The notes under the pieces are model-generated. The model ran no database searches. It saw only the letters and a program-made list of their open reading frames with translations, and was not told where the DNA came from. A DNA stretch of 64,000 bases from the NCBI GenBank assembly GCA_012729765.1, contig JAAYCM010000074.1:62001-126000 (forward strand), written 5' to 3'. Shown in pieces: positions 1-64,000 of this stretch (positions are counted from its first letter, which is position 1; each line of letters begins with the position of its first letter). The DNA is from Chloroflexota bacterium (GTDB lineage Bacteria > Chloroflexota > Anaerolineae > Aggregatilineales > Aggregatilineaceae). A program made the translations under genes and the position numbers.

Positions 1-20
1 AATCCAGCCCGCCACTGACC

Positions 21-55
21 ATCAATTCCGGCGCTTCACTGGCGCCGGAATTGAT
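21..55. terminator. Perfect 14-bp hairpin downstream of terC
   Basis: Arms at 21-34 and 42-55 are perfect reverse complements around a 7-nt loop. It lies about 85 nt beyond the stop of the minus-strand terC-family gene. There is no run of T on either side, so a Rho-independent terminator is only one option; a dispersed palindromic repeat is another. Nothing else is evident in positions 1-140. Confidence 0.4.
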
Positions 56-140
56 TCCAGGGCTAATCGCAGACAGGGCGGCCAGCGATATTGAGGTATC
101 TCATACCACGTGCCGCCCCGGACGGTGTAGCAGAAATCCG

Positions 141-896
141 TCAGTGCACTTCCTGACCCTCTGGCGCATAGGGTTGATGGAGCTCCACCGGCTGCCGGTG
201 AGCGCGCGAACGCAGGTTCAGCATTTCCACGAACAGCGAAAAGCCCATTGCGAAATAGATGTACCCTCGCGGGATATGCTGATGCAGCCCTTCGACAATG
301 AGCATCACGCCAATCAGCAGTAAGAAGCTGAGAGCGAGCATCTTGACCGTTGGATGGTTGTTGACAAAGTCGCTGATCCGTCCTGAGGCCAACAGCATCA
401 CAACAATCGCCCCGATAACGGCCAGGATCATGATCTCGACTTCGCGCACCATGCCGACCGCGGTCAGGATCGAGTCGATGGAGAAAACAGCATCCAGCAG
501 CAAGATTTGTAAGATAACGGCCCCGAAGGAGGGCGGCACACCTTTACTGGCATGGCCGGTTTCGCCTTCCAGCCGATCGTGAATCTCCGAAGTTGCCTTT
601 GCCAGCAAAAACAGGCCCCCGCCAATCAAAATCAGATCGCGAACCGAGATGCCCTGCTCGAAGATTGTAAACAGAGGCTCAGTCAGCCCAATGATCCACG
701 AGACAGCCAGCAAAAGCGCGATACGGAAGCCGAGAGCCAGGCCCAAACCTAACTGCCGGGCGCGCGGCTGCTGTTTCTTAGGCAGCTTGCCGGTGAGGAT
801 CGAGATGAAGACAATGTTGTCAATCCCCAGAACGATTTCCATCAACAACAAGGTTAAGAAGCCGATTGCGGCCTGAGGAGTAAGCAGCTCTTCCAT
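141..896 (-). CDS. TerC-family integral membrane protein
   Basis: This 251-residue protein is almost wholly hydrophobic, with about seven membrane segments. It carries both TerC signatures: an acidic motif [11 protein letters not shown] around residues 20-30 and a second, DAVFSIDS, around 135-142. In the family these buried Asp/Glu residues are thought to bind a divalent cation, and characterised relatives (YkoY, Alx) export manganese or are linked to metal and tellurite stress. A cation-export role is inferred from the family. AAAGG lies 9 nt before the ATG. It appears to be a single-gene unit downstream of queA. No manganese riboswitch could be recognised in its leader. Confidence 0.88.
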
Positions 897-1004
897 TCAA
901 CAGCCTTTCATCGATGCGTGTGGTTTCTCGCAGAATTTAGCAGCTTTTTGGGGTAACACGCGAAGGAACTTCGAGGCTGTAAACCGCCGATATTGAGGAG
1001 CAAT

Positions 1005-1026
1005 CTGGATGCACTGAAGCATCCAG
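1005..1026. terminator. Hairpin between queA and terC-family gene
   Basis: CTGGATGC (1005-1012) pairs perfectly with GCATCCAG (1019-1026) around a 6-nt loop, 43 nt after the queA stop. It could end the ruvB-DUF2905-queA transcript. No clear T-tract follows on the minus strand, so the assignment is weak. Confidence 0.35.
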
Positions 1027-1068
1027 GCGGCAGCGACAAATCTCGCGTCTGGCAGTTGATAACACGCG

Positions 1069-2175
1069 CTAGAGCAGCAGGCAGGCATCGCCCAGGCTGT
1101 AGAAGCGGTAGCCCTGCGCGATCGCCTCGCGGTAGGCGTCCAGGATGCGCCCGCGCCCGGCAAAGGCGCTGACCAGCATCAGCAGGGTAGAGCGGGGCAG
1201 GTGGAAATTGGTGATCATCACGTCCACCACGCGGAAGCGATAGCCCGGCACAATGTACAGGTCGGTGTCCTCGTCCAGCGCGATGACGGGCCGCCAGGGG
1301 CATAGATTCTCGTTGAGATTGTGCAGCGTGCGCTGGACGCTGGCCGGATCGTTGGTCTCGGTCCCATAGGCCGCCGAGCGAATCGCGGCGCTTTCGAGCG
1401 TGCGGACGGCGGTCGTGCCGACTGCCACGACGCGATTCCCACGCAGGCGCGCCTGGTTGATAAGCTGGGCGTCATTGGGTGTCAGGATCGCGCGCTCGGT
1501 GTGAATCCGGTGTTCCAGCACGTTTTCCTCGCGCACCGGGGCGAATGTGTCCAGCCCGATATGCAGCGTGCAGTAAGCGAACTCGATCCCCTGGTGCTTG
1601 AGGCTGAGCAGCATCTCGCCGGTGAAGTGCAGACCGGCGGTCGGCGCGGCGGCGGAGCCTTCGTCGCGGGCGTAGATCGTCTGATAGCGCCCCGGATCGG
1701 CCAGCGGGGTTGTGATGTAGGGTGGCAGCGGCGTTTCGCCCAGCCGGTCCAGGTAGGGGCGGATCGGCTCGTCGAATTCGATCACGCGCTCGTTTTCGGC
1801 GCGCTCCTCGATCACGGTCGCCTCGACACGCGCGCCGTTTTCATGCCCGACCGCGAGCCGCGTCCCGACCTGAATCCGCCGCCCGCCGACGATCGCCAGC
1901 CAGCGTGTCGCGTCAAGCTGGCGCAGCAGTAGGATTTCCGCCGCACCGCCGGTCGGGACCTTCTGCGCGGGCAGCCGCGCCGGGATGACCCGCGTCTGGT
2001 TGAGCACCAGCACATCGCCGGAGTTCAGATATTCCGGCAGGTCGCGGAAGGTGCGGTGTTCCAGCGCGCCGCTGTCGCGGTGCAGCACCAGCAGGCGCGA
2101 GGCGTCACGCGGCTCAACCGGCGTCTGGGCGATGTGGTCGGGGGGTAGGTCATAGTCGAAGTCAGAGAGATGCAT
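1069..2175 (-). CDS. queA: S-adenosylmethionine:tRNA ribosyltransferase-isomerase
   Basis: QueA transfers and isomerises the ribosyl moiety of SAM onto 7-aminomethyl-7-deazaguanine in tRNA, giving epoxyqueuosine at wobble position 34. The 368-residue product matches the usual family length. Visible hallmarks are the N-terminal DYDLPPDHIAQ-P block, LNQTRVIPARL near residues 59-68 and PTAGLHFT near 178-185. The start chosen is the ATG at 2175; the frame is open 32 codons further upstream, but that stretch runs into the preceding gene and lacks family similarity. It starts 8 nt after the DUF2905 stop, so it is probably co-transcribed with ruvB, a pairing common in bacteria. Confidence 0.95.
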   Translation of the reverse strand: MHLSDFDYDLPPDHIAQTPVEPRDASRLLVLHRDSGALEHRTFRDLPEYLNSGDVLVLNQTRVIPARLPAQKVPTGGAAEILLLRQLDATRWLAIVGGRRIQVGTRLAVGHENGARVEATVIEERAENERVIEFDEPIRPYLDRLGETPLPPYITTPLADPGRYQTIYARDEGSAAAPTAGLHFTGEMLLSLKHQGIEFAYCTLHIGLDTFAPVREENVLEHRIHTERAILTPNDAQLINQARLRGNRVVAVGTTAVRTLESAAIRSAAYGTETNDPASVQRTLHNLNENLCPWRPVIALDEDTDLYIVPGYRFRVVDVMITNFHLPRSTLLMLVSAFAGRGRILDAYREAIAQGYRFYSLGDACLLL

Positions 2176-2183
2176 GGGCAGCT

Positions 2184-2423
2184 TCAGCGGTTGATGAGGC
2201 GGATAACGATGTTGAGCACCAGGGTCAGCAGCAGGCTGAGCACGATCATGCTCACAATCGGGAAGAAGCACGAGTAACCCTTGCCTTCGATGCGGACATC
2301 GCCGGGCAGACTGCCCAGGTCTTTGAGGAACGGCAGCCGGCTGAACAGCATCAGGACGCCGCCCAACACCAGCAGGCCGATCCCGATCAGCAGCACCAGC
2401 CGCCCCAGCGAATTCAGGTCCAT
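2184..2423 (-). CDS. DUF2905 small membrane protein
   Basis: This 79-residue protein has two predicted membrane helices (about residues 7-27 and 54-75) joined by a loop containing LGSLPGDVRIEGKG. That glycine/proline loop with GD(I/V)RIE is the signature of the DUF2905 family. The biochemical role is unknown. It sits between ruvB (18 nt upstream) and queA (8 nt downstream). This arrangement is seen in many bacteria and suggests translation from one mRNA rather than a known functional link. Confidence 0.82.
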   Translation of the reverse strand: MDLNSLGRLVLLIGIGLLVLGGVLMLFSRLPFLKDLGSLPGDVRIEGKGYSCFFPIVSMIVLSLLLTLVLNIVIRLINR

Positions 2424-2441
2424 ATGGCTCGTGCTCCTGGG

Positions 2442-3491
2442 CTAGAACAGCGGCGTCTGGCGCGGTGGGCGGTGGTCGGGAATGTTGAGGTGCTCGTAGG
2501 CCAGCCGGGTTGCGACACGCCCGCGCGGGGTGCGTTCCAGGAAGCCGAGCTGCAGCAGATACGGCTCGTAGACATCCATGATCGTATCGGACTCTTCGCT
2601 GATCGAGGCCGCGATGGTCTCCAGCCCGACCGGGCCGCCCTCGAACTTCTCGATGATCGACAGCAGGACGCGGCGGTCGATGTCGTCCAGGCCCAGCGGG
2701 TCGATCTCCAGCAGGTCGAGCGCTTCGGCGGCCACCTCAGGGGTGATCACGCCACCGGCGCGCACTTGCGCATAGTCACGCACCCGCTTGAGCAGGCGCA
2801 AGGCTACACGCGGCGTACCACGCGTCCGGCGCGCGATCTCGATCACGCCTTCGTCCTCGATCGGCACTTGCAGCAGGCTGGCGGCGCGTTCCACGATGGT
2901 TTCCATGGCGGCCTGGCTGTAGAAGTCCAGGCGGTAGACCGCGCCAAAGCGCGCGCGGAGCGGGGCGGTCAGCAGCGCCAGGCGGGTCGTCGCGCCGATC
3001 ACGGTGAAGCGCGGCAGATTGAGCCGCACGTTCTTAGCCGACGGTCCCTTGCCGATCACGATGTCGAGCGCGAAATCTTCCATGGCCGGATAGAGCACTT
3101 CTTCGACAGCGCGGCCCAGGCGGTGAATCTCGTCGATGAACAGGATATCGCCTTCGCGCAGGTGCGTCAGGATCGCGGCCAGGTCGCCGGCGCGCTCAAT
3201 CGACGGGCCGGCGGTGATGCGGATATTGACTTCCATCTCGTTGGCGATCACGTGCGCGAAGGTGGTCTTGCCCAGGCCGGGCGGGCCATAGAGCAGGACG
3301 TGATCGAGCGACTCGCGCCGCGCTTTGGCCGCTTCGATGAGAATGCGCAGATTTTCAACCACGCGCTCCTGGCCGGTCATCTCGTCCAGACGGCGCGGGC
3401 GCAGGGCGTTGTCTACCGCGTCATCGCCGCGCTTCTTGCCACTGATCAGGCGGTCCGCGTCTGCCATGCGGTGCTCCATTCCATGATTCAC
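2442..3491 (-). CDS. ruvB: Holliday junction branch migration ATPase RuvB
   Basis: RuvB is the hexameric AAA+ motor that, with RuvA, drives branch migration of Holliday junctions. The 349-residue protein shows Walker [10 protein letters not shown] (residues 69-77), Walker B ILFIDE (116-121), sensor-1 GATTR (166-170) and PLRARFG with the arginine-finger region near 178-183. A winged-helix DNA-binding end contains [13 protein letters not shown]. The exact start is uncertain: Met codons at residues 1, 5 and 9 are all possible. ruvA and ruvC are not in the window. Confidence 0.96.
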
Positions 3492-3501
3492 AATGCCTTC
3501 G

Positions 3502-3507
3502 AGTATA
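3502..3507 (-). promoter_or_regulatory. Possible -10 box for ruvB
   Basis: The minus strand reads TATACT here, 11 nt ahead of the ruvB start codon. The -35 region at 17 nt spacing is poor (TTTATT), and the resulting leader would be very short, so this is a weak candidate. Confidence 0.25.
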
Positions 3508-3553
3508 CCGGGACGGGGGCAGAAAATAAAGGCGCGCAGGCGGCAAATCCGCG

Positions 3554-3581
3554 TTGACAGGTTGTGCCAGAAGGTTACAAT
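3554..3581 (+). promoter_or_regulatory. Sigma-70-type promoter of upp
   Basis: TTGACA (3554-3559) and TACAAT (3576-3581) are separated by 16 nt, a near-consensus promoter. It lies 32 nt before the upp start codon. Confidence 0.75.
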
Positions 3582-3613
3582 CTGCGGCGGCTGGATGGCC
3601 TACAGGAGGACGC

Positions 3614-4240
3614 ATGAGCAACCTGCACGTTTCCACTCATCCCCTGGTCAAGCATAAACTGACCCTGCTGCGCAGCGTGAGCACCGAGCACAAGAAGTTC
3701 CGCGAGCTGATCCGCGAGCTGGCGATGCTGCTCGGCTATGAGGCGATGGCGGACCTGGAGCTGAAGGACTGCACGGTCCAGACGCCGCTGCAGCTCGCGC
3801 CCGGACATCACCTGCAGGAAGATGTCGGGCTGGTCCCAATTCTGCGGGCCGGGCTGGGAATGGTGGACGGGATCCACGAGATGATCCCCGGCGCCCAGGT
3901 GTGGCACCTGGGCATTTATCGCGATGAAAAGACGCTGCGCCCGGTGTCTTACTATAACAAGCTGCCGATTGAGCCGACGGTGCAGGTGTGCTTGGTGCTC
4001 GATCCGATGCTGGCGACGGGTGGATCGGCGACGGCGGCGGTCGAAGTGCTGAAGAACTGGGGCGTGCGGCGGATCAAGTTCGTGGGCCTGATCGCGGCCC
4101 CGGAAGGCATCCAGGCCATGACCGAAGCGCATCCCGACATACCGCTGTATCTGGCCGCGGTAGACGATCATCTGAATGAGAATGGGTTTATCGTGCCGGG
4201 CCTGGGCGACGCGGGCGATCGGCAGTTTGGGACAGCGTAA
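3614..4240 (+). CDS. upp: Uracil phosphoribosyltransferase
   Basis: Upp salvages uracil by condensing it with PRPP to give UMP and pyrophosphate in the cytosol. The 208-residue length is exactly typical. The PRPP-binding loop [11 protein letters not shown] is at residues 129-139, and the C-terminal uracil-binding [11 protein letters not shown] is present. The ATG at 3614 follows AGGAGG at 3605-3610 closely and matches the family N-terminus; an earlier in-frame start would overlap the promoter. It has its own strong promoter and diverges from ruvB. Confidence 0.96.
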
Positions 4241-4291
4241 TTAAAGGGGCAGCCGCTCGCAAGCGCGCCAACCCCCATGAACTGAGGTCGT

Positions 4292-5380
4292 ATGCCGGCT
4301 GAACATATTATTTCTTTTGTGATTGTATTTGGGGTTTCGCTGGGGCTGTCGCTGGCGCTGACGCCGGTCGCGCAGCGTTTGGGGCTGCGCTGGGGCATCG
4401 TGGACGCGCCGCGCGGGCGGCATCGTCACCCGCACGTCATGTCGAAGTTCGGCGGGCTGGCGATGTTTGTCGCCTTCGTCGCGGCGGTGATCGTGGCACA
4501 GTTTTTGCCGGTGGTGCGTACCGACGACAAGGAGATCATCCGCCTGTTTGGGCTGCTGATTGGCGGCACATTTCTGTTCGTATTCGGCATTCTTGACGAC
4601 CTCTACGAGTTTGGCCCGCTGCCGCAGTACGTCGCCCAACTGAGCGCGGCGGCGATCGCGGTGGTGTTCCTGATCATCATCGAGCGCTTCAACAACCCCC
4701 TGACCGGCCAGCTTACGCCGGAATGGCCGTATGTCGTTACCGTGACGCTGACGCTGCTGTGGCTCGGCTTTATGATGAACACGGTCAACTGGCTGGATGG
4801 ACTGGATGGGCTGGCGGCGGGCGTTTCGGCGGTCACGGCGCTGATGATCTTCATTCACGCCGCCTTCCGGCTCGATCAGGTTAGCGTGAGCCTGCTGCCG
4901 CTGGCGCTGCTCGGCGCGACGCTCGGCTTTTTGCCCTTCAACTTTCACCCGGCGCGCATCTTCATGGGCAGCAACGGGGCGCTTTTTCTGGGCTATACCA
5001 TCGGGGTGCTGGGCATCATCGGCGGGGCAAAGGTGGCAACCGTGCTGCTGGTGATGGGCCTGCCGCTGCTCGACGTGGTGTGGCAGATCGTGCGGCGGGT
5101 GAGCGTGGGCGAAAACCCGGCCAAAGGCGACCGGGGCCACGTCCATTACCGCCTGCTCGATATGGGCCTGTCGCAGCGCCAGATCGTGTTCGGCTATTAC
5201 GTCTTCTGCTCGATCTTCGGGGCGATTGCGCTAGTGACGGCCAGCCGCCTCTACAAACTGATCGCGCTGGTCGTGATGGCAGCGGTGATCGCGGCGGGGT
5301 TCGCCGTGCTCGGACGCCACACGCGGATCAAGCCGCAGGCCGACGCGCCCGATCCGGAAGAGGCGCATCCCCTGGCCTGA
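4292..5380 (+). CDS. WecA/TagO-like undecaprenyl-phosphate GlcNAc-1-phosphate transferase
   Basis: Members of the MraY/WecA family move a sugar-1-phosphate from a UDP-sugar onto undecaprenyl phosphate in the membrane, starting surface glycan synthesis. The 362-residue polytopic protein contains the metal-site DD at 102-103 (GILDDLYEFG), NTVNWLDGLDGL near 163-174, a further Asp at 261 and the substrate-specificity loop RGHVHYRLL near 281-289. The HVHYRLL form fits WecA/TagO-type rather than MraY. UDP-GlcNAc as donor is inferred. It may prime the glycans made by the glycosyltransferase cluster at 18.7-23.1 kb and attached by the LCP protein at 36.5 kb. Confidence 0.88.
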   Translation: MPAEHIISFVIVFGVSLGLSLALTPVAQRLGLRWGIVDAPRGRHRHPHVMSKFGGLAMFVAFVAAVIVAQFLPVVRTDDKEIIRLFGLLIGGTFLFVFGILDDLYEFGPLPQYVAQLSAAAIAVVFLIIIERFNNPLTGQLTPEWPYVVTVTLTLLWLGFMMNTVNWLDGLDGLAAGVSAVTALMIFIHAAFRLDQVSVSLLPLALLGATLGFLPFNFHPARIFMGSNGALFLGYTIGVLGIIGGAKVATVLLVMGLPLLDVVWQIVRRVSVGENPAKGDRGHVHYRLLDMGLSQRQIVFGYYVFCSIFGAIALVTASRLYKLIALVVMAAVIAAGFAVLGRHTRIKPQADAPDPEEAHPLA

Positions 5381-5383
5381 CGC

Positions 5384-7147
5384 CTAGAGATCATCGAAAT
5401 CCACGTACTCGACGTCGTCCCCTTCCTCGTCGTCTTCAGCTTCATCGTCCAGGTCCAGCTCGTCATCGTCCAGAATGAAGGGCGAGGTGGGCCGGCGCTG
5501 CGGTGGGCTGGATGGTGGCCGGAGCGGGGTGGGCGGGGCGCTGCGGGTTGGTGGCGTGAAGTTGACCGGGCGGCGCTCTTCCTCACCATCATCCTTGCGT
5601 TCATCCCCCACTCTTCCAGGCGGTGTGCTGCCCGGAGAACGCAGCGGGCCGCCGGATGGGTGCGGCGTGGGGCCGAAAGACCGGTTGGCTGCCGGGCCGG
5701 ACGGCTCCCGCTTTGGCGCGTCATCCCTGGTTTCAGGCCGGATGCTGCCTGGGGTACGTTCAACGGGGCGCGATGACTCGAACGGGCGCGCCGGACCTGA
5801 CGTTGTGGGACGATCCGGGCCAGCGGTGCGCGGTGGGCCGGCAGGTGGACGTGAAGCGGCGGGACGTTCGGACCCGGCGGGCGGTTGAGTTACGCTGCCG
5901 GGGCGAGGGGGTGTGCCAGGGATGCCGGGCGCACGCGGGGGAGTCCGCTCCGGTGGCGCTGTCAGGCCAGGGCTGCGCGCCGGGCCGGGGGGCGATCCGG
6001 GTGGGGCGGCGGGCTGGCGTTCCGGACCGAAAGTACGCTGCGGAGTGCGCAGCGCATCGGATTCCTCGCGGGCGGCGGTGGGCGGCGTGCTCAGCCGGGC
6101 GGCTGTCTGATCAGTGCGGGCCGGTTCGCGCTCCACGCGCGGCGGAACGGCAGCCGGCTCAGATGCAGGCGAGGGAAGCTCGCGCCGGATCGGGCCAGCC
6201 GGGGCGGGAGCGGTTTGCGGGGCGGCGGCTGACATGGCGCGGGCTTTGCGCGCCCGGATTCTGGGATCGGACGGGTCGGGCACCGGCAGTTGCAGGTTAT
6301 AGATCGAAGGCAGCGGCACGCCAGGCGGCAGTGGCAGACTGGAGCCGGGCTGCCGGGCGCGTGCGGCGCGGGCGTGACTGCCGTAGTCGAATTTACGTTT
6401 GGTGGCGCGCTCCAAAATTTCCTCAAGGAAGCCGATGGCGACAATGGCAAGCACCTCGACCGTCAGCACCGCGCCGAAAGCCGTCGTCAGCACCTCGACC
6501 GTATGCGCAACCGGGCCGGTGAACGTTTCGAGCAGCACCTCGCCGACGCCGATCACGACCAGGAACGCGATGCACGCCGCGAAGATGCCCAGCAGCAGCG
6601 GCCAGCCCTTGCGATCAGCCGGGGTGGGGAACATGCCGTTGCTGATGGCGAACATCAGGTAGAGCCACAGGTAAAAGTCGGGTGTGCTGCCGAGGTCCTG
6701 GATCGCCGCGCCGATCAGGGCGAGATCGCGGGTGTCGAGCGCCGCGATGAAGTCTTCCAGGTTGAGGATATGGTTGCTGATCACCCAGATCAGCGCCGTG
6801 CCGGTGATCAGCGGGATGGCGCCAATAATGGCCGATTGCAGCCAGCTCGCGCGCCGGATCTGCACGAAGTCGAGGCGGAGCGTGCCGTCGGCTTGCGCTT
6901 CAGGCCAGGCGACGACACGCTTGGTTGCGACATTCAGCGCCCCGGCCATCAGCCACTGCGTGAACTCGTGCAGGAATACACCCGGCATCAGGATCACGTA
7001 GTAGAGGGCGGTGGCGCTGCGCTGATCGTTGGTCAGCAGCCAGCCCACGCCGTAGAGATGGCTGTGAATCCATTTCTCGGCGAGCACCAGCAGCGCCAGA
7101 ACCACCCCCAGCCCAATCCAGGGGCTGAGCAGATCACTCAGGGGCAT
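5384..7147 (-). CDS. Membrane protein, M50-like with HExxQ and long disordered acidic tail
   Basis: Residues 1-250 form about six membrane helices. LHEFTQW (60-65 region) resembles a zinc-protease HExxH with the last His replaced by Gln64. NGMFPTPADRKGW (170-182) resembles the second metal-site segment of site-2-protease-like proteins, with Asp178. Residues 255-560 are Pro/Arg/Ser/Gly-rich and almost certainly disordered; the last 30 residues are almost all Asp and Glu. Whether it is an active peptidase cannot be told. It starts 9 nt after tpiA, so it may be read from the glycolytic operon. Its stop lies 3 nt from that of the convergent WecA-like gene. Confidence 0.75.
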   Translation of the reverse strand: MPLSDLLSPWIGLGVVLALLVLAEKWIHSHLYGVGWLLTNDQRSATALYYVILMPGVFLHEFTQWLMAGALNVATKRVVAWPEAQADGTLRLDFVQIRRASWLQSAIIGAIPLITGTALIWVISNHILNLEDFIAALDTRDLALIGAAIQDLGSTPDFYLWLYLMFAISNGMFPTPADRKGWPLLLGIFAACIAFLVVIGVGEVLLETFTGPVAHTVEVLTTAFGAVLTVEVLAIVAIGFLEEILERATKRKFDYGSHARAARARQPGSSLPLPPGVPLPSIYNLQLPVPDPSDPRIRARKARAMSAAAPQTAPAPAGPIRRELPSPASEPAAVPPRVEREPARTDQTAARLSTPPTAAREESDALRTPQRTFGPERQPAAPPGSPPGPARSPGLTAPPERTPPRAPGIPGTPPRPGSVTQPPAGSERPAASRPPAGPPRTAGPDRPTTSGPARPFESSRPVERTPGSIRPETRDDAPKREPSGPAANRSFGPTPHPSGGPLRSPGSTPPGRVGDERKDDGEEERRPVNFTPPTRSAPPTPLRPPSSPPQRRPTSPFILDDDELDLDDEAEDDEEGDDVEYVDFDDL

Positions 7148-7156
7148 AGCAGTCCG

Positions 7157-7927
7157 CTAGGCTAGACCCTTGGCTTCGATCGCGATCCGCACCAGGGCCA
7201 CGAACGACTCTTCCTTCAGCGATGCGCCGCCCACCAGCGCACCGTCGATGTGCGGCTGGCTCATGAACTCGGCCATGTTGTCCGGCTTGACACTGCCGCC
7301 GTACTGGATGCGCATCGCGTCGGCGGCTCCCTGACCGTACAACTCGGCCAGAATGCCCCGGATCGCGCCGATGATTGTGTTGGCCTGCTCGCCGCTCGCG
7401 TTCCTGCCGGTGCCGATCGCCCAGATCGGCTCGTAGGCGACGACGATATTGGCGAGATCGCTGGCCGGGATGCCCTCGAAGGCGGCGCGAATCTGGCGAC
7501 CCACGAAGTCCTGGGTCTGCCCGGCCTCGTTGATCTCCAGGCTTTCACCGACGGCGATAATCGGGTGCAGGCCGTGCGCCAGGGCGGCTTTGGTCTTCTT
7601 GTTGACCATCTCGTCGGTGACGCCCTGATAGGCGCGGGTTTCCGAATGGCCGATGATGACATATTTTACCAGACCTTGCAGCATCGGGGCGGAAATCTGG
7701 CTGGTATACGCGCCCTGGTCTTCCCAGTGGACATCCTGTGCGCCGACTGCGATCTCGGTCCCGGCGAGGGCGGCCTGCACAGCAGGCAGCGCGACATAGG
7801 GCGGGCAGATCACGCGCTCGGCGGCGCTGTACGGCGCGAGCTGATCTTTCGTGGCGTTCACAAACGCGACGGCTTCCTGGGGGGTCTTGTACATCTTCCA
7901 GTTGCCGGCAATGATCGGAGTACGCAT
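7157..7927 (-). CDS. tpiA: Triosephosphate isomerase
   Basis: TpiA interconverts dihydroxyacetone phosphate and glyceraldehyde 3-phosphate. The 256-residue TIM barrel shows the catalytic residues: Lys11 in GNWKM, His94 in IIGHSETR and Glu166 in AYEPIWAIGTG. The phosphate-binding GGSV lies near the C-terminus. The start is the ATG at 7927, preceded by AGGAAGG; the frame runs 27 codons further upstream without family similarity. It follows pgk by 172 nt on the same strand. Confidence 0.97.
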   Translation of the reverse strand: MRTPIIAGNWKMYKTPQEAVAFVNATKDQLAPYSAAERVICPPYVALPAVQAALAGTEIAVGAQDVHWEDQGAYTSQISAPMLQGLVKYVIIGHSETRAYQGVTDEMVNKKTKAALAHGLHPIIAVGESLEINEAGQTQDFVGRQIRAAFEGIPASDLANIVVAYEPIWAIGTGRNASGEQANTIIGAIRGILAELYGQGAADAMRIQYGGSVKPDNMAEFMSQPHIDGALVGGASLKEESFVALVRIAIEAKGLA

Positions 7928-8099
7928 CAGATTAACTTCCTTCCTCAAAGGCTTGGTGCGATTCAAAAAAACTGTGTGCCGGGCGCGAGCTTCATCGCCC
8001 GACCACAATTATAGTCCGCTTTTGGGCGGCGTGCGGGAAACCTGGCTGCCAGACCTGATCGCCCGGCAGCCGGGTTTTTGGCTTCAAACGGGCGGGACG

Positions 8100-9278
8100 C
8101 TAGAGATCGTTGAGCGCGACCACGCCCGGAAGCTGCTTGCCTTCCAGCAGCTCCAGGCTTGCGCCGCCGCCGGTCGAGATGTGCGACATCTTGTCGTCCA
8201 GCCCGGCCTTGTTGACCGCCGCCACCGAATCGCCGCCGCCGATGATGGTCGTGGCGCTGGATTCGGCCAGAATCTCGGCGATAGCGAAGGTGCCCCTGGC
8301 GAAGTTGGGCATCTCGAACACGCCCATCGGGCCGTTCCAGACAACCGTGCGTGCGTCCTTGAGGATTTCGCGGAAGTCCTCGACCGCGCCGGGGCTGATG
8401 TCCAGGATGCGCCAGCCATCCGGCACACCCTCGGCGGGATTGATCACGCGCATGTTGGCCTCGTTGTCGAAGGCGTCCGCGATCACAACTTCATCCGGCA
8501 GGACGAGCTTATCGCCGCCCTGGTCCATCAAACGGCGGGCCGTGTCGAGCGCCTCGTCTTCGGCCAGCGAATCGCCAACTGCCCAGCCCTTGGCCTTGAA
8601 GAAGGTGTTCGCCATGCCGCCGCCAATCAGCAGCCGGTCACACTTGCCGAGCAGCGCCTCGATCACGCCGATCTTGTCGGAGACTTTGGCCCCACCCAGG
8701 ATCGCCACAAAGGGCCGCTCCGGGCTTTCGAGCGCGCCCACCAGGTATTCCAGCTCCTTCTCCATCAGGAAGCCGCTCACGGCGGGCAGGAAGCGCGCGA
8801 CGCCTTCGGTCGAGGCGTGGGCGCGGTGGGCCGATCCGAACGCGTCGTTGACGTACACGTCGCCCAACTCGGCCAGCTTACGCGCGAAGTCTTCGTTGTT
8901 CTTCTTCTCTTCGACGTAGAAGCGCGTGTTTTCGAGCAGCAGCACGCCGCCTTCGGGCAGCGCTGCTGCGGCCTGCTTCGCCACGTCACCGACCGTCTCT
9001 TCGGCGAAGGCGACTTCGCGGCCCAGCAGATTGGCGAGCACGGACACCGCCGGACGCAGCGAATACTTGGGATCGGGCGCGTCCTTGGGGCGGCCCAGGT
9101 GCGACATCAGCGCGATATAGCGCGGGTTCTGGTCGAGGATGTATTTGAGCGTGGGCAGAGCCGCCCGGATGCGGGTATCGTCCGTTACCTGCCCGTCCGC
9201 AATCGGGACGTTGAAGTCCACCCGGACCAGCACGCGCTTGCCGGTCAAATCGATATCACGAATCGTCTTCTTAGCCAC
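8100..9278 (-). CDS. pgk: Phosphoglycerate kinase
   Basis: Pgk makes ATP from 1,3-bisphosphoglycerate and ADP. The 392-residue two-domain enzyme begins with the canonical RVDFNVP (residues 19-25). It contains the HLGRPK substrate loop, [10 protein letters not shown] in the hinge region, WNGPMGVFE and the C-terminal nucleotide loop [12 protein letters not shown]. It lies between gap and tpiA, the common gap-pgk-tpiA order. A hairpin with a U-rich tail precedes it, so expression relative to gap may be attenuated. Confidence 0.97.
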
Positions 9279-9299
9279 AGGTTAGCTCCTTTATGGTGT

Positions 9300-9338
9300 A
9301 AAGAAAACAGGGGCAGGGCGCTGTGGCCCTCGCCCCTG
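9300..9338 (-). terminator. Intrinsic terminator or attenuator between gap and pgk
   Basis: CAGGGGC (9308-9314) pairs with GCCCCTG (9332-9338), and the inner AGGGC (9315-9319) pairs with GCCCT (9326-9330), around a 6-nt loop. Reading the minus strand, the stem is followed by TTTTCTTT. It probably stops or reduces transcription leaving gap. Confidence 0.65.
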
Positions 9339-9372
9339 CGAGTTACTGATGGTCAGTCACGGCTGACGATGC

Positions 9373-10386
9373 TTAGAGCTGGTCCGCCATGAGCTTCGCC
9401 ATGTCGGCGGTGCGAACCGAGTAGCCCCACTCGTTGTCGTACCAGGCCATCACCTTGACCAGCGTGCCCTGGAAGACCGACGAGAACTCGGCGTCGAAGA
9501 TGCTGGAGCGCGAGTCGCCCTTGTAGTCGATCGACACCAGCGGCTCGTCGCCATAGCCCAGGATACCCTTCAGCGGGCCTTCCGCCGCTTCCTTGAACTT
9601 GCTGCGCAGCTCTTCGGTCGTGGTTTCGCGCTCGACCTCGGCCACGAAGTCCACCAGCGACACGGTGCTGGTCGGGACGCGCACCGCGATGCCGTCGAAC
9701 TTGCCCTTGAGGTCGGGGATAACCAGCGCGACAGCCTTCGCAGCGCCGGTGGTGGTCGGGATCATGCTCATGGCAGCGGCGCGCGCGCGGCGCAGGTCGC
9801 TGTGGGGCATGTCCAGGATGCGCTGGTCGTTGGTATAGGCGTGGATGGTGGTCATCAGGGCACGCTTGATGCCGAACGCATCGTGGACGACCTTCGCCGC
9901 CGGGGCGAGGCAGTTGGTGGTGCAGGACGCGTTCGAGACGATGTGATGCTTGCTGGAGTCGTACTTGTCGTCGTTGACGCCGATCACGACCGTCAGGTCG
10001 ATCTCACCCTTGGCGGGGGCGGTGATGATGACCTTCTTGGCCCCGGCGTTGATGTGCGGCTGCACTTTTTCCCGGCTGCGGAAGACGCCCGTGCCTTCGA
10101 TCACGATGTCCACGCCCAGGTCGCCCCAGGGCAGATTGCCGGGATCGCGCTCGCTCAGGCCGCGAATTTCCTGACCATTGACCCGCAGGCCGTTGTCGGT
10201 CACGGCGATTTCGCCCTCGAACCGGCCATAGTTGGAGTCATACTTGAACAGGTGCGCCATCGTGGGCAGATCGCCGAGGTCGTTGAACGCCACGACCTGG
10301 AGATCGTTGGGATACTTTTCGACGATCGCCTTCAGAACCTGACGACCGATACGGCCAAAGCCGTTGATACCGACGCGAACTGCCAT
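9373..10386 (-). CDS. gap: Glyceraldehyde-3-phosphate dehydrogenase, type I
   Basis: Gap oxidatively phosphorylates glyceraldehyde 3-phosphate with NAD(P). The 337-residue protein has the Rossmann start [13 protein letters not shown] (residues 5-17), the catalytic Cys155 in SNASCTTNC and the S-loop. The C-terminus has YDNEWGYS. The ATG at 10386 is preceded by AAGGAG; a start six codons upstream is possible but has no ribosome-binding site. It follows yvcK by 96 nt, and that gap holds two inverted GATAG repeats. Confidence 0.97.
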
Positions 10387-10403
10387 AGTGCTGTTCTCCT
10401 TCA

Positions 10404-10455
10404 CCTATCGAGATAGGACACAAAATGATGGATAGTTTGCCGGAGCGAACTATCC
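10404..10455 (-). promoter_or_regulatory. Two GATAG dyads upstream of gap (candidate operators)
   Basis: CCTATC-N2-GATAGG occupies 10404-10417 and GGATAGTT-N10-AACTATCC occupies 10430-10455; both are perfect. All four arms share the core GATAG/CTATC. Core centres lie 7, 19 and 19 nt apart. The proximal dyad ends 18 nt before the gap ATG and abuts its ribosome-binding site. A repressor operator array is one reading. A yvcK terminator (T-rich ATCATTTTG follows the distal hairpin) plus a leader hairpin is the other. Confidence 0.45.
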
Positions 10456-10482
10456 CGCTTGTCTCGGCTGCACAGACGGCTC

Positions 10483-11817
10483 TCAGCCCGCGGCCAATGT
10501 CTCCGGCTGCGCTGAAGGCCCGGCTTGCGTCGCATTTTGATAGAGCGTGAGCAAGGCCTGTGCTAACTTGTTTGCATCATGGCGCCAGGGCTGATCCTCA
10601 TTGGTGAGATCGGCCTGGTGCACGTGATACCGCTGGAAAATGGTGTGAGTCTCAGGCGCGGGTATGACATAGTGGGTGTGCTCGCCGGCGTTCTTACTAG
10701 GGTAGCTGTTGTTGGCGAGCACGGCGTCAAACACGCCCCGCCCGATATGGGCCTCAAGCGCCAGCACATGATCGGCGACGCTGTACCCATCGGTTTCGCC
10801 TGCTTGCGTGGCGACGTTACACACGTAAACCTTGTAGGCGCGGCTGGCGCGCAGCGCCTCGATGATGCCGGTCACAAGCAGGCTGGGCAGAATACTGGTA
10901 TAGAGACTGCCGGGACCAATCACAACAAAACTGGCATTCAGGATCGCCCGGACCGCTTCCGGATAGGCGCGAACCTGGTCCGGGTGCAAGAAGACGCGCT
11001 CGATCTTACCACCTGACTCGGGAATTTGCGATTCGCCGGTCACGCGACGCAGGCGGGTTTCGCCCGGCATACGGACTTCGGCCATCAGCGTGACATCGTC
11101 TTGCAGGGTGGACGGCAGCACGCGGCCCTGAGTCGCCAGCACGCGGCCCGTCTCGGCCACAGCGCGATCCATGCTGCCGGTGATGTCGGCTAGCGCGGTC
11201 AAAAACAGGTTGCCGAAGCTGTGGCCTTCCAGCCCGCCCTGCGCAAAACGATACTGGAACAACTGCGTCATCAGGGCTTCGTCGTTAGCCAGCGCGGCGA
11301 TATTGCTGCGCAGATCGCCCGGCGGCAGGACGCCCAATTCGCGGCGCAGACGGCCAGAGCTGCCGCCGTCGTCGGCCATCGTCACGATCGCTGTGATCTG
11401 GTTGGTGTAGCGCTTCATCCCGCGCAGCACACCCGGCAGGCCGCTGCCCCCGCCGATCGCCACGAGCTTGATCCCGCGCTGGCGGCGGCTGTGGGCATAG
11501 ACCCGGTCAATCAAGGATTCCTGGTTGTGGGCGTCGAAGGGAGCCAGAATAGAGCGGTTAAGCTGGTAGAGCGACAGGACGATCACGGCCAGACCGCCCA
11601 GCACCGACACGCCGATCCGCGCCCAGGGGGGGACAAAGCGCAGGGTCAGGATGTAGAGTGACAGGGGCAGATCGTCGCTGCCGGGGTAAAGCGCGACGAT
11701 GGCCTGGGCGAATCCCAGAGCGAGAACGGTGATACCCAGCATCAAGAGGACCAACCAGCGCTTGATTCCCAGCCCTGGAGTCAGCCATTTGATGAGGGCA
11801 GGTTGAGATGGCCGCAT
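10483..11817 (-). CDS. yvcK: YvcK/CofD-like gluconeogenesis factor with N-terminal membrane anchor
   Basis: YvcK-family proteins bind UDP-GlcNAc and, in Bacillus, are needed for growth on gluconeogenic carbon sources and for correct cell-wall synthesis. The C-terminal 330 residues show the fold's nucleotide loop VAIGGGSGLPG (119-129) and TMADDGGSSGRLRRE (146-160), followed by LPPGDLRSN. Two membrane helices (about 21-45 and 65-84) precede the domain. This extension is absent from the Bacillus protein and suggests membrane attachment. It lies directly upstream of gap-pgk-tpiA, which fits a role in carbon flux. Confidence 0.9.
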   Translation of the reverse strand: MRPSQPALIKWLTPGLGIKRWLVLLMLGITVLALGFAQAIVALYPGSDDLPLSLYILTLRFVPPWARIGVSVLGGLAVIVLSLYQLNRSILAPFDAHNQESLIDRVYAHSRRQRGIKLVAIGGGSGLPGVLRGMKRYTNQITAIVTMADDGGSSGRLRRELGVLPPGDLRSNIAALANDEALMTQLFQYRFAQGGLEGHSFGNLFLTALADITGSMDRAVAETGRVLATQGRVLPSTLQDDVTLMAEVRMPGETRLRRVTGESQIPESGGKIERVFLHPDQVRAYPEAVRAILNASFVVIGPGSLYTSILPSLLVTGIIEALRASRAYKVYVCNVATQAGETDGYSVADHVLALEAHIGRGVFDAVLANNSYPSKNAGEHTHYVIPAPETHTIFQRYHVHQADLTNEDQPWRHDANKLAQALLTLYQNATQAGPSAQPETLAAG

Positions 11818-11849
11818 TCAAGGTTCCTGTCGTGCGTGACGGGTTTTGT

Positions 11850-11874
11850 ACCGGGCTGTTATCTGCTGCCCGGT
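11850..11874. other. Hairpin in yvcK/apgM divergent intergenic region
   Basis: ACCGGGC (11850-11856) pairs with GCCCGGT (11868-11874) around an 11-nt loop. It would lie in the 5' leader of yvcK on the minus strand. Function is unknown. The remainder of 11818-12053 is AT-richer and holds the apgM promoter. Confidence 0.3.
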
Positions 11875-11983
11875 GACGTGCTGTATCATTACCTATTACT
11901 GGCCCCTACCCATTTGAAGATTGTAGCTTTTCCGTCTCGCTTCCACAATATCATTTCACCTGCGATTCGCTGTCAACGATCAC

Positions 11984-12011
11984 TTGACGCCAGCGAGAGG
12001 CATGTTACAAC
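11984..12011 (+). promoter_or_regulatory. Probable promoter of apgM
   Basis: TTGACG (11984-11989) and TACAAC (12006-12011) are spaced by 16 nt, about 40 nt before the apgM start codon. Confidence 0.5.
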
Positions 12012-12053
12012 TAGTGGACCTTTTACGAGAGTGACACGAGAGAGGTAAGTCTC

Positions 12054-13268
12054 ATGGCTGACTTTGATCTGCTGCGGCGCTTGACGCTCGATACGGGCGG
12101 CAAGATTGTGCTGTTGGTGATGGATGGCCTGGGCGGGCTGCCGCGTGAGCAGGGCGGGCCGACTGAGCTTGAGGCAGCGCACACGCCTAATCTTGACCGG
12201 CTGGCGTGCGAGGGCAGCATCGGGCTGAGCATCCCGGTCGCACGCGGGATCACGCCCGGCAGCGGCCCGGCGCACCTGGCACTGTTTGGCTACGATCCGC
12301 TCAAGTATGAGATCGGGCGCGGCGTGCTCGAAGCGACCGGCATCGGGCTGGAAGTGAACCCCGGCGACGTGGCGATTCGCGGCAACTTCTGCACGATTGA
12401 CGAAAACGGCATCATCACCGACCGGCGCGCGGGCCGCATCTCCACCGAAGAAGGCGCGAAGCGCGTCGAGCTGCTGCGCGACATCAAAATCCCCGGCATT
12501 GAGATCGACATCGACATCGCCAAGGAATACCGCTTCGCAATGGTGATGCGCGGCGAGGGCCTGAATGGGGCGATTGCGGACACCGATCCGCAGCGGACCG
12601 GCGTCGCACCGCTCTCCGCGACTCCGATGGATCCGGCGGCCCAACGCACCGCCGAACTGGTCAACCAGTGGCTCGACGCGGCCCGCGAGCGCCTGAAGGG
12701 TCAGGAACCGGCCAATATGGCGACGTTGCGCGGCTTTGCGATGGAGCCGGGCCTGCCCAAGTATGCCGATGTGTACAAGCTGCGGGCGGCGTGCGTGGCG
12801 GTCTACCCGATGTACAAGGGCGTCAGCCGCCTGGTGGGGATGGACGTAATCCAGACCACCGCGCACGACACCACCCTGGACGAGTTCGAGCATGTGGCGC
12901 GCATCTGGAACGATTATGACTTCATCTTCTGCCACATCAAGTACACCGACAGCCGGGGCGAAGACGGTGACTTTGACGCCAAGGTGAAGGTGATCGAGGG
13001 CGTGGACGAAGCCCTGCCGCGCCTGATGGACCTGAACCCGGATGTGCTCGTCGTGACCGGCGACCACTCGACCCCGGCCACCTATCGCGCGCATAGCTGG
13101 CACCCGGTTCCCACGCTGCTGTGGGCGCCTGGCACGCATATGCCCGATCGCGGCTGCGCGTTTGCCGAGCGCGAGTGCATGATCGGCGCGCTGGGCCAGT
13201 TCCCCGCCGTCGATCTAATGCCGCTGGCGCTGGCGCACGCCCGGCGTATTGCGAAATTTGGCGCGTAG
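12054..13268 (+). CDS. apgM: 2,3-bisphosphoglycerate-independent phosphoglycerate mutase, archaeal type
   Basis: ApgM interconverts 3- and 2-phosphoglycerate using two metal ions in an alkaline-phosphatase-type fold. The 404-residue protein begins the domain with LLVMDGLGGLP (first metal Asp24), followed by the AHTPNLDRLA phosphoacceptor region. It has GSGPAHLALFGYDP and, near the C-terminus, VTGDHSTPA with AHSWHPVPTLL, which carry the remaining metal ligands. GAGAGG precedes the ATG. It diverges from yvcK and is followed 87 nt later by a non-homologous mutase, gpmA. Confidence 0.94.
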   Translation: MADFDLLRRLTLDTGGKIVLLVMDGLGGLPREQGGPTELEAAHTPNLDRLACEGSIGLSIPVARGITPGSGPAHLALFGYDPLKYEIGRGVLEATGIGLEVNPGDVAIRGNFCTIDENGIITDRRAGRISTEEGAKRVELLRDIKIPGIEIDIDIAKEYRFAMVMRGEGLNGAIADTDPQRTGVAPLSATPMDPAAQRTAELVNQWLDAARERLKGQEPANMATLRGFAMEPGLPKYADVYKLRAACVAVYPMYKGVSRLVGMDVIQTTAHDTTLDEFEHVARIWNDYDFIFCHIKYTDSRGEDGDFDAKVKVIEGVDEALPRLMDLNPDVLVVTGDHSTPATYRAHSWHPVPTLLWAPGTHMPDRGCAFAERECMIGALGQFPAVDLMPLALAHARRIAKFGA

Positions 13269-13299
13269 CATCCGCCGCTTTACGATCTGAGCCAGAAGC

Positions 13300-13330
13300 G
13301 AAACGGGGTCATGTGAGGCCCCGTTTCTTG
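13300..13330 (+). terminator. Intrinsic terminator after apgM
   Basis: GAAACGGGG (13300-13308) pairs perfectly with CCCCGTTTC (13319-13327) around a 10-nt loop, followed by a short TT. It lies 31 nt past the apgM stop and ahead of gpmA. The T-tract is weak, so read-through into gpmA is possible. Confidence 0.5.
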
Positions 13331-13355
13331 ATCGCAGCGGAAGGGGTGAGATGGG

Positions 13356-13967
13356 ATGATGCCCGGGATTCTGATCCTGGTGCGGCACGGGCAGTCACAG
13401 TGGAACCTGGAGAACCGTTTCACGGGCTGGACGGATGTGCCGCTAACCGATCTGGGGCGCGAGGAAGCGCGTATGGCGGGCCAAAAGCTGCGTGACTATC
13501 GCTTTGATCGCGCCTTCACGTCGCTGCTCAGCCGCGCGCAGGAGTCGCTGGCGATCATCCTGGAGACAATCGGCCAGAGCGAGGTGCCGGTCGAGCGGAC
13601 GCAGGCGCTCAACGAGCGGCACTACGGCGATCTCCAGGGCTTGAGCAAGCTCGAAACGGCGGAGAAGATGGGGGCAGAACGGGTTTACTACTGGCGGCGC
13701 AGCTACGACTACCGGCCACCGGGCGGCGAGAGCTTGCAGGATACCGCCAGGCGGGTGATGCCCTACTACCGCGCGCAGATCGAGCCGCTGGTGCGCGCCG
13801 GGCAGACGATCCTGGTGGTGGCGCACAGCAACACGCTGCGCGCGCTGGTGATGGTGCTGGATGGCATTTCGCCTGAAGCCGTGCCCGAACTCAACATCCC
13901 GACCGGAGTCCCGTACCGCTATGTGATCGATGCCAGCGGCGCGATTCTGGAGCGCGGCTATCTATGA
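13356..13967 (+). CDS. gpmA: Cofactor-dependent phosphoglycerate mutase / histidine phosphatase
   Basis: The 203-residue protein belongs to the phosphohistidine mutase/phosphatase superfamily. Catalytic His11 is in LVRHGQSQWN. The dPGM-specific NRFTGWTDVPLT and LNERHYGDLQG (Glu87) follow, with a second His157 in VVAHSNTLRAL. These point to true 2,3-bisphosphoglycerate-dependent mutase rather than a general phosphatase. At 203 residues it is shorter than the usual 228-250, lacking part of the C-terminal tail. Its stop overlaps the convergent DUF1461 gene by 6 nt. Being next to apgM, it gives the cell two unrelated enzymes for one step. Confidence 0.88.
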   Translation: MMPGILILVRHGQSQWNLENRFTGWTDVPLTDLGREEARMAGQKLRDYRFDRAFTSLLSRAQESLAIILETIGQSEVPVERTQALNERHYGDLQGLSKLETAEKMGAERVYYWRRSYDYRPPGGESLQDTARRVMPYYRAQIEPLVRAGQTILVVAHSNTLRALVMVLDGISPEAVPELNIPTGVPYRYVIDASGAILERGYL

Positions 13968-14708
13968 GGCGGTGGGTTCCGCCGGGGGAGTCTCACGCCG
14001 CCGGGCCTGTCGTTCCCAGCCCCACGCGATCCCTATCGCGGCCAGCACGCCCACGACGGTAAACAGCCCGATCGCCAGCGCCGCGTCGAACCAGAAGCGC
14101 TCCGGGAAGAGACGGATCAGGGTCGAGCGCGTGCTGAACTGCCACGAGTCGCCCTCGAAGAACAGCCGGTGAAAGCCGGTAAAGAAGAAATCCCAACTGG
14201 CCACGACCACGATCACCAGGGTCACAATCAACAGCAGGGTGAACAGCCCGCCTTCGAATAATCCCTGGCGCAGCGCGTGGCGGGTGGCCGGCTGCCAGGC
14301 CAGCGCGATCACACTGAGCAGCAGCAGGATGCTGAGCGCGGTGTGTACGGCCAGCGCGAGCCGTGTCACGGCCTTGACATCTTCCATATGCCGAAGCTCT
14401 TTGGGCGTATACATGGGTTCGCCGTCCAGCTCCAGATCTCCCAGGTAGCTGATCCCGGCGTCGCTGCGCAAATACTCGATGGCATAAGGGGCATAGCGCA
14501 GGCGGTCTTCCCGCGTGAAGCCGTAGCGGTCGGCGGGGAAGCCAGGCCGGTTATACTCGATCTGCAAGAATGTCTCACTCATCACCAGCCGGACGCCGGA
14601 CAATACCAGGAACACCGGCAGTCCCACCGTGATCAGCAAACGCAGCACGGCGATCAGCCGGGGCGGGAGAGCGCGTTGGGGGGTGACGTCGTTCATCGGC
14701 GGGGGCAC
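13962..14708 (-). CDS. DUF1461 (TIGR01906-type) integral membrane protein
   Basis: This protein of about 248 residues has four predicted membrane helices. The extracytoplasmic loops carry the DUF1461 hallmarks: an HMEDVK block near 104-110 and FFTGFHRLFFEGDSW followed by TLIRLFPERFW. No biochemical function is known. The annotated start is a GTG directly after the stop of the upstream gene; an in-frame ATG four codons later (14696) is an alternative. It is the last gene of a moxR-DUF58-spermidine-synthase-like run. Confidence 0.78.
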   Translation of the reverse strand: MPPPMNDVTPQRALPPRLIAVLRLLITVGLPVFLVLSGVRLVMSETFLQIEYNRPGFPADRYGFTREDRLRYAPYAIEYLRSDAGISYLGDLELDGEPMYTPKELRHMEDVKAVTRLALAVHTALSILLLLSVIALAWQPATRHALRQGLFEGGLFTLLLIVTLVIVVVASWDFFFTGFHRLFFEGDSWQFSTRSTLIRLFPERFWFDAALAIGLFTVVGVLAAIGIAWGWERQARRRETPPAEPTAS

Positions 14709-16298
14709 TCAGTCGGTCAGCTCGTTGATGCCGCCTTCGAGCACGAACTCGATCACCATCGAGTCCACAATGGCCTCGACCGGGGCGTGATCGTCGGTGA
14801 AGCGCAGATCGGAGATGACGGTTGGGCGCAGGCCGCTCACGGCGGTTTGCAGCGCCTCGCGCAAAACCGGGTGCACGTCGGCGGGCAGCGCGTCCAGGTT
14901 GGCTTGCAGATTGCCGGACTCGGTCGGCTGGCGGGTGACAACCAGGATCGTGTTATAGGAACCGGGCACGTCGATCGTGTGCACGGTGGGGAACACGTCG
15001 AGCAGGGTGCGGCCCATCGCCTCGATCAGCCGCCGGTCGGTGCGGGTGTGGCCGACGTTGATGATCACGACACCGTCATCCGTCAGGTGATCACGCACTT
15101 CCTGGAAGAACTCGACCGTTGTCAGGTGCCAGGGCACATACGGCACGCGGTAGGCGTCGATGCCGATCATCGTGTAGTCATGTTCCAGGCGGCCCAGGGC
15201 ATAGCGCCCATCCTCGATAATCACGTTGAGATTGGGCATGGTCATGCCCATCGTCTGCCGCCCGGCCTCGACAATGCCCGGATCGATCTCGATGCCGTCC
15301 ATCGGCAGGCCGGGGTAGATCGCGTCATGCTGGCGCGCAATCGTTCCCGCTGCCAGCCCAATGATCGCGATCCGCTCCATGCGGTCGGGGCTGTAGGGTG
15401 GGGCGTTGAAGTAAGGCCCGGCCAGGAACATCCCCCAGGTGCGCGCGTAATAAATCTCGGTCGGGTGCCACTGCGAGTGGATGCCCTGGCCCTCGTTCAG
15501 CAGCAGATAGCGGTAGCCCTGTTCATCCTCGACGACCTGCACCAGGTTGTAAGGCGACTCGTCCTCATAGAGCTGAGTCATGCCCGAAGGCGGCGGGCGC
15601 AGCGGCCCGCGCAGCAGCAGGATCGCCAGCACCAGCAGCACGAGCGGCATCCAGGCCAGCTTGAGCGCGGCGCGGCGGTCGTGCAGGGCCAGCCCGCCTA
15701 GGCCGACCGCCAGCAGCAGCCCGGCGAAGATCAGGAAAGTGCGCGCCGTGCCCACCTGCGGGATCAGGATTAGCACCGGGGCGAAGTTGCCGATGATGCT
15801 GCCCAGAGTCGAGATAGCATACATCCGCCCGCTGACGTTACCGGCGCGATCCACGTCGGCCAGCGCCAGCCGGATCGCAAACGGCGAGATGCAGCCGAGC
15901 AGCGTGATCGGCACGGCGAACAGCACCAGCACGCTGATGAACGATCCAACCGTCCCGGCGGCGTTGAAATCCTGCACGGCGGTCGCCGCCGCGCGCAGGA
16001 TCGGGCGGGCGAAGAGCGGTACCAGTCCGCTGAAAAATGCCGCCCACGCCACCACCTGGTAGAACGTCCGGGGGTAGGGGAAGCGGTCGGCCAGCTTGCC
16101 GCCGATGAAATAGCCGATCGTCAGGTAGATCAGGATCAGGCCGATGATGTTGGCCCACACCATATTGCTGGTGCCGTAGACGTTGCCCAGCAGGCGCGCC
16201 GCCGACAGCTCGACGGCCAGCGTGGTCATGCCGCCGGTGAACACGGCCAGATAGAGAAAACGAAGCTGCAAACGCGGATGGCGCAGGATGTCGGTCAA
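14709..16298 (-). CDS. Fused membrane / spermidine-synthase-like protein
   Basis: Residues 1-235 form about seven membrane helices with the start LAVELSAARLLGNVYGTSNMVWANIIG, typical of the membrane module of fused-MFS/spermidine synthases. Residues 260-529 resemble the aminopropyltransferase/methyltransferase Rossmann domain, with GLAAGTIARQ, the acidic GIEIDPGIVEAGR and a VIIEDGRYAL loop. The substrate is unknown; polyamine synthesis is not established for these fusions. The start is a TTG at 16298 with GAGAGG 10 nt upstream; no better ATG is available. It lies 38 nt after DUF58. Confidence 0.8.
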   Translation of the reverse strand: MTDILRHPRLQLRFLYLAVFTGGMTTLAVELSAARLLGNVYGTSNMVWANIIGLILIYLTIGYFIGGKLADRFPYPRTFYQVVAWAAFFSGLVPLFARPILRAAATAVQDFNAAGTVGSFISVLVLFAVPITLLGCISPFAIRLALADVDRAGNVSGRMYAISTLGSIIGNFAPVLILIPQVGTARTFLIFAGLLLAVGLGGLALHDRRAALKLAWMPLVLLVLAILLLRGPLRPPPSGMTQLYEDESPYNLVQVVEDEQGYRYLLLNEGQGIHSQWHPTEIYYARTWGMFLAGPYFNAPPYSPDRMERIAIIGLAAGTIARQHDAIYPGLPMDGIEIDPGIVEAGRQTMGMTMPNLNVIIEDGRYALGRLEHDYTMIGIDAYRVPYVPWHLTTVEFFQEVRDHLTDDGVVIINVGHTRTDRRLIEAMGRTLLDVFPTVHTIDVPGSYNTILVVTRQPTESGNLQANLDALPADVHPVLREALQTAVSGLRPTVISDLRFTDDHAPVEAIVDSMVIEFVLEGGINELTD

Positions 16299-16336
16299 GG
16301 GGATCGAACCTCTCGTATCGTGCTCATGCTCGCCGC

Positions 16337-17605
16337 TCAGCGCAGCCGCCCTTTCATGCTCCCGCGATAGCTGAGCGCCGCCGTCAGATCGTCGTCCTGC
16401 TCAATGGTGTAGGCGGTCGCCCCGGCAGCCTCGATCCGCTCGTGGAGCCGTGCGCCGTTGAGCACCGGCGCGCCGAAACTGTGCGGATCGATCAGGACGC
16501 AGACCACGCGCATCCCGCGCCGCACGAGCGTATGCATCTCCGCGACCCAGCGGTCGTCCTGCGAGGCGGTCACGATCACCAGCGTCGTCCCACGCGAAAG
16601 ATGGTTGGCTTCCAGGCCGAGCACCTGATCGAGCGTCAGCGGCGACTCGCTGTTGGCGACCGCCAGAATCTCCAGGATGCGCGTGAGCTGGCGCGGGCCG
16701 CGATCGGGCTGCACGATCTCGCGGTGGGGACAGTAGGTGGCGAAGCCAAGCGCGCGTCCCTTTTCGACAAAATACTGCGCCAGCGAGGCGGCAATTGTTA
16801 CGCCGTATTCCTCGGTCGAGGGGGGCAAATTGGGCGGCGGCGCATACAGGTTCTCGGTGCCGATACGCGCGGCGGGCCGCTCAACCAGCGTGCTTTCGGA
16901 CAGATCGAGGAAAATCCAGACATCGGCCAGCGGGTCCAGCTCGAACTCTTTGACGAGCATCCGGTCTTTGCGCGCCGTGCTGCGCCAGTGGATGCGGTTG
17001 AAGCTGTCGCCGGGCTGGTAATCGCGCACGCCGGATGCGTTGGTGGTGACGAAGTGCGTTCGCCGGCGCACGGCCTCACCGCCGGAGAGCGTGCCCAGCG
17101 GGGCGGCGAAGCGGTAGACCGGCACGGTCGGCGGGTAGACGATGATATGTGACAGGGCCGCGATTTGGCGCGGGAACTGGAACAAGCCGAACGGGTCGCC
17201 GCTGACGATCGTCATCGGGCCGAGCGTGAATTCTCCCCGGCGGCTGCAAATCGTGTGCGCTTCCCAGCGATAGCGGCGGCTGGGCAGCAGCGTGGGCACG
17301 ACGTGGCTGGCGTTGTGGTTGGGCAGCGTCGAGTGATCGCGCACTTCCAGCCACAGCTTGGGCAGCAGACTGTTGTTGCGCACCGCAAAGGATTCATCGA
17401 GCGCGCGGCCCACCTGCGCCCGCCGCGCCCCGGTATGGCGCGCAATTGACAGCCAGTTGACCGCCGTCCACGACCACAAAAACGATCCGATCAGCACCGC
17501 GCCCAGGGCATAGGCCAGGTGGAACAAAAAAGTCCGCCCGCTCACCAGTCCGAGCACCAGGCAGAAAATGATCAGGGCGTAGAATGTGTTGCGCCGGTTT
17601 GCCAT
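16337..17605 (-). CDS. DUF58 / vWA-like protein, MoxR partner
   Basis: The 422-residue protein starts with two membrane helices (about 8-25 and 30-50). A beta-rich region ends in the DUF58 hallmark VRDYQPGDSFNRIHWRSTARKDRMLVKEFE, here split across residues about 193-223. A vWA-like half with WIFLDLSES follows, where DLSES resembles a MIDAS DxSxS. DUF58 proteins almost always sit beside MoxR ATPases and are thought to act with them in assembling or maturing cell-envelope complexes. It starts 27 nt after moxR, consistent with that. Confidence 0.88.
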   Translation of the reverse strand: MANRRNTFYALIIFCLVLGLVSGRTFLFHLAYALGAVLIGSFLWSWTAVNWLSIARHTGARRAQVGRALDESFAVRNNSLLPKLWLEVRDHSTLPNHNASHVVPTLLPSRRYRWEAHTICSRRGEFTLGPMTIVSGDPFGLFQFPRQIAALSHIIVYPPTVPVYRFAAPLGTLSGGEAVRRRTHFVTTNASGVRDYQPGDSFNRIHWRSTARKDRMLVKEFELDPLADVWIFLDLSESTLVERPAARIGTENLYAPPPNLPPSTEEYGVTIAASLAQYFVEKGRALGFATYCPHREIVQPDRGPRQLTRILEILAVANSESPLTLDQVLGLEANHLSRGTTLVIVTASQDDRWVAEMHTLVRRGMRVVCVLIDPHSFGAPVLNGARLHERIEAAGATAYTIEQDDDLTAALSYRGSMKGRLR

Positions 17606-17632
17606 GCTGAGCCGTGCAGAAACTGGGCGAGC

Positions 17633-18589
17633 TTAGTAGCGCGCGCCGACGGTGGCGCCCGGCACCGATACGGCGTTGACGATACTCTGGACGATACTGC
17701 TGGCGGAGATGTCCTTGATCCGCGCGTTGGGTCCTACGATCACACGGTGGGCCAGGGTCGACTCGGCCAGCGCCTTGATATCGTCGGGAATCACGTAGTC
17801 GCGCCCGGCGATGGCGGCCCGCGCCTGCGAGGTGCGGAAGAGGGCCAGCGCCCCGCGCGGGCTGGCACCCAGGTACACATCCGGATGCTGGCGCGTGGTC
17901 GTGACCAGACCGACGATGTAATTCTTGATGTCGTAGTTCAGGTAAATCTCGCGCACAGCTCGCTGCGCCGCCAGCAGTTCCTCGACCGTCACCACCTGCT
18001 GGAGCGTTTGCAGCGGGTGCTGGTACTGCTGTGAGTCGAGCATGGCGATCTCTTCCTGGGGCGTGGGATAGCCCAGGCGGATGCGCAGCATGAAGCGGTC
18101 GAGCTGGGCTTCCGGCAGCGGGAAGGTGCCCTCGTATTCAATCGGGTTCTGGGTCGCGATCACCAGGAAGGGGTCTTCGAGGCGATAGGTCTTGCCATCG
18201 ACCGTGATCTGGTGTTCTTCCATCGCTTCGAGCAGCGCGGCCTGCGTTTTGGGTGTGGCGCGGTTGATCTCGTCGGACAGCACGATCTGGGCCATGATCG
18301 GGCCGGGGCGAAACTCGAACTCACGCGTGCTCTGGTTGAAGACCGAAACGCCGGTCACGTCGGAGGGCAGCATGTCGGGCGTGAACTGGATACGGCTGAA
18401 GGACGCGCCGATCGAGCGGGCCAGGGCGCGGGCCAGCATCGTCTTGCCGACGCCGGGCACGTCTTCCAATAGGATATGCCCTTCGCACAGCAGGCCGAGG
18501 ACCGTCAGGCGTATTTCGTTGCGCTTGCCGATGATCACTTTGGAAACGTTATCAATGATCCGTTCGGCAACCGATTGCACAATGCTCAT
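17633..18589 (-). CDS. MoxR-family AAA+ ATPase
   Basis: The 318-residue AAA+ protein shows Walker [12 protein letters not shown] (about 42-52), the MoxR-specific [14 protein letters not shown], Walker [11 protein letters not shown] and sensor [23 protein letters not shown]. MoxR ATPases act as chaperone-like modulators of vWA proteins. Here the vWA partner is the DUF58 protein encoded next. It heads a four-gene run ending in DUF1461. The client complex cannot be told from the sequence. Confidence 0.92.
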
Positions 18590-18674
18590 AAGAAATGGCT
18601 AGCCTTTGAATTGATTGAACGGGGTGATAATGTCGAGATTATAGCGCAGGCGGGCGGCGGGTGGAAAGGTTGAT

Positions 18675-19823
18675 TTACCTACGCTCATGCGGCGCTAAGA
18701 TTGTCTCTGGCTGACGGTGGCGGGGTTGAGTCTGGAATTCGTCCCAGGCATGCATGACATAGCCCGTCATGGCGCGGTGAAAGACCGCCGAGTCGAACTG
18801 CATGGCATGGGCGCGGATCGCCGCCGGATCGTAATCGCGCGGGTCGAATGCCTGGAGCGCGTGCGCCAGCGATTCAACCGTTTGCGCCTCGAAGAACGCG
18901 CCGGTCTTGCCCGGAATCACCGTATCGAGCGCGCCGCCGCCCTTGAACGCGATCACCGGACGCCCGGCGGCCTGGGCCTGCAGCGGCGTGATCCCGAAGT
19001 CTTCCAGGCCAGGGAAGATAAACGCCCGGCAGCGCGCCAGCAGATCGGGCAGGTCGTCATCGGGCACATAGCCAAGAAACTGGACGGTTGGCCCGGCCAG
19101 CGCTTCGAGCCGCTCTCGGTCACGCCCCTTGCCCGCGATCAGCAGCGGCAGCCCCAGTTGCGTACACGCCTGCACCGCCAGATCGATCCGTTTGTAGGGG
19201 ATCAGGCGCGAGACGATAAAGAAGTAGTCCTCGACCGTCTCAGACGGCGTGAAGCGCTCGGCCACTTCGGCAGGCGGGTAGATGATCGTCGAGTCGCGGT
19301 TGTAGTAGCGGCGGATGCGGGCCTGCACCTCGCGGCTGATGGCGATGAAGCGATCGACGCGCTGCGCGGCCCGGTAATCCCAGCCCCGGTAGAGCCGTGC
19401 GACCAGCCGCGCCGCCGCCTGGACAGGAGTTCCCAGCTTCTCGCGGGCCAGATAGCTCTCCAGCTCCCAGATATAGCGTGTGGGCGTCAGGCAGTAGCAG
19501 ATGTGCAGCGTCTCTGGCCCGGTGTGCAGCCCATGACAGAAGCCGCTCTTGTTGCTCAGCACCACATCGTATTCGGACAGATCGAGCCGGTCCCAGGCCA
19601 GCGGATAGAGCGGCAGGTAGCGCTGGTGATGCTCGTAGATGCCGGGCAGCCGGTCCATCCATGACGCGTGGATGTCCCAGGCACGGTAGGCGTCGGGCAT
19701 CAGGTCGGGCGCGTAGAGGCTGGTGTAGATCGGCGCGCCGGGATAGTCCTCGACCAGGTGCTCCAGCACATCTTCCGCACCGCCGATCTGGTTGAGCCAG
19801 TCGTGAACCAGCGCCAGCTTCAT
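18675..19823 (-). CDS. GT4-family glycosyltransferase
   Basis: This 382-residue GT-B enzyme has an N-terminal LVHDWLNQIGGAE (residues 5-17), the glycine/GGAE signature of GT4 enzymes acting on lipid-linked sugars. Its C-terminal donor domain contains FIVSRLIPYKRIDLAVQA and PGLEDFGITPLQAQAAGRPVIAFKGG, here given in part, with the E-x7-E donor motif. Related proteins include mannosyltransferases for surface polysaccharide, but donor and acceptor are unknown. The start is the ATG that overlaps the rnhB stop (ATGA), indicating translational coupling. Confidence 0.88.
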   Translation of the reverse strand: MKLALVHDWLNQIGGAEDVLEHLVEDYPGAPIYTSLYAPDLMPDAYRAWDIHASWMDRLPGIYEHHQRYLPLYPLAWDRLDLSEYDVVLSNKSGFCHGLHTGPETLHICYCLTPTRYIWELESYLAREKLGTPVQAAARLVARLYRGWDYRAAQRVDRFIAISREVQARIRRYYNRDSTIIYPPAEVAERFTPSETVEDYFFIVSRLIPYKRIDLAVQACTQLGLPLLIAGKGRDRERLEALAGPTVQFLGYVPDDDLPDLLARCRAFIFPGLEDFGITPLQAQAAGRPVIAFKGGGALDTVIPGKTGAFFEAQTVESLAHALQAFDPRDYDPAAIRAHAMQFDSAVFHRAMTGYVMHAWDEFQTQPRHRQPETILAPHERR

Positions 19824-20476
19824 CGCCACGACCCTTGCGGCCTGGACCGGTACACCATGCGCACCGGCGCGAATGACCGGCGGTGGATCGGCGTCACGCC
19901 AAACTCGTGCAGGGCGGCCTGGTGGCGCGCCGTGCCATAACCCTTGTGAGCGCGAAAACCATATTGGGGATACAGCAGGTCCATGTGGCACATAAAGCGA
20001 TCGCGTGTCACCTTGGCGAGAATGCTGGCCGCCGCGATGCTGAGCGACTTTTGATCGCCCTTGATGAGCGACGTGCAGGGCAGTTCCAGGTCGGGCAGCG
20101 TGAGCGCGTCGGTCAGCAGGGCATCGGGCCGCCCGTCCAGGGCCTCAATCGCGCGCTCCATCGCCAGCCGGGTGGCTTCGACCACCCCCATGCTGTCGAT
20201 CTCGTCGTGCGTGGCGCTGCCCACGCCGTAAGACAGCGCTGCCAGCTCGATCACCGGCAGCAGCTTCTCGCGCCGGTAGGGGGAGAGCAGCTTGGAGTCT
20301 TTGACGCCGGTCAGCGCGTGCATCAGATCGAGGCGGTCGAGCGGCAGGACGACTGCGCCGGCCATGATCGGCCCGGCCCAGGCCCCGCGCCCGGCTTCGT
20401 CCAGCCCGGCGATGAAGTAGTACCCGCCGCGCCGGGCCAGCTCAAGCTCATAGCTCAGACTAACCGTGTAAACCAT
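19820..20476 (-). CDS. rnhB: Ribonuclease HII
   Basis: RnhB nicks RNA of RNA-DNA hybrids and removes single ribonucleotides misincorporated in DNA. The 218-residue protein carries the DEAGRGAWAGP motif (first acidic pair), the SIAAASILAKVTRD block and YPQYGFRAHKGYGT. The start at 20476 (MVYTV) is chosen because the preceding 60 codons read into the upstream glycosyltransferase with no family similarity. It overlaps that gene's end by 17 nt and the next by 4 nt, so a housekeeping nuclease is translated inside a glycan operon. Confidence 0.94.
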   Translation of the reverse strand: MVYTVSLSYELELARRGGYYFIAGLDEAGRGAWAGPIMAGAVVLPLDRLDLMHALTGVKDSKLLSPYRREKLLPVIELAALSYGVGSATHDEIDSMGVVEATRLAMERAIEALDGRPDALLTDALTLPDLELPCTSLIKGDQKSLSIAAASILAKVTRDRFMCHMDLLYPQYGFRAHKGYGTARHQAALHEFGVTPIHRRSFAPVRMVYRSRPQGSWR

Positions 20477-21251
20477 CACCTGTTCGCCTGTACAGCCCAC
20501 GCAGACCGTTGCGCCGGATTTTGAACACCTCGACAAACATGTCGATGGAATCGTGGATCGGGTGTATCCGTGTGTTGGCCTTATAGTACCAGTGAATCGG
20601 CACCTCCACGATCCGGTAGCCGCGTTGGAGCGCCGCGTAGAGCACCTCGACATCAAAGCTCCAGCCGTTCATCGTTTGCAGCGGGAACAGGTCTTCGGCG
20701 GCCTCGGCGCGGAACATCTTGAAGCCGCACTGCGTATCCTGGAAGCCCGGCACGGCGAACCAGCGGACGATGGTATTGAAGACGCGCCCCATCAGGTGCC
20801 GGTACCAGGGTTCGTCATAACGCACTGCGCCGGGGGCCTCGCGCGAGGCAATCGCGATGTCGTACTGGTCCAGATTGGGCGGCAGGAACTTGCCGATCTC
20901 TTCAATCGGCATCGACAGATCGGCGTCACAGATGAAGCGGTACTGCCCCCGCGCGGCCAGTATCCCGGCCCGCACCGCCGCACCTTTGCCCTGGGTGCCC
21001 TCAAACAGCACGCGCACACACGGGAACTCGGCGGCGAACTCCTGCGCGATAGCCTGGGTCTGGTCGTGGCTGTTGTTGTCCACCACGATAACCTCAGCGG
21101 AGTATGCCTGCCGGGTGATAAACTCGGTGATCAACTTCAGGCTTTGCGGCAGGCGGGCTGCCTCGTTGTACGCCGGGATCACGATTGAGAGCAGCGGGGC
21201 TTCGCTGCGAGTCTGGTGGTTATCGCTGACCAACGAGTACTCCAATCTCAC
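20460..21251 (-). CDS. GT2 glycosyltransferase, dolichyl-P-glucose-synthase-like
   Basis: The 263-residue GT-A protein shows LSIVIPAYNEAARLP (about 21-35), VIVVDNNSHDQT, CDADLSMP (the metal-binding DxD) and the QCGFKMFR/NGWSFDVEVLY block. These are typical of ALG5/DPM1-like polyprenyl-phosphate glycosyltransferases. It most likely loads a sugar onto undecaprenyl phosphate; the sugar is not identifiable. No membrane helix is seen at the C-terminus. The start is a GTG overlapping the upstream stop as GTGA. Confidence 0.87.
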   Translation of the reverse strand: MRLEYSLVSDNHQTRSEAPLLSIVIPAYNEAARLPQSLKLITEFITRQAYSAEVIVVDNNSHDQTQAIAQEFAAEFPCVRVLFEGTQGKGAAVRAGILAARGQYRFICDADLSMPIEEIGKFLPPNLDQYDIAIASREAPGAVRYDEPWYRHLMGRVFNTIVRWFAVPGFQDTQCGFKMFRAEAAEDLFPLQTMNGWSFDVEVLYAALQRGYRIVEVPIHWYYKANTRIHPIHDSIDMFVEVFKIRRNGLRGLYRRTGDGLHG

Positions 21252-22234
21252 TGACGCGGGTCATCGCCAGGGGGCACCGGCATCAGGATCGATTCAAGAT
21301 ATGCTATAGATACACGCCGCCCCTGCTGAATGGCGCGGCGCTTGCGTAACATTTTTGGGACACCGGCGAGGGCAGCGGTCATGCCGCGTAGCCGTGCGCG
21401 AGCAGCGGCTCCACGCCAGGCGCGCAGCGCTTCCCAGGCCAGGCCCCACTGCGCGCGCAGAATTTTGCGCCAGTGTTTGCGCCACAGGGCCGCCGGGTAA
21501 TCCTTGATCAGAATCCAGATCGTGTTACGGCCATCGTAGAAGCTGGCCGTAACTCCGCCGCCGGTCGCCGCGAGATGGTGGTACACTACCGCGTTTGGTG
21601 TGTAGATGCAACGGTAGCCGGTGAGCTGGGCGCGCCACGCCAGGTCCATATCTTCGCACGAGAAGAAGAAGTCGTCGTCGAGCAGGCCGACGTCATCAAG
21701 CAGGGCGCGGCGATAGGTCGACGAGCCGCCGCATGCGCTGAAGACGTACTCTTCGTGGTCGTACTGGCCGCGATCCTCTTCCCACACGCCCCGGTTCACC
21801 AGCCGCCCATCGACGCGGTAGAGATCCCCTGCCGTGTGAAAGCGGCGGCGGTCATTGAACAGCAGCATCTTCGAGGCGACCAGCCCCGTGTCCGGGTAGC
21901 GCTCGAAGGCATCCACGACGGCGGCAGCCCAGCCGGGATCGACCTCGGTATCGTTGTTCAGCAGCGCGACATATGCCCCCCCGGCGGCCTGCATCCCGGT
22001 GTTACACGCGCCGGTGAAGCCGCGATTCTGAGGCAGGGCGATCACGCGCACCTCAGGATAGCACTCGGCCAGCAGCGCCAGCGATCCATCGGTCGAGGCG
22101 TTGTCGGCCACGATCACTTCGAGGCGCGGGTAGGTCTGGGCGCGCAGGGCATCAAGGCAGGGCGGCAGGTGGTGCGCGCCGTTCCAGTTCGGGATTACGA
22201 CCGAGAACAGGGGCAGATCGGTGTCGGCGGACAT
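21248..22234 (-). CDS. GT2 glycosyltransferase, rhamnosyltransferase-like
   Basis: The 328-residue protein has FSVVIPNWNGAHHLPPCL (10-27), VIVADNASTDGS, a LLNNDTEVDPGW metal-binding block, the FSACGGSSTYRR acceptor-side segment and SCEDMDLAWRA with the catalytic-base region. This pattern is that of the WbbL/rhamnosyltransferase branch of GT2. Lying 3 nt after a dTDP-rhamnose-pathway reductase, it probably uses dTDP-rhamnose, but this is inference. A basic C-terminus (residues 280-315) may help membrane association. Confidence 0.86.
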   Translation of the reverse strand: MSADTDLPLFSVVIPNWNGAHHLPPCLDALRAQTYPRLEVIVADNASTDGSLALLAECYPEVRVIALPQNRGFTGACNTGMQAAGGAYVALLNNDTEVDPGWAAAVVDAFERYPDTGLVASKMLLFNDRRRFHTAGDLYRVDGRLVNRGVWEEDRGQYDHEEYVFSACGGSSTYRRALLDDVGLLDDDFFFSCEDMDLAWRAQLTGYRCIYTPNAVVYHHLAATGGGVTASFYDGRNTIWILIKDYPAALWRKHWRKILRAQWGLAWEALRAWRGAAARARLRGMTAALAGVPKMLRKRRAIQQGRRVSIAYLESILMPVPPGDDPRQ

Positions 22235-22237
22235 GGG

Positions 22238-23092
22238 CTACGGCTCGCGAAGGCGCTCGGCTTCCAGAAAGGCGGCGACGGCATCCTGCCAGGGGCGCAG
22301 GGTGATGCCCAACCGGGCAGCGGCGAAATTGCGCAGAATGCTGCGCGGCGGCGGGCACGAGGCGCGCCGGTACTCAGCCAGGGTGATCGGCTCGATGGGC
22401 GTGCCGGTGTAGCCGGCCAGATCGAGCACGTGCCGCGCCAGCGTATAGCGTGAGCAGTGCCCCGCGTTGACCAGGTGGTAGATGCCATAGCGCCCGGTTT
22501 CGATCAGGGCGGTGATGGCGGCGGCCAGATCGCGGCTGTAGGTCGGTGAGGCGACTTCGTTCGTGACGACGCGCAGCGGCTGCCCGGCTCCGGCGGCGCT
22601 CAGAATCGCGTGCACGAAATTCTGCCCGCCATGCGCGATCAGCCACGAGGTGCGCACGATGAAATGGCGCGCCACGAGATCGCGCACAAGCTGTTCGCCA
22701 ACCCACTTGCTATAGCCGTAGGGGTTGGGCGGGTTGGGGCGGTCGTATTCCTGATAGGCTGCGCGCGCGCGCCCGTCGAACACTTCGTTGGTGCTGACGT
22801 AAAGCAGGGCGGCATCGTGGGCCTGGCAGGCCTGGGCGACAGCCTGCGTGCCATAGCCGTTGATCGCTAGCGCTTCGTCAGGGTGCTCGGCGCAGTAATC
22901 GACCGCCGTCAGCGCGGCGCAGTGCAGCACCAGCTCCGGGCGCACTTCAGCGACCGTCTGCTGTACGCGCTCGAAGTCCGTGATATCCATCTGGCCCACA
23001 TCTACGCCGGTTATGGTGTGCTGCCGCGCCTGTAACTGGCGGGCCAGCTCGCCCCCCAGCCGGCCGCCAGCGCCTGTTATCAGGATTCGCAT
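22238..23092 (-). CDS. dTDP-4-dehydrorhamnose reductase-like (RmlD)
   Basis: RmlD reduces dTDP-4-keto-L-rhamnose to dTDP-L-rhamnose with NAD(P)H. The 284-residue short-chain dehydrogenase has the N-terminal ITGAGGRLGGELARQL (residues 5-20), a Thr/Tyr catalytic pair with YGYSKWVGEQ (YxxxK) and SWLIAHGG, all as in RmlD. rmlA, rmlB and rmlC are not in the window, so the exact sugar is uncertain. It is the first gene of the minus-strand glycan operon. Confidence 0.86.
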   Translation of the reverse strand: MRILITGAGGRLGGELARQLQARQHTITGVDVGQMDITDFERVQQTVAEVRPELVLHCAALTAVDYCAEHPDEALAINGYGTQAVAQACQAHDAALLYVSTNEVFDGRARAAYQEYDRPNPPNPYGYSKWVGEQLVRDLVARHFIVRTSWLIAHGGQNFVHAILSAAGAGQPLRVVTNEVASPTYSRDLAAAITALIETGRYGIYHLVNAGHCSRYTLARHVLDLAGYTGTPIEPITLAEYRRASCPPPRSILRNFAAARLGITLRPWQDAVAAFLEAERLREP

Positions 23093-23455
23093 GGACCGCC
23101 TATCCTACCCTCGATGCTCGACCGGGCCGGTAAATGGATTGGTTTGCCCGGCCCGCAAACGGGGAACATTATACCGGATCGGCCTCACTCGTAAAAAACC
23201 TGGAAAAATTCTATCAAAATACTTGCCTTACATCCTGGTTGCACCAAACAATATAAGTAGGGTGGGATGCTCCAAAGTATAAACGATCTTTATGCTTCAC
23301 TAACCTTTCTTTATACTGCTTGACACAAAATGCATGAATCGTTACAATCATGTCATTGAAAGTTAAAGAAATTCACAGAGCGACATCAGCCAACAATCCT
23401 TCTCCGGGTTGCGGGCTTCCTTTTTTCCGCTCGCTTCATAGTCAAGGCTCGTATT
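23093..23455. other. 363-bp divergent intergenic region (rmlD-like / DUF177-sigA)
   Basis: No gene is visible here. On the minus strand a TATAAT at 23168-23173 with a weak -35 (TTTTAC, 17 nt) may serve the rmlD-like gene. A hairpin with CGGGCCGG (23123-23130) and CCGGCCCG (23148-23155) lies in its leader. On the plus strand a consensus promoter occupies 23320-23348. The leader of about 100 nt before DUF177 shows no recognised riboswitch. The stretch 23190-23330 is noticeably AT-rich. Confidence 0.6.
23320..23348 (+). promoter_or_regulatory. Consensus sigma-70 promoter of DUF177-sigA operon
   Basis: TTGACA (23320-23325), a 17-nt spacer and TACAAT (23343-23348) form one of the strongest promoters in the window. 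It precedes DUF177 and, by read-through, the primary sigma factor. Confidence 0.85.
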
Positions 23456-24004
23456 GTGAGTAACACCAGTCACCAAAGCTTTGTCAACCGCCGTGTTCTC
23501 CGGATCAACGTCGGCTTTTTATTGGCTCAAAGCGCCGGCTACCAGCGTATTATCGAGCTGGATATGCCTCGCGTGCGGGTAGACGAGGACCTCGATCTCG
23601 ACTATCTGCGGGGCGAACTGAAGCTCAGCCGGAACGCACGCGGCATTCTTGTGCAGGGCCAGGTCGAAACCAGCGTGCTAAGCGAATGCGCGCGCTGCCT
23701 CACGATGACGCCTATCCCCGTCACCTTTGTGCTCGAAGAACTGTTCGCCTATCCGCCGCTGCCCGAAGCTGAGTATGCCGTCGAGGACACCGGCTTTCTG
23801 GATCTGGCGCCTTTGCTGCGTGAAGAGGCGATTCTGGCTATCCCAATGGACGCGCTTTGCCGCCCCGACTGTGCCGGTCTGTGCCCGGAATGCGGCAAAA
23901 ACCTCAATGAAGGCCCATGTGATTGTCAGCCTGAGGAGATTGATCCGCGCCTGGAGGCTCTACGGAAACTGCGCGATCAGGATGATCGCGACGAGAACAC
24001 CTGA
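23456..24004 (+). CDS. DUF177 (YceD-family) protein
   Basis: YceD-family proteins are linked to 23S rRNA accumulation and are normally encoded directly before rpmF. This 182-residue protein has the family Cys pair ECARC (78, 81), the C-terminal [13 protein letters not shown] (135-147, four Cys) and [16 protein letters not shown]. These may bind zinc. The start is a GTG at 23456 with a weak AAGG upstream. Unusually, it precedes the sigma factor gene by 56 nt, while rpmF is 22 kb away. Confidence 0.88.
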
Positions 24005-24060
24005 TTTACCGGGTTGCTTGCATAAGCTGTAGCGCTGTAAAAAGGGGGAAGTTAGCGTTG

Positions 24061-25260
24061 ATGGACGAGTACGGCGACGACTATAGCAGTACAGGCAAAA
24101 AGAACCAGTATCTAGCCGTGATGGGGCTGCTTCTCGAAAAAGCAGACAATCAGGGGTTTTTGACCACCGACGATATTCTTGAAGTGCTGCCCGACAGTGA
24201 CGAATCAGCCGAACAGCTTGAAGACATCTGTATGTGGCTTCAGGCCAACGAGGTTGAGGTTTTTGGCGACAAACCCGGCGATCTCGCCGCCTCGAAGCTG
24301 GACGACGGCGATGATCTGGATGATGACGAGGCGTTCGATCTGAGCGGCGTTTCGTCGGATGACACGGTGGGGCTGTATCTTAAGGAAATGGCGCGCGTGC
24401 CCCTGCTGTCTACCGACGAAGAGGTCGATCTGGCGATGCGGCTGGAAGCGGGTAACGTGGCCCGCGCGGAGCTGGCTCGCCTGGGCGCTGAGGCTAGCCC
24501 AGAGCTGGTGCGCGAACTGGAAGCGATCATCGAAGACGGCAAGGCCGCGCGCGATCATCTGATCAAAGCCAACACGCGGCTGGTCGTCAGCATCGCCAAG
24601 AAGTATATGGGGCGCGGCGTGCACTTCCTCGACCTGATCCAGGAAGGCAACCTGGGCCTGATGAAAGCCGTCGAGAAGTTCGACTACACGCGCGGCTACC
24701 GTTTCAGCACCTATGCGACATGGTGGATCCGGCAGACGATCACCCGCGCCATCGCCGACCAGGGCCGCACGATCCGCGTGCCGGTGCATATGTCGGACCG
24801 CATCCGGCGGCTGTATAAGACCGCGCGGCAGTTGGAGCAGGAAAACGGGCGCAAGCCGACCCCCGAAGAGATCGCAGCCCAGATGGACCTCGAGCCGCGT
24901 AAAGTCCAGTGGATGCTCAAAGTAAGCTGGCGGCCTATGAGCCTCGAGCGCCCGGTGGGCGAAGAAGAGGACAGCGAGTTGGGCAGCTTCATCGAAGACA
25001 TGACCACGCCGACTCCCACCCAGAGCGCGTATGAAAATCTGCTGCGCGAAAAAGTGGAAGAGGTGCTCGGTACGCTGACTGCGCGCGAGGCGCGTATTTT
25101 GCGGCTGCGCTTTGGCCTGCAAAACGGGCGCAGCTACACGTTGGAAGAGGTCGGCCAGAAGTTCGGCCTGACGCGCGAGCGCATCCGGCAGATCGAAGGC
25201 AAGGCGCTGCGGCGGCTGCGGCATCCGCGCCGGTCGCGCCAACTGCGCGATTTCACTTAG
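24061..25260 (+). CDS. rpoD: Primary RNA polymerase sigma factor (RpoD/SigA)
   Basis: The 399-residue protein has region 1.1 (residues 1-90, acidic towards the end), region 1.2 ([17 protein letters not shown]), region 2 with [17 protein letters not shown] and [15 protein letters not shown], region 3 and region 4 with [22 protein letters not shown]. Regions 2.4 and 4.2 match the residues that read TATAAT and TTGACA. That agrees with the promoters seen throughout the window. The ATG at 24061 follows AAGGGGGAA; a TTG one codon earlier is possible. A strong terminator closes the transcript. Confidence 0.95.
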
Positions 25261-25346
25261 CGTTGAATCTAGAGCCAGCGGAGCGTCTTTTTGAAACGGC
25301 CCGCCGCTATACTATGCTTGACAGCCATCTTACCAGGTGATTATCC

Positions 25347-25375
25347 AGCGCCACCCCTCGCGGTGGCGTTTTTAT
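25347..25375 (+). terminator. Intrinsic terminator of DUF177-sigA operon
   Basis: CGCCACC (25349-25355) and GGTGGCG (25362-25368) form a perfect stem with a 6-nt loop, followed by TTTTTATT. It lies 88 nt after the sigma factor stop. Confidence 0.85.
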
Positions 25376-25405
25376 TGCGCGGTGGGGGCCGCAAAACGGG
25401 GCAGG

Positions 25406-25434
25406 TTGACATCCTTCTGCAATCCCCGTATACT
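25406..25434 (+). promoter_or_regulatory. Consensus promoter of FHA gene
   Basis: TTGACA (25406-25411) and TATACT (25429-25434) are spaced by 17 nt, about 58 nt before the FHA start codon and just after the sigA terminator. Confidence 0.8.
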
Positions 25435-25492
25435 CCCAACCGTCGGCTTTATCGGTTTCCCGCCACTTCCTACGCGCGAGGAGGCAGTGTTT

Positions 25493-26182
25493 ATGCAAGG
25501 CAGCAGCAGCTTCCGGCTGATTGTCCGTCGCGGCCCCCAGCCTAATCAGGTTTATGAGCTTAACAAAGGCATTATTACCCTGGGCCGCGACATTACGAAC
25601 GACATTGTGATCAATGATCCTGAGGTGAGCCGCCACCACTGCCGCCTGACGCAGGGCGGCGGGGGCTATACGCTCGAAGATCTCGGATCGACCAATGGCA
25701 CGTTTGTGAATGGCCAGCGCCTGACCGGCGCGCGCCCGCTCTCGAACGGCGACACGATCGGCCTGGGCGAAACGGTGACACTGGCCTACGAAGCGCTGGT
25801 GGCGGGGATGCAGGCGGCGACGATGGCGACCAGTGCGCCGCCGCCCGGTGGTGAGTACCGGCCCGGCCAGGCGCCGGGTTATGGACAGCGCGACTACGGC
25901 GCGCCTCAGGCCCCGGCGGGCGCCTATCCGGGCGCGCCGGCCCAGCCCTACGGCCCTCAGCCGCAGCAGCCGGCAGGCTACGAGTATGACTACCAGGAAG
26001 AACCCTATGAAGGCGGCGGCGCCGGGCGCTGGGTAGTCCTGAGCTGCGGCTGCTTCCTGGTGCTGTGCATCGTGACTTCGGTCATCGGCGTGATCATCAT
26101 CGACTCGCAGTGCCTGTGGGGCGACATCCCGGTCATTTCCGATATGTTCGATCTGGGAGTCAGGCCAGGCGCGTGCGAATAA
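25493..26182 (+). CDS. FHA-domain protein with Gly/Pro/Tyr linker and C-terminal membrane helix
   Basis: Residues 1-100 form an FHA domain that should bind phosphothreonine peptides: ITLGRDITNDIVI, PEVSRHHCRL and DLGSTNGTFVNGQ carry the conserved Gly-Arg, Ser-Arg-His and Asn. Residues 110-175 are rich in Gly, Pro, Gln and Tyr. A membrane helix follows (about 181-203), with a short external tail containing two Cys. The 229-residue start at 25493 follows GAGGAGG; upstream in-frame codons overlap the promoter. The partner kinase is unknown; the kinase-like protein at 40.2 kb looks catalytically impaired. Confidence 0.85.
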   Translation: MQGSSSFRLIVRRGPQPNQVYELNKGIITLGRDITNDIVINDPEVSRHHCRLTQGGGGYTLEDLGSTNGTFVNGQRLTGARPLSNGDTIGLGETVTLAYEALVAGMQAATMATSAPPPGGEYRPGQAPGYGQRDYGAPQAPAGAYPGAPAQPYGPQPQQPAGYEYDYQEEPYEGGGAGRWVVLSCGCFLVLCIVTSVIGVIIIDSQCLWGDIPVISDMFDLGVRPGACE

Positions 26183-26262
26183 CCAGCCCTGGCATGTGTT
26201 GACGCGCGCGGAGCGTTCGGCGGGAACGACTCAACTGCTGTGCGACACGATCTAGTTAAGGC

Positions 26263-26290
26263 AACGCCCGGTTTGGCCGGGCGTTTTTAT
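26263..26290 (+). terminator. Intrinsic terminator after FHA gene
   Basis: AACGCCCGG (26263-26271) and CCGGGCGTT (26277-26285) pair perfectly around a 5-nt loop, followed by TTTAT. Confidence 0.85.
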
Positions 26291-26313
26291 TGCGCAAGGT
26301 CGGCTCCACACCC

Positions 26314-26322
26314 TGCTATAAT
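26314..26322 (+). promoter_or_regulatory. Extended -10 promoter of moeA
   Basis: TGCTATAAT combines a consensus -10 (26317-26322) with the TGn extension. No good -35 lies at 16-18 nt. It is 29 nt before the moeA start. Confidence 0.5.
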
Positions 26323-26351
26323 CTGAGGCGACGCACGCGGGAGGGATAATC

Positions 26352-27617
26352 GTGGCCGATCTGCTCAACGTCGATGACACACTCAACCGTATTCTTCAGC
26401 AAATACACCCCCTGAGCACCGAAGAAACCCCGATCGCTGAGGCATTGGGGCGCGTGCTGGCGCAGGATATCGTCGCCCCGATCGATCTGCCGCCGTTCGC
26501 TAATTCCAGCATGGATGGTTACGCCGTACGGGCCGAAGATGTCACCGGGGCGGGGCACGGGCAGCCGGTGCGCCTGGCCGTAAAATTCGACATCCGGGCC
26601 GGAGATATGCCGATCGGAGCGGTTGGCCCGCACGAAGCCGCGCGGATCATGACTGGCGCGCCGCTGCCGGAGGGGGCGGATGCCGTCGTGCCGGTCGAGC
26701 AGACCGACGATCAGTGGCGCTCGGATGGGCACGCGCGCCTGCCGGAGACGGTGGCGATCTATCGCCATGCGCGCCGGGGCGACAATGTGCGCCCGTCCGG
26801 CGAGGATATTCGCGCCGGTGAGACGGTGCTCCAGGCCGGGACCGCACTCCGCCCCCAGGATATCGGTGTGCTGGTATCGCTGGGGCAGGGGCGCGTGCCG
26901 GTGGTCCGCCAGCCGCGCGTCGTGATCCTGGCAACCGGCGACGAGTTGGTCGATGTGGGCGAGCCGCTTGGGCCGGGCCAGATTCGCAACAGCAACAGCT
27001 ATGTGCTGGCCGGGCTGGTGGCCGAGAACGGCGGGATTCCGATCCGGCTGCCAACCGCACGCGATTCGCTGGACGATGTACGGCGCTGCTTCCGGGCGGC
27101 GCTCGACCAGCAGCCGGACCTGATTATCAGCTCGGCGGGCGTTTCGGTCGGCACGCATGATGTCGTGCGGGATGTCGTGCAGGAACTGGGCGAGGTGATG
27201 ATGTGGCGCGTCAACTTGCGCCCCGGCAAGCCGCTCGCATTCGGACAGGTGGGCGGGGTGCCGTTCTTCGGACTGCCGGGTAATCCCGTTTCGGCGATGG
27301 TCACATTCGATGTGTTTGTGCGCCCGGCCCTGGCGGTGTTGAGCGGCAGGCAGGATCACGCCGCGCCGCTGGTCCACGCGCTGACCGGCGAACCGATCAG
27401 GTCGGACGGGCGGCGCAGCTATCTGCGGGTGCGGCTCAGCGATGAAAACGGGCAGCTTATCGCCCGGCTGACCGGCACGCAAAGCTCCGGCGCGCTGCTT
27501 TCGATGGTCCAGGCCGACGGCCTGCTGATCGTCCCCGAAGGCGTGACGGATGTTCCGGCGGGCACGCGGCTGTCGGTGCGCCTGCTGCGGCCCGTGAATA
27601 GGCCCGGCAGCCGGTAG
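26352..27617 (+). CDS. moeA: Molybdopterin molybdenumtransferase
   Basis: MoeA inserts molybdate into adenylylated molybdopterin to complete the molybdenum cofactor. The 421-residue protein shows domain markers in order: EALGRVLAQDI, LPPFANSSMDGYAVRA, IMTGAPLPEGADAVVPVE, DIRAGETVL and the MogA-like domain with ATGDELV, NSNSYVLAG and SAGVSVGTHD. PGNPVSAMVTF and a C-terminal beta domain follow. The start is GTG with GAGGGA just upstream. Its stop is 7 nt from the convergent reductase gene. A sulfite-oxidase-like molybdoenzyme 1.6 kb away and moaB at 42.7 kb suggest it is needed here. Confidence 0.95.
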   Translation: MADLLNVDDTLNRILQQIHPLSTEETPIAEALGRVLAQDIVAPIDLPPFANSSMDGYAVRAEDVTGAGHGQPVRLAVKFDIRAGDMPIGAVGPHEAARIMTGAPLPEGADAVVPVEQTDDQWRSDGHARLPETVAIYRHARRGDNVRPSGEDIRAGETVLQAGTALRPQDIGVLVSLGQGRVPVVRQPRVVILATGDELVDVGEPLGPGQIRNSNSYVLAGLVAENGGIPIRLPTARDSLDDVRRCFRAALDQQPDLIISSAGVSVGTHDVVRDVVQELGEVMMWRVNLRPGKPLAFGQVGGVPFFGLPGNPVSAMVTFDVFVRPALAVLSGRQDHAAPLVHALTGEPIRSDGRRSYLRVRLSDENGQLIARLTGTQSSGALLSMVQADGLLIVPEGVTDVPAGTRLSVRLLRPVNRPGSR

Positions 27618-27624
27618 GCTTGCG

Positions 27625-29046
27625 CTAGCCGCGCGGCTCCATCGCGGTTGCCTGCTTGTGAGCTTCCAGCGCGGCCAGCATCTCCGCGACGTGGCTGAAC
27701 TTCAGGCACGGACGCCCGACTGCCTGCCCGCGCATCTGTTCCAACTGCTCGATGATCTGCCAGTCGGCGTAGGTGACGTAGTTCACCTGGCGCGCGCTCA
27801 GCAGGTCCTCAAGCGCCTGGCGATCGGGGCGAGCGGGATGGAGCACCTGCCCGCTGGCGGCATCGGCCAGCAGCAGACCGACCGTTTCCTGCGCGTCAGG
27901 CTTGTTCGTCCCGATAATGCCGGTCGGGCCGCGCTTGATCCACCCGGCGACATACTCGCCGGGAATTGGACGGCGCTCGGAATTGAGCACGCGGCCATGA
28001 TCGTTGGGGATCGTGCCGGTGCGCTGGTCGAAGGGCACATTGGGCAGCTCCACGCCATGATAGCCAATCGAGCGGAAGATCAACCCGACCGGAATCGTCT
28101 CGTACTGCTCGGTGGCGTGCGGGCGCAGGGTGCCATCGGCGCGGCGATACAACTCGTTCTTGACGATCTTCAGTGCCTCGACCCGATCGGTGCCGATGAT
28201 CTCGACCGGCGATACCAGGAAACGCATGATGATCTTCTTGGGCTTGCCCTGCGGCGGCAGGCTGGCGAACTGTGAGAGGATTTCGACATTGCGTGACGCG
28301 GTGCGGTCAGTGTTTTCGAGCAGGTAGGCGCGGCTGAGCGGGTCCAACTCGATCTCGTCCGGCGGGACGATAACCTCGGCCTCGGACAGCTCGCCTAGCT
28401 CCTTCAATTCTGGATTGGTGAACGACGCTTGCGCCGGGCCGCGCCGCCCCAGAACCACGATCTCCTTGATGCCGCTGTGCTTCAGGGCCTCGAGCGCGTG
28501 ATCGGCAATATCCGTCTCATACAGTTCCTCAGTGCTGCGCGCCAGAATCCGCACGACATCCATTGCCACGTTGCCGTTACCGATCACGGCGATACGCTCG
28601 TGGGAGAGGTCGAACCGGCGGTCGCAGAAATCGGGGTGGGCGTTGTACCAGCCGACAAACTCGGTGGCGGCGTGGTTGCCGGGCAGATTCTCGCCGGGAA
28701 TGCCCAGATGCCGGTCGGTCTGCGCACCGACGGCGTAGAGAATGGCGTGATAGTGCTGCACCAGGTCGGCGCGGGTCACGTCCCGGCCAAAGGTGACATT
28801 GCCATAGAAGCGGAAGTTGGGCCGGGTGGCGATGCGATCATACACCCGCGTGACCGACTTGATCTTGGCGTGATCGGGCGCGACGCCACCCCGCACCAGC
28901 CCGAAGGGGGTCGGCAGGCGCTCGAACATATCGATTTCGACGACGAGATCGGACTGTTTTTGCAGCGCTTCGGCGGCGTAGAAGGCGGATGGGCCGGAGC
29001 CGATGATTGCGACGCGCAGCGGCGTAGACTCTGTTCCGATGGGCAT
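27625..29046 (-). CDS. FprA/adrenodoxin-reductase-like ferredoxin-NADP+ reductase
   Basis: The 473-residue flavoprotein has an N-terminal FAD-binding VAIIGSGPSAFYAAEAL (12-28) and the family marker PTPFGLVRGGVAPDH. An NADP-binding AVIGNGNVAMDVVRIL follows near the middle, with the C-terminal GWIKRGPTGIIGTNK segment. This order is that of adrenodoxin reductase and mycobacterial FprA, which pass electrons between NADPH and ferredoxin. The last 65 residues form an extra helical tail. It lies 162 nt downstream of the sulfite-oxidase-like gene on the same strand, so a shared electron path is possible but unproven. Confidence 0.88.
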   Translation of the reverse strand: MPIGTESTPLRVAIIGSGPSAFYAAEALQKQSDLVVEIDMFERLPTPFGLVRGGVAPDHAKIKSVTRVYDRIATRPNFRFYGNVTFGRDVTRADLVQHYHAILYAVGAQTDRHLGIPGENLPGNHAATEFVGWYNAHPDFCDRRFDLSHERIAVIGNGNVAMDVVRILARSTEELYETDIADHALEALKHSGIKEIVVLGRRGPAQASFTNPELKELGELSEAEVIVPPDEIELDPLSRAYLLENTDRTASRNVEILSQFASLPPQGKPKKIIMRFLVSPVEIIGTDRVEALKIVKNELYRRADGTLRPHATEQYETIPVGLIFRSIGYHGVELPNVPFDQRTGTIPNDHGRVLNSERRPIPGEYVAGWIKRGPTGIIGTNKPDAQETVGLLLADAASGQVLHPARPDRQALEDLLSARQVNYVTYADWQIIEQLEQMRGQAVGRPCLKFSHVAEMLAALEAHKQATAMEPRG

Positions 29047-29208
29047 GTCACTCTCTCTTGGGCCTGGTGATAGCTGCTGATTGTCTCAGTAAGGTCTTGT
29101 GTGTTAGATGCAGGCAGGCACGCTAAAGACACCGCGTTGAGACGCCGCTGCCCACCCGATTTGAGTGAATCTTAGCAATTTCCCTGGCGCGCCCGCAACG
29201 AGGGGTGG

Positions 29209-29829
29209 CTAGAACATCCCGCGGCGCTGGTAGCGCTCTTCCTGCCAGGGGTCGCCGTCGTTGTGGTAGCCCGCCTGCTCCCAGAAGCCAGGCCGGTCTG
29301 TCGGGCTGAACTCCAGCCCGTGCAGCCACTTGGCGCTCTTCCAGAAATAGCGCTGGGGCACGAACGTCCGCACCGGGAAACCGTGCTCCGGGTCCAGATA
29401 GGCGCCGTTGTACTTCCACGCCAGCAGCACGTCGTCTGCGAGCATGACCTCAAGCGGCAGGTTGGTGGTGAAGCCGTGCGCGGCATGGGCGATGACGTAT
29501 TTCGCGGTGGGCTTCAGGCCGATCATTTGGACGAAATCGCGGAACAGCGGTCCTTCCCACACGGTGTCGAACTTGCTCCAGCCCGTCACACAGTGGATGT
29601 CGGTCTTGACCTGCACGGTTGGAAGTTGCTGGAATTCGTCCCAGGTCCAGCTTTTCTCGGCTTCGACTTCGCCGAACACGCGCAGGGTCCAGGTGGTGAG
29701 ATCGATCTTGGGCACCGAGCCGTAGTGCAGCACCGGGAACTTCTGGGTAAGGGACTGTCCTGGCGGGATACGTCCGGCGGCCTTCATACGTTCTTCTTCG
29801 TCGCGCCGGCTCAGGAAATCCTCTAGCAT
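29209..29829 (-). CDS. Cytoplasmic sulfite-oxidase-like molybdopterin oxidoreductase
   Basis: The 206-residue protein matches the single-domain molybdopterin-binding fold of the sulfite oxidase/YedY superfamily. DIHCVTGWSKFDTVWEGP (78-95) carries Cys80, the expected molybdenum ligand, and WKYNGAYLDPEHGFPVRTFVP is the typical C-terminal half. Unlike YedY/MsrP it has no Tat signal, so it should be cytoplasmic, and it has no heme domain. The start at 29829 follows GGAGACG. Its substrate is unknown. moeA and an FprA-like reductase are neighbours. Confidence 0.87.
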   Translation of the reverse strand: MLEDFLSRRDEEERMKAAGRIPPGQSLTQKFPVLHYGSVPKIDLTTWTLRVFGEVEAEKSWTWDEFQQLPTVQVKTDIHCVTGWSKFDTVWEGPLFRDFVQMIGLKPTAKYVIAHAAHGFTTNLPLEVMLADDVLLAWKYNGAYLDPEHGFPVRTFVPQRYFWKSAKWLHGLEFSPTDRPGFWEQAGYHNDGDPWQEERYQRRGMF

Positions 29830-30026
29830 AGTTTCGTCTCCGTTGTTGTGTCTCGACTGCGCATAGCATACCGCATTCGCGCGGCTGAGACACCCCATCG
29901 AGCAGCCTGCGCCCCCGATCTGGCATTTCGCCTAACTGATCGGGTTTACAAGAAGCGACGGTTCGGCGTACCATCAGTTCATATAGCAGTTTAGAGAAGA
30001 ATAGAGAGTAATCCACGGAGGATAAC

Positions 30027-30845
30027 ATGAAGCGTTGGATCACGATGGCCCTGGTGTTGATCTCAGGTGGGCTGGCAGCCGCCGTGTTGGGGCAGGCGCT
30101 CCTATCGCCGGTAGCGGAAGCCCGCCAGCCAGCACCTTCGCTTGAGGACTGGCAGGTGATCGATCTCACTCAACCGCTGACGCCGACAATCCCGATCTGG
30201 CCAGGCGACCCTGAGTTTGTGGTCGAGCCTTGGGCGTCATACGAGGCTGACGGCTATTTCATCAACCGGATCAGTATCGGCGAACACAGCGGAACGCATT
30301 GGGGCACGCCCAACACCTTCATCGAAGGCGCGCGCAGCGCCGAGATGATCCCGGCTGAGGAACTGGTCGTGCCGGCGGTCGTGATCGACATCCGCGACCA
30401 GGCAGCGCAGGACGCAGATTACCGCCTGACGGTGGACGATGTGACGGCCTGGGAAGCGGAGAATGGTGAGATTGCGGCGGGCAGTGTCATCATTCTGTTT
30501 ACCGGGTGGCAGGACCGCTGGAGCGATCCCGAAGCGTTTATCAATGAGGACGCCGGGGGCGTGCTGCACTGGCCGGGCTTCAGCGCCGAGGCTGCCGAGT
30601 TTCTAATCAACGAGCGCGGTGCGGTCGGGTTGGGAACGGATACGCACGGCGTCGATCCGGGCAACGACGAGGAATTCGGGGCGAGCTATGCGATGTATGC
30701 TGCCGACGGCATGATTCTCGAAGGGTTGGCCGGGCTGGACCAACTGCCGCCGCTCGGTACTACGCTGGTCGTCGGCGGCTGGCCAATCGCGGGCGGGTCG
30801 GGCAGCCCGGCGCGGGTGTTTGGTTTCCTGCCCCTGGCGGAATAG
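30027..30845 (+). CDS. Exported cyclase-family (kynurenine-formamidase-like) protein with altered metal motif
   Basis: The 272-residue protein begins with a signal peptide (residues 1-32, cleavage probably near VAEA). It then matches the cyclase/KynB family: DLTQPLTPTIPIWPGDPEF at 46-64 and IGEHSGTHWGTPNTF at 84-98. The family motif HxGTHxDxxxH coordinates the catalytic metal. Here the first two His are kept (87, 91), but the Asp is Gly93 and the last His is Thr97. A C-terminal LGTDTHGVDPG loop is present. It may be inactive or use a different site; substrate unknown. GGAGG precedes the ATG. Confidence 0.8.
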   Translation: MKRWITMALVLISGGLAAAVLGQALLSPVAEARQPAPSLEDWQVIDLTQPLTPTIPIWPGDPEFVVEPWASYEADGYFINRISIGEHSGTHWGTPNTFIEGARSAEMIPAEELVVPAVVIDIRDQAAQDADYRLTVDDVTAWEAENGEIAAGSVIILFTGWQDRWSDPEAFINEDAGGVLHWPGFSAEAAEFLINERGAVGLGTDTHGVDPGNDEEFGASYAMYAADGMILEGLAGLDQLPPLGTTLVVGGWPIAGGSGSPARVFGFLPLAE

Positions 30846-30849
30846 CAGC

Positions 30850-30886
30850 CATCGTGGGCGGCAGCCCTTCACCGCCGCCCACGATG
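30850..30886. terminator. Bidirectional 13-bp hairpin between cyclase gene and mutY
   Basis: CATCGTGGGCGGC (30850-30862) and GCCGCCCACGATG (30874-30886) are perfect complements around an 11-nt loop. They fill the 42-nt space between two convergent stop codons. No T-tract is present, but position and stability suggest a shared terminator. Confidence 0.6.
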
Positions 30887-30887
30887 C

Positions 30888-31997
30888 TCAGATCAGGTCC
30901 ATGCCGAGCTGGCCGCCATCGCGCAGCATGGCAATGATCTTGCGGTCGGTGACCGGGAAGGCGTAGGCGCTCAGCTCGTCGAGCGTGACCCACGCCCAGT
31001 CCGCGACGCCGAGCGTCTGCGGGGTGCCGCCGAGATAGTCGCACGCGAAGGCATAGAGCGTGATACGGAAATGCGTATAGCCGTGCCACACCACGCCGAT
31101 CTGCTCTCCGACCGCGATCTCCAGGTCCAGCTCCTCGCGGATCTCGCGGCGCAGGCACTCGCGCAGCGTCTCGCCCGGCTCGCGCTTGCCGCCGGGAAAC
31201 TCCCACAGCCCGCCGAGCAAGCCTTCGGGGCGGCGCTGCGCGATCAGAATCCGGCCATCGCTGCGCCGGATGACCGCCGCCGTGACGTCGAAGTGGGGCG
31301 TCTTAGCGCGCGGCGGCCTGACCGGGCGTTCTTCCTGCACGCCAAGCGCCCGCGCCGTGCAGTGCGCCGCGATTGGACAGTGAGGGCAGTCTGGCGATTT
31401 GGGTGTGCAGATCACGCGGCCCAGCTCCATCAGGCCCTCGTTCCACGCACCGGCCCGGCCAGGGGGCACCAGCGTCTCGGCCAGCGCCCACAGCGCGTTT
31501 TTGGTCGCGGTTTCGGTGACATCGTCCGCTACGTTGAACACACGCGCCAGGATGCGGATCACGTTGCCATCGAGCACGGGCGCATCGACGCCAAACGCGA
31601 GGCTGGCAATCGCCCCAGCGGTATAGCGCCCGATGCCCGGCAGCCGCCGCAGGTCCGCAACCGCCGCCGGAAAACGCCCGCCGTAGTCCGCCGCCACGAC
31701 CTGCGCGGCGCGGTGTAGATTGCGCGCCCGGCTGTAGTAGCCCAGCCCTTCCCACAGCTTGAGCACATCATCCAGCGGGGCCGCCGCCAGCGCTTCGACG
31801 GTCGGGAAGCGCGCCAGAAAACGCTCGTAATACGGGATCACGGTGGCGACCTGCGTCTGTTGGAGCATGATCTCCGAGAGCCAGATCGCATAGGGGGCCT
31901 GGGTGCGCCGCCAGGGCAGATCGGCCTTTTCGCGCTCGAACCACGCGATCAGGGCATCGTGCAGGGCGAGGACGTTCTTGGTTTCGAGTGGGTCCAT
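30888..31997 (-). CDS. mutY: A/G-specific adenine glycosylase with NUDIX domain
   Basis: MutY removes adenine mispaired with 8-oxoguanine. The 369-residue protein has the HhH-GPD domain with SEIMLQQTQV (catalytic Glu), LPGIGRYTAGAIASLAF and the catalytic Asp in VLDGNVIRIL. An intact [4Fe-4S] motif C-x6-C-x2-C-x5-C follows. The C-terminal 140 residues form the NUDIX-like 8-oxoG recognition domain, where GGKREPGE-REIREEL is unusually well preserved as a Nudix box. The ATG overlaps the stop of the upstream methyltransferase gene by 1 nt. Confidence 0.95.
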   Translation of the reverse strand: MDPLETKNVLALHDALIAWFEREKADLPWRRTQAPYAIWLSEIMLQQTQVATVIPYYERFLARFPTVEALAAAPLDDVLKLWEGLGYYSRARNLHRAAQVVAADYGGRFPAAVADLRRLPGIGRYTAGAIASLAFGVDAPVLDGNVIRILARVFNVADDVTETATKNALWALAETLVPPGRAGAWNEGLMELGRVICTPKSPDCPHCPIAAHCTARALGVQEERPVRPPRAKTPHFDVTAAVIRRSDGRILIAQRRPEGLLGGLWEFPGGKREPGETLRECLRREIREELDLEIAVGEQIGVVWHGYTHFRITLYAFACDYLGGTPQTLGVADWAWVTLDELSAYAFPVTDRKIIAMLRDGGQLGMDLI

Positions 31998-32707
31998 TAC
32001 ACAGTTTCCCGGCGCAAGAGGCTATAACGGTTCAGGTCGCCGCTGCGCCCATCGGCGCGATAGGATGCGATCTCAGTCAGGCCGGTGGCCCGGACCAGCG
32101 CAACATATTCGGCGTCGTCTACGTAGTGACAGTAACGGATCGCGCGCTCGCCGCGCCGCCAGTCGAGCAGGAAGTCGCCCGCTTCGGCCTGGAGATCATC
32201 CGGCCAGGGAACGATCCGCTCGCGGAAGCGCGGGTATTCGTAGAAGCGCCACGCCGAGAACGCCAGCAGTCCGTCGGGCCTGACGCGTTGCGCCAGATCG
32301 CGCAGCAGGGCGATGCGTTGGGTATAACCCGGTATGTGGTGCAGCACGCCGAACAGCGCGACCAGATCATACGGCGCGCCATCCGGCAGGGCTTCCCGCA
32401 GCAGATCGCGCGCTTCCAGCCGGGCATTGAGGCCGTGCAGCGCCGTGCGGGCACGTGCCAGTAGCTCCGGGCTGCTGTCGATCCCGGTATAGGTGACACG
32501 CTCCGCGCCGAGATGCTGCGCCAGGAACAGGCCAAAGCGCCCATTGCCGCAGCCAACATCCAGCACGCTGAGTGAGGCAGGCAGATGGGGCAGCAGCGCA
32601 TCCCAGCCCGGCCAGGGTCGCCCGCGCGACTCGTCGAAGCTGCCGGCGGTGATGCGGTAGAATTCCTGATTAATTTGATTCAGCCATTCAATTGTTCGCT
32701 CATTCAT
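31997..32707 (-). CDS. Trm9/ALKBH8-like SAM-dependent methyltransferase
   Basis: The 236-residue class I methyltransferase has the SAM motif VLDVGCGNG (48-56) and LFGVLHHIP (118-126). Outside that core it keeps features I recognise from eukaryotic Trm9/ALKBH8: an N-terminal SFDESRGRPWPGW (compare FSxTRxxPWP), the HH pair at 123-124 and the C-terminal ERAIRYCHYVDDAEY (compare RYYHLxxxGE). Trm9 methylates the carboxymethyl group at wobble uridine. It diverges from elp3, which makes that group's precursor, across only 44 nt. Wobble-uridine methylation is inference; other RNA or small-molecule substrates remain possible. It is coupled to mutY by TAATG. Confidence 0.75.
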   Translation of the reverse strand: MNERTIEWLNQINQEFYRITAGSFDESRGRPWPGWDALLPHLPASLSVLDVGCGNGRFGLFLAQHLGAERVTYTGIDSSPELLARARTALHGLNARLEARDLLREALPDGAPYDLVALFGVLHHIPGYTQRIALLRDLAQRVRPDGLLAFSAWRFYEYPRFRERIVPWPDDLQAEAGDFLLDWRRGERAIRYCHYVDDAEYVALVRATGLTEIASYRADGRSGDLNRYSLLRRETV

Positions 32708-32751
32708 GCTAACATCTTGGTGTGGGCCGCGTATTGTAACGCAGGGTAAGC

Positions 32752-34587
32752 ATGAGACATTCGCCAACTCTGAATCTGGATCAGTATCGGGAGCCGTTGA
32801 TCGCGATCTTACACGCTGTTGTGCGCGATCCCAACCTGTCGCGCCAGCAGTTGACCCGGCTGCTCAAGCAGCATCCGAAGGACGGGCGCGGCCTGTTCCG
32901 GCGGGATGAGCTGATCCGCGCCTATCGTGAGTTCGCCGGGACGGGCGATCTGCCGCCGTTTGATGCCGCCGTGCTCGAACGTCTGCGCATGAAGCCGGTA
33001 CGCACAATCTCCGGCGTGACCCCGGTCACAGTGCTGACCAAGCCTTTCCCGTGCCCCGGTGAATGCATCTTCTGCCCGAACGATGTGCGGATGCCCAAGA
33101 GCTATCTCTCCAATGAGCCGGGCGCGCAGCGAGCGGAGCAGAACAGCTTCGACCCCTATCTGCAAACCTACTCGCGGCTTTCGGCGCTGCGCAACACCGG
33201 CCACCCCACCGACAAGATCGAGATCATCATCCTGGGTGGGACATGGTCATTTTACCCGGAAACGTATCAAATCTGGTTTGTCAAACGCATTTTCGACGCG
33301 CTGCACGACTTCGGCGGCGGCATCGACCATACCGACGCGGTGCGCACGGCCCTGCGCGAAGCCTCGCAGCTTCACCCGGAGCGCAACCTGGCGCGGGTGA
33401 GCGTAGACGGGACGCGCCTGGACCGGAGCTATAATCAGGTTGTGCAGTCGATCTACCAGGACGAGATGCGGCGCTCACGCGAGCAGGCCCGCGCCATCGC
33501 GCGTGGAGAACGCCCGCGCGGCCTGACCGACGAGTATGCCACCTGGGACGAACTGGAAGCCGCTCACCGCCAGAACGAACAGGCGGCCTGCCGCTGTGTC
33601 GGGCTGGTGATCGAGACGCGCCCCGATCATATCAGCGTGGACGAGGTGATCCGCGTGCGGCGGCTGGGCGCGACCAAAGTGCAGATCGGGTTCCAAAGCC
33701 TGAGCGATGACGTGCTACGGCTCAACCGGCGCGGGCACGATGTCGCGGCGGCGCGGCGGGCGGTGCGGCTGCTGCGCCAGGCCGGGTTCAAGATTCACGG
33801 CCACTGGATGCCCAACCTCTACGGCTCGTCGGTGGCGGCGGATATCGCGGACTACCGGCGGCTGTTTGACGATCCCGACTTTCGCCCGGACGAGTTGAAA
33901 ATCTACCCGTGCTCGCTGATCGAGAGCGCAGAACTGATGCAGCGCTACCGGGATGGCTCGTGGCGGCCCTATTCGCATGACGAGTTAGTCGAAGTGCTGC
34001 TGGCGTGCTTCGAACACACGCCGGAATACTGCCGCCTGACGCGCGTCGTGCGCGATATTCCCGGCACGGATATCGTCGTGGGCGACCTGACCACCAACTT
34101 CCGGCAGATCGTCGAGCGCGAGCTTGAGGCTCGCGGCGGGCGCAGCGAGGATATCCGGTCGCGCGAGATTCGCGGGCAGCGGGTGGCATCTGAGGCGCTG
34201 CGCCTGGACGAGCAGTGGTACAGCACCGCGATCGGGGACGAGGTGTTTTTGCAGTATATCGCTGCCGACCGCCGGATCGCGGGCTTTCTGCGGCTGTCGC
34301 TTCCGCACGAAGCACCGATCCTGGACGAACTCAGCGGGGCGGCGATGGTGCGCGAAGTGCACGTCTACGGGCAGTCGCTCGCACTGGGCGAAGACTCGCC
34401 GGGCCGGGCGCAGCACAGCGGCCTGGGCACGCAGTTGATCGAGCGCGCCGTTGAGATCGCGGCGGCACAGGGGTATGCGCGGCTGGCGGTGATCTCGGCG
34501 GTTGGCACGCGGGCCTACTATCGCAAGCGCGGCTTTGAGGATGGCGCGCTGTACCAGGTTCGTCCGCTTGCGCCGCCACGGACATAA
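32752..34587 (+). CDS. elp3: Elp3-family tRNA uridine carboxymethylase (radical SAM plus acetyltransferase)
   Basis: The 611-residue protein has an N-terminal helical tRNA-binding region (1-90) and a radical-SAM cluster motif CPGECIFC (Cys101, 105, 108). The Elp3-specific SFDPYLQTYSRL and ILGGTWSFYPETY follow. The C-terminal GNAT/KAT domain has QHSGLGTQLIERA (about 554) and ISAVGTRAYYRKRGF. Elp3 uses acetyl-CoA and a radical mechanism to make cm5U at wobble uridine of tRNA; bacterial Elp3 works without the other Elongator subunits. All three cysteines and the KAT core are intact. It diverges from the Trm9-like gene. Confidence 0.93.
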   Translation: MRHSPTLNLDQYREPLIAILHAVVRDPNLSRQQLTRLLKQHPKDGRGLFRRDELIRAYREFAGTGDLPPFDAAVLERLRMKPVRTISGVTPVTVLTKPFPCPGECIFCPNDVRMPKSYLSNEPGAQRAEQNSFDPYLQTYSRLSALRNTGHPTDKIEIIILGGTWSFYPETYQIWFVKRIFDALHDFGGGIDHTDAVRTALREASQLHPERNLARVSVDGTRLDRSYNQVVQSIYQDEMRRSREQARAIARGERPRGLTDEYATWDELEAAHRQNEQAACRCVGLVIETRPDHISVDEVIRVRRLGATKVQIGFQSLSDDVLRLNRRGHDVAAARRAVRLLRQAGFKIHGHWMPNLYGSSVAADIADYRRLFDDPDFRPDELKIYPCSLIESAELMQRYRDGSWRPYSHDELVEVLLACFEHTPEYCRLTRVVRDIPGTDIVVGDLTTNFRQIVERELEARGGRSEDIRSREIRGQRVASEALRLDEQWYSTAIGDEVFLQYIAADRRIAGFLRLSLPHEAPILDELSGAAMVREVHVYGQSLALGEDSPGRAQHSGLGTQLIERAVEIAAAQGYARLAVISAVGTRAYYRKRGFEDGALYQVRPLAPPRT

Positions 34588-34648
34588 ATTACTATAGTGG
34601 GTAGCGGGGCCGGATCGGGTGCGCCGCTGAAGGACACAGGAAGGTAAC

Positions 34649-35593
34649 ATGCCGAAATCGCGTCAAGATTCGGACCAAGAGCAGGGACGCGGCTCACGCA
34701 CCGTGATCACGGTACGCCCAACCAGCCGGCGCGAAACACTGCGCCAGGTTGAGTCTGGCCTGGCGGCGAACGAGGCTGACTCTCGACCGGCAGACAAGCG
34801 CATCACACCGCCAACCGTCGCCGCACCATCCCCCACCGCACCGGCTCCCGTCGTCCGGCAGCGGCGCGGCTGTATGGGCACGGTGGCGCTGTTTGGTGGG
34901 CTGTCGCTGTTGGTGCTGACGCTGGCCCTGGCGATCATGATGCTCGCGTTCACCCAACAGATGACCAGCTTCTTTGACGATCCAGTCGATAAGGTGCTGG
35001 AGATGTTCGGGATCGATCGCGGTAACACTGAGGCGGAAGTCGTCGATACCCAGTTGATCCTGCTCGGCATCAAAGACATGGCGATGCTGGAAACCACGCG
35101 TGGCGACATCCTGATCGAGGAAACGGTCGTGCAGCCGAAGACATTTTTGCTCAAAGACGCGCGGCTGCGGGTGCAGTACCTGGGGCGCGTGACCGCCGGG
35201 ATCGACCTGTCACAGATCACTGAGGCGAACATCCTGGAGCAGACCGATGACCGGCTGGTGATCCAGCTTCCGCCTGCACAGATCACTGGCTGCTATCTGC
35301 AATATCACGACACTCTCGAAAACACCTGCGGCACCAATGTGTTGGGCATGGCCGATTGCAGCGCGACGTTCGAGCGGCTGAACGAGACGGCCTACGAACG
35401 CGGCATGCAAGACCTGCTGCGCACCGCCGAAGAACTGGCGATCCTCGACATCGCGTATGACAACGCCGAAACCGCGATCGCGGGTCTGCTGCGCGATCTC
35501 GGCTTCGAGACGATTGAGTTCCGGCACAGCGACCCGCTGCCGATCACGGCAGAAAGCTGCCGGGTGGGCACGCCGCAGACGATACCCGATTAG
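34649..35593 (+). CDS. DUF4230-family membrane-anchored protein
   Basis: The 314-residue protein has a disordered N-terminus (1-70) and one membrane helix (about 78-102). The external domain contains the DUF4230 features LETTRGDILIEE and DARLRVQYLGRVTAGIDLSQI (split here) and a PPAQITGCYL segment. It also has three Cys (in TGCYL, NTCGT and ADCSA) that may form disulfides. Family function is unknown. AGGAAGG precedes the ATG. Its stop codon overlaps that of the convergent lipM-like gene by 4 nt. Confidence 0.75.
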   Translation: MPKSRQDSDQEQGRGSRTVITVRPTSRRETLRQVESGLAANEADSRPADKRITPPTVAAPSPTAPAPVVRQRRGCMGTVALFGGLSLLVLTLALAIMMLAFTQQMTSFFDDPVDKVLEMFGIDRGNTEAEVVDTQLILLGIKDMAMLETTRGDILIEETVVQPKTFLLKDARLRVQYLGRVTAGIDLSQITEANILEQTDDRLVIQLPPAQITGCYLQYHDTLENTCGTNVLGMADCSATFERLNETAYERGMQDLLRTAEELAILDIAYDNAETAIAGLLRDLGFETIEFRHSDPLPITAESCRVGTPQTIPD

Positions 35594-36408
35594 AAACGCC
35601 CGTTCCAGTCTGGGGTGGCGTACTGCTCGGCCCGTAACTCGGCGGCGCGGGTCTGCTCTTCGGGAGTCAGCGCGCCGGGTTCCAGCACCAGATCGAACGT
35701 CTGGCGGAAGCTGTCGGCTATCGTTTCGGCGGCCTGCTCCCATGTGATCGCGCGGTCGAGCACGCTTTCGAGCGTGGCGGCCCGCTGCCGGACGCGCTCA
35801 CGGGTGTGCTGGCGCTGTTCGTCGCTCTCGAAGATGAGCGCCTCACAGATGCGCGAGATATCGCCCACCAGGGGCAGTGATCCGTGCTGGAGCACGCCGC
35901 CGAATTTGCGCACCTGGGCGCTGCCGACCAGCTTCCTGCCGTTCGCGGTCATCTCGTAGTGGCTGGGCACTTCGAAGCAGACCGGCCCTTTAGAGTCAGG
36001 ATTGGCGCGCGTCATCCGGTCCGCCTGGACACTCGCGCCAAACGTTTCAAGCCCGTTCATCAGCGCCTGGCTCAGGCGGCGGTAGCTTTCGACGATCCCG
36101 CCGGCGACCAGCGGATGATCGCCGGGCAGCGCGACGCTGTAGGTCAATTCGTCCGTATGCAGGATCGCGCGGCCCCCGGTCATCCGGCGCACGAGGTCCC
36201 GGCCCTGAGCGGTCAGGCGCGCGCAGTCGATATCTGCGAGCGGCTGGGTGTAGCCGAGCGACAGACAGGCAGGCTCCCACGCATAGAAGCGTAGGGTAGG
36301 GGACGCCCGGCCTGCCGCGACCGCTTCCAGAATGGCCTGATCGACGGCCATATTGGTCGCGCCATCGGCGGTGCCGGTGAGCAGCAAACGCCAGCTAGGC
36401 TGTGTCAT
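35590..36408 (-). CDS. LipM/LplA-like octanoyl- or lipoyl-protein transferase
   Basis: The 272-residue protein belongs to the biotin/lipoate ligase fold. It has RRMTGGRAILHTDELTYS (74-91) and GPVCFEVPSHYEMTANGRKLVGSAQ (split here at 142-154 and 155-165). Cys144 falls where octanoyltransferase LipM has its catalytic Cys, and Lys159 is the conserved acyl-AMP/acyl-chain lysine. LipM moves octanoate from ACP to GcvH-type proteins, while LplA activates free lipoate with ATP. The Cys favours LipM, and at 272 residues it lacks the LplA C-terminal domain. The ATG at 36408 has AGGAG 10 nt upstream; one at 36417 is too close to it. Confidence 0.82.
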   Translation of the reverse strand: MTQPSWRLLLTGTADGATNMAVDQAILEAVAAGRASPTLRFYAWEPACLSLGYTQPLADIDCARLTAQGRDLVRRMTGGRAILHTDELTYSVALPGDHPLVAGGIVESYRRLSQALMNGLETFGASVQADRMTRANPDSKGPVCFEVPSHYEMTANGRKLVGSAQVRKFGGVLQHGSLPLVGDISRICEALIFESDEQRQHTRERVRQRAATLESVLDRAITWEQAAETIADSFRQTFDLVLEPGALTPEEQTRAAELRAEQYATPDWNGRF

Positions 36409-36464
36409 AAAATTCATACTCCTGCAGTCGGAAAGCCGTTGCCGAACAGGCGGATTGTAGCACA

Positions 36465-36493
36465 TTGAGCCCGGACTTGATCAAGAGTACAAT
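36465..36493 (+). promoter_or_regulatory. Promoter of LCP gene
   Basis: TTGAGC (36465-36470) and TACAAT (36488-36493) are spaced by 17 nt, 29 nt before the LCP start codon. Confidence 0.65.
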
Positions 36494-36522
36494 CCGTGCT
36501 AGAACCAGTGCCAGGAGTCGTA

Positions 36523-37821
36523 ATGTCCGATAACACAGTCCCAACCCAGCCACCTGTCGATCCCGGTCCGCCCGGCCCGCCCACCGGGCCGCTTCGGCCC
36601 AATCCCCCTTCGCCCGCGACACTCACATCGGGGCACTGGTATGCCTATCCAGGGCCGGCGCAGCAGCAGCGGGAAGCGCCCGTGCTGCGGACTCCGCCCG
36701 ATGGCCGGCGCAGCGCGGCGCGCGATCGCGTCCGGCGGCGGCGGGTGCGGCGTGAGCTGGGCGCTCCCGACGACTGGGCATGGGTGATCATCGCGGCGGC
36801 CCTGCTGGGCGTGACGCTGGTCATGAGCATGTCAGTCTTTTTTTTGTTGAAAGCGACGCGCGGCACGAGCGGCACAGTTGCCACCAGCGCGCCGCCGCTG
36901 GAGCCAACTTCAGTCATCTTTGGGCCGGGCGGCATCGTGATCGAGGGCGACGGCTCGGCGAGTGGGATGTTGGGCAACGGCGAGAGTCTGGTGATCCACC
37001 CCTGGGATGGCGAGGAACGCTTCACCGTGCTGGTGATGGGCATGGACCGCCGCCCCGGCGAGTTCGGCCAGTCGATCCGCACCGACACGATGATCCTGGT
37101 CAGTCTCGATCCCAACACCAAGCAGGTGGGGATGCTCAGCATTCCGCGTGACCTGTTTGTAGACATTCCAGGCTACAGCCCCAATCGCATCAACTCGGCC
37201 TTTGGCGTGGGCGAATTGGAAGGCCCCGGCGGCGGGCCGCTGTTGGCGATGCAGACCGTCCAGTACAACCTGGGCATCCGCGTGAACGACTACATCCTGA
37301 TCGACTTTTCGGCGTTCATCGACCTGATCGATCTGATCGGCGGAGTCGATGTGAACGTGCCGCAGGCCATCTACGATCCGCTCTATCCCGACATGAATTA
37401 CGGTTACGATCCGTTTTCGATTGGCGCGGGGTGGAACCATCTTGACGGCGCGACGGCGCTCAAGTATGCGCGCAGCCGCCACAGCTCAGACGACATCGAC
37501 CGGGCGCGCCGCCAGCAGCAGGTGATCTACGCCGTGCGCGACAAAGTTGTCGCCTATGACAAAATCCCGGAACTGGCCCTCAAAGCGCCGCAGTTGTGGG
37601 CGGAGCTGGACGAGGGGATCGATACCGGCCTGTCGCTTGAGCAGATTCTTGAGCTGGCGTGGTATGTTAAGGATATCCCCAGCGAGAACTTCAAAAACGG
37701 CGTGTTGGGATGGGAATATGTCCAGCCTTGGAATTACAACAGCGCATCGGTGCTGGTGCCCAACCGCGAAAAACTGGGCAGCCTGCTGGTCGAGGTTTTC
37801 GGGCCGAGCTATAACGGCTAG
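36523..37821 (+). CDS. LytR-CpsA-Psr (LCP) family cell-wall glycopolymer ligase
   Basis: LCP enzymes transfer glycans from undecaprenyl diphosphate to the cell wall. The 432-residue protein has a Pro-rich cytoplasmic tail (1-80), one membrane helix (about 88-108) and an external LCP domain. That domain has VLVMGMDRRPG, SIRTDTMILVSLDP, MLSIPRDLFVDIPGY and the C-terminal LKYARSRHSSDDIDRARRQQ (split here), which holds the Arg residues that grip the pyrophosphate. The ATG at 36523 follows GGAG. It may complete a pathway begun by the WecA-like enzyme at 4.3 kb and the glycosyltransferases at 18.7-23.1 kb. Confidence 0.92.
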   Translation: MSDNTVPTQPPVDPGPPGPPTGPLRPNPPSPATLTSGHWYAYPGPAQQQREAPVLRTPPDGRRSAARDRVRRRRVRRELGAPDDWAWVIIAAALLGVTLVMSMSVFFLLKATRGTSGTVATSAPPLEPTSVIFGPGGIVIEGDGSASGMLGNGESLVIHPWDGEERFTVLVMGMDRRPGEFGQSIRTDTMILVSLDPNTKQVGMLSIPRDLFVDIPGYSPNRINSAFGVGELEGPGGGPLLAMQTVQYNLGIRVNDYILIDFSAFIDLIDLIGGVDVNVPQAIYDPLYPDMNYGYDPFSIGAGWNHLDGATALKYARSRHSSDDIDRARRQQQVIYAVRDKVVAYDKIPELALKAPQLWAELDEGIDTGLSLEQILELAWYVKDIPSENFKNGVLGWEYVQPWNYNSASVLVPNREKLGSLLVEVFGPSYNG

Positions 37822-37859
37822 CGGTTCATCTGGAGGGCAATACCCTGTCTGCCGGTTGT

Positions 37860-38079
37860 GACGTGTCTCAGTATAGGGTAGTGGTGAGATTTTGACTGAA
37901 GCCTGTTTGCCCCCCATCCTAAATCCTTCCCCCAAAATGAGGGAAGGACTTGAAAAATGCCACCCTTCTTCTCCCCTTCCCTCCGCGCGCAGCAGTGGGG
38001 GAAGGGGCCGGGGGATGGGGGGCAACTGCACAGCCGCTATCAGTCAATTGTTCGCCACTACCCAGTATAGGGACACGTT
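37860..38079. repeat. MITE-like element with nested inverted repeats
   Basis: The ends 37860-37899 and 38040-38079 are ungapped imperfect inverted repeats of 40 nt. Perfect blocks include ACGTGTC/GACACGT (37861-37867, 38072-38078), GGGTAGTGG/CCACTACCC (37876-37884, 38055-38063) and TTGACTGA/TCAGTCAA (37892-37899, 38040-38047). Inside, an 11-bp inverted repeat (37909-37919, 38013-38023) encloses two pyrimidine/purine hairpins with CCTTCCC/GGGAAGG-type stems. No transposase and no clear target-site duplication are present. It resembles a non-autonomous transposable element or large palindromic intergenic repeat. Confidence 0.6.
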
Positions 38080-38094
38080 TTACTCTGTCCGTCC

Positions 38095-38103
38095 TGTTAT
38101 AAT
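38095..38103 (+). promoter_or_regulatory. Extended -10 promoter of GH13-like gene
   Basis: TGTTATAAT (38095-38103) combines the TGn extension with a consensus -10. It starts 16 nt beyond the inverted-repeat end of the MITE-like element, so the -35 region lies at or in the element. Confidence 0.55.
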
Positions 38104-38152
38104 CAATCTGTCTGCCATCTAACTGCTTCCAAATCAGGAGTAAGGCGTCTGC

Positions 38153-40093
38153 ATGTCTGCACTTGAACACATCGTCGCGATTCTGCACGAGAAACGCAAG
38201 GAACTATCCAGTCCTTATTATGTGCCGGGGCTGTGGATTGATCACGAGAGCACCAGGCCCCAGCCGGTTAATCCCTACGACTTCTACGCCGACCGGCTCC
38301 AATCGATTCTCGATGCCGAGCCGGTGTCGCTGGTGGAGGGATCGGGCGGCGGCGAGTGGACGCGCAAGGCCATCGTCTACAACGTCTTCCCGCGCGTGAC
38401 CACTGCCTACGATCATGGCCACGATCAAAAGCTGGCGATCCAGCCCTCGGCGGACGGCTGGCGCGACACCGGGACACTGCTCAAATGTATGGCGCTGCTG
38501 CCCTATATCCAGAGCCTGGGGATCAACACCGTCCATCTGCTGCCGATCACGTCGGTGGGGCAGGCGGGCAAAAAAGGCACGCTCGGCTCGCCCTATGGCA
38601 TTCGCAACGCCTACGAGCTGGATCAAAACCTGGCTGAGCCGGCACTGGGACTGAGCGTCGATGACCTGTTCGCCGGGTTTGTCGAGGGCGCGCACCGGCT
38701 GGGGATGCGCGTCGTGATGGAGTTCGTGCTGCGCACCGCCTCAAAAGACGGCGACTGGATCGGTGAGCACCCGGAGTGGTTTTATTGGATTCGTGAATCC
38801 GTGCCGGACCGCCAGCCGGGCAGCAACAATCCGAACGCCTACGGCAACCCGATCTTCCCGCCGACGGACCTGGATCGTGTCAAGTCGCAGGTGGCGCGGC
38901 GCGACTTCAACCGGCTGCCCGCCCCGCCCGAATCTTACCGGGCGATGTTCACCCAACCCCCGCGCCCCGATCAGGTGCATCTGGAGCACGGCAATTGGAT
39001 CGGCGTGCTGGACGACGGAACACGGGTGCGCGTTCCCGGCGCGTTTGCCGACTGGCCGCCCGACGACAACCAGCCACCCTGGACCGATGTCACCTATCTG
39101 CGGATGTACGACCATCCCAACTTCAACTACATCGCCTACAACACGATCCGCATGTACGATACCGAGCTGGCCCGCCCGGAGAACGCCGTCAAGGACCTGT
39201 GGGACGCGATCGCCGGGGTGATCCCGCACTATCAGGAGAATTTCGGGATCGATGGCGTGATGATCGACATGGGGCACGCGCTGCCGATGCCGCTCAAGCA
39301 GCGGGTAGTCAGCTCGGCCCGGCAGATCAACCCCGATTTCGCGTTTTGGGACGAGAATTTCCTGATCGAGCAGAAGAGTGTGGACGAGGGATATAACGCC
39401 GTCCTGGGCTATATGGTGTTCGACTTCCATCTGCCCGACAAGCTGCGCGAGTTCCTGGGGCGGCTGGCACGCGAGCAGATGCCGCTGCCGTTCTTCGCCA
39501 CCGCCGAGAGTCACAACACGCCGCGCGCCTTCAGCCGCCCCTTCGCGCTGGAATATGTGCACTATGCGCTGGCGATGAGCATCATGGTGCCCGGCATCCC
39601 ATTCATTCACAGCGGTTTCGAGCTGATGGAAACCAAGCCGATCAATACCGGGCTGGGCTTCAGCGACGAGATGATCCGCCAGCACCCGACCGAGACGCTG
39701 CCGCTCTTCAGCGAATGGGCCTTCGATTGGACCCGCGCGCACACCCTGGTTGGCTCGGTGCGCTACGCGCTGACAATTCGCCGCCAGTACGCCGATCTGC
39801 TCGCCAATCCCGATCCGGCCACCGTCCTGATCGGCCACAGCGACAACCCGCACATCGTCCCCCTCGTGCGGCAGGACGCGCAGCACACCGTCATCGCCAT
39901 TGCCAGCACCAGCATGGGCACGACCGAGCGAGGCCGGGCCTATCTGCCGATCCAGCAGCACCGGCTCAGCCCACTGTGGGGAACCGATGTGCCGCATATC
40001 GGGCACCAGTCGATTGGCATCGATCTCTCACTGGGGAACGGGCATGTGCTGATCTTCGCCGATGGCGAGGCGTTCCCGCGCCTGGAAAAGTAG
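38153..40093 (+). CDS. GH13/GlgE-like alpha-amylase-fold protein with altered catalytic motifs
   Basis: The 646-residue protein has an alpha-amylase (beta/alpha)8 layout. IVYNVFPRVTT (74-84) starts the barrel, INTVHLLPITSVG is strand 3 and a GlgE-like EHPEWFYW lies at 205-212. The motif GIDGVMIDMGHALP (365-378) holds the likely nucleophile Asp372, and WDENF has Glu401 as the likely acid/base. Two conserved positions differ: the Arg two residues before the nucleophile is Met370, and the third catalytic Asp of the NHD motif is Asn455 in AESHNTPR. It has no signal peptide. Substrate and activity are uncertain. Confidence 0.75.
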   Translation: MSALEHIVAILHEKRKELSSPYYVPGLWIDHESTRPQPVNPYDFYADRLQSILDAEPVSLVEGSGGGEWTRKAIVYNVFPRVTTAYDHGHDQKLAIQPSADGWRDTGTLLKCMALLPYIQSLGINTVHLLPITSVGQAGKKGTLGSPYGIRNAYELDQNLAEPALGLSVDDLFAGFVEGAHRLGMRVVMEFVLRTASKDGDWIGEHPEWFYWIRESVPDRQPGSNNPNAYGNPIFPPTDLDRVKSQVARRDFNRLPAPPESYRAMFTQPPRPDQVHLEHGNWIGVLDDGTRVRVPGAFADWPPDDNQPPWTDVTYLRMYDHPNFNYIAYNTIRMYDTELARPENAVKDLWDAIAGVIPHYQENFGIDGVMIDMGHALPMPLKQRVVSSARQINPDFAFWDENFLIEQKSVDEGYNAVLGYMVFDFHLPDKLREFLGRLAREQMPLPFFATAESHNTPRAFSRPFALEYVHYALAMSIMVPGIPFIHSGFELMETKPINTGLGFSDEMIRQHPTETLPLFSEWAFDWTRAHTLVGSVRYALTIRRQYADLLANPDPATVLIGHSDNPHIVPLVRQDAQHTVIAIASTSMGTTERGRAYLPIQQHRLSPLWGTDVPHIGHQSIGIDLSLGNGHVLIFADGEAFPRLEK

Positions 40094-40117
40094 GCGGGCT
40101 GCTGGCAAGAACATCGA

Positions 40118-40155
40118 CAGGCTGTGGGCAGCGTATGGGCCGGCAGCCTGTTTTT
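40118..40155. terminator. Terminator shared by GH13-like and kinase-like genes
   Basis: CAGGCTG (40118-40124) pairs with CAGCCTG (40144-40150) and is followed by TTTTT on the plus strand, 25 nt after the GH13-like stop. The convergent kinase-like gene ends 4 nt beyond. Confidence 0.65.
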
Positions 40156-40158
40156 GAT

Positions 40159-41211
40159 TCACAGCAGCAGTACGGCCAGCACGACCGCGATCACGGCCAG
40201 GATCAGCACCAGGCCGATCAATACTGGCAGGCGCGAGGGAGCTTCCGGTGCTTCCTGATGTGGAGCAGCGCCTTCGAGCCGGCTGCGCTCAAAGCGCATG
40301 ATCTCCGAGCGGCGCTTGCGCACGCGTTCATCCGCCTCGCGATCAAAGACGAGCGTATCGTACTGCTTGACCAGCTCTTCGTGCTGAAGATCGGCCAGCA
40401 GCTCGCGGGCGGTTTCGTAGCGTGCCAGGGGATTCTTGTCCAGCGCTTTGAGGATGACTTGCTCGATATGGGGATCGAGGTCCACCTCGAGCTGGCTGGG
40501 GGCCGGCGCTGGTTCGGTGAGGTGCTGCCGGATCACGATCTCGCGCGTCGCGCCCTTGAAGGGAACCTCGCCTGTGACCAGCTCGTAGAACAGGATGCCG
40601 AGCGAGTACACGTCACTCTGCGCGCTCAGAAGACCTTGCTCGATCTGCTCCGGCGCAAGATAGGTGGGTGCGCCCAGGACCGCATCCGGAGCTGCGGCGG
40701 CGGCGTCGGCCAGGCAAGGAATCGCAAAGTCCATCAGCACGGGACGGTCGTCGGCGCCGATCAGCACGTTCTCCGGCTTGATGTTGCCGTGTACATGCTG
40801 CTGATCATGCGCGTAGGCGGCGGCGCTGGCGATCTGTCCAAAGATGCGCAATGCGTCGTCACGGCCCAGGCCGGTGGGGTGGGTCGAGATCACGTCGCGT
40901 AGAGTGGTATGCTCGACCAGCTCCATCACCAGATAGAACTGATCGTTGCTGGCATCGAACTCGAAGACGCGGATGATATTGGGGTGCTTAAGCTGCATCA
41001 TCGCGCGGACGGCATCGCGAAAGCAGATGCGCAGTTCCGGGGTTTTGGGCAGAGCCGGGTAAAGCAGCTTGAGCGCGACATCCTGGTTCAAGCCGCTGTG
41101 AAAGGCGCGGTAGACTTCGGCATGGCGGCTGCGCCCGATCAGACGTTGGATCGTGCATGATCCCAGCCGGGAGCCGGGGGAAAAGTAGGACAGCGGCTTG
41201 CTTGCACTCAT
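40159..41211 (-). CDS. Membrane-anchored Ser/Thr kinase-like protein, predicted pseudokinase
   Basis: The 350-residue protein has a complete kinase fold (residues 15-280). The VALKLL lysine (Lys48), APE (186-188) and DVYSLG (200-205) are present, with a single C-terminal membrane helix (about 329-350). The catalytic loop HRDxKxxN reads HGNIKPEN (141-148), so the catalytic Asp is Asn143. DFG reads DFA (161-163), and the glycine loop is degenerate (GRSRHA). The metal-binding Asp161 and Asn148 remain. ATP binding may persist, but normal phosphotransfer is unlikely. It could act as a scaffold or ATP sensor. Confidence 0.85.
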   Translation of the reverse strand: MSASKPLSYFSPGSRLGSCTIQRLIGRSRHAEVYRAFHSGLNQDVALKLLYPALPKTPELRICFRDAVRAMMQLKHPNIIRVFEFDASNDQFYLVMELVEHTTLRDVISTHPTGLGRDDALRIFGQIASAAAYAHDQQHVHGNIKPENVLIGADDRPVLMDFAIPCLADAAAAAPDAVLGAPTYLAPEQIEQGLLSAQSDVYSLGILFYELVTGEVPFKGATREIVIRQHLTEPAPAPSQLEVDLDPHIEQVILKALDKNPLARYETARELLADLQHEELVKQYDTLVFDREADERVRKRRSEIMRFERSRLEGAAPHQEAPEAPSRLPVLIGLVLILAVIAVVLAVLLL

Positions 41212-41365
41212 GAAGCTTATCCCCCTCGTCTGGTTATCAAACGTTACAAACGCGATGCAGCAATCTTAGCAAGACTCAGATGGAACGTCGAAGGGATGAC
41301 GTGCTGAACAGTGGACAGAGGGGACCGCTGCGGCGCGATCCCCTGCTGTTTTCTGCCGGATTACG

Positions 41366-41947
41366 CTACTGATCCATGCATTCCCGAACGAGGGCAACCA
41401 CGTCCTGATAAATCTCGTCAACCGTGCGGTTGGCGTCCAGAGTGCGCACCAGGCCGGACTGAGCGCGGAAATGCGGCATGACGTCGGCCTCGACCCTGGC
41501 ATGATCGGACAGGCGCTTCTCGATTACTTCCGGCTTGTCATCGGCGCGGCCTTCCTGGCGGGCCATCAAGCGCTGGCGCGAGATTTCGATCGGCAGGTGA
41601 AAATCGATCACCATGCATATGTCACTGTCCATCTCGGCCAGCAGGCGGTCGAGCGCTTCGGCCTGCTGCGCCGTGCGCGGGAAGCCGTCGAAGATTGCGC
41701 CCTGCTCGTAACCGGCCTCTTTCAGCCGCTCGCGCACCATCCCGATGGTGATTTCGTCCGGCACCAGCGCCCCGCGTGCCATATATTCCTGCGCTTGCAG
41801 GCCGAGCGAGGTCTGCTCGTTGAGATGCTTGCGGAACAGCTCGCCGGTCGAAACCTGTTCCAGCCCCAGATCGTCCTTAATTTTCTTGGCCTGAGTGCCC
41901 TTGCCGCAACCGGGCGGGCCAAAGAAGATAATGAATACGGGTTTCAT
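41366..41947 (-). CDS. adk: Adenylate kinase, short form
   Basis: Adk interconverts ATP + AMP and 2 ADP. The 193-residue protein has the P-loop GPPGCGKGTQ (10-19), STGELFR for AMP binding, FDGFPRTAQQAEAL and a short LID with ARQEGRADD. It has no zinc-binding cysteine LID, so it is the short bacterial/cytosolic type. In many bacteria adk follows secY in the ribosomal operon; here it stands with an unknown gene 86 nt upstream and the pseudokinase gene 154 nt downstream. The intervening space holds a 6-bp AGGGGA/TCCCCT hairpin (41319-41344). Confidence 0.95.
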   Translation of the reverse strand: MKPVFIIFFGPPGCGKGTQAKKIKDDLGLEQVSTGELFRKHLNEQTSLGLQAQEYMARGALVPDEITIGMVRERLKEAGYEQGAIFDGFPRTAQQAEALDRLLAEMDSDICMVIDFHLPIEISRQRLMARQEGRADDKPEVIEKRLSDHARVEADVMPHFRAQSGLVRTLDANRTVDEIYQDVVALVRECMDQ

Positions 41948-42033
41948 GAATCACCTCATCCAGTTTGTGCCAGAAATCTCTAGTGACGGCAGCGTGGCGA
42001 TTGTACCCAAACTTGCCGGAACAACAAATCCGC

Positions 42034-42369
42034 TCAGAGCAGGCGCGGCTGCTCCGGCTCAGACGGGCGGGGTGTTTCTTCGAGCTGGTTGAGGTGGCGC
42101 GCGCGATAGTCCTCGATCGCGGCTTCGGCCCAGGCGACGAGGTACTTGACGGACGAGCGCCACGCCGAAGTCTGCTCGCCCAGACCCAGCCGGTCGCGGG
42201 CCTGCTCGACGATCTCGAACACTCGATCTTCGCCCAGCTCGGCCAGGACGAGGGGTACAAACAGCCGGTAGTTGCTGACGGTCGAGGAGAGACTCGATTC
42301 CGGGCAGCCGGTTTGCAGCAGCGCTTCTTCGAGCTTGGCCTGGTTGAACGGATCCGGGCGTCTGGTCAT
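42034..42369 (-). CDS. Unknown 111-residue helical protein
   Basis: I do not recognise this protein. It is predicted to be mostly alpha-helical with no membrane segment. It has conserved-looking hydrophobic patches (YRLFVPLVLAELGEDRVFEIV), a single Cys22 and a Pro/Glu-rich C-terminus. The coding frame shows the same codon use as its neighbours. ATG at 42369. It lies between tRNA-Met and adk on the same strand, 86 nt before adk, and may share its transcript. Confidence 0.65.
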   Translation of the reverse strand: MTRRPDPFNQAKLEEALLQTGCPESSLSSTVSNYRLFVPLVLAELGEDRVFEIVEQARDRLGLGEQTSAWRSSVKYLVAWAEAAIEDYRARHLNQLEETPRPSEPEQPRLL

Positions 42370-42460
42370 TCCACTTATCCCCCTGTCTGGTCGCGCGCCA
42401 ACGTGTTATCAGGCCCTAGTTTACGCCAGCCAGGGCGAATTGGGAAAGCGGGCAGGTAAC

Positions 42461-42486
42461 AAAAAACCCCTCGCGTTTGCGAAGGG
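42461..42486 (-). terminator. Terminator of tRNA-Met gene
   Basis: On the minus strand CCCTTCGC pairs with GCGAGGGG (one G-U pair) around a 4-nt loop and is followed by six T. It begins 4 nt after the tRNA CCA end. Confidence 0.85.
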
Positions 42487-42490
42487 TGGA

Positions 42491-42565
42491 TGGTGGCGAC
42501 GGTGTGATTTGAACACACGACCCAGGGCTTATGAGTCCCCTGCTCTACCACTGAGCTACGTCGCC
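42491..42565 (-). tRNA. tRNA-Met (CAT), elongator type
   Basis: The 75-nt cloverleaf has a fully paired acceptor GGCGACG/CGTCGCC, D-arm GCTC/GAGC, anticodon loop CTCATAA with anticodon CAT, T-arm GTGTG/CACAC with TTCAAAT, and an encoded CCA. The start GGCGACGTAGCTCAG resembles elongator tRNA-Met rather than tRNA-Ile2 (lysidine) or initiator tRNA, whose first pair is unpaired. The anticodon stem has an A-G mismatch at its loop end (positions 31-39) and a G-U at its top. It has its own consensus promoter and terminator. Confidence 0.93.
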
Positions 42566-42578
42566 GTAGATGGTCGGT

Positions 42579-42607
42579 ATTATAGCGGCGGCTGGGGGGC
42601 GAGTCAA
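42579..42607 (-). promoter_or_regulatory. Promoter of tRNA-Met
   Basis: On the minus strand TTGACT (42607-42602), a 17-nt spacer and TATAAT (42584-42579) precede the tRNA by 13 nt, implying a very short leader. Confidence 0.8.
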
Positions 42608-42658
42608 TGCCGATTTCCGGCTAAACCGGGCCTGAAGTGCGTGTTGGGCGGCTCGCGC

Positions 42659-43174
42659 TCAGCGGATCACTTCCCACGCCAGGTGCGCTAGTTCTGGCGC
42701 AAGCAGCTTGTTCCAGGCAAGCTGGACGGCGGCAGGCGATCCCGGCGTGGAGACGATAACGGTGTTGCGATAGACGCCCGCAGTCGCACGCGAGAGCATG
42801 GCCGCCGCGCCGACCTGCTCATAGCTGAGCATCCGGAACAATTCACCGAAGCCGGGCAGCGTTTTTTCGAGCTTGCGGCTCAGCGCATCAAAGGTGCGAT
42901 CGCGCGGGGAGATGCCCGTGCCGCCGTTGAACAGAATGATGCGCGCCTCGCCTCCGGCCAGCTCGTCCAGGACCGCCTCAACCTGCTCGACCTCGTCCTT
43001 GATCAGCCGGTAGGCGGCGACGGTGTGCCCGGCGGCGGTGATAGCGGTGCGCAAAAAGGCGGCGTTCTGATCGCTGTCGGGCGTGCGGCTGTCGCTCACG
43101 GTCACGATCGCGATCGGGATTGGCCCCTGCTGGGCGGCGGTGGCGCGGTGCTGGGCGCTGCTTCCAGAACTCAT
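42659..43174 (-). CDS. moaB: MoaB/MogA-like molybdenum cofactor protein
   Basis: The 171-residue protein has the molybdopterin-binding fold: [15 protein letters not shown] (23-37), [14 protein letters not shown] (81-94) and a C-terminal [13 protein letters not shown]. Family members (MoaB, MogA) adenylylate molybdopterin before MoeA adds molybdate. The substrate-binding Asp in DSR and the TGISPRD loop are intact. The N-terminal 18 residues are low-complexity. With moeA at 26.4 kb it provides two late Moco steps for the molybdoenzyme at 29.2 kb. It stands alone between glnA and tRNA-Met. Confidence 0.9.
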
Positions 43175-43233
43175 ATGTCTCCTCGTTGGCTGCTGGCGGA
43201 TAGACGATCTGGATCATACCGCAGGAAAGCGAA

Positions 43234-43265
43234 CAGGGGCAGTTCCGGGTGGAAACCTGCCCCTG
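43234..43265 (-). terminator. Hairpin downstream of glnA
   Basis: CAGGGGCAG (43234-43242) pairs with CTGCCCCTG (43257-43265), and inside it TTCC (43243-43246) pairs with GGAA (43251-43254). It starts 33 nt after the glnA stop. The tail on the minus strand (TTCGCTTTCC) is only partly T-rich. The outer arms match those of the gap-pgk hairpin. Confidence 0.5.
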
Positions 43266-43297
43266 CCGCTGCAGAGAGACTTGCTGCGCTGAGGGAG

Positions 43298-44644
43298 TTA
43301 GAGCGTGCGCAGATAGCGCGCCTTTTCCCATTCAGAAACGTGAATACGATACTCGTCCCACTCGGCGCGCTTGGCACGGTCGTAGGCACGGTAGATGTGC
43401 TCGCCCAGGGCGCAGCGCGCGATCTCGTCGTGCGCCAGTTCGTTGAGCGCTTCTTCGAGCGTGCCGGGCAGCACATCGACCCCGTTGGCTTCGCGCTCTT
43501 CCGGCGTCCAGTGGAAGACATCGTCGGAGACTGATGGCGGCGGCTCCAGCTCGCGCTTGATCCCATCCAGACCTGCTTCGAGCATGACGGCGAAGGCCAG
43601 GTAGGGGTTGCAGCTTGGATCGGGGAAGCGCAGCTCGACGCGGGTGCTCTGCTCGCGCCCAGGGGAGTAGCGCGGCACGCGGATCAGCGCCGAGCGATTG
43701 CGCTGCGCCCAGCAAACATAGACCGGCGCTTCATAGCCCGGCGTCAGGCGTTTGTAGCTATTGACGGTCGGGGCGACGACGGCGGCCATCGCGCGGGCGT
43801 GGACAAGCTGCCCGGCGACGAAGTGGCGCGCCATCTTCGAGAGCATGAATTCGCCCGCGCTGTCGTAGAAAACGTTCTTTCCGTTGGGGTCGATCAGGCT
43901 TTGATGAACGTGCATGCCGCTGCCGTTGATGCCGAAGACCGGCTTGGGCATGAAGGTGGCGAACAGGTTGTGCTTGGCAGCCACTCCCTTGACCGCGTAC
44001 TTGAAGGTGATCGAGTTGTCGGCAGAATGCAGCGCATTGGCATAGCGGAAATCGATTTCGTGCTGGCCGACAGCGACCTCGTGGTGGCTCATCTCGACGT
44101 GGATACGCAGCGCCTGCAGCGCCTCGACGATGTCACTGCGCACGCGCTGGGCCTCGTCGCCCGGCGAGAAGTCAAAATAGCCGCCGACATCATGCGGAAC
44201 AGGGGCCGTGCCGTTGCCGTCGCTGCGGAACAGGAAGAATTCCAGTTCCGGCCCGGTATTGTAGACCACGCCCAGCTCTGCCGCGTTTGCCATCGCGCGC
44301 TTGAGGGCATAGCGCGGGTCGCCCTCGAACGGGCTGCCATCCGGGTTGTGAACATCGCAGATGATGCGGGCGCGCAGCGCGGACTGATCACCGTTGCCGG
44401 TCCAGGGCAAGATGCGATAGGTGACGGGATCGGGCTGCAGGAACATATCGGATTCCTGGATGCGGGCAAAGCCCTGAATCGACGATCCGTCAAACCAAAT
44501 CCCTCGGTCTAAGGCTTCCTCAAGACCGTCACTGGGGATGGTGACGCTCTTGGTGGTTCCGAAGATATCGGTAAATTGCAGATCGATAAACTGCACGCCC
44601 TGAGCCTTGGTGATTTCGATGATTTCACGGGCTTTGTCTTCCAT
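43298..44644 (-). CDS. glnA: Glutamine synthetase, type I
   Basis: GlnA makes glutamine from glutamate, ammonia and ATP. The 448-residue protein has the N-terminal VQFIDLQFTDIFGT, WFDGSSIQGFA, the ATP-binding block with GSGMHVHQS, and VELRFPDPSCNPYLAF near the glutamate site. At 448 residues, and with no clear adenylylation-loop Tyr, it fits the GSI-alpha group, which is controlled by feedback and repressors rather than adenylylation; this is inference. The start at 44644 matches the family N-terminus. It has its own promoter. Confidence 0.94.
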   Translation of the reverse strand: MEDKAREIIEITKAQGVQFIDLQFTDIFGTTKSVTIPSDGLEEALDRGIWFDGSSIQGFARIQESDMFLQPDPVTYRILPWTGNGDQSALRARIICDVHNPDGSPFEGDPRYALKRAMANAAELGVVYNTGPELEFFLFRSDGNGTAPVPHDVGGYFDFSPGDEAQRVRSDIVEALQALRIHVEMSHHEVAVGQHEIDFRYANALHSADNSITFKYAVKGVAAKHNLFATFMPKPVFGINGSGMHVHQSLIDPNGKNVFYDSAGEFMLSKMARHFVAGQLVHARAMAAVVAPTVNSYKRLTPGYEAPVYVCWAQRNRSALIRVPRYSPGREQSTRVELRFPDPSCNPYLAFAVMLEAGLDGIKRELEPPPSVSDDVFHWTPEEREANGVDVLPGTLEEALNELAHDEIARCALGEHIYRAYDRAKRAEWDEYRIHVSEWEKARYLRTL

Positions 44645-44685
44645 GTTGTAACCCTTTGCTCCTTGAGAAGATGACACAATCTGAG

Positions 44686-44691
44686 ATTATA
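44686..44691 (-). promoter_or_regulatory. -10 box of glnA promoter
   Basis: The minus strand reads TATAAT, 41 nt before the glnA start. A weak -35 (CTTGTG) lies at 16-nt spacing. No known glnA riboswitch or operator was recognised in the leader. Confidence 0.45.
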
Positions 44692-44743
44692 GAATTCGCT
44701 TCGAACACACAAGACGCGCGTTTGTATGATTTATCCAAGACTC

Positions 44744-44782
44744 AAAAAGCCGGGAACTGGTTTCTATACCATTTGTCCCGGC
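44744..44782 (-). terminator. Intrinsic terminator of fabD
   Basis: GCCGGGA (44749-44755) pairs with TCCCGGC (44776-44782), with an inner TGG/CCA (44758-44760, 44769-44771), and on the minus strand is followed by TTTTTG. It begins 45 nt after the fabD stop. Confidence 0.8.
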
Positions 44783-44827
44783 CCGTGGAGCATTATTGTG
44801 CAGGTTGCACAGTTTGCAAGGATTCTG

Positions 44828-45784
44828 TTAGGCGTTCCCGGTCAGAAAGGCGTTGACGGCGGCAGTGCTGTTGAGCGTGATGCGCGTGGCACCGCGGTCG
44901 ATGCGCTTGATCAGGCCGCTGAGCACGTCCTTCGGCCCCAGCTCGACAAACGTATCGATGCCATGCTGAAGCATGTACTGCACCGACTCGGTCCAGCGCA
45001 CGGTCGAGGTCAGTTGATCGCCCAGCTCGGCGCGAATCTCGTCCACCGTGTTCAGCGGGGCGGCCTGCACATTGCCGACGATTGGCACAGCCGGGGGCGT
45101 GAGCGGCGTGTTGGCGAGCGTCTCACGGAACTCAGCAGTAATCGTCTCCATCAGCGGGGAGTGTGACGCAACGCTGACCGCCAGCGGGATGACACGCTTG
45201 GCCCCCCGTGCCGTTGCCAGGGGCAGGGCAGCCTCAAGCGCGGCGCGGTCGCCGGAAATGACAAGCTGGCCCTCGCAGTTATCATTCGCCAGCACGAGCG
45301 GCTGGCCGGTCTGCGCGGCGGCCTCGGCGCAGATCGCGCGGACCGTCTCTGCATCCAGGCCCAGCACGGCGGCCATCGCGCCGGGAGCGCGCTCGCCAGC
45401 GGCTTTCATCAGGCGGCCACGCTCGCGCACCAGCCGCACGCCGTCGGCAAAGCTGAGCGCACCGGCAGCGGTCAGGGCGGTGAACTCGCCCAGGCTGTGA
45501 CCGGCGACAAAGGCAGGCCGCAGCTCGTCCTCATAGGCGGCATTCAGCACGCGCAGCAGCGCGATGCCCATCACATAGAGGGCGGGCTGGGTGTTGAGTG
45601 TGTCGTTGAGCGCTTCTTCAGGGCCTTCGAAGCAGAGCCGGCTGAGCGGAAAACCGAGTACCTCGTCAGCCAGCGCAAAGGTGGCTTCGGCTTCGGGGAA
45701 AGCTTGGACCAGGTCGGCCCCCATCCCGACCTCTTGCGAACCCTGTCCAGGGAAGATGAAAGCGGTCTTGTTCCAGTCGATCAT
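44828..45784 (-). CDS. fabD: Malonyl-CoA:ACP transacylase
   Basis: FabD loads malonyl groups onto acyl carrier protein for fatty acid synthesis. The 318-residue protein has FIFPGQGSQEVGMG (10-23), the nucleophilic Ser in VAGHSLGEFTAL and the catalytic His in SVASHSPLM. The start at 45784 is chosen for AAAGGA 9 nt upstream and family match. plsX, fabH, fabG and acpP, often nearby, are absent from the window. The leader holds a perfect 8-bp hairpin (45828-45835 with 45843-45850). Confidence 0.95.
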   Translation of the reverse strand: MIDWNKTAFIFPGQGSQEVGMGADLVQAFPEAEATFALADEVLGFPLSRLCFEGPEEALNDTLNTQPALYVMGIALLRVLNAAYEDELRPAFVAGHSLGEFTALTAAGALSFADGVRLVRERGRLMKAAGERAPGAMAAVLGLDAETVRAICAEAAAQTGQPLVLANDNCEGQLVISGDRAALEAALPLATARGAKRVIPLAVSVASHSPLMETITAEFRETLANTPLTPPAVPIVGNVQAAPLNTVDEIRAELGDQLTSTVRWTESVQYMLQHGIDTFVELGPKDVLSGLIKRIDRGATRITLNSTAAVNAFLTGNA

Positions 45785-45884
45785 CGTGGCTGTCCTTTCA
45801 GCCTGCACGGCAGAGCAAGAAACGTGTCACGCTGCGGGCGAGGCAGCGTGCCGAAAACCGATTTCGCCGGGGTTAGAAATGCAA

Positions 45885-45914
45885 AGAGCCGTGCCCGGTG
45901 AGCTGCACGGCTCT
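45885..45914 (-). terminator. Terminator between rpmF and fabD
   Basis: AGAGCCGTGC (45885-45894) and GCACGGCTCT (45905-45914) are perfect 10-nt complements around a 10-nt loop. The minus-strand tail is short (TTTGCATTTC). It starts 26 nt after rpmF, so fabD is probably transcribed at least partly on its own. Confidence 0.6.
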
Positions 45915-45940
45915 AGCGTTTGCCATAATTGCGGGTGCGG

Positions 45941-46129
45941 CTATTCTTCGTCTTCAATAGCCAGCACTTCGCGCCCGCGATACGTCCCGCAGTGGGGACA
46001 AACCTGGTGGGCGGGCTTATACTGGTTGCATTCTTCACACAGCACCAAGTGCCGCAGCGAGAGGTGATCGTGTGAGCGCCGCTTGTCGCGACGAGTCCTG
46101 GACACTTTGCGCTTTGGGAGCGGACCCAT
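45941..46129 (-). CDS. rpmF: 50S ribosomal protein L32
   Basis: The 62-residue protein has the basic N-terminus GPLPKRKVSRTRRDKRRSH and a zinc ribbon CEEC-N9-CPHC (Cys31, 34, 44, 47), the standard L32 layout. The start ATG at 46129 has AAGGAG 9 nt upstream. rpmF normally follows the DUF177/YceD gene; here that partner is 22 kb away and rpmF instead follows the coiled-coil gene by 105 nt. Confidence 0.95.
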   Translation of the reverse strand: MGPLPKRKVSRTRRDKRRSHDHLSLRHLVLCEECNQYKPAHQVCPHCGTYRGREVLAIEDEE

Positions 46130-46234
46130 AATAAGATCTCCTTGAACATACCTGTGCCTCGGCAATGGAGCCGGACAACGGGCAGCATTATAAAGCAGGC
46201 ACTGACAGCCTGTCAAGAGGCCATCCGCCGGGCG

Positions 46235-46813
46235 CTACTCGCTGCCGGGCTGGCCAGGCGTGTGCGGGCTGTCCTTGGGCGTGCCTGCCGCGACTAATTC
46301 CTGCGCGATGGCCGCAACCTCAGCCGTCGCCTGATCGACCACCGCCTGCATCCGGCTGCGGCTGGATTCGCGCTCTTCCATAATCTTCGCCAGGCCGTTG
46401 CGCACGACGGTCAGATTGCGCAGAAGCTGGGCTTCCAGCTCCTTCAGCACGTCGAGTACATACTCGTCGGCCTCGGCACGGATCGCCTCGGCTTCGTTGC
46501 GCGCCTGCTCGATGATGTTGTTGGCGCGGTTTTGGGCAGTCTGCACGATGGCATCGCGCGAGACAAGCTCGGTGTTGCGCTCGCGTGCCAGCTCGACAAT
46601 GCGCGTCGCTTCCTCATTCGCCTGGGCAAGCAGCCGGTCCCGCTGGTTAATCAGCCGCGAGGCCTTCTCGATCTGCTCAGGGACCGAGATGCGCATCTGA
46701 TCGATGATCTCAAGCGCGTGCTCCTCATCAATCAGGGTAAATTTGCTAAACGGTACGTGCCGGCCTTCGTCGATTAAGTCTTCCAGCCGATCAACCAGAT
46801 GTTGGATGTCCAT
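46235..46813 (-). CDS. Coiled-coil protein, DivIVA/SepIVA-like
   Basis: The 192-residue protein is predicted almost entirely alpha-helical with a long heptad-rich coiled coil (about residues 45-170), rich in Glu, Ala, Arg and Gln. The N-terminus (1-40) contains a short LVDRLEDLIDEGRHVPFS-like segment. Similar coiled coils next to coaD in other Chloroflexota and Actinobacteria have been called DivIVA-like or ATP-synthase-b-like. A role in cell shape or polar scaffolding is inference. It starts 29 nt after coaD. The Pro/Gly-rich C-terminus is probably disordered. Confidence 0.7.
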   Translation of the reverse strand: MDIQHLVDRLEDLIDEGRHVPFSKFTLIDEEHALEIIDQMRISVPEQIEKASRLINQRDRLLAQANEEATRIVELARERNTELVSRDAIVQTAQNRANNIIEQARNEAEAIRAEADEYVLDVLKELEAQLLRNLTVVRNGLAKIMEERESSRSRMQAVVDQATAEVAAIAQELVAAGTPKDSPHTPGQPGSE

Positions 46814-46842
46814 AATCCGTCTCCCATCCCGCGTGTGACGTG

Positions 46843-47379
46843 CTATTCTCCCAGGCTAATCATATACGACGAATTTGATCCCCTGGCCCTAAGCTCTGCA
46901 AAGCGCTGCTGCAAAGCCTCAGCGATGTACGGCGGCACCATCGACGAGACATCGCCCCCCAACGACGCGATCTCACGGATGGTGCTGGAGCTGATGTGCA
47001 GGTGCTCTTCGGCGGCGATGAAATTGACAATCTCGATCTCCGGAGCCAGCCGCCGGTTGGCAAGCGCCATCCGGAATTCCAGCTCGAAGTCGGAGAAGAC
47101 ACGCAGCCCGCGCACAATCGCCATTGCGCCCAGCTCACGTGCATAGTCTACAGTCAATTTGTTGTACGACGCAACTTGAATACGCGGCTCGTCCTGCACC
47201 GCCCGGCGCACCAGATCGAGCCGTTCTTCCCCGCTGAACAGATCGGGCTTGCCGGGATGGACATAGACCGCGATCACCAGCTCATCAAACACGTGCAGCG
47301 CCCGCCGCGCGATATCGAGATGGCCGTAGTGCACCGGGTTGAAGGAGCCGGGATAGACGGCTCGGCGTATGATTTCCAC
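46843..47379 (-). CDS. coaD: Phosphopantetheine adenylyltransferase
   Basis: CoaD adenylylates 4'-phosphopantetheine, the penultimate step of coenzyme A synthesis. The 178-residue protein has the nucleotidyltransferase motif YPGSFNPVHYGHLD (TxxH-like GHLD), AIVRGLRVFSDFELEFRMALANR (split as two blocks) and the ISSSTIRE loop. It ends with VPPYIAEAL. FNPVHYGH replaces the commoner FDPITNGH. The start is GTG with AAGGGG upstream; no ATG fits better. It follows recG by 25 nt; rsmD, often found between them, is missing. Confidence 0.94.
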   Translation of the reverse strand: MEIIRRAVYPGSFNPVHYGHLDIARRALHVFDELVIAVYVHPGKPDLFSGEERLDLVRRAVQDEPRIQVASYNKLTVDYARELGAMAIVRGLRVFSDFELEFRMALANRRLAPEIEIVNFIAAEEHLHISSSTIREIASLGGDVSSMVPPYIAEALQQRFAELRARGSNSSYMISLGE

Positions 47380-47404
47380 ACGATCCCCTTTTCTCTGCGG
47401 ACAA

Positions 47405-50191
47405 CTAGCTCACATCGGCGCGCCAGTCCAGCACGGCCCGGACCCGCTTCGACAGCAAGCCGTGTTCGGGCCGCTCCAGATTGGGATCCTCGGCAAAGAC
47501 GGTGCGCACCTCGCGCTGGGCCAGCTCGACCAGACGCGGATTCATCAACTCCGACAGCCGGAACTGGCTCATCCCGCTCTGGCGCACGCCCAGCAGATCG
47601 CCCGGCCCGCGCATCTCCCAGTCGATCTCAGCCAGCCGGAAGCCGTCGGTCGTCTCTTCCATTGCCTTCAAACGCTGCTCGGCATCCGGTGTGGGATTTT
47701 CGGCAAGCAGCAGGCAGAACGACTTATACTCGCCGCGCCCAACGCGCCCCCGAAATTGGTGAAGCTGCGCCAGCCCAAAGCGGTCGGCATCCTCAATCAG
47801 CATCACGCTCGCGTTGGGCACGTCGATCCCGACTTCGACGACGGCGGTGGCGACCAACACATCCAGCTCGTGCGCCGCGAACGCGCTCATGACCGCCTCT
47901 TTTTCGGCGGGCTTCATGCGGCCATGCAGCAGCCCGACCCGATAATGCGCAAACTGATCGGCCTTAAGCTGCTCGTAGGCTTCGACCGCCGAGCCGATAT
48001 CCTCGTTCTGTTCAGACGCCTCGACCAGCGGGTAGATGATGAACGCCTGGCGTCCCTGGTTGAGCTGCGAGCGGATGAAGCTGTAGGCCCGCTCGCGCTC
48101 GATCGGGAGCAGGACACGCGTATCGATTGGCGTGCGGCCCGGCGGCATCTCGTCGATGATCGACAGATCCAGGTCGGCATAGAGCGTCAGTGCCAGGGTG
48201 CGCGGGATCGGCGTGGCGGTCATCACCAGCAGGTGCGGGTTGGTGCCCTTGCCGCGCAGTGTGCCGCGCTGCTCGACGCCGAAGCGGTGCTGCTCGTCCA
48301 CAATTGCCAGTCCAAGATCGTGGAACTCGACGCGCTCCTGAATCAGCGCGTGGGTGCCGATCACGACATGCACGCTGCCCTCGGCCAACCCGCGATAGAT
48401 CTCCTCGCGCTCGCTCTCGCTGGTGTTGCCGGTCAACAGGCGCACCTGAATCTGCTCGCCGCCCGGCGACCGGCGCAGCAGATCGCCTACACTGCGCGCG
48501 TGTTGCTCGGCCAGGATGCTGGTCGGGGCCATCAGGGCGGCCTGCTTACCGTTCTGGATCGCGACGGCCAGCGCCGCCGCCGCCACGACTGTTTTGCCGG
48601 AGCCGACATCGCCCTGCAGCAGCCGGTTCATCGGCACATCGCGGCTCAGGTCGGCGCGGATGTCGCTCAGGACGCGCTGCTGCGCCCCGGTCAGGCTGTA
48701 GGGCAGGGTGCTCAGAAAGCTGTCGAGCCATTCATCCGAGACGTGCAGCGGCTGGCCCGGCACGGCCTGCCAGTCGCGCCGGTTCATCATGACGCCCATC
48801 TGGAACAGGAACAGCTCGTCGAAGCTGAGGCGTGTACGCGCGTGCGCCAGGTAGTCGTGCGACTCTGGGAAGTGGACCTGCCGGATCGACCAGCCGAGAT
48901 CGGCCAGGCTGGCGCGTTCCAGCACGCTTTGCGGCATATAGTCGGGGATACGGGTGCTCCATTCGTCCACGACCTGATGCATCAGGCGGCGCATGGTGCG
49001 GGCCGAGAGTCCCTTCGTCAGCGGATAGACCGGAACAATCCGCCGGGTGTGCAGCGTGTCGCGCTCCAGCATCTCCCATTCCGGATTGGTCATGATCGGC
49101 TTTCCCCGGAACAGAGCCACCTCGCCGCTCAGCACGATCTGGCTGCCGCGCTTGAACTGGCGCTGAAGCCACAACTGCCCGAAGAACGTGACCTGCATCT
49201 CAGCGGTGTTATCGGTCACGGTCAGCAGCAGATAGGGCCTGCCGCCGCGCCCCTGCTGTTTGACGATGGATGCCACTTCGGCGATGACCGTTACCGTTTC
49301 GCCGGGGCGCAGCCGGTTGAGCGTGCGCATCCGGGTATAGTCGTCGTAGCGGCGCGGAAAGCTGAAGATCATATCCTGAATGGTCCGGATGCCGAGCTGC
49401 TCCAGCTTCTCGCCCATTTTCGCGCCGACCTTGTGCAGCACCGTGATCGGCGCTTGCAGATCGGCCAGCCGCTGCTCGGCCTCTTCGGGCGTCCAGGTAG
49501 CCTCGCGGCGCGCCTTGCGCGGGACCGGCGTTGTGGGCAGCACCGTCGGCAGCGTTTCCTCGACATGCTCGATCTCGGACGGCTGGGGCGCAACCGGCGA
49601 GAACTCGAAATAGTCGTTGATGTCGTAATCGTCCCCGCCTTCGCCCTCGTCTTCGTCGGTTTCGATCTGCGCCTGGAGCATGGGCGGAGTCGAAGCCGGT
49701 TTCAGCGATGGTCCGACGTTCATACCGGCTGCGGCGGCTGGCCCTGGCTCGGCTTCCGGTTCTGTTTCCTCGCCGGTGTCATATGGGCCTGTCTCTGCCG
49801 GCTCGACGGCGGCTGGCTCCTCGACCGGGGGTGCAGGTTCCGGTTCCTCGGCGTCATCCGCCTGGAACATGCCAGCAGCCTCATACGGCTCGTCTATGTA
49901 GGTGGATGGCGGCAGATCGGGCGGGGCGGGGATGCGGCCCATAATGCGCCCCATCATATATTTGATCGACTCATAGCGCGCTTCTGGGTTTTCGAGCGCG
50001 GAATACTGGCGCAGATGATAGGCCATTTCATCGACCAACTGGTGATGTTCGGGCCGCTTGGCCTGCTGGTGCGCGCCCGCTGCCCAGTTGTCGGCATATG
50101 ACTCCAGCCCGCCGATAACCGCTGTATTCTTATAGCCTGTGCTCTGCTCAAGCTTAAGGATTTTGACTAACGTCTCAAGTGCCGAAGGCAT
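47405..50191 (-). CDS. recG: ATP-dependent DNA helicase RecG with long N-terminal extension
   Basis: RecG remodels stalled forks and branched DNA. The 928-residue protein is about 240 residues longer than E. coli RecG. Residues 1-95 are helical and 100-230 are acidic and Pro/Glu-rich, probably disordered. The OB-fold wedge (about 270-400) contains GETVTVIAEV. The helicase core has Walker A GDVGSGKT (about 525-532), the DEQH box (about 632) and motif VI QFRGRVGRGEY, followed by the RecG-specific TRG/C-terminal GPGDLLGVRQSG. It starts 3 nt after a degV gene in a long operon. Confidence 0.95.
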   Translation of the reverse strand: MPSALETLVKILKLEQSTGYKNTAVIGGLESYADNWAAGAHQQAKRPEHHQLVDEMAYHLRQYSALENPEARYESIKYMMGRIMGRIPAPPDLPPSTYIDEPYEAAGMFQADDAEEPEPAPPVEEPAAVEPAETGPYDTGEETEPEAEPGPAAAAGMNVGPSLKPASTPPMLQAQIETDEDEGEGGDDYDINDYFEFSPVAPQPSEIEHVEETLPTVLPTTPVPRKARREATWTPEEAEQRLADLQAPITVLHKVGAKMGEKLEQLGIRTIQDMIFSFPRRYDDYTRMRTLNRLRPGETVTVIAEVASIVKQQGRGGRPYLLLTVTDNTAEMQVTFFGQLWLQRQFKRGSQIVLSGEVALFRGKPIMTNPEWEMLERDTLHTRRIVPVYPLTKGLSARTMRRLMHQVVDEWSTRIPDYMPQSVLERASLADLGWSIRQVHFPESHDYLAHARTRLSFDELFLFQMGVMMNRRDWQAVPGQPLHVSDEWLDSFLSTLPYSLTGAQQRVLSDIRADLSRDVPMNRLLQGDVGSGKTVVAAAALAVAIQNGKQAALMAPTSILAEQHARSVGDLLRRSPGGEQIQVRLLTGNTSESEREEIYRGLAEGSVHVVIGTHALIQERVEFHDLGLAIVDEQHRFGVEQRGTLRGKGTNPHLLVMTATPIPRTLALTLYADLDLSIIDEMPPGRTPIDTRVLLPIERERAYSFIRSQLNQGRQAFIIYPLVEASEQNEDIGSAVEAYEQLKADQFAHYRVGLLHGRMKPAEKEAVMSAFAAHELDVLVATAVVEVGIDVPNASVMLIEDADRFGLAQLHQFRGRVGRGEYKSFCLLLAENPTPDAEQRLKAMEETTDGFRLAEIDWEMRGPGDLLGVRQSGMSQFRLSELMNPRLVELAQREVRTVFAEDPNLERPEHGLLSKRVRAVLDWRADVS

Positions 50192-50194
50192 GGT

Positions 50195-51061
50195 TTAACC
50201 TGTACTTCCCGTGTCCTGTTGTCTGCGTTTGACGATTGCCAGCCCCAGCCCGTTTGGCCCGACGTGTACGCCGAGCACCGGCGTGGCTTCGACCAGGGCC
50301 AGCGGCGCTTCTGGCCAGATATCCTTCAAGGCTTCGGCCAGGCGCTGCGCCCCGGCCAGATTGACGGTGTGCAGCACGGCCAGCCGGTCGAGCGGTGCGG
50401 CCTTGCGGGCCAGATCGGCCAGCAGGTCGAAGCCGCGCTGCGCGGTCCGCACCCGGCCCACCGATTCGACCACCGCATTATAGAGATGGATCACCGGCTT
50501 GATCTGGAACAGCCCACCGACCATCGCGGTGGCCCAGCCCACGCGCCCGCTGCGCCGCAGATAGTGTATCGTATCAAGCGCCGCCCACACATGAATCTGG
50601 GGTTGCATATCCAACAGTGCCGCTTCAATGTCATCCGGCGCGGCACCGGCTTCGATCATCTCTCCGGCGACGACGACCTGCCAGCCCAGCCCCATGCTGG
50701 TTGAGCGCCCATCGACCAGCGTAACCCGCTCCGGGCCAAGCTTCTCAGCCGCCAGCCGGAACGTATTATAGATGCCGCTCAACTCTTTCGGGGCGGTTAG
50801 TGCGATCACATGCTCGGCCTCGTCCAGCGCGCGCGCCATAACTTCCATCACGCCACCGGGCGGCGGGGCGGCGGTGGTGGGGTGGAGCGGGTCGGCTGCC
50901 AGCCGCTCGTAAAATCCCTGGCGCGTGAGCTGGACGCCGTCGTCGGCCAGGCTTTCCATCCCAAAGTGAACATAGGTTGGCACGAGGCGCACGTCAAAGC
51001 GCCGGACCCACTCCGGCGGAACATCGCACGTGCTGTCGACTACAATCAATATACGGGGCAT
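50195..51061 (-). CDS. DegV-family (FakB-like) fatty-acid-binding protein 1
   Basis: DegV/FakB proteins bind a fatty acid and present it to the kinase FakA. The 288-residue protein starts ILIVVDSTCDVPPEW (5-19), has PTTAAPPPGG where FakB has the TSxPS loop, then ELSGIYNTFR and VVDGRSTSMGLGWQV-like sequence (here TLVDGRSTSMG). LRRSGRVGW and GLFQIKPVIHL follow. It ends at a position consistent with the family. Its ATG overlaps the stop of the second DegV gene (TGATG), implying coupled translation. Confidence 0.9.
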   Translation of the reverse strand: MPRILIVVDSTCDVPPEWVRRFDVRLVPTYVHFGMESLADDGVQLTRQGFYERLAADPLHPTTAAPPPGGVMEVMARALDEAEHVIALTAPKELSGIYNTFRLAAEKLGPERVTLVDGRSTSMGLGWQVVVAGEMIEAGAAPDDIEAALLDMQPQIHVWAALDTIHYLRRSGRVGWATAMVGGLFQIKPVIHLYNAVVESVGRVRTAQRGFDLLADLARKAAPLDRLAVLHTVNLAGAQRLAEALKDIWPEAPLALVEATPVLGVHVGPNGLGLAIVKRRQQDTGSTG

Positions 51062-51930
51062 CAATCATCTTCCTCTGCTTCCAGTCCTTCACACACCGCC
51101 ACGCCCATACCGTCCAGCCCGATCAGGGTTGCCAGGCTGGGTCCGTACAGCATCGACGGGAAGGTATGATGCGGAAATTCGGCGGCCAGTCTTTCCTGGA
51201 GCAGACGGGTCTGTTCGGTCGGGTAAGGCGCATTTTGCAGGATAACCAGGTCTTCCAGCTCGGCGAACTCGATCACGAATTCGACCAGCTTGTCGATGGC
51301 CTGCGTCTGGGTACGCACTTTTTCCATCGAGATCAGCTCGCCTTCCTCGATGGTGAGGAAGGGCTTGATGTTGAGCATGGTGCCCAGGATTGACTGGGCC
51401 TCGCTGAGCAGCCCGTTGTGGCGCAGGTAGTCGAGATTTTCGACGTAGAACACGCTGTAGACGCGGGGCAGCATCCCACGCACGAGCCGCACGACTTCAT
51501 CCAGTGAAGCGCCGGTTTCAGCGGCGCGCGCGGCAGTCTGGACGAGCATCGCCAGCCCGGCAGAGATCGTCATCGAGTCGATGACCGCGATCTCGCAGCG
51601 GCCCAGCAGTGTTTTGGCCCCCGCACGCGCGTGATCCCACACAGTACCCATCTGGCGTGACAGGTGCAGCGAGATAATCTGATCCGTCTCGCGGTTGAGC
51701 CGGCTGTACACCGCGGCGAAGTCCTCAACCGAGGGGGCGGTAATCGTAGCGGTGGCGGTGTCGTCGCTGGCGAGGTGGAAAAAAGTCTCGGCGTCGAGAT
51801 CGACTCCCTCCCGGAAGGAGCGCGTGCCGAGTGTGATGGTCAGCGGCACGACCTCGATCTGATAGCGCTCGATCACATCGGGGTTGAGAAAATGAGCGGA
51901 GCTGTCGGTAACAATCCGAACCTTACTCAA
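51061..51930 (-). CDS. DegV-family (FakB-like) fatty-acid-binding protein 2
   Basis: This 289-residue paralogue starts VRIVTDSSAHFLNP (4-17), has TATITAPSVEDF in place of the TSxPS loop, IISLHLSRQMGTVW, AVIDSMTISAGLAM, LDYLRHNG and MLNIKPFLTI. Two FakB types with different acyl preferences are common. This one diverges clearly from its neighbour, so it may bind a different fatty acid. The start is TTG with GGAGG 9 nt upstream, which strongly supports it. It lies 38 nt after fakA. Confidence 0.9.
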   Translation of the reverse strand: MSKVRIVTDSSAHFLNPDVIERYQIEVVPLTITLGTRSFREGVDLDAETFFHLASDDTATATITAPSVEDFAAVYSRLNRETDQIISLHLSRQMGTVWDHARAGAKTLLGRCEIAVIDSMTISAGLAMLVQTAARAAETGASLDEVVRLVRGMLPRVYSVFYVENLDYLRHNGLLSEAQSILGTMLNIKPFLTIEEGELISMEKVRTQTQAIDKLVEFVIEFAELEDLVILQNAPYPTEQTRLLQERLAAEFPHHTFPSMLYGPSLATLIGLDGMGVAVCEGLEAEEDD

Positions 51931-51968
51931 CTCAATTGACCTCCGCAGCGGATTCCCATCCGTCCCCG

Positions 51969-53666
51969 CTATTCGGCGCTCAGAATGTAACGGTAGTGGG
52001 GCTGTCCGCCGTAGACCAGCTCGAATTCCTGGCTTGGATAGAGATCCGCGAGCGATTGGCGCAGCTCTTCGGCATCCTCCTCCTGAATCCCGTCGCCGTA
52101 GTAGAGCGTGACCAACTCGCGCTCCGCCACGCGCATCTGCTCCAGCAGGTTTTGCACGACGGCGTGCAGGTTGTCGCCGGCGGTGGTCAGTGTACCGTCC
52201 AGCAGGCCAATGACCTGCCCCTTGGCTACATCCACGCCGTTTAGCTCGACGCTGCGCGTGGCAACCGTAACCTCGCCCGTTACGATATCGTCTTTGGCCT
52301 CGCGCATGGTGTCGGCCACGCTCTGGAAATCGCCCTGAGGGTCGTAGGGCAGCAGCGAGCTGATCCCCTGGGGCATACTGCGTGTGGGGATCACGATCAC
52401 TTCCTGATCGGTCGCCAGCCGCGCGGCCTGTTCAGCCGCCAGGATGATGTTCTTGTTGTTGGGCAGCAGAATCACGTTGCGGGTCGGCACGCGCTGGATG
52501 GCGTCGAGAATCTCCTGCGTGCTGGGATTGTTCGTCTGCCCGCCCATCACCAGCTCGCTCGCACCAAGCTGGCGGAAGATGCGCGCCAGCCCTTCGCCGG
52601 ACGCGACCGCCACCACGCCGATATCGTCCGCGCCAAGCTCGACATGGCCGGTGTCGGGGCTGTCGACCTGGCCGGGAATGTCGGCGGGCGCGACCTGTCC
52701 GGTCCGCTCGCGCAGATATTCCTGGTACTGCGCCTGCATATTCTCGACGACGATGTCGCTGATCGCGCCCAGACTGACGCCGTAGCTGAGCGGGATGCCC
52801 GGATCGTGCACGTGGACATGAACCTTCACCACCGTCTCGTGCCCCACCACGACCGTTGACCAGCCCATCGCGTCGATCGCGGAGCGGATCACGTTCACGT
52901 TCAGGTTGTCGCCCTGAATGATGAACTGCACATCGTAGCCATAGCCCATCTCATCTTCAGGGGCAAGGGCGGCGGCGAGGTCTTCCACAGGTGCAGCAGC
53001 GGCCAGCTCAGACACGACACTCTCTCCTCGGACGTAGCGCAGCATTCCTTCCAGGATGTAGGTCAGGCCGCTGCCGCCGGAATCGACGACGCCGGCCTTC
53101 TGGAGAATGGGCAGCATTTGCGGGGTGCGCGCCAGCGCGTCGTGGGCACGCGCCACCACCCGCGCCAGGATCACGGCCATGTCCTGGGTTTCCTGATAGG
53201 CCAGCTCGGCTTCTTCGGCAGCTTCGCGCGCGACGGTGAGGATCGTGCCTTCGACCGGCTTGATCACACCGCGATAAGCCGTATCAGCGGCCTCGCGCAG
53301 GCTCTTGACCAGCAGCTCGGCATTGAGCGTCGGCTGATCGCGCAGCGCGTGGGCGAATCCCTGCCAGATCTGCGAGAGAATCGTGCCGGAGTTGCCGCGC
53401 GACCCCATCATCGCGCCGTGCGCGATGCGGGCGGCGACCTGCCCGATGTGGTCGCTGTCGGTGTTGGCGGCTTCGGCGATAGCGTTGCGCATCGTCATCA
53501 GCATATTGGTGCCGGTGTCGCCATCCGGCACCGGGAAGACATTCAACTGATTCACCAGGGCATGATGCTGATCGAGCCAGTCGCGGCCCGCCTGGGCGAG
53601 CTGTTTAAGGGTCTGTCCATTACAAGTAAGCTGTCGTGCGGGTTGTTGAGTTTCTTGATCTGCCAT
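51969..53666 (-). CDS. fakA: FakA-like fatty acid kinase (DAK-phosphatase family)
   Basis: FakA phosphorylates FakB-bound fatty acids to acyl-phosphates for phospholipid synthesis. The 565-residue protein has an N-terminal DhaL-type ATP domain with LNVFPVPDGDTGTNML (41-56), MMGSRGNSGTILSQI and VVDSGGSGL. A middle domain with GYGYDVQFII and VKVHVHVHDPG follows, then a C-terminal DegV-like DAK2b domain with ILLPNNKNIILAAEQA. The metal-binding DGDTGTN is intact. Two DegV/FakB genes follow in the same operon, which supports the assignment. Confidence 0.92.
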   Translation of the reverse strand: MADQETQQPARQLTCNGQTLKQLAQAGRDWLDQHHALVNQLNVFPVPDGDTGTNMLMTMRNAIAEAANTDSDHIGQVAARIAHGAMMGSRGNSGTILSQIWQGFAHALRDQPTLNAELLVKSLREAADTAYRGVIKPVEGTILTVAREAAEEAELAYQETQDMAVILARVVARAHDALARTPQMLPILQKAGVVDSGGSGLTYILEGMLRYVRGESVVSELAAAAPVEDLAAALAPEDEMGYGYDVQFIIQGDNLNVNVIRSAIDAMGWSTVVVGHETVVKVHVHVHDPGIPLSYGVSLGAISDIVVENMQAQYQEYLRERTGQVAPADIPGQVDSPDTGHVELGADDIGVVAVASGEGLARIFRQLGASELVMGGQTNNPSTQEILDAIQRVPTRNVILLPNNKNIILAAEQAARLATDQEVIVIPTRSMPQGISSLLPYDPQGDFQSVADTMREAKDDIVTGEVTVATRSVELNGVDVAKGQVIGLLDGTLTTAGDNLHAVVQNLLEQMRVAERELVTLYYGDGIQEEDAEELRQSLADLYPSQEFELVYGGQPHYRYILSAE

Positions 53667-53680
53667 GGAGCTACTACGCC

Positions 53681-54037
53681 TTAGTCGGTTCGGCTGACGC
53701 GCAAGCCCTGAACGTGCACGTTCACCTGGCTCACCGGGACGCCGATGCTTTGCTCGACGGTATAACGCACACTGTTAATCAAGCTGTTGGCGACCGAGGC
53801 GATGCGCGTACCGTACTCAATGATTACATAGACATCAATAATGATCTGCCCGTCTTCCTGCCGGATCTGAATCCCACGATTCGGATCGCGTGTCAGGCTG
53901 GCGGCGATGTCGGAAGCCAGGCTTGGAGAGGCCATGCCCACCACACCGTAGGTCTGTAAAACGGCATGACTCGCCAGGGTGGCAATTGCCGCCGAAGCGA
54001 TTTCAATCGTGCCGTGAGGCGTTTCATTGATTGTCAT
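53681..54037 (-). CDS. Asp23/Gls24-family (YloU-like) protein
   Basis: The 118-residue protein starts with GTIEIASAAIATLASHAVLQTYGVVGM and contains IIIDVYVIIEYGTRIASVANSLINSVRYTVEQ (quoted here in part: VIIEYGTRIASVA and the SVRYTVEQ helix), the Asp23/YloU signature. Relatives localise at the membrane and affect the envelope stress response; the link with fakA is conserved in Firmicutes, where yloU precedes yloV. It is the first gene of the minus-strand operon, 14 nt before fakA, and diverges from rpmB. Confidence 0.9.
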   Translation of the reverse strand: MTINETPHGTIEIASAAIATLASHAVLQTYGVVGMASPSLASDIAASLTRDPNRGIQIRQEDGQIIIDVYVIIEYGTRIASVANSLINSVRYTVEQSIGVPVSQVNVHVQGLRVSRTD

Positions 54038-54066
54038 TGACTTGTCTCGCGTAAGTGACTAGGCCC

Positions 54067-54095
54067 TTGCATATCGCCTGGCTCTATGGTAGCAT
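54067..54095 (+). promoter_or_regulatory. Candidate promoter of rpmB
   Basis: TTGCAT (54067-54072) and TAGCAT (54090-54095) are spaced by 17 nt, 41 nt before rpmB. Each box matches the consensus at four of six positions. Confidence 0.4.
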
Positions 54096-54136
54096 GACGT
54101 CCGTTTATTTGAACAGATCTGCGCGAGGTACTCCCA

Positions 54137-54319
54137 ATGGCAAAGTGTGAAGTATGTGGCAAAACGCCCATGTTTGGGCATAACGTGAGCCACTCAAACC
54201 GGAAGACCCGGCGGCAGTTTAAGCCGAATATTCAGCGCGTCAAGGTGATGGAGAACGGTCGTTCCGTCAGCAAGTACCTGTGCACGCGCTGCATCCGCGT
54301 TCTTAGCAAGCCGGAGTGA
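54137..54319 (+). CDS. rpmB: 50S ribosomal protein L28
   Basis: The 60-residue protein has [21 protein letters not shown] with the L28 KxPxxGxNVSHS block, and [13 protein letters not shown]. Cys4, 7, 49 and 52 form a zinc ribbon (C+ type). The length is typical. It diverges from asp23, the order rpmB-yloU being shared with Firmicutes, though there the genes run in one direction. Confidence 0.95.
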
Positions 54320-54353
54320 GATCTTCCGATTGGGTGATGTTTCCCCAACAGCA

Positions 54354-54395
54354 TAAACACAGCAAGGCCAGCTCCCGCTGGCTTTTGTGTTTTTA
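54354..54395. terminator. Strong terminator between rpmB and rpe
   Basis: GCCAGC (54367-54372) pairs with GCTGGC (54377-54382) around TCCC. An outer AAACACA arm pairs with TGTGTTT, giving a long stem, followed by TTTTGTGTTTTT on the plus strand. It lies between the convergent stops of rpmB and rpe and can serve both. Confidence 0.85.
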
Positions 54396-54402
54396 GCGCT
54401 GG

Positions 54403-55077
54403 TCACTGGCCTGCCGCCGATCGCAGCGCGGCCATCGCCGCCCCAATACCACTTTCTGCCCCGAAAATCGATGTGCCTGCTACCAGCACATTCGCGCCGT
54501 GTGCGACAACCTGGGGCGCGGTGTGGGGATCGATCCCGCCATCGACCTGAATATGCAGCGTGGGATTGAGCGTCGCGCTCAGGCGGCGCAGCTCACGAAT
54601 CTTCGGCAGCGTCTCCGGGATGAACGCCTGCCCGCCAAAACCCGGATTCACCGTCATCACCAGCACCATATCCACGAACGGCAGAATCTCCTGCACCAGC
54701 ACGGCGGGCGAATGCGGGTTCAGCACGACCGACGGGCTGGCTCCCGCTTCACGAATCTGCTGCACGGTGCGGTGCAGGTGTGGGCACGTCTCGACATGCA
54801 CCGAGATGATATTGGCCCCGACCTCAACAAACGCGGGAATATGCCGCTCCGGCTCGACGATCATCAGATGCACGTCCAGCGGCAGGCGGGTCGCGCGCCG
54901 CGCCGCCTGGACGACCAGCGGCCCCATCGTGATATTGGGGACGAAGCGGCCATCCATCACGTCTATATGGATCTGATCGGCGCCGGCGGCCTCGACTTCG
55001 GCGATCTGTTCTCCCAGGCGGGTGAAGTCGGCGGCCAGAATAGACGGAGCGATGCGAATACCAGGAGCCACGACCAC
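54403..55077 (-). CDS. rpe: Ribulose-phosphate 3-epimerase
   Basis: Rpe interconverts ribulose 5-phosphate and xylulose 5-phosphate in the pentose phosphate pathway. The 224-residue TIM barrel has IAPSILAADF (9-18), IHIDVMDGRFVPNITMG with the metal His and Asp, LDVHLMI, VNPGFGGQAFIP and IQVDGGID. All metal ligands and the phosphate loop AGTSIF are intact. The listed start is GTG at 55077. A GTG two codons later (55071) is better spaced from GGAG and may be the true start. Confidence 0.94.
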   Translation of the reverse strand: MVVAPGIRIAPSILAADFTRLGEQIAEVEAAGADQIHIDVMDGRFVPNITMGPLVVQAARRATRLPLDVHLMIVEPERHIPAFVEVGANIISVHVETCPHLHRTVQQIREAGASPSVVLNPHSPAVLVQEILPFVDMVLVMTVNPGFGGQAFIPETLPKIRELRRLSATLNPTLHIQVDGGIDPHTAPQVVAHGANVLVAGTSIFGAESGIGAAMAALRSAAGQ

Positions 55078-55175
55078 TCTCCAATCGGTGCGTGGCGTAT
55101 CTTACTGAGTTCAGGGTTAAAAAGCAATAACCAAAACGGGTTTTGAGGGTGCGAGCTTAAGGGTACGGCCAGCGA

Positions 55176-58097
55176 TCAGGGCTTTTTCTTCAGGCGCTGA
55201 TCGACCAGATTCTTGAAGGGATCCGCACCGGGCTTGACCAGTACCTCGCGGCTGCGCCCACCGGGCCGGGCCGCACCGACAATGCCAAGCTCGTGCATCA
55301 GGTCCATCAGCCGCGCGGCACGTGGATAGCCTAACCCCAGCCGGCGCTGGATCAGCGAGGCCGAGGCTTCACCCTCTTCGATCACCAGCGCGATCGCGTC
55401 CTCAAGCATGGCATCGGTTTCGGCGAGCACCTCGCGCCGCGTCATGCCGCGTTCCCAGGGCGCGACGAGCACCGGCTCGATGCGTTCCGCTTCGATGGCC
55501 TGCGCGTGCCACTCCGCCCAATACTGCACCAGCCGGTTCACCTCGTCGTCGGAGACATAACACCCCTGGACGCGCTGCGGGCCGGCAGCGTCGGGCGCGA
55601 GGAAGAGCATGTCGCCGCGCCCCATCAATGTCTCGGCCCCGACCGTGTCGAGGATCACGCGCGAGTCTATGCCGGACGCGACCGCGAACGAGATGCGCGC
55701 CGGGAAGTTGGCCTTGATCAGCCCGGTGATTACGTCTACGCTGGGGCGCTGCGTGGCAACCATCAGGTGGATACCGACCGCGCGCGCCATCTGCGCCAGG
55801 CGGGTCAGCGCGCGCTCGGTTTCGTCGGGGCGCTGCATCATCAGGTCGCCGATCTCATCGACGATGATCACGATATAGGGCAGGTGCTCGTCCTGGCGGC
55901 GGCGGCCCAGGGCGCGATTGTAGACCTCGATATTGCGCGCCGCTTCTTTTTCCAGCAGCTTATAGCGCTTGTCCATCTCGCGCGTGGCCCAGCGCAGCAC
56001 CTCGATAATCCGGTCCAGCTCGGTTTCGACCGGGCCGAGCAGGTGCGGCAGCCCGTTGAAGCGGCTCAGCTCGACCATCTTGGGATCGAGCAGCACCAGC
56101 CGGACCTGTTCGGGACTATTGTTGAGCACCAGCGCGCTCGTCATCGCGGCCAGCATGATCGACTTACCGGAGCCGGTTGTGCCCGCGATCAGCAGGTGGG
56201 GCATGGATTGCAGATCGGCGATGAATGGCTCGCCGGAAACGTCACGCCCCAGGGGCAGGGCCAGTGGGCGCTTGCGCTGGCGGTAGAAGCTCTCGGATTC
56301 CAGCACAGGGCGCAGCGCGACCGTGCTTGGTTGGCGGTTGGGCACCTCGACGCCGACATAGGAATGGCCGGGCACCGGGGCCTGGATGCGCAGCCGCTTG
56401 GCCGAGAGGGCCAGCGCCAGATCGTCGGCCAGGTTGGCGATCTGGCTGACGCGCACCCGGTTGAGGATCATTTCGCCTTCAGCGTTCACCGTTTCGGTGT
56501 AGGGTGAGACGGCATACTGCGTCACGGTCGGGCCGACCTTGACGTCGATCACCTCGACCTCGACATCGAATTCCAGCAGCGTGTTCTTGATGATCTTGGC
56601 GTTGGTGTTGATCTCTTCTTCGGTCGGGACGTTCAGCTCGACATCGCTCAGCAGTTCCAGCGGCGGCAGGCCGTCGTCGCGCTTGCCCACCTTCTTGACC
56701 TCGCGGAAGTCCTCGACCGTGAAATACCGCTCCGACGGCTCGTGCTGTTTGTGACGCATCCGGGCGCGGGGCGTGGCCGGAACCACGCGCGCATCGGGCA
56801 GGAACTCGCGCGGGACGATTGAATCGCGTGTGCCCGGCTCGCCGGGGGCGACCAGGCTGCGACCGTTGGCCGCGCCCAGCGTGTGCCGCGTGCGCTCGAC
56901 CAGCGCCTTTTTCTCGTCCTTGCTCAGCGGGTGCGCGTCGGGATGCTGGAGCCGCATCTTCTGCTGTTGGGCCAGCCGACTGCGCCGGGTCTGCTCGTCT
57001 ACCTCGTGCTTCTCCGGTTTGGAATCCGCTTCTGTTCCGGTAGTGGGCACGGGTGGCGTATCGGGCCGGGGACCGCGTGCTGCCGGAGCAAGGGCCGGGC
57101 CGGCCTCGTCCGCACGTGAGACGACCGAAGGCCGGCTGTAGGGTGTTCGGGTCGTCGCTTCGGCGGCTGCGGCGGGCTGGATCTCTTCGCGCGGCTTCGC
57201 CATCGGCTGGCCTTCGGCTTTGGCCGCGACCGCCTGCGCCGCGATGCGGGCTTCGGTATTTTCCACGTAGTGGATCGCCTGCTGAAACTGCGCGCCCAGC
57301 CACGCCACGCCCAGCAGCAGGTGCCGGTAGCGCAGCCCGGTCAGCAGGATTACGCCAACCGCGAACAGGATGCCGTACAGCACGATCGACAGGCTGCGCC
57401 CCAACAGGCCGATCGTCAGTTGGCTCAGCGCCCAACCGAAATAGCCGCCGCCGCCACCGGATCGGGCCAGCGCGCGTGCTTCGGGATCGTTGGCGATCAG
57501 GTGCAGCAGCGCTTCCAGCGAGCTAAACGCCAGTTCCACGCCGAGCAGGCGCAGCCAGCCGATGCGGAAACTCATGCCAAACTTGGGCAGCAGGATGATC
57601 ACGCCCACCGCCAAAATCGCCAGCGGCACGAGATAGGCCCCGCTGCCGAACACCTGGCGCAGCGCCTTCGAGATCGTGATCGCCAGCACAGCTTCGGACG
57701 CCGAATTGAACAGGGCGGTCAGGGTCACGACGCCCAGCACGATCAGCAGCAGCGCGCCGATCTCGTCGGTCCAGGGTGGCAGCTTGGTGATCAGGCCGCG
57801 CCAGAACGCGGGATTCTTCAGCGTGCTGCCGGTGCGGCGGGCGAATGTACTCAGCCGGACGGACAGGCTGGGCTTCTTGGGGATGTTTGGGCGGCGGGCG
57901 GCCTTTTGCGCGCCGGACGGCCCGGCGGTCTTGGGGGCCTTGGCCGCCTTTGGGGGAGCGGGCTGGCGCGTGCTTTTCGCCGGCCTGTCCGGTGCTTTGG
58001 CCGGCTGAGCAGCCTTCTTGCCAGCACCCGCCGATGGGGGCTGCTTCCGGTTATTGGACGTAGAACGACCGCTCTGGGCGGTCTTCTTTTCAGGCAT
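55176..58097 (-). CDS. ftsK: FtsK/SpoIIIE-family DNA translocase
   Basis: FtsK pumps chromosomal DNA at the division septum and activates dimer resolution. The 973-residue protein has a basic Ala/Pro/Lys-rich N-terminus (1-108) and four membrane helices (about 112-280). A variable linker is followed by the motor with Walker A AGTTGSGKS (about 640) and Walker B IIVDEIGDLMM (about 747). A winged-helix gamma domain (about 915-955, RLGLGYPRAARLMD) reads KOPS-type sites. The start at 58097 follows GAGGTGG; earlier in-frame ATGs lack a ribosome-binding site. Confidence 0.95.
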   Translation of the reverse strand: MPEKKTAQSGRSTSNNRKQPPSAGAGKKAAQPAKAPDRPAKSTRQPAPPKAAKAPKTAGPSGAQKAARRPNIPKKPSLSVRLSTFARRTGSTLKNPAFWRGLITKLPPWTDEIGALLLIVLGVVTLTALFNSASEAVLAITISKALRQVFGSGAYLVPLAILAVGVIILLPKFGMSFRIGWLRLLGVELAFSSLEALLHLIANDPEARALARSGGGGGYFGWALSQLTIGLLGRSLSIVLYGILFAVGVILLTGLRYRHLLLGVAWLGAQFQQAIHYVENTEARIAAQAVAAKAEGQPMAKPREEIQPAAAAEATTRTPYSRPSVVSRADEAGPALAPAARGPRPDTPPVPTTGTEADSKPEKHEVDEQTRRSRLAQQQKMRLQHPDAHPLSKDEKKALVERTRHTLGAANGRSLVAPGEPGTRDSIVPREFLPDARVVPATPRARMRHKQHEPSERYFTVEDFREVKKVGKRDDGLPPLELLSDVELNVPTEEEINTNAKIIKNTLLEFDVEVEVIDVKVGPTVTQYAVSPYTETVNAEGEMILNRVRVSQIANLADDLALALSAKRLRIQAPVPGHSYVGVEVPNRQPSTVALRPVLESESFYRQRKRPLALPLGRDVSGEPFIADLQSMPHLLIAGTTGSGKSIMLAAMTSALVLNNSPEQVRLVLLDPKMVELSRFNGLPHLLGPVETELDRIIEVLRWATREMDKRYKLLEKEAARNIEVYNRALGRRRQDEHLPYIVIIVDEIGDLMMQRPDETERALTRLAQMARAVGIHLMVATQRPSVDVITGLIKANFPARISFAVASGIDSRVILDTVGAETLMGRGDMLFLAPDAAGPQRVQGCYVSDDEVNRLVQYWAEWHAQAIEAERIEPVLVAPWERGMTRREVLAETDAMLEDAIALVIEEGEASASLIQRRLGLGYPRAARLMDLMHELGIVGAARPGGRSREVLVKPGADPFKNLVDQRLKKKP

Positions 58098-58252
58098 CCA
58101 GTCGCCACCTCGTAGCATTCGAAAGTGCGGCCCTGATGATAGCATAAGTTGTGGCTAATCGAAAAGCCTTAAGTATGATTCTAGACCATCTGTTCGTAAT
58201 TCGCAAGCACGCCTGACCGTGTCTGGGGCGGGATTCCCGCCCTGGTGAGCTA

Positions 58253-58261
58253 TGTTATAAT
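58253..58261 (+). promoter_or_regulatory. Extended -10 promoter of receiver-protein gene
   Basis: TGTTATAAT (58253-58261) is an extended consensus -10 box, 71 nt before the receiver gene. No clear -35 is present. Confidence 0.5.
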
Positions 58262-58332
58262 GGCGGGTATCGAGATGATGGCGTGGAACCGCACGCGGGG
58301 GTGCGGCGCGCCGATCCGAGGAGTGCAGCCGT

Positions 58333-58749
58333 ATGGGTGGCAAATCCGGTATGCAGCGCCGCGTTAAAGCCCTGATCGTCGAAGATACGGTCGAGCTGGC
58401 CGAAGTGATCCAGCTCACGCTGGAACGGATGGGCCTGGAAGTATACCACGAGACACACGGCCTCAAGGCGCTCGACAGCTACGAGATTCACGAGCCGGCG
58501 CTGGTGCTGCTCGATATCGCGCTGCCGGATATGATGGGGTGGAAGGTGCTCGATACGATCCGCGAGCAGCAGCGGGGCGGTAAGTTTCCCCTGATCATTG
58601 TCATCACAGCCTACGGCGACGCGGCTAACCGCCTGATGGGCCGGCTGCAGGGCGTCGAGGATTACCTGGTCAAGCCGCTGACGCCCGACGAGATCGAGCA
58701 CGCGGTCGCCAGGGCGCTCGACAAACTCCAGCGCGGGACGCAGGACTAG
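58333..58749 (+). CDS. Stand-alone response-regulator receiver protein
   Basis: The 138-residue protein is a single CheY-like receiver with no output domain. The acidic pocket is in IVEDTVELAEV, the phosphoacceptor Asp (near 61) is in LVLLDIALPDMMGW, the switch Thr is in IVITAYG and Lys is in EDYLVKPLTPDE. All catalytic residues are present, so it should accept phosphate. The histidine kinase is not in the window. GAGGAGTG precedes the ATG. A TPR protein gene follows 31 nt later and may be co-transcribed. Confidence 0.9.
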   Translation: MGGKSGMQRRVKALIVEDTVELAEVIQLTLERMGLEVYHETHGLKALDSYEIHEPALVLLDIALPDMMGWKVLDTIREQQRGGKFPLIIVITAYGDAANRLMGRLQGVEDYLVKPLTPDEIEHAVARALDKLQRGTQD

Positions 58750-58780
58750 CCGCCTGGCCCATGCCTGCCACTGAGTCCCG

Positions 58781-60211
58781 ATGACCGACCATTTTCCCAC
58801 GCTGGCCGTAAGCCTGCGCCTGATTCTGGTGACGGTGTTGCTGCTGACCGCGAACCTGGCTCCGCTCAGCCGCCGCGTAACGGGCTGGATCGAAGCGGGC
58901 GATCAGGCCGCCGGGGCAGGCGATACCGCTGCCGCGCAGGCTGCCTATGAACGCGCTTTGCGCCACGCCGGGTTTACCCCCACGATCTACGAGCGGCTGA
59001 TCCGGCTCAGCCTTGAAGCCCACCAGCCCGAAAACGCGCGGCTGTACCTCTACGCGCTGGCCGATCTCGACGGCTGGACAGCAGATCGGCGTATCCAACT
59101 CGCGGCGCTGCTGGACGAGAGCGGCCAGGACGAGCAGGCGGCGGCGCTGCTTTATGCTGGGGCCAGCGATGCGCCGACCGATCCCGCCGCGCTGCGCACG
59201 TTGGCCGGGCAGCAGATCGCGCGGTTAGACTGGCCCCAGGCGCAGCATACATTGGAACGGCTGATCGCGCTGGAACCGCAGGACGCGCGGGCACACTACC
59301 AGCTTGGGCTGCTGCTGGCCCCGGTTGATCGTGTCCAGGCTGAAGCATATCTGCTGCAAGCGGGGCAGGACCCGGCGCTCGCTGGTCCGGCGGAGCGTGT
59401 GCTGGCCGCGTTGGGCACCTATGCCGACCATCCCGCTACCGACGCGCATACCTTCCTGGGGATGACGCTGGCCGGGCTGGGCGAGTGGCCGTTTGCCGAG
59501 CGCGCCTTGCTGCTGGCCCTGGCCGCGAACAGCGTCAACCCGGCTGCGCGGGCGTATCTGGGCTTCGTGCGCGATCAGCAGGGTCGCGACGGTCTGCCCG
59601 ATCTGGAAGCGGCGGTCGAGATGGCTCCCAACGATCCGGTCGCGTATTACCTGTTAGGGCAGCACTGGGCGCTGGCCGGGGATGATCGGGCCGCGTATGA
59701 GGCATTCGCCCAGGCCGTCGCGCTCGATCCTGACAACCCGGCGCTGGCGGTTGAGATCGCGGCGTCGCTGCACCGGCTGGGCAGCCTGGCCGAGGCCGCG
59801 GAGTGGTATGATGTGGCGGTCGAGCTGGACCCGGACGAGCCAAGCTGGTACGTGCTGCGCGCAGCCTTCTATGCCGACGCCGGTTTCATGCTGGACGTGG
59901 GCGGCCTGGCGCTGATCGAGGAAGCCGTGCAGCTTGTCCCGGCCAGCCCGGATACGCATGCCAGCCTGGGGTGGGCCGCCTACCAGACCGGCGATTACGC
60001 CCGCGCCTATGAGGAACTGAGCGCGGCCCTGGCGCTGGACCCACATCACGCCCGCAGCCGCTATTATTTCGGGGCCGTGCTGGAGCAGCGCGGCGACCGT
60101 GATGGCGCGGTGGACGCTTATCAATTTGTGATCGATCAGGTGGGGACGGAGCGCGGCTTTGGGCGACTGGCGGCGCGCGCCCTGGAACGCCTGGGCTACA
60201 GCAGCTTTTAG
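58781..60211 (+). CDS. Exported or membrane-anchored TPR-repeat protein
   Basis: The 476-residue protein starts with an uncleaved signal or anchor helix (about 8-26). It then consists of some ten Ala/Leu-rich helical pairs with TPR spacing, for example the AAAQAAYERAL, AYEAFAQAVALDPDNPALA and AYEELSAALALDPHHARS units. TPR arrays mediate protein-protein contacts; no enzymatic motif is seen. The repeats probably face outside the membrane. Role unknown. The adjacent receiver protein suggests, but does not show, a regulatory link. Confidence 0.82.
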   Translation: MTDHFPTLAVSLRLILVTVLLLTANLAPLSRRVTGWIEAGDQAAGAGDTAAAQAAYERALRHAGFTPTIYERLIRLSLEAHQPENARLYLYALADLDGWTADRRIQLAALLDESGQDEQAAALLYAGASDAPTDPAALRTLAGQQIARLDWPQAQHTLERLIALEPQDARAHYQLGLLLAPVDRVQAEAYLLQAGQDPALAGPAERVLAALGTYADHPATDAHTFLGMTLAGLGEWPFAERALLLALAANSVNPAARAYLGFVRDQQGRDGLPDLEAAVEMAPNDPVAYYLLGQHWALAGDDRAAYEAFAQAVALDPDNPALAVEIAASLHRLGSLAEAAEWYDVAVELDPDEPSWYVLRAAFYADAGFMLDVGGLALIEEAVQLVPASPDTHASLGWAAYQTGDYARAYEELSAALALDPHHARSRYYFGAVLEQRGDRDGAVDAYQFVIDQVGTERGFGRLAARALERLGYSSF

Positions 60212-60256
60212 CCGGGCGTCCGTCGGCATCCCACCATGTTCTATCCCGCCTCGACG

Positions 60257-60265
60257 TGTTAGAAT
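60257..60265 (+). promoter_or_regulatory. Extended -10-like element before exported protein gene
   Basis: TGTTAGAAT carries the TGn extension and a TAGAAT -10 box, 31 nt before the chosen start at 60296. It supports that start over the ATG at 60272, which would leave a 7-nt leader. Confidence 0.4.
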
Positions 60266-60295
60266 CCCCTCATGAGTTGTTCGAGGTGCGGGTAC

Positions 60296-61027
60296 ATGTT
60301 CAGACTCAGGCATGGTTTCGCAGCAGCGCTGATGGCTGCTCTTCTGCTGCCGGTCGGACTTCTGGCGCTGGCGCCGGATGCGGCAGGCGCGCGGAGTGAA
60401 GACTCTATACTTCAGGCAACAGAAGCGCCTTTGCTCGCTGCGACACCTCGACCGGGCGCGGTCCTGTTTCGGGACGACTTCCACACCCACAGCGGGCGCT
60501 GGGTCGTGAGCGATGATGAGCACGGGGTGATCGCTTACCGCAGCGGCGCGCTGCACGTGACCGTACCGGCGTCGGGCGGTAACCTGTGGTCGGTGCCCGA
60601 TTTCTCGGTGCCGTTGGGCGATTACCGGCTTGAGGTGTTGGCGGCGCTGCGCGAAGGCGGTCCGGAAACTGAGTTTGGCCTGGTGCTGGATTACGTCGAT
60701 GAGACGCGGTTCGACGCATGGGTTGTCAGCCCGCGTGGGCGGTGGCGCTGGCTGCGCTGGCAGGATGGCGAGTGGCACGATCTGACGCCCGGCGATGCCG
60801 CGCCCTTCGAGGTCCAGATCGGTGTGGGCGTGCTGCGGCTGCGGGCAGATGTTATGGCGGATGCGACCGAGCTGTATGTGAATGGATTCCAGGTGGGCAC
60901 ATTGAGCCTGGTGCGTGATCCGGGCGACCGCCTGGGCGTGATCGCGCTGGCCGGGGAACGCGCGGCCACGATTGCATTTGATGACGTGGTCCTGACCAAT
61001 CTGGCCGGGCGGGGCAGGGGAAGATAG
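60296..61027 (+). CDS. Exported beta-sandwich (concanavalin-like) protein
   Basis: The 243-residue protein has a signal peptide (about 1-34; basic start, LMAALLLPVGLLAL core, ALA-type cleavage region). A low-complexity stretch and a jelly-roll domain of about 175 residues follow, from FRDDFHTHSGRWVV to IAFDDVVLTNL. This opening and closing pattern is that of DUF1080/LamG-like concanavalin folds. The ATG at 60296 has GAGGTG 7 nt upstream; an ATG eight codons earlier has none. It is paired with the next gene, which carries a similar domain. Ligand unknown. Confidence 0.72.
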   Translation: MFRLRHGFAAALMAALLLPVGLLALAPDAAGARSEDSILQATEAPLLAATPRPGAVLFRDDFHTHSGRWVVSDDEHGVIAYRSGALHVTVPASGGNLWSVPDFSVPLGDYRLEVLAALREGGPETEFGLVLDYVDETRFDAWVVSPRGRWRWLRWQDGEWHDLTPGDAAPFEVQIGVGVLRLRADVMADATELYVNGFQVGTLSLVRDPGDRLGVIALAGERAATIAFDDVVLTNLAGRGRGR

Positions 61028-61032
61028 GCGTT

Positions 61033-62442
61033 ATGGCAAACGGTGTTACCCCTTTTTATCGCGAGCAGCCGCAGGTTGAGACAGCGCGGCCCGGCGGCTG
61101 GACGCTGCGCCTGATGCGGCTGCATTTCACCCTGGTGGGAGTGGTGCTGCTCGTGGCGGCGCTGGGCCTGATCTGGTATCTCTATTCGACCGAGTTTCGC
61201 CGGGTGGATGTGACGTGGAGCCTGCGCTTGCGGGATGCGAGTGAGGTCTACGAGCCGCAGGTCCAGGTGCGGGCGGCGGTCGCGCTGGCAGTGGCGGTGG
61301 CTGGATTCGTGCTGTTGTGGGCGGCGGGCGCGCTCAGTCGGGGCGGATCGCGTGCGCTTGGGCTGGGTCGGGTCGCGGCGACGCTGCTGCTGGCGGGTTT
61401 CCCGCTGGGCGTGCTGCTGTGGCGGCTGGAGCTGGATATTCCGGGAGTCCCGCTGGATACCGCCCAATTGGCCCTGCGGATTGTGGCGGTGCTGTTTGTG
61501 CTGCAGGCGGCGCTGGCGGTGATCTACCTGGCCCGGCTGTGGTCGCGCGAGTTGCGCCGTGCGCTCGAAGCCGGTTCGCTGCCCGCCGATCGTGCCGTGC
61601 ACCGCGTGCAGACGCTGGGCCTGGCGCTGTGGCTGATCCTGGTGGTCGGGCTGGGCGTCGCGCTCGGCGTGCTGACCGACTGGCTGTATGAGGTGCCGGT
61701 CGAGCCGCCGCAGCCGGGCGAGCTGCTCTATGCTACCTCGTTCGACGCGCTCAACGACGAATGGGATACCTACCGGGGCCGCGACTCGGCCCAGGTGCTC
61801 AGCGGCGGCGATCTGGCAGCCCTGGCCGAAGACAGGGCGGTCCTCCCGCCGGATGATCCCCTGCTGGTGATCAGCTATGGCTCCCCGATCACCAACGAGA
61901 ACGTGTTTTCGGCGCTTGATCGCAAATTCAACGACATGGACCTGCGCGTGACGGCGCGCCAGATCGCCGGGCCGGATGACAACCAGTTTGGCGTGGTGTT
62001 CCGCTATAAGGACCTTGACAACTATTACGCCTTTCTGATCAGCAGCGACGGCTACTATTCGCTGGTGAAGCGGCAGGGCGGCGCGCCCGAAGTGATCAGC
62101 GATTGGGGCGCGACAGCGGTTGTGCGCCAGGGGCAGGTCACGAACGAGATTCGGATCGTGGCGCTGGGCGATGCCTTCCGGTTCTTTATCAACGGCGAAG
62201 CGATGCCGCTGTGCCTCAAAGGGGAAAACGCGCTGAGCATGTGGGACCCGTCGCAGCCGGGCCAGTGCTATACCGGCGACCTGACCTATATCTATCGTGA
62301 TACGGATTTCGCCCAGGGGCGGATCGCGCTGACTGCCGGGTCCAGCGTGGACCTGAGCGGCGACATCGTGGTTGGATTTGACGACCTTATTATTATAGGG
62401 CCTGACCCCGACATCATCACAGCCGACGTGGAAGCAGAGTAG
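61033..62442 (+). CDS. Multi-pass membrane protein with C-terminal beta-sandwich domain
   Basis: The 469-residue protein has about five membrane helices in residues 30-225. One is a large hydrophobic block, VAATLLLAGFPLGVLLW. An external concanavalin-like domain (about 235-455) follows, from LLYATSFDALNDEW through DNQFGVVFRYKDLDNYYAF to VGFDDLIIIG. The domain resembles that of the preceding gene, which starts 5 nt upstream of it. They may form a surface sensing or binding unit; this is inference. The C-terminus is acidic. I do not recognise a named family for the full protein. Confidence 0.72.
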   Translation: MANGVTPFYREQPQVETARPGGWTLRLMRLHFTLVGVVLLVAALGLIWYLYSTEFRRVDVTWSLRLRDASEVYEPQVQVRAAVALAVAVAGFVLLWAAGALSRGGSRALGLGRVAATLLLAGFPLGVLLWRLELDIPGVPLDTAQLALRIVAVLFVLQAALAVIYLARLWSRELRRALEAGSLPADRAVHRVQTLGLALWLILVVGLGVALGVLTDWLYEVPVEPPQPGELLYATSFDALNDEWDTYRGRDSAQVLSGGDLAALAEDRAVLPPDDPLLVISYGSPITNENVFSALDRKFNDMDLRVTARQIAGPDDNQFGVVFRYKDLDNYYAFLISSDGYYSLVKRQGGAPEVISDWGATAVVRQGQVTNEIRIVALGDAFRFFINGEAMPLCLKGENALSMWDPSQPGQCYTGDLTYIYRDTDFAQGRIALTAGSSVDLSGDIVVGFDDLIIIGPDPDIITADVEAE

Positions 62443-62448
62443 AAGCCC

Positions 62449-63747
62449 ATGCGAGTCTATCTGGAAACGACCGGCTGCCGGCTGAACCAGAGCGAGATCG
62501 AAACGCTGGCCCAGCAGTTCCGGCAGGCTGGGCACGCCGTCGTTCAGACGGTGGATGAAGCCGACCTGTGCGTCGTCAATACCTGCGCTGTGACGCGCGA
62601 GGCGACGCGCTCCAGCCGCAACCTGATTCGCCGGTTGAACCGCAGCAATCCCGACGCGCAGATTGTGGCGACCGGCTGTTATACACACCTCTCGCCCCAG
62701 CAGGTCGGGGCGCTGCCTGGGGTGACGCACACCATCAGCAATCTGGACAAAGATCGGCTGGTGCCGATCGTGCTGCAAACTGACGTGCCAGCAGATGTAT
62801 TCGACCGCGAGCCGCTCGACCGCGAGGTTGGGGCGGGGGCGCTGGGCCGGACGCGCGCCTTTGTCAAGGTGCAGGACGGCTGCAACAACCGCTGCACATT
62901 TTGCGTAACGACCATCGCACGCGGGCCGGGGCGCAGCCGCGCGCTGGATGAGATCGTCCGCGAGGTGCAGGCGCTTGCAGCCGCCGGGTATCAGGAAGCC
63001 GTGCTGACTGGCGTGCACCTGGGATCGTATGGGCACGACCGGGGCGAGCGCGACGGCCTGACTCAGCTTGTGCGCGCCCTTCTGGCCGATAGCGATCTGC
63101 CCCGTCTGCGGCTTTCGTCGCTGGAACCCTGGGACATTGCGCCGGAATTCTTCGCCCTGTGGCAAAATCCGCGCCTGTGCCCGCACCTGCACCTGCCGCT
63201 GCAAAGCGGCTGCAACGCCACGCTCAAACGCATGGCGCGGCGCACCAATCAGGCGGCGTTCCGGGCGCTGGTCGAGGCGGCCCGCAGCCAGATTCCCGAT
63301 CTGGCGCTGAGCACGGATGTGATCGCAGGTTTTCCGGGCGAGACGGATGAGGAATTCGAGACGAGCCTGGCGTTCGTGCGCGAGATGGATTTCATGAAGC
63401 TGCACGTCTTCCGCTACTCGTCGCGTGCCGGAACCGCCGCCGCCCGGATGCCGGATCATGTACCCGACGCCGTCAAGAAGGCACGCAGCGCGCGGCTGCT
63501 GGCGCTCTCGGACGAGGGGGCGCAGCGCTTCGCTGAGCGTTTCGTGGGGCGCGAGTTGGACGTGTTGTGGGAGCAGATCACCGGCGTGTCTGAGGCGGGC
63601 TTTCATAACAGCGGCCTGACCGGGAATTATCTGCGCGTGCGGCTGGACGCGCCGCAAGCCCTGACCAACCTGATCACGCCGGTGCAGATCATAGCGGCGG
63701 GCGAAGGCACGCTGTATGCCGGGCAGGGGGAGCGCTATGCCGGATAA
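62449..63747 (+). CDS. mtaB: tRNA t6A37 methylthiotransferase MtaB
   Basis: MtaB converts t6A to ms2t6A at position 37 of ANN-decoding tRNAs. The 432-residue protein has the N-terminal MTTase domain with the auxiliary cluster cysteines (TTGCRLNQSE, Cys10; VVNTCAVT; ATGCYTHL). The radical-SAM motif CNNRCTFC (Cys145, 149, 152) is followed by the VTTIARGPGRSR loop and LTGVHLGSYGHD, which favour MtaB over MiaB or RimO. A C-terminal TRAM-like region is short. It starts 6 nt after the membrane protein gene. With elp3, queA and the Trm9-like gene it adds to the tRNA-modification set here. Confidence 0.93.
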   Translation: MRVYLETTGCRLNQSEIETLAQQFRQAGHAVVQTVDEADLCVVNTCAVTREATRSSRNLIRRLNRSNPDAQIVATGCYTHLSPQQVGALPGVTHTISNLDKDRLVPIVLQTDVPADVFDREPLDREVGAGALGRTRAFVKVQDGCNNRCTFCVTTIARGPGRSRALDEIVREVQALAAAGYQEAVLTGVHLGSYGHDRGERDGLTQLVRALLADSDLPRLRLSSLEPWDIAPEFFALWQNPRLCPHLHLPLQSGCNATLKRMARRTNQAAFRALVEAARSQIPDLALSTDVIAGFPGETDEEFETSLAFVREMDFMKLHVFRYSSRAGTAAARMPDHVPDAVKKARSARLLALSDEGAQRFAERFVGRELDVLWEQITGVSEAGFHNSGLTGNYLRVRLDAPQALTNLITPVQIIAAGEGTLYAGQGERYAG

Positions 63748-64000
63748 CTGCGTGTTCTGCCGGATTGTGGCAGGCGAACTGCCCGCCAAGATTATCTATC
63801 AGGACGATCAGGTTGTTGCTTTTCGGGACACGAATCCGCAGGCGCCGGTGCATATCCTGGTCATCCCGCGCGAGCATATCGCCGGGCCGCTCGACTTTAC
63901 GGATGGATTGGCCGGGCTGGCGGGACAACTGATCGTGGCTGCCGGCCACGTCGCGCGGCAGGAAGGCATCGCCGGGGATGGCTACCGGCTGGTGCTCAAC
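63737..64000 (+). CDS. HIT-family protein (5' part, cut by window end)
   Basis: The first 88 residues are present: MPDNCVFCRIVAGELPAKIIY, then DDQVVAFRDTNPQAPVHILVIPREHI (split here at the PQAPVH turn). These match the HINT/PKCI branch of HIT nucleotide hydrolases, with the zinc-type CxxC at the N-terminus. The catalytic HxHxH triad lies beyond the window. The ATG at 63737 overlaps mtaB by 11 nt and has GGGGGAG just upstream, so translation is probably coupled. Confidence 0.88.
   Translation, partial: MPDNCVFCRIVAGELPAKIIYQDDQVVAFRDTNPQAPVHILVIPREHIAGPLDFTDGLAGLAGQLIVAAGHVARQEGIAGDGYRLVLN

Follow-up and report, generated by a model that had tools for sequence, protein, structure and literature searches.

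A divergent elp3 and Trm9-like gene pair in Chloroflexota suggests a two-gene bacterial version of the mcm5U34 pathway

Introduction

In textbook bacteria, the wobble uridine of tRNAs (U34) is modified by MnmE and MnmG, and mcm5U is regarded as a eukaryotic modification, more recently as an archaeal one too. Elp3 itself was long debated as a histone acetyltransferase. In eukaryotes, Trm9, which pairs with Trm112 in yeast, or the methyltransferase domain of human ALKBH8 acts downstream of Elp3. Archaeal homologues of Elp3 and Trm9 are found in Haloferax and Sulfolobus, where Elp3 has no Elongator partners; the two genes are clustered in S. solfataricus (PMC2584109, PMC5372719) and (m)cm5U34 was reported in H. 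volcanii (PMC6367351). For both bacterial and archaeal Elp3, the use of acetyl-CoA is triggered by tRNA (PMC6367351). According to a 2020 review, bacterial Elp3 was known only from Dehalococcoides, without direct evidence of xcm5U34 there (PMC7663514), and a 2017 review found no Trm9-like enzyme in bacteria (PMC5372719).

Here we report on a divergent gene pair, elp3 and a Trm9-like methyltransferase gene, in a Chloroflexota genome. The window, that is the whole stretch of DNA analysed, is 64,000 nt long. We consider it probable that their products act one after the other in a bacterial pathway for wobble-uridine modification that replaces MnmE/MnmG.

Results

Both ORFs were found where the sequence-only reading had placed them, on opposite strands and with 44 nt from start to start (Table 1). 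The ATG start of the methyltransferase gene is backed by homologues that begin with MN or MD at the same place. Neither a sigma-70-like site nor a sequence or motif conserved across the family was found in the intergenic region. The neighbouring mutY and DUF4230 genes were considered as further members of the unit and rejected, being retained solely in near relatives.

Table 1. Coordinates of the gene pair and of its main features in the window
Feature	Position	Strand	Basis
elp3, 611 aa, radical SAM and GNAT (KAT) enzyme	32752-34587	+	NCBIfam TIGR01211, PDB 5l7j
Elp3 CPGECIFC, residues 101-108, [4Fe-4S] ligand motif CX3CX2C	33052-33075	+	sequence motif
Elp3 extra segment of ~75 aa, residues ~190-266	33319-33549	+	gap in PDB alignments
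Elp3 E288 (in ETRPD), equivalent to M. infernus Elp3 E207	33613-33615	+	alignment to 6iad
Elp3 K383-I-Y385, equivalent to M. infernus K302 and Y304	33898-33906	+	alignment to 6iad
Divergent intergenic region between elp3 and methyltransferase starts, ATG to ATG, 44 nt	32708-32751		
Trm9-like class I SAM methyltransferase gene, 236 aa	31997-32707	-	PDB profile search; AlphaFold2 model
Methyltransferase R28, equivalent to yeast Trm9 R29	32624-32626	-	invariant in 39 homologues
Methyltransferase H123-H124, equivalent to yeast Trm9 H115	32336-32341	-	invariant in 39 homologues
Methyltransferase R191-Y-C-H194, equivalent to yeast R241-Y-Y243-H	32126-32137	-	alignment; 39 homologues
Methyltransferase N226, probably matching yeast Trm9 N271	32030-32032	-	position only, beyond HMMER alignment

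The Elp3 protein scores 469.9 bits against NCBIfam TIGR01211, above the curated cut-off of 350, and its best PDB match is DmcElp3 from Dehalococcoides mccartyi (5l7j, 6.1e-97). A single chain carries the Radical_SAM, Radical_SAM_C and Acetyltransf_1 domains; the CX3CX2C motif is intact, as had been read from the sequence, and the KAT (GNAT) domain lies at residues 488-595. The residues E207, K302 and Y304 of M. infernus Elp3 were shown with mutants to be essential for cm5U formation (PMC13315578), and all three are matched in the window Elp3. DmcElp3 comes from the same phylum and shares the catalytic residues, but it has neither the N-terminal extension nor the 190-266 insert of the window protein. 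This extra segment is also missing from Dehalococcoidia, archaeal and f3 Elp3 (f3 being another family of the same order), while it occurs, often shorter, in Elp3 proteins of the same tree clade; motif spacing is 66-129 in the window clade versus 49 in Dehalococcoidia and f3 Elp3.

Our search of the window's genome did not find the Elongator subunit Elp1, in line with an Elp3 that has no Elongator partners. One of 21 relatives gave a weak beta-propeller match in this search, and no Elp3 was found in its genome. A search for Trm112-like zinc proteins returned weak or marginal matches, ORFs of ~90-140 aa, in most relatives and also in genomes where the gene pair was not found, and these matches do not track the pair.

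The sequence marks that had pointed to Trm9 or ALKBH8, SFDESRGRPWPGW, LHH and RYCHY, are all present in the methyltransferase. With a profile of its family, the first PDB match is Trm9 from Yarrowia (5cm2_Z; 1.3e-12, 50.8 bits, the next match scoring 41.5), and a second profile search again ranked 5cm2_Z first (9.6e-14, 54.5 bits, next 44.9). The alignment of the profile with 5cm2_Z spans RxKPWP to RYYH. The best solved match of the profile is a tRNA U34 methyltransferase and not a member of a non-tRNA family, in line with the Trm9-like identity first proposed. Searched as a single sequence, the protein matches mostly generic class I methyltransferases in the PDB and in NCBIfam, the latter under the cut-offs, and these matches do not decide its family. 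The AlphaFold2 model has a pLDDT of 95.4, and its two short strands, 178-182 and 190-194, may correspond to the two-stranded lid over the active site of YlTrm9 (PMC5372719). A generic class I fold alone is no proof of Trm9 membership. In Foldseek, more than 1300 methyltransferases of the PDB match the model, with Trm9 at rank 11 and 22% identity, and we rejected this ranking as family evidence because it does not discriminate.

In yeast Trm9, R29, H115, R241, Y243 and N271 are important active-site residues (PMC5372719). Four of the five appear to be kept in the window enzyme, three as judged by alignment and the Asn by position. The enzyme shares with Trm9-Trm112 and ALKBH8 the class I SAM fold, the Arg of RxxPWP, HH, an RY.H motif in a putative two-stranded lid and, by position, the C-terminal Asn; it differs in coming from a bacterial stand-alone gene paired with elp3, in having a Cys at Tyr243 and in its low overall identity. 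It is conceivable, though unlikely, that Elp3 makes cm5U34 and that the methyltransferase acts on the same nucleoside to give a product other than the plain methyl ester, with another cm5U-derived group or methylation site. The Cys that replaces Tyr243 is invariant in the 39 window-type homologues, E175, D178 and Y228 are further invariant residues specific to this family, and N226, itself invariant in the 39 homologues, is lost in Anaerolineales-type relatives; these features would fit such a product. On the other hand, the equivalents of R29, H115 and R241 are invariant and the Dehalococcoidia-type enzyme keeps RYY in four of five sequences and RN in all five, so that the Trm9 site is largely kept.

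The elp3 neighbourhood was compared between genomes. In the same family, the two genes are divergent in all genomes where both were found (15/15), and the gap between them ranges from -2 to 62 nt. Across the order they are adjacent in 31 of the 86 genomes having both, every adjacent pair being divergent, and roughly half of the genomes have them on separate contigs. In family f3, Elp3 is kept and the methyltransferase was not detected. The divergent pair was also met in Myxococcota, Verrucomicrobia and Patescibacteria: at 12 of the 15 matched loci outside Chloroflexota the methyltransferase gene is divergent from elp3 (gaps of 57-147 nt), the other three comprising one with a 1669-nt gap, one at a contig edge and one showing no elp3. 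A second Trm9-like type is divergent from elp3 in 18/18 sampled Elp3-positive Dehalococcoidia-like genomes (gaps of 7-153 nt), and likewise at all five Dehalococcoidia-like loci read; in the Dehalococcoides lineage the neighbour of elp3 is this other type, with RYYH. Quick trees of Elp3 and of the methyltransferase recover the same main groups. Adjacency is strongly conserved in the order, in Dehalococcoidia-like genomes and in other phyla; its absence, which the sequence-only reading had named as a refuting outcome, was not observed. With every same-family pair divergent and the same layout met again outside the phylum, the pairing is beyond chance.

Among 201 Chloroflexota genomes, a Trm9-like gene is present in 37 of 38 with Elp3 and in none of 163 without it (Fisher 1e-39, a value that takes no account of shared ancestry), a count for which elp3-adjacent genes had themselves served to make the Dehalococcoidia query, the 18 Dehalococcoidia members being chosen from the matches by score and weaker matches down to 1e-15, some of them in Elp3-negative genomes, being excluded as generic. 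MnmG was found in none of the 38 Elp3-positive genomes, with 15 expected (Fisher 3e-10, likewise uncorrected for ancestry), and in 80 of the 163 Elp3-negative ones. No MnmG match exceeded the cut-off in the 101 genomes of the order, nor was MnmG found in the 15 non-Chloroflexota genomes carrying the window-type methyltransferase. Elp3 and MnmG are mutually exclusive among the genomes sampled. Absence of MnmG is not diagnostic by itself, given that 83 of the 201 Chloroflexota genomes have neither protein. The MnmE search was blurred by other GTPases, with a single genome above the cut-off.

Discussion

The genes, their catalytic residues, the divergent pairing, the mutual co-occurrence and the exclusion of MnmG are directly supported by our observations. 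From these we infer how the pathway would work: its chemistry, the tRNAs it acts on, what it produces and in which order its steps follow. Elp3, without other Elongator subunits, would use acetyl-CoA and a 5′-deoxyadenosyl radical to carboxymethylate U34 at C5, giving cm5U34. The Trm9-like enzyme would then methylate the carboxylate with SAM, giving mcm5U34, or mcm5s2U34 where MnmA acts too. Such a pathway would stand in for MnmE/MnmG, which produces cmnm5U34 at the same tRNA position, presumably in the same decoding role, through unrelated enzymes and chemistry. The Trm9 profile match, the conserved adjacency and the exclusion between Elp3 and MnmG all support the proposal of a bacterial Elp3/Trm9-like wobble pathway that had been raised from the sequence. 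Compared with the archaeal Elp3 and Trm9 homologues, the window pair is bacterial and divergent, is exclusive with MnmG and has an Elp3 of a distinct clade marked by the ~75-aa insert.

There is a small chance that the methyltransferase modifies tRNA or rRNA at some other target and is merely co-regulated with elp3. Class I folds are easily confused and the genes often lie on different contigs within the order, which would agree with this reading; against it, the window type was not found in any Elp3-lacking genome among the Chloroflexota sampled, the adjacency crosses phyla and the tree groups agree. That the two genes are chance neighbours, with Elp3 acetylating proteins and the methyltransferase acting on small molecules, would fit the generic single-sequence matches and the histone acetyltransferase history of Elp3, but it is strongly disfavoured and very improbable given a pairing kept over several phyla while the remaining neighbours are not, the exclusion of MnmG, the tRNA-triggered use of acetyl-CoA by Elp3 (PMC6367351) and Trm9 as top profile match.

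Our results suggest that many MnmG-lacking bacteria with a head-to-head elp3 and Trm9-like gene use a two-gene version of a mainly eukaryotic and archaeal pathway. More tentatively, a two-protein mcm5U34 pathway, made of Elp3 and a Trm112-independent Trm9-like enzyme and travelling as a divergent pair, may have replaced MnmE/MnmG in Chloroflexota, Myxococcota, Patescibacteria, Verrucomicrobiota and Acidobacteriota. The pair proposes a role for bacterial Elp3 and predicts the users of the Elp3/Trm9-like pathway, namely bacteria with Elp3 and without MnmG. These small stand-alone bacterial enzymes also offer a means to test Elongator and Trm9 chemistry. Finally, a version of the pair occurs in the Dehalococcoides lineage, from which the known structure of a bacterial Elp3 was obtained.

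Conservation of the divergent pair

The elp3 gene and its neighbouring methyltransferase gene (44 nt between start codons) very probably encode, as judged from sequence comparisons, a bacterial cm5U/mcm5U wobble pathway in place of MnmE/MnmG. The two proteins are predicted to operate in the manner of Elp3 and Trm9, and every motif quoted in the sequence-only reading is present in them.

Features of the elp3 locus (window positions)
Feature	Position	Strand	Size	Remark
mutY	30888-31997			follows the methyltransferase gene; stop and start codons overlap (TAATG)
methyltransferase gene	31997-32707	-	236 aa	
elp3	32752-34587	+	611 aa	
Elp3 insert	33319-33549		~75 aa	
DUF4230 protein gene	34649-35593			downstream of elp3

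Among 101 genomes of the window's order, 87 carry the methyltransferase and 96 Elp3. Both genes occur in 86, where they are adjacent and invariably divergent in 31, on separate contigs in 48 (several being fragmentary assemblies) and on one contig, non-adjacent, in seven. The adjacency noticed at this one locus is kept in 15/15 genomes of the window's family in which both genes were found, and also in other phyla: a scan of public genomes recovered the pair in Myxococcales/Deltaproteobacteria, Verrucomicrobia and Patescibacteria (36-48% identity), with 12 of the 15 non-Chloroflexota loci divergent and 57-147 nt between matches. The exceptions are an Acidobacteriota locus with a gap of 1669 nt, one locus truncated by a contig edge and one without visible elp3. 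Rapidly built trees of the two proteins agree in their main groups. By contrast, mutY and the DUF4230 gene lie beside the pair in near relatives only, a useful internal comparison.

Co-occurrence with Elp3 and exclusion of MnmG

In 201 genomes drawn evenly across Chloroflexota, Elp3 was detected in 38, MnmG in 80, both in none (15 expected; Fisher 3e-10) and neither in 83. A Trm9-like gene is present in 37/38 Elp3-positive versus 0/163 other genomes (Fisher 1e-39, a second type being counted in its top 18 genomes only); both p-values ignore common descent. Above cut-off, MnmG was found in 0/101 genomes of the order, where weak matches only, to proteins of about 450 aa taken to be TrmFO, were obtained, and in 0/15 non-Chloroflexota genomes carrying the methyltransferase; control genomes gave the expected results. 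One relative (G002) has a full-length MnmE above cut-off (G002:C42:5756-7063), with no MnmG found in that genome; this may be contamination.

As for other components, no Elp1 was found in the window's genome. MnmA is above cut-off in 9 of 13 genomes examined but went undetected in that of the window, so 2-thiolation is possible in relatives. Most relatives carry weak Trm112-like ORFs, which are also seen in genomes with no detected pair.

Archaeal Elp3 and Trm9 homologues were noted in 2008, clustered in Sulfolobus (PMC2584109). In reviews, bacterial Elp3 is given as restricted to Dehalococcoides, without evidence for the nucleoside (PMC7663514), and no Trm9-like enzyme is reported in bacteria (PMC5372719). 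A scan of titles and abstract openings from open-access searches, and of parts of a few papers, brought up no earlier description of an Elp3/Trm9 pair in bacteria, so one may exist elsewhere.

Two Trm9-like methyltransferase types

Pfam and NCBIfam place the window methyltransferase in class I, nothing narrower. The proposed Trm9 likeness is supported by profiles: against the PDB, Yarrowia Trm9 (5cm2_Z) is the top match with 25 orthologues (1.3e-12, next 9 bits lower) and with 39 sequences (9.6e-14, next 10 bits lower). Among the alignments shown, only that with Trm9 spans RxKPWP, the HH motif and RYYH. Yeast Trm9 R29, H115, R241, Y243 and N271 influence tRNA binding and turnover (PMC5372719). 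R28, H123 and R191 of the window enzyme correspond to three of these and are invariant in 39 homologues, while the Y243 position is occupied by C193, likewise invariant, and N226 matches N271 by position only. The match of H115 to the leading His of the HH motif is partly assumed, as is the register near the C terminus. AlphaFold2 models the enzyme with high confidence (pLDDT 95.4) and places two short strands at the position of the Trm9 lid; Foldseek ranks Trm9 11th amid many methyltransferases, so the modelled fold is consistent with Trm9 without being discriminating. The enzyme is likely a Trm9 family member, though one active-site residue differs.

In five Dehalococcoidia-like genomes, another methyltransferase (RYY, VPW-like and C-terminal RN motifs) abuts elp3, divergently. 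Its profile again matches 5cm2_Z best (3.3e-20). Across the 201 Chloroflexota it hits 46 genomes at 1e-15 with a steep score drop: 18 reach 3e-93 or better and alone were counted, each of them encoding Elp3 and carrying the methyltransferase gene at a distance of 7-153 nt from elp3; the remainder, at 1e-20 or weaker, match chiefly the methyltransferase core, and some of these genomes are negative for Elp3. Co-occurrence of this type is less independent than that of the window type, because its profile was built from genes picked for adjoining elp3, whereas the window-type query came from the original finding. These five loci belong to the lineage of the crystallised Dehalococcoides mccartyi Elp3 (DmcElp3), and their methyltransferases have RYYH/RYYR-type and RN motifs.

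The Elp3 protein

Window Elp3 exceeds the NCBIfam Elp3 cut-off (469.9 versus 350 bits), and its closest solved structures are DmcElp3 and M. infernus Elp3. Mutants of M. infernus E207, K302 and Y304 lose cm5U formation wholly or nearly so (PMC13315578). These residues equate to window E288, K383 and Y385 in the 6iad alignment, since M. infernus positions are obtained by adding 51 to those of the chain. Compared with DmcElp3, the window protein is about 80 residues longer at its N terminus and carries an insert at 190-266 (about 75 residues), possibly with a role in tRNA or partner binding. The insert, often shorter, recurs in the Elp3 clade that the window shares with Myxococcota, Patescibacteria and others, where GGT and ETRPD are 66-129 residues apart, against 49 in Elp3 of Dehalococcoidia and of another family of the order. 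Elp3 of the latter family (L145-L151) forms a separate subgroup of about 50% identity lacking the insert, with no Trm9-like neighbour detectable at these loci; at several of them, RluD-like and BirA-like genes adjoin the Elp3 gene.
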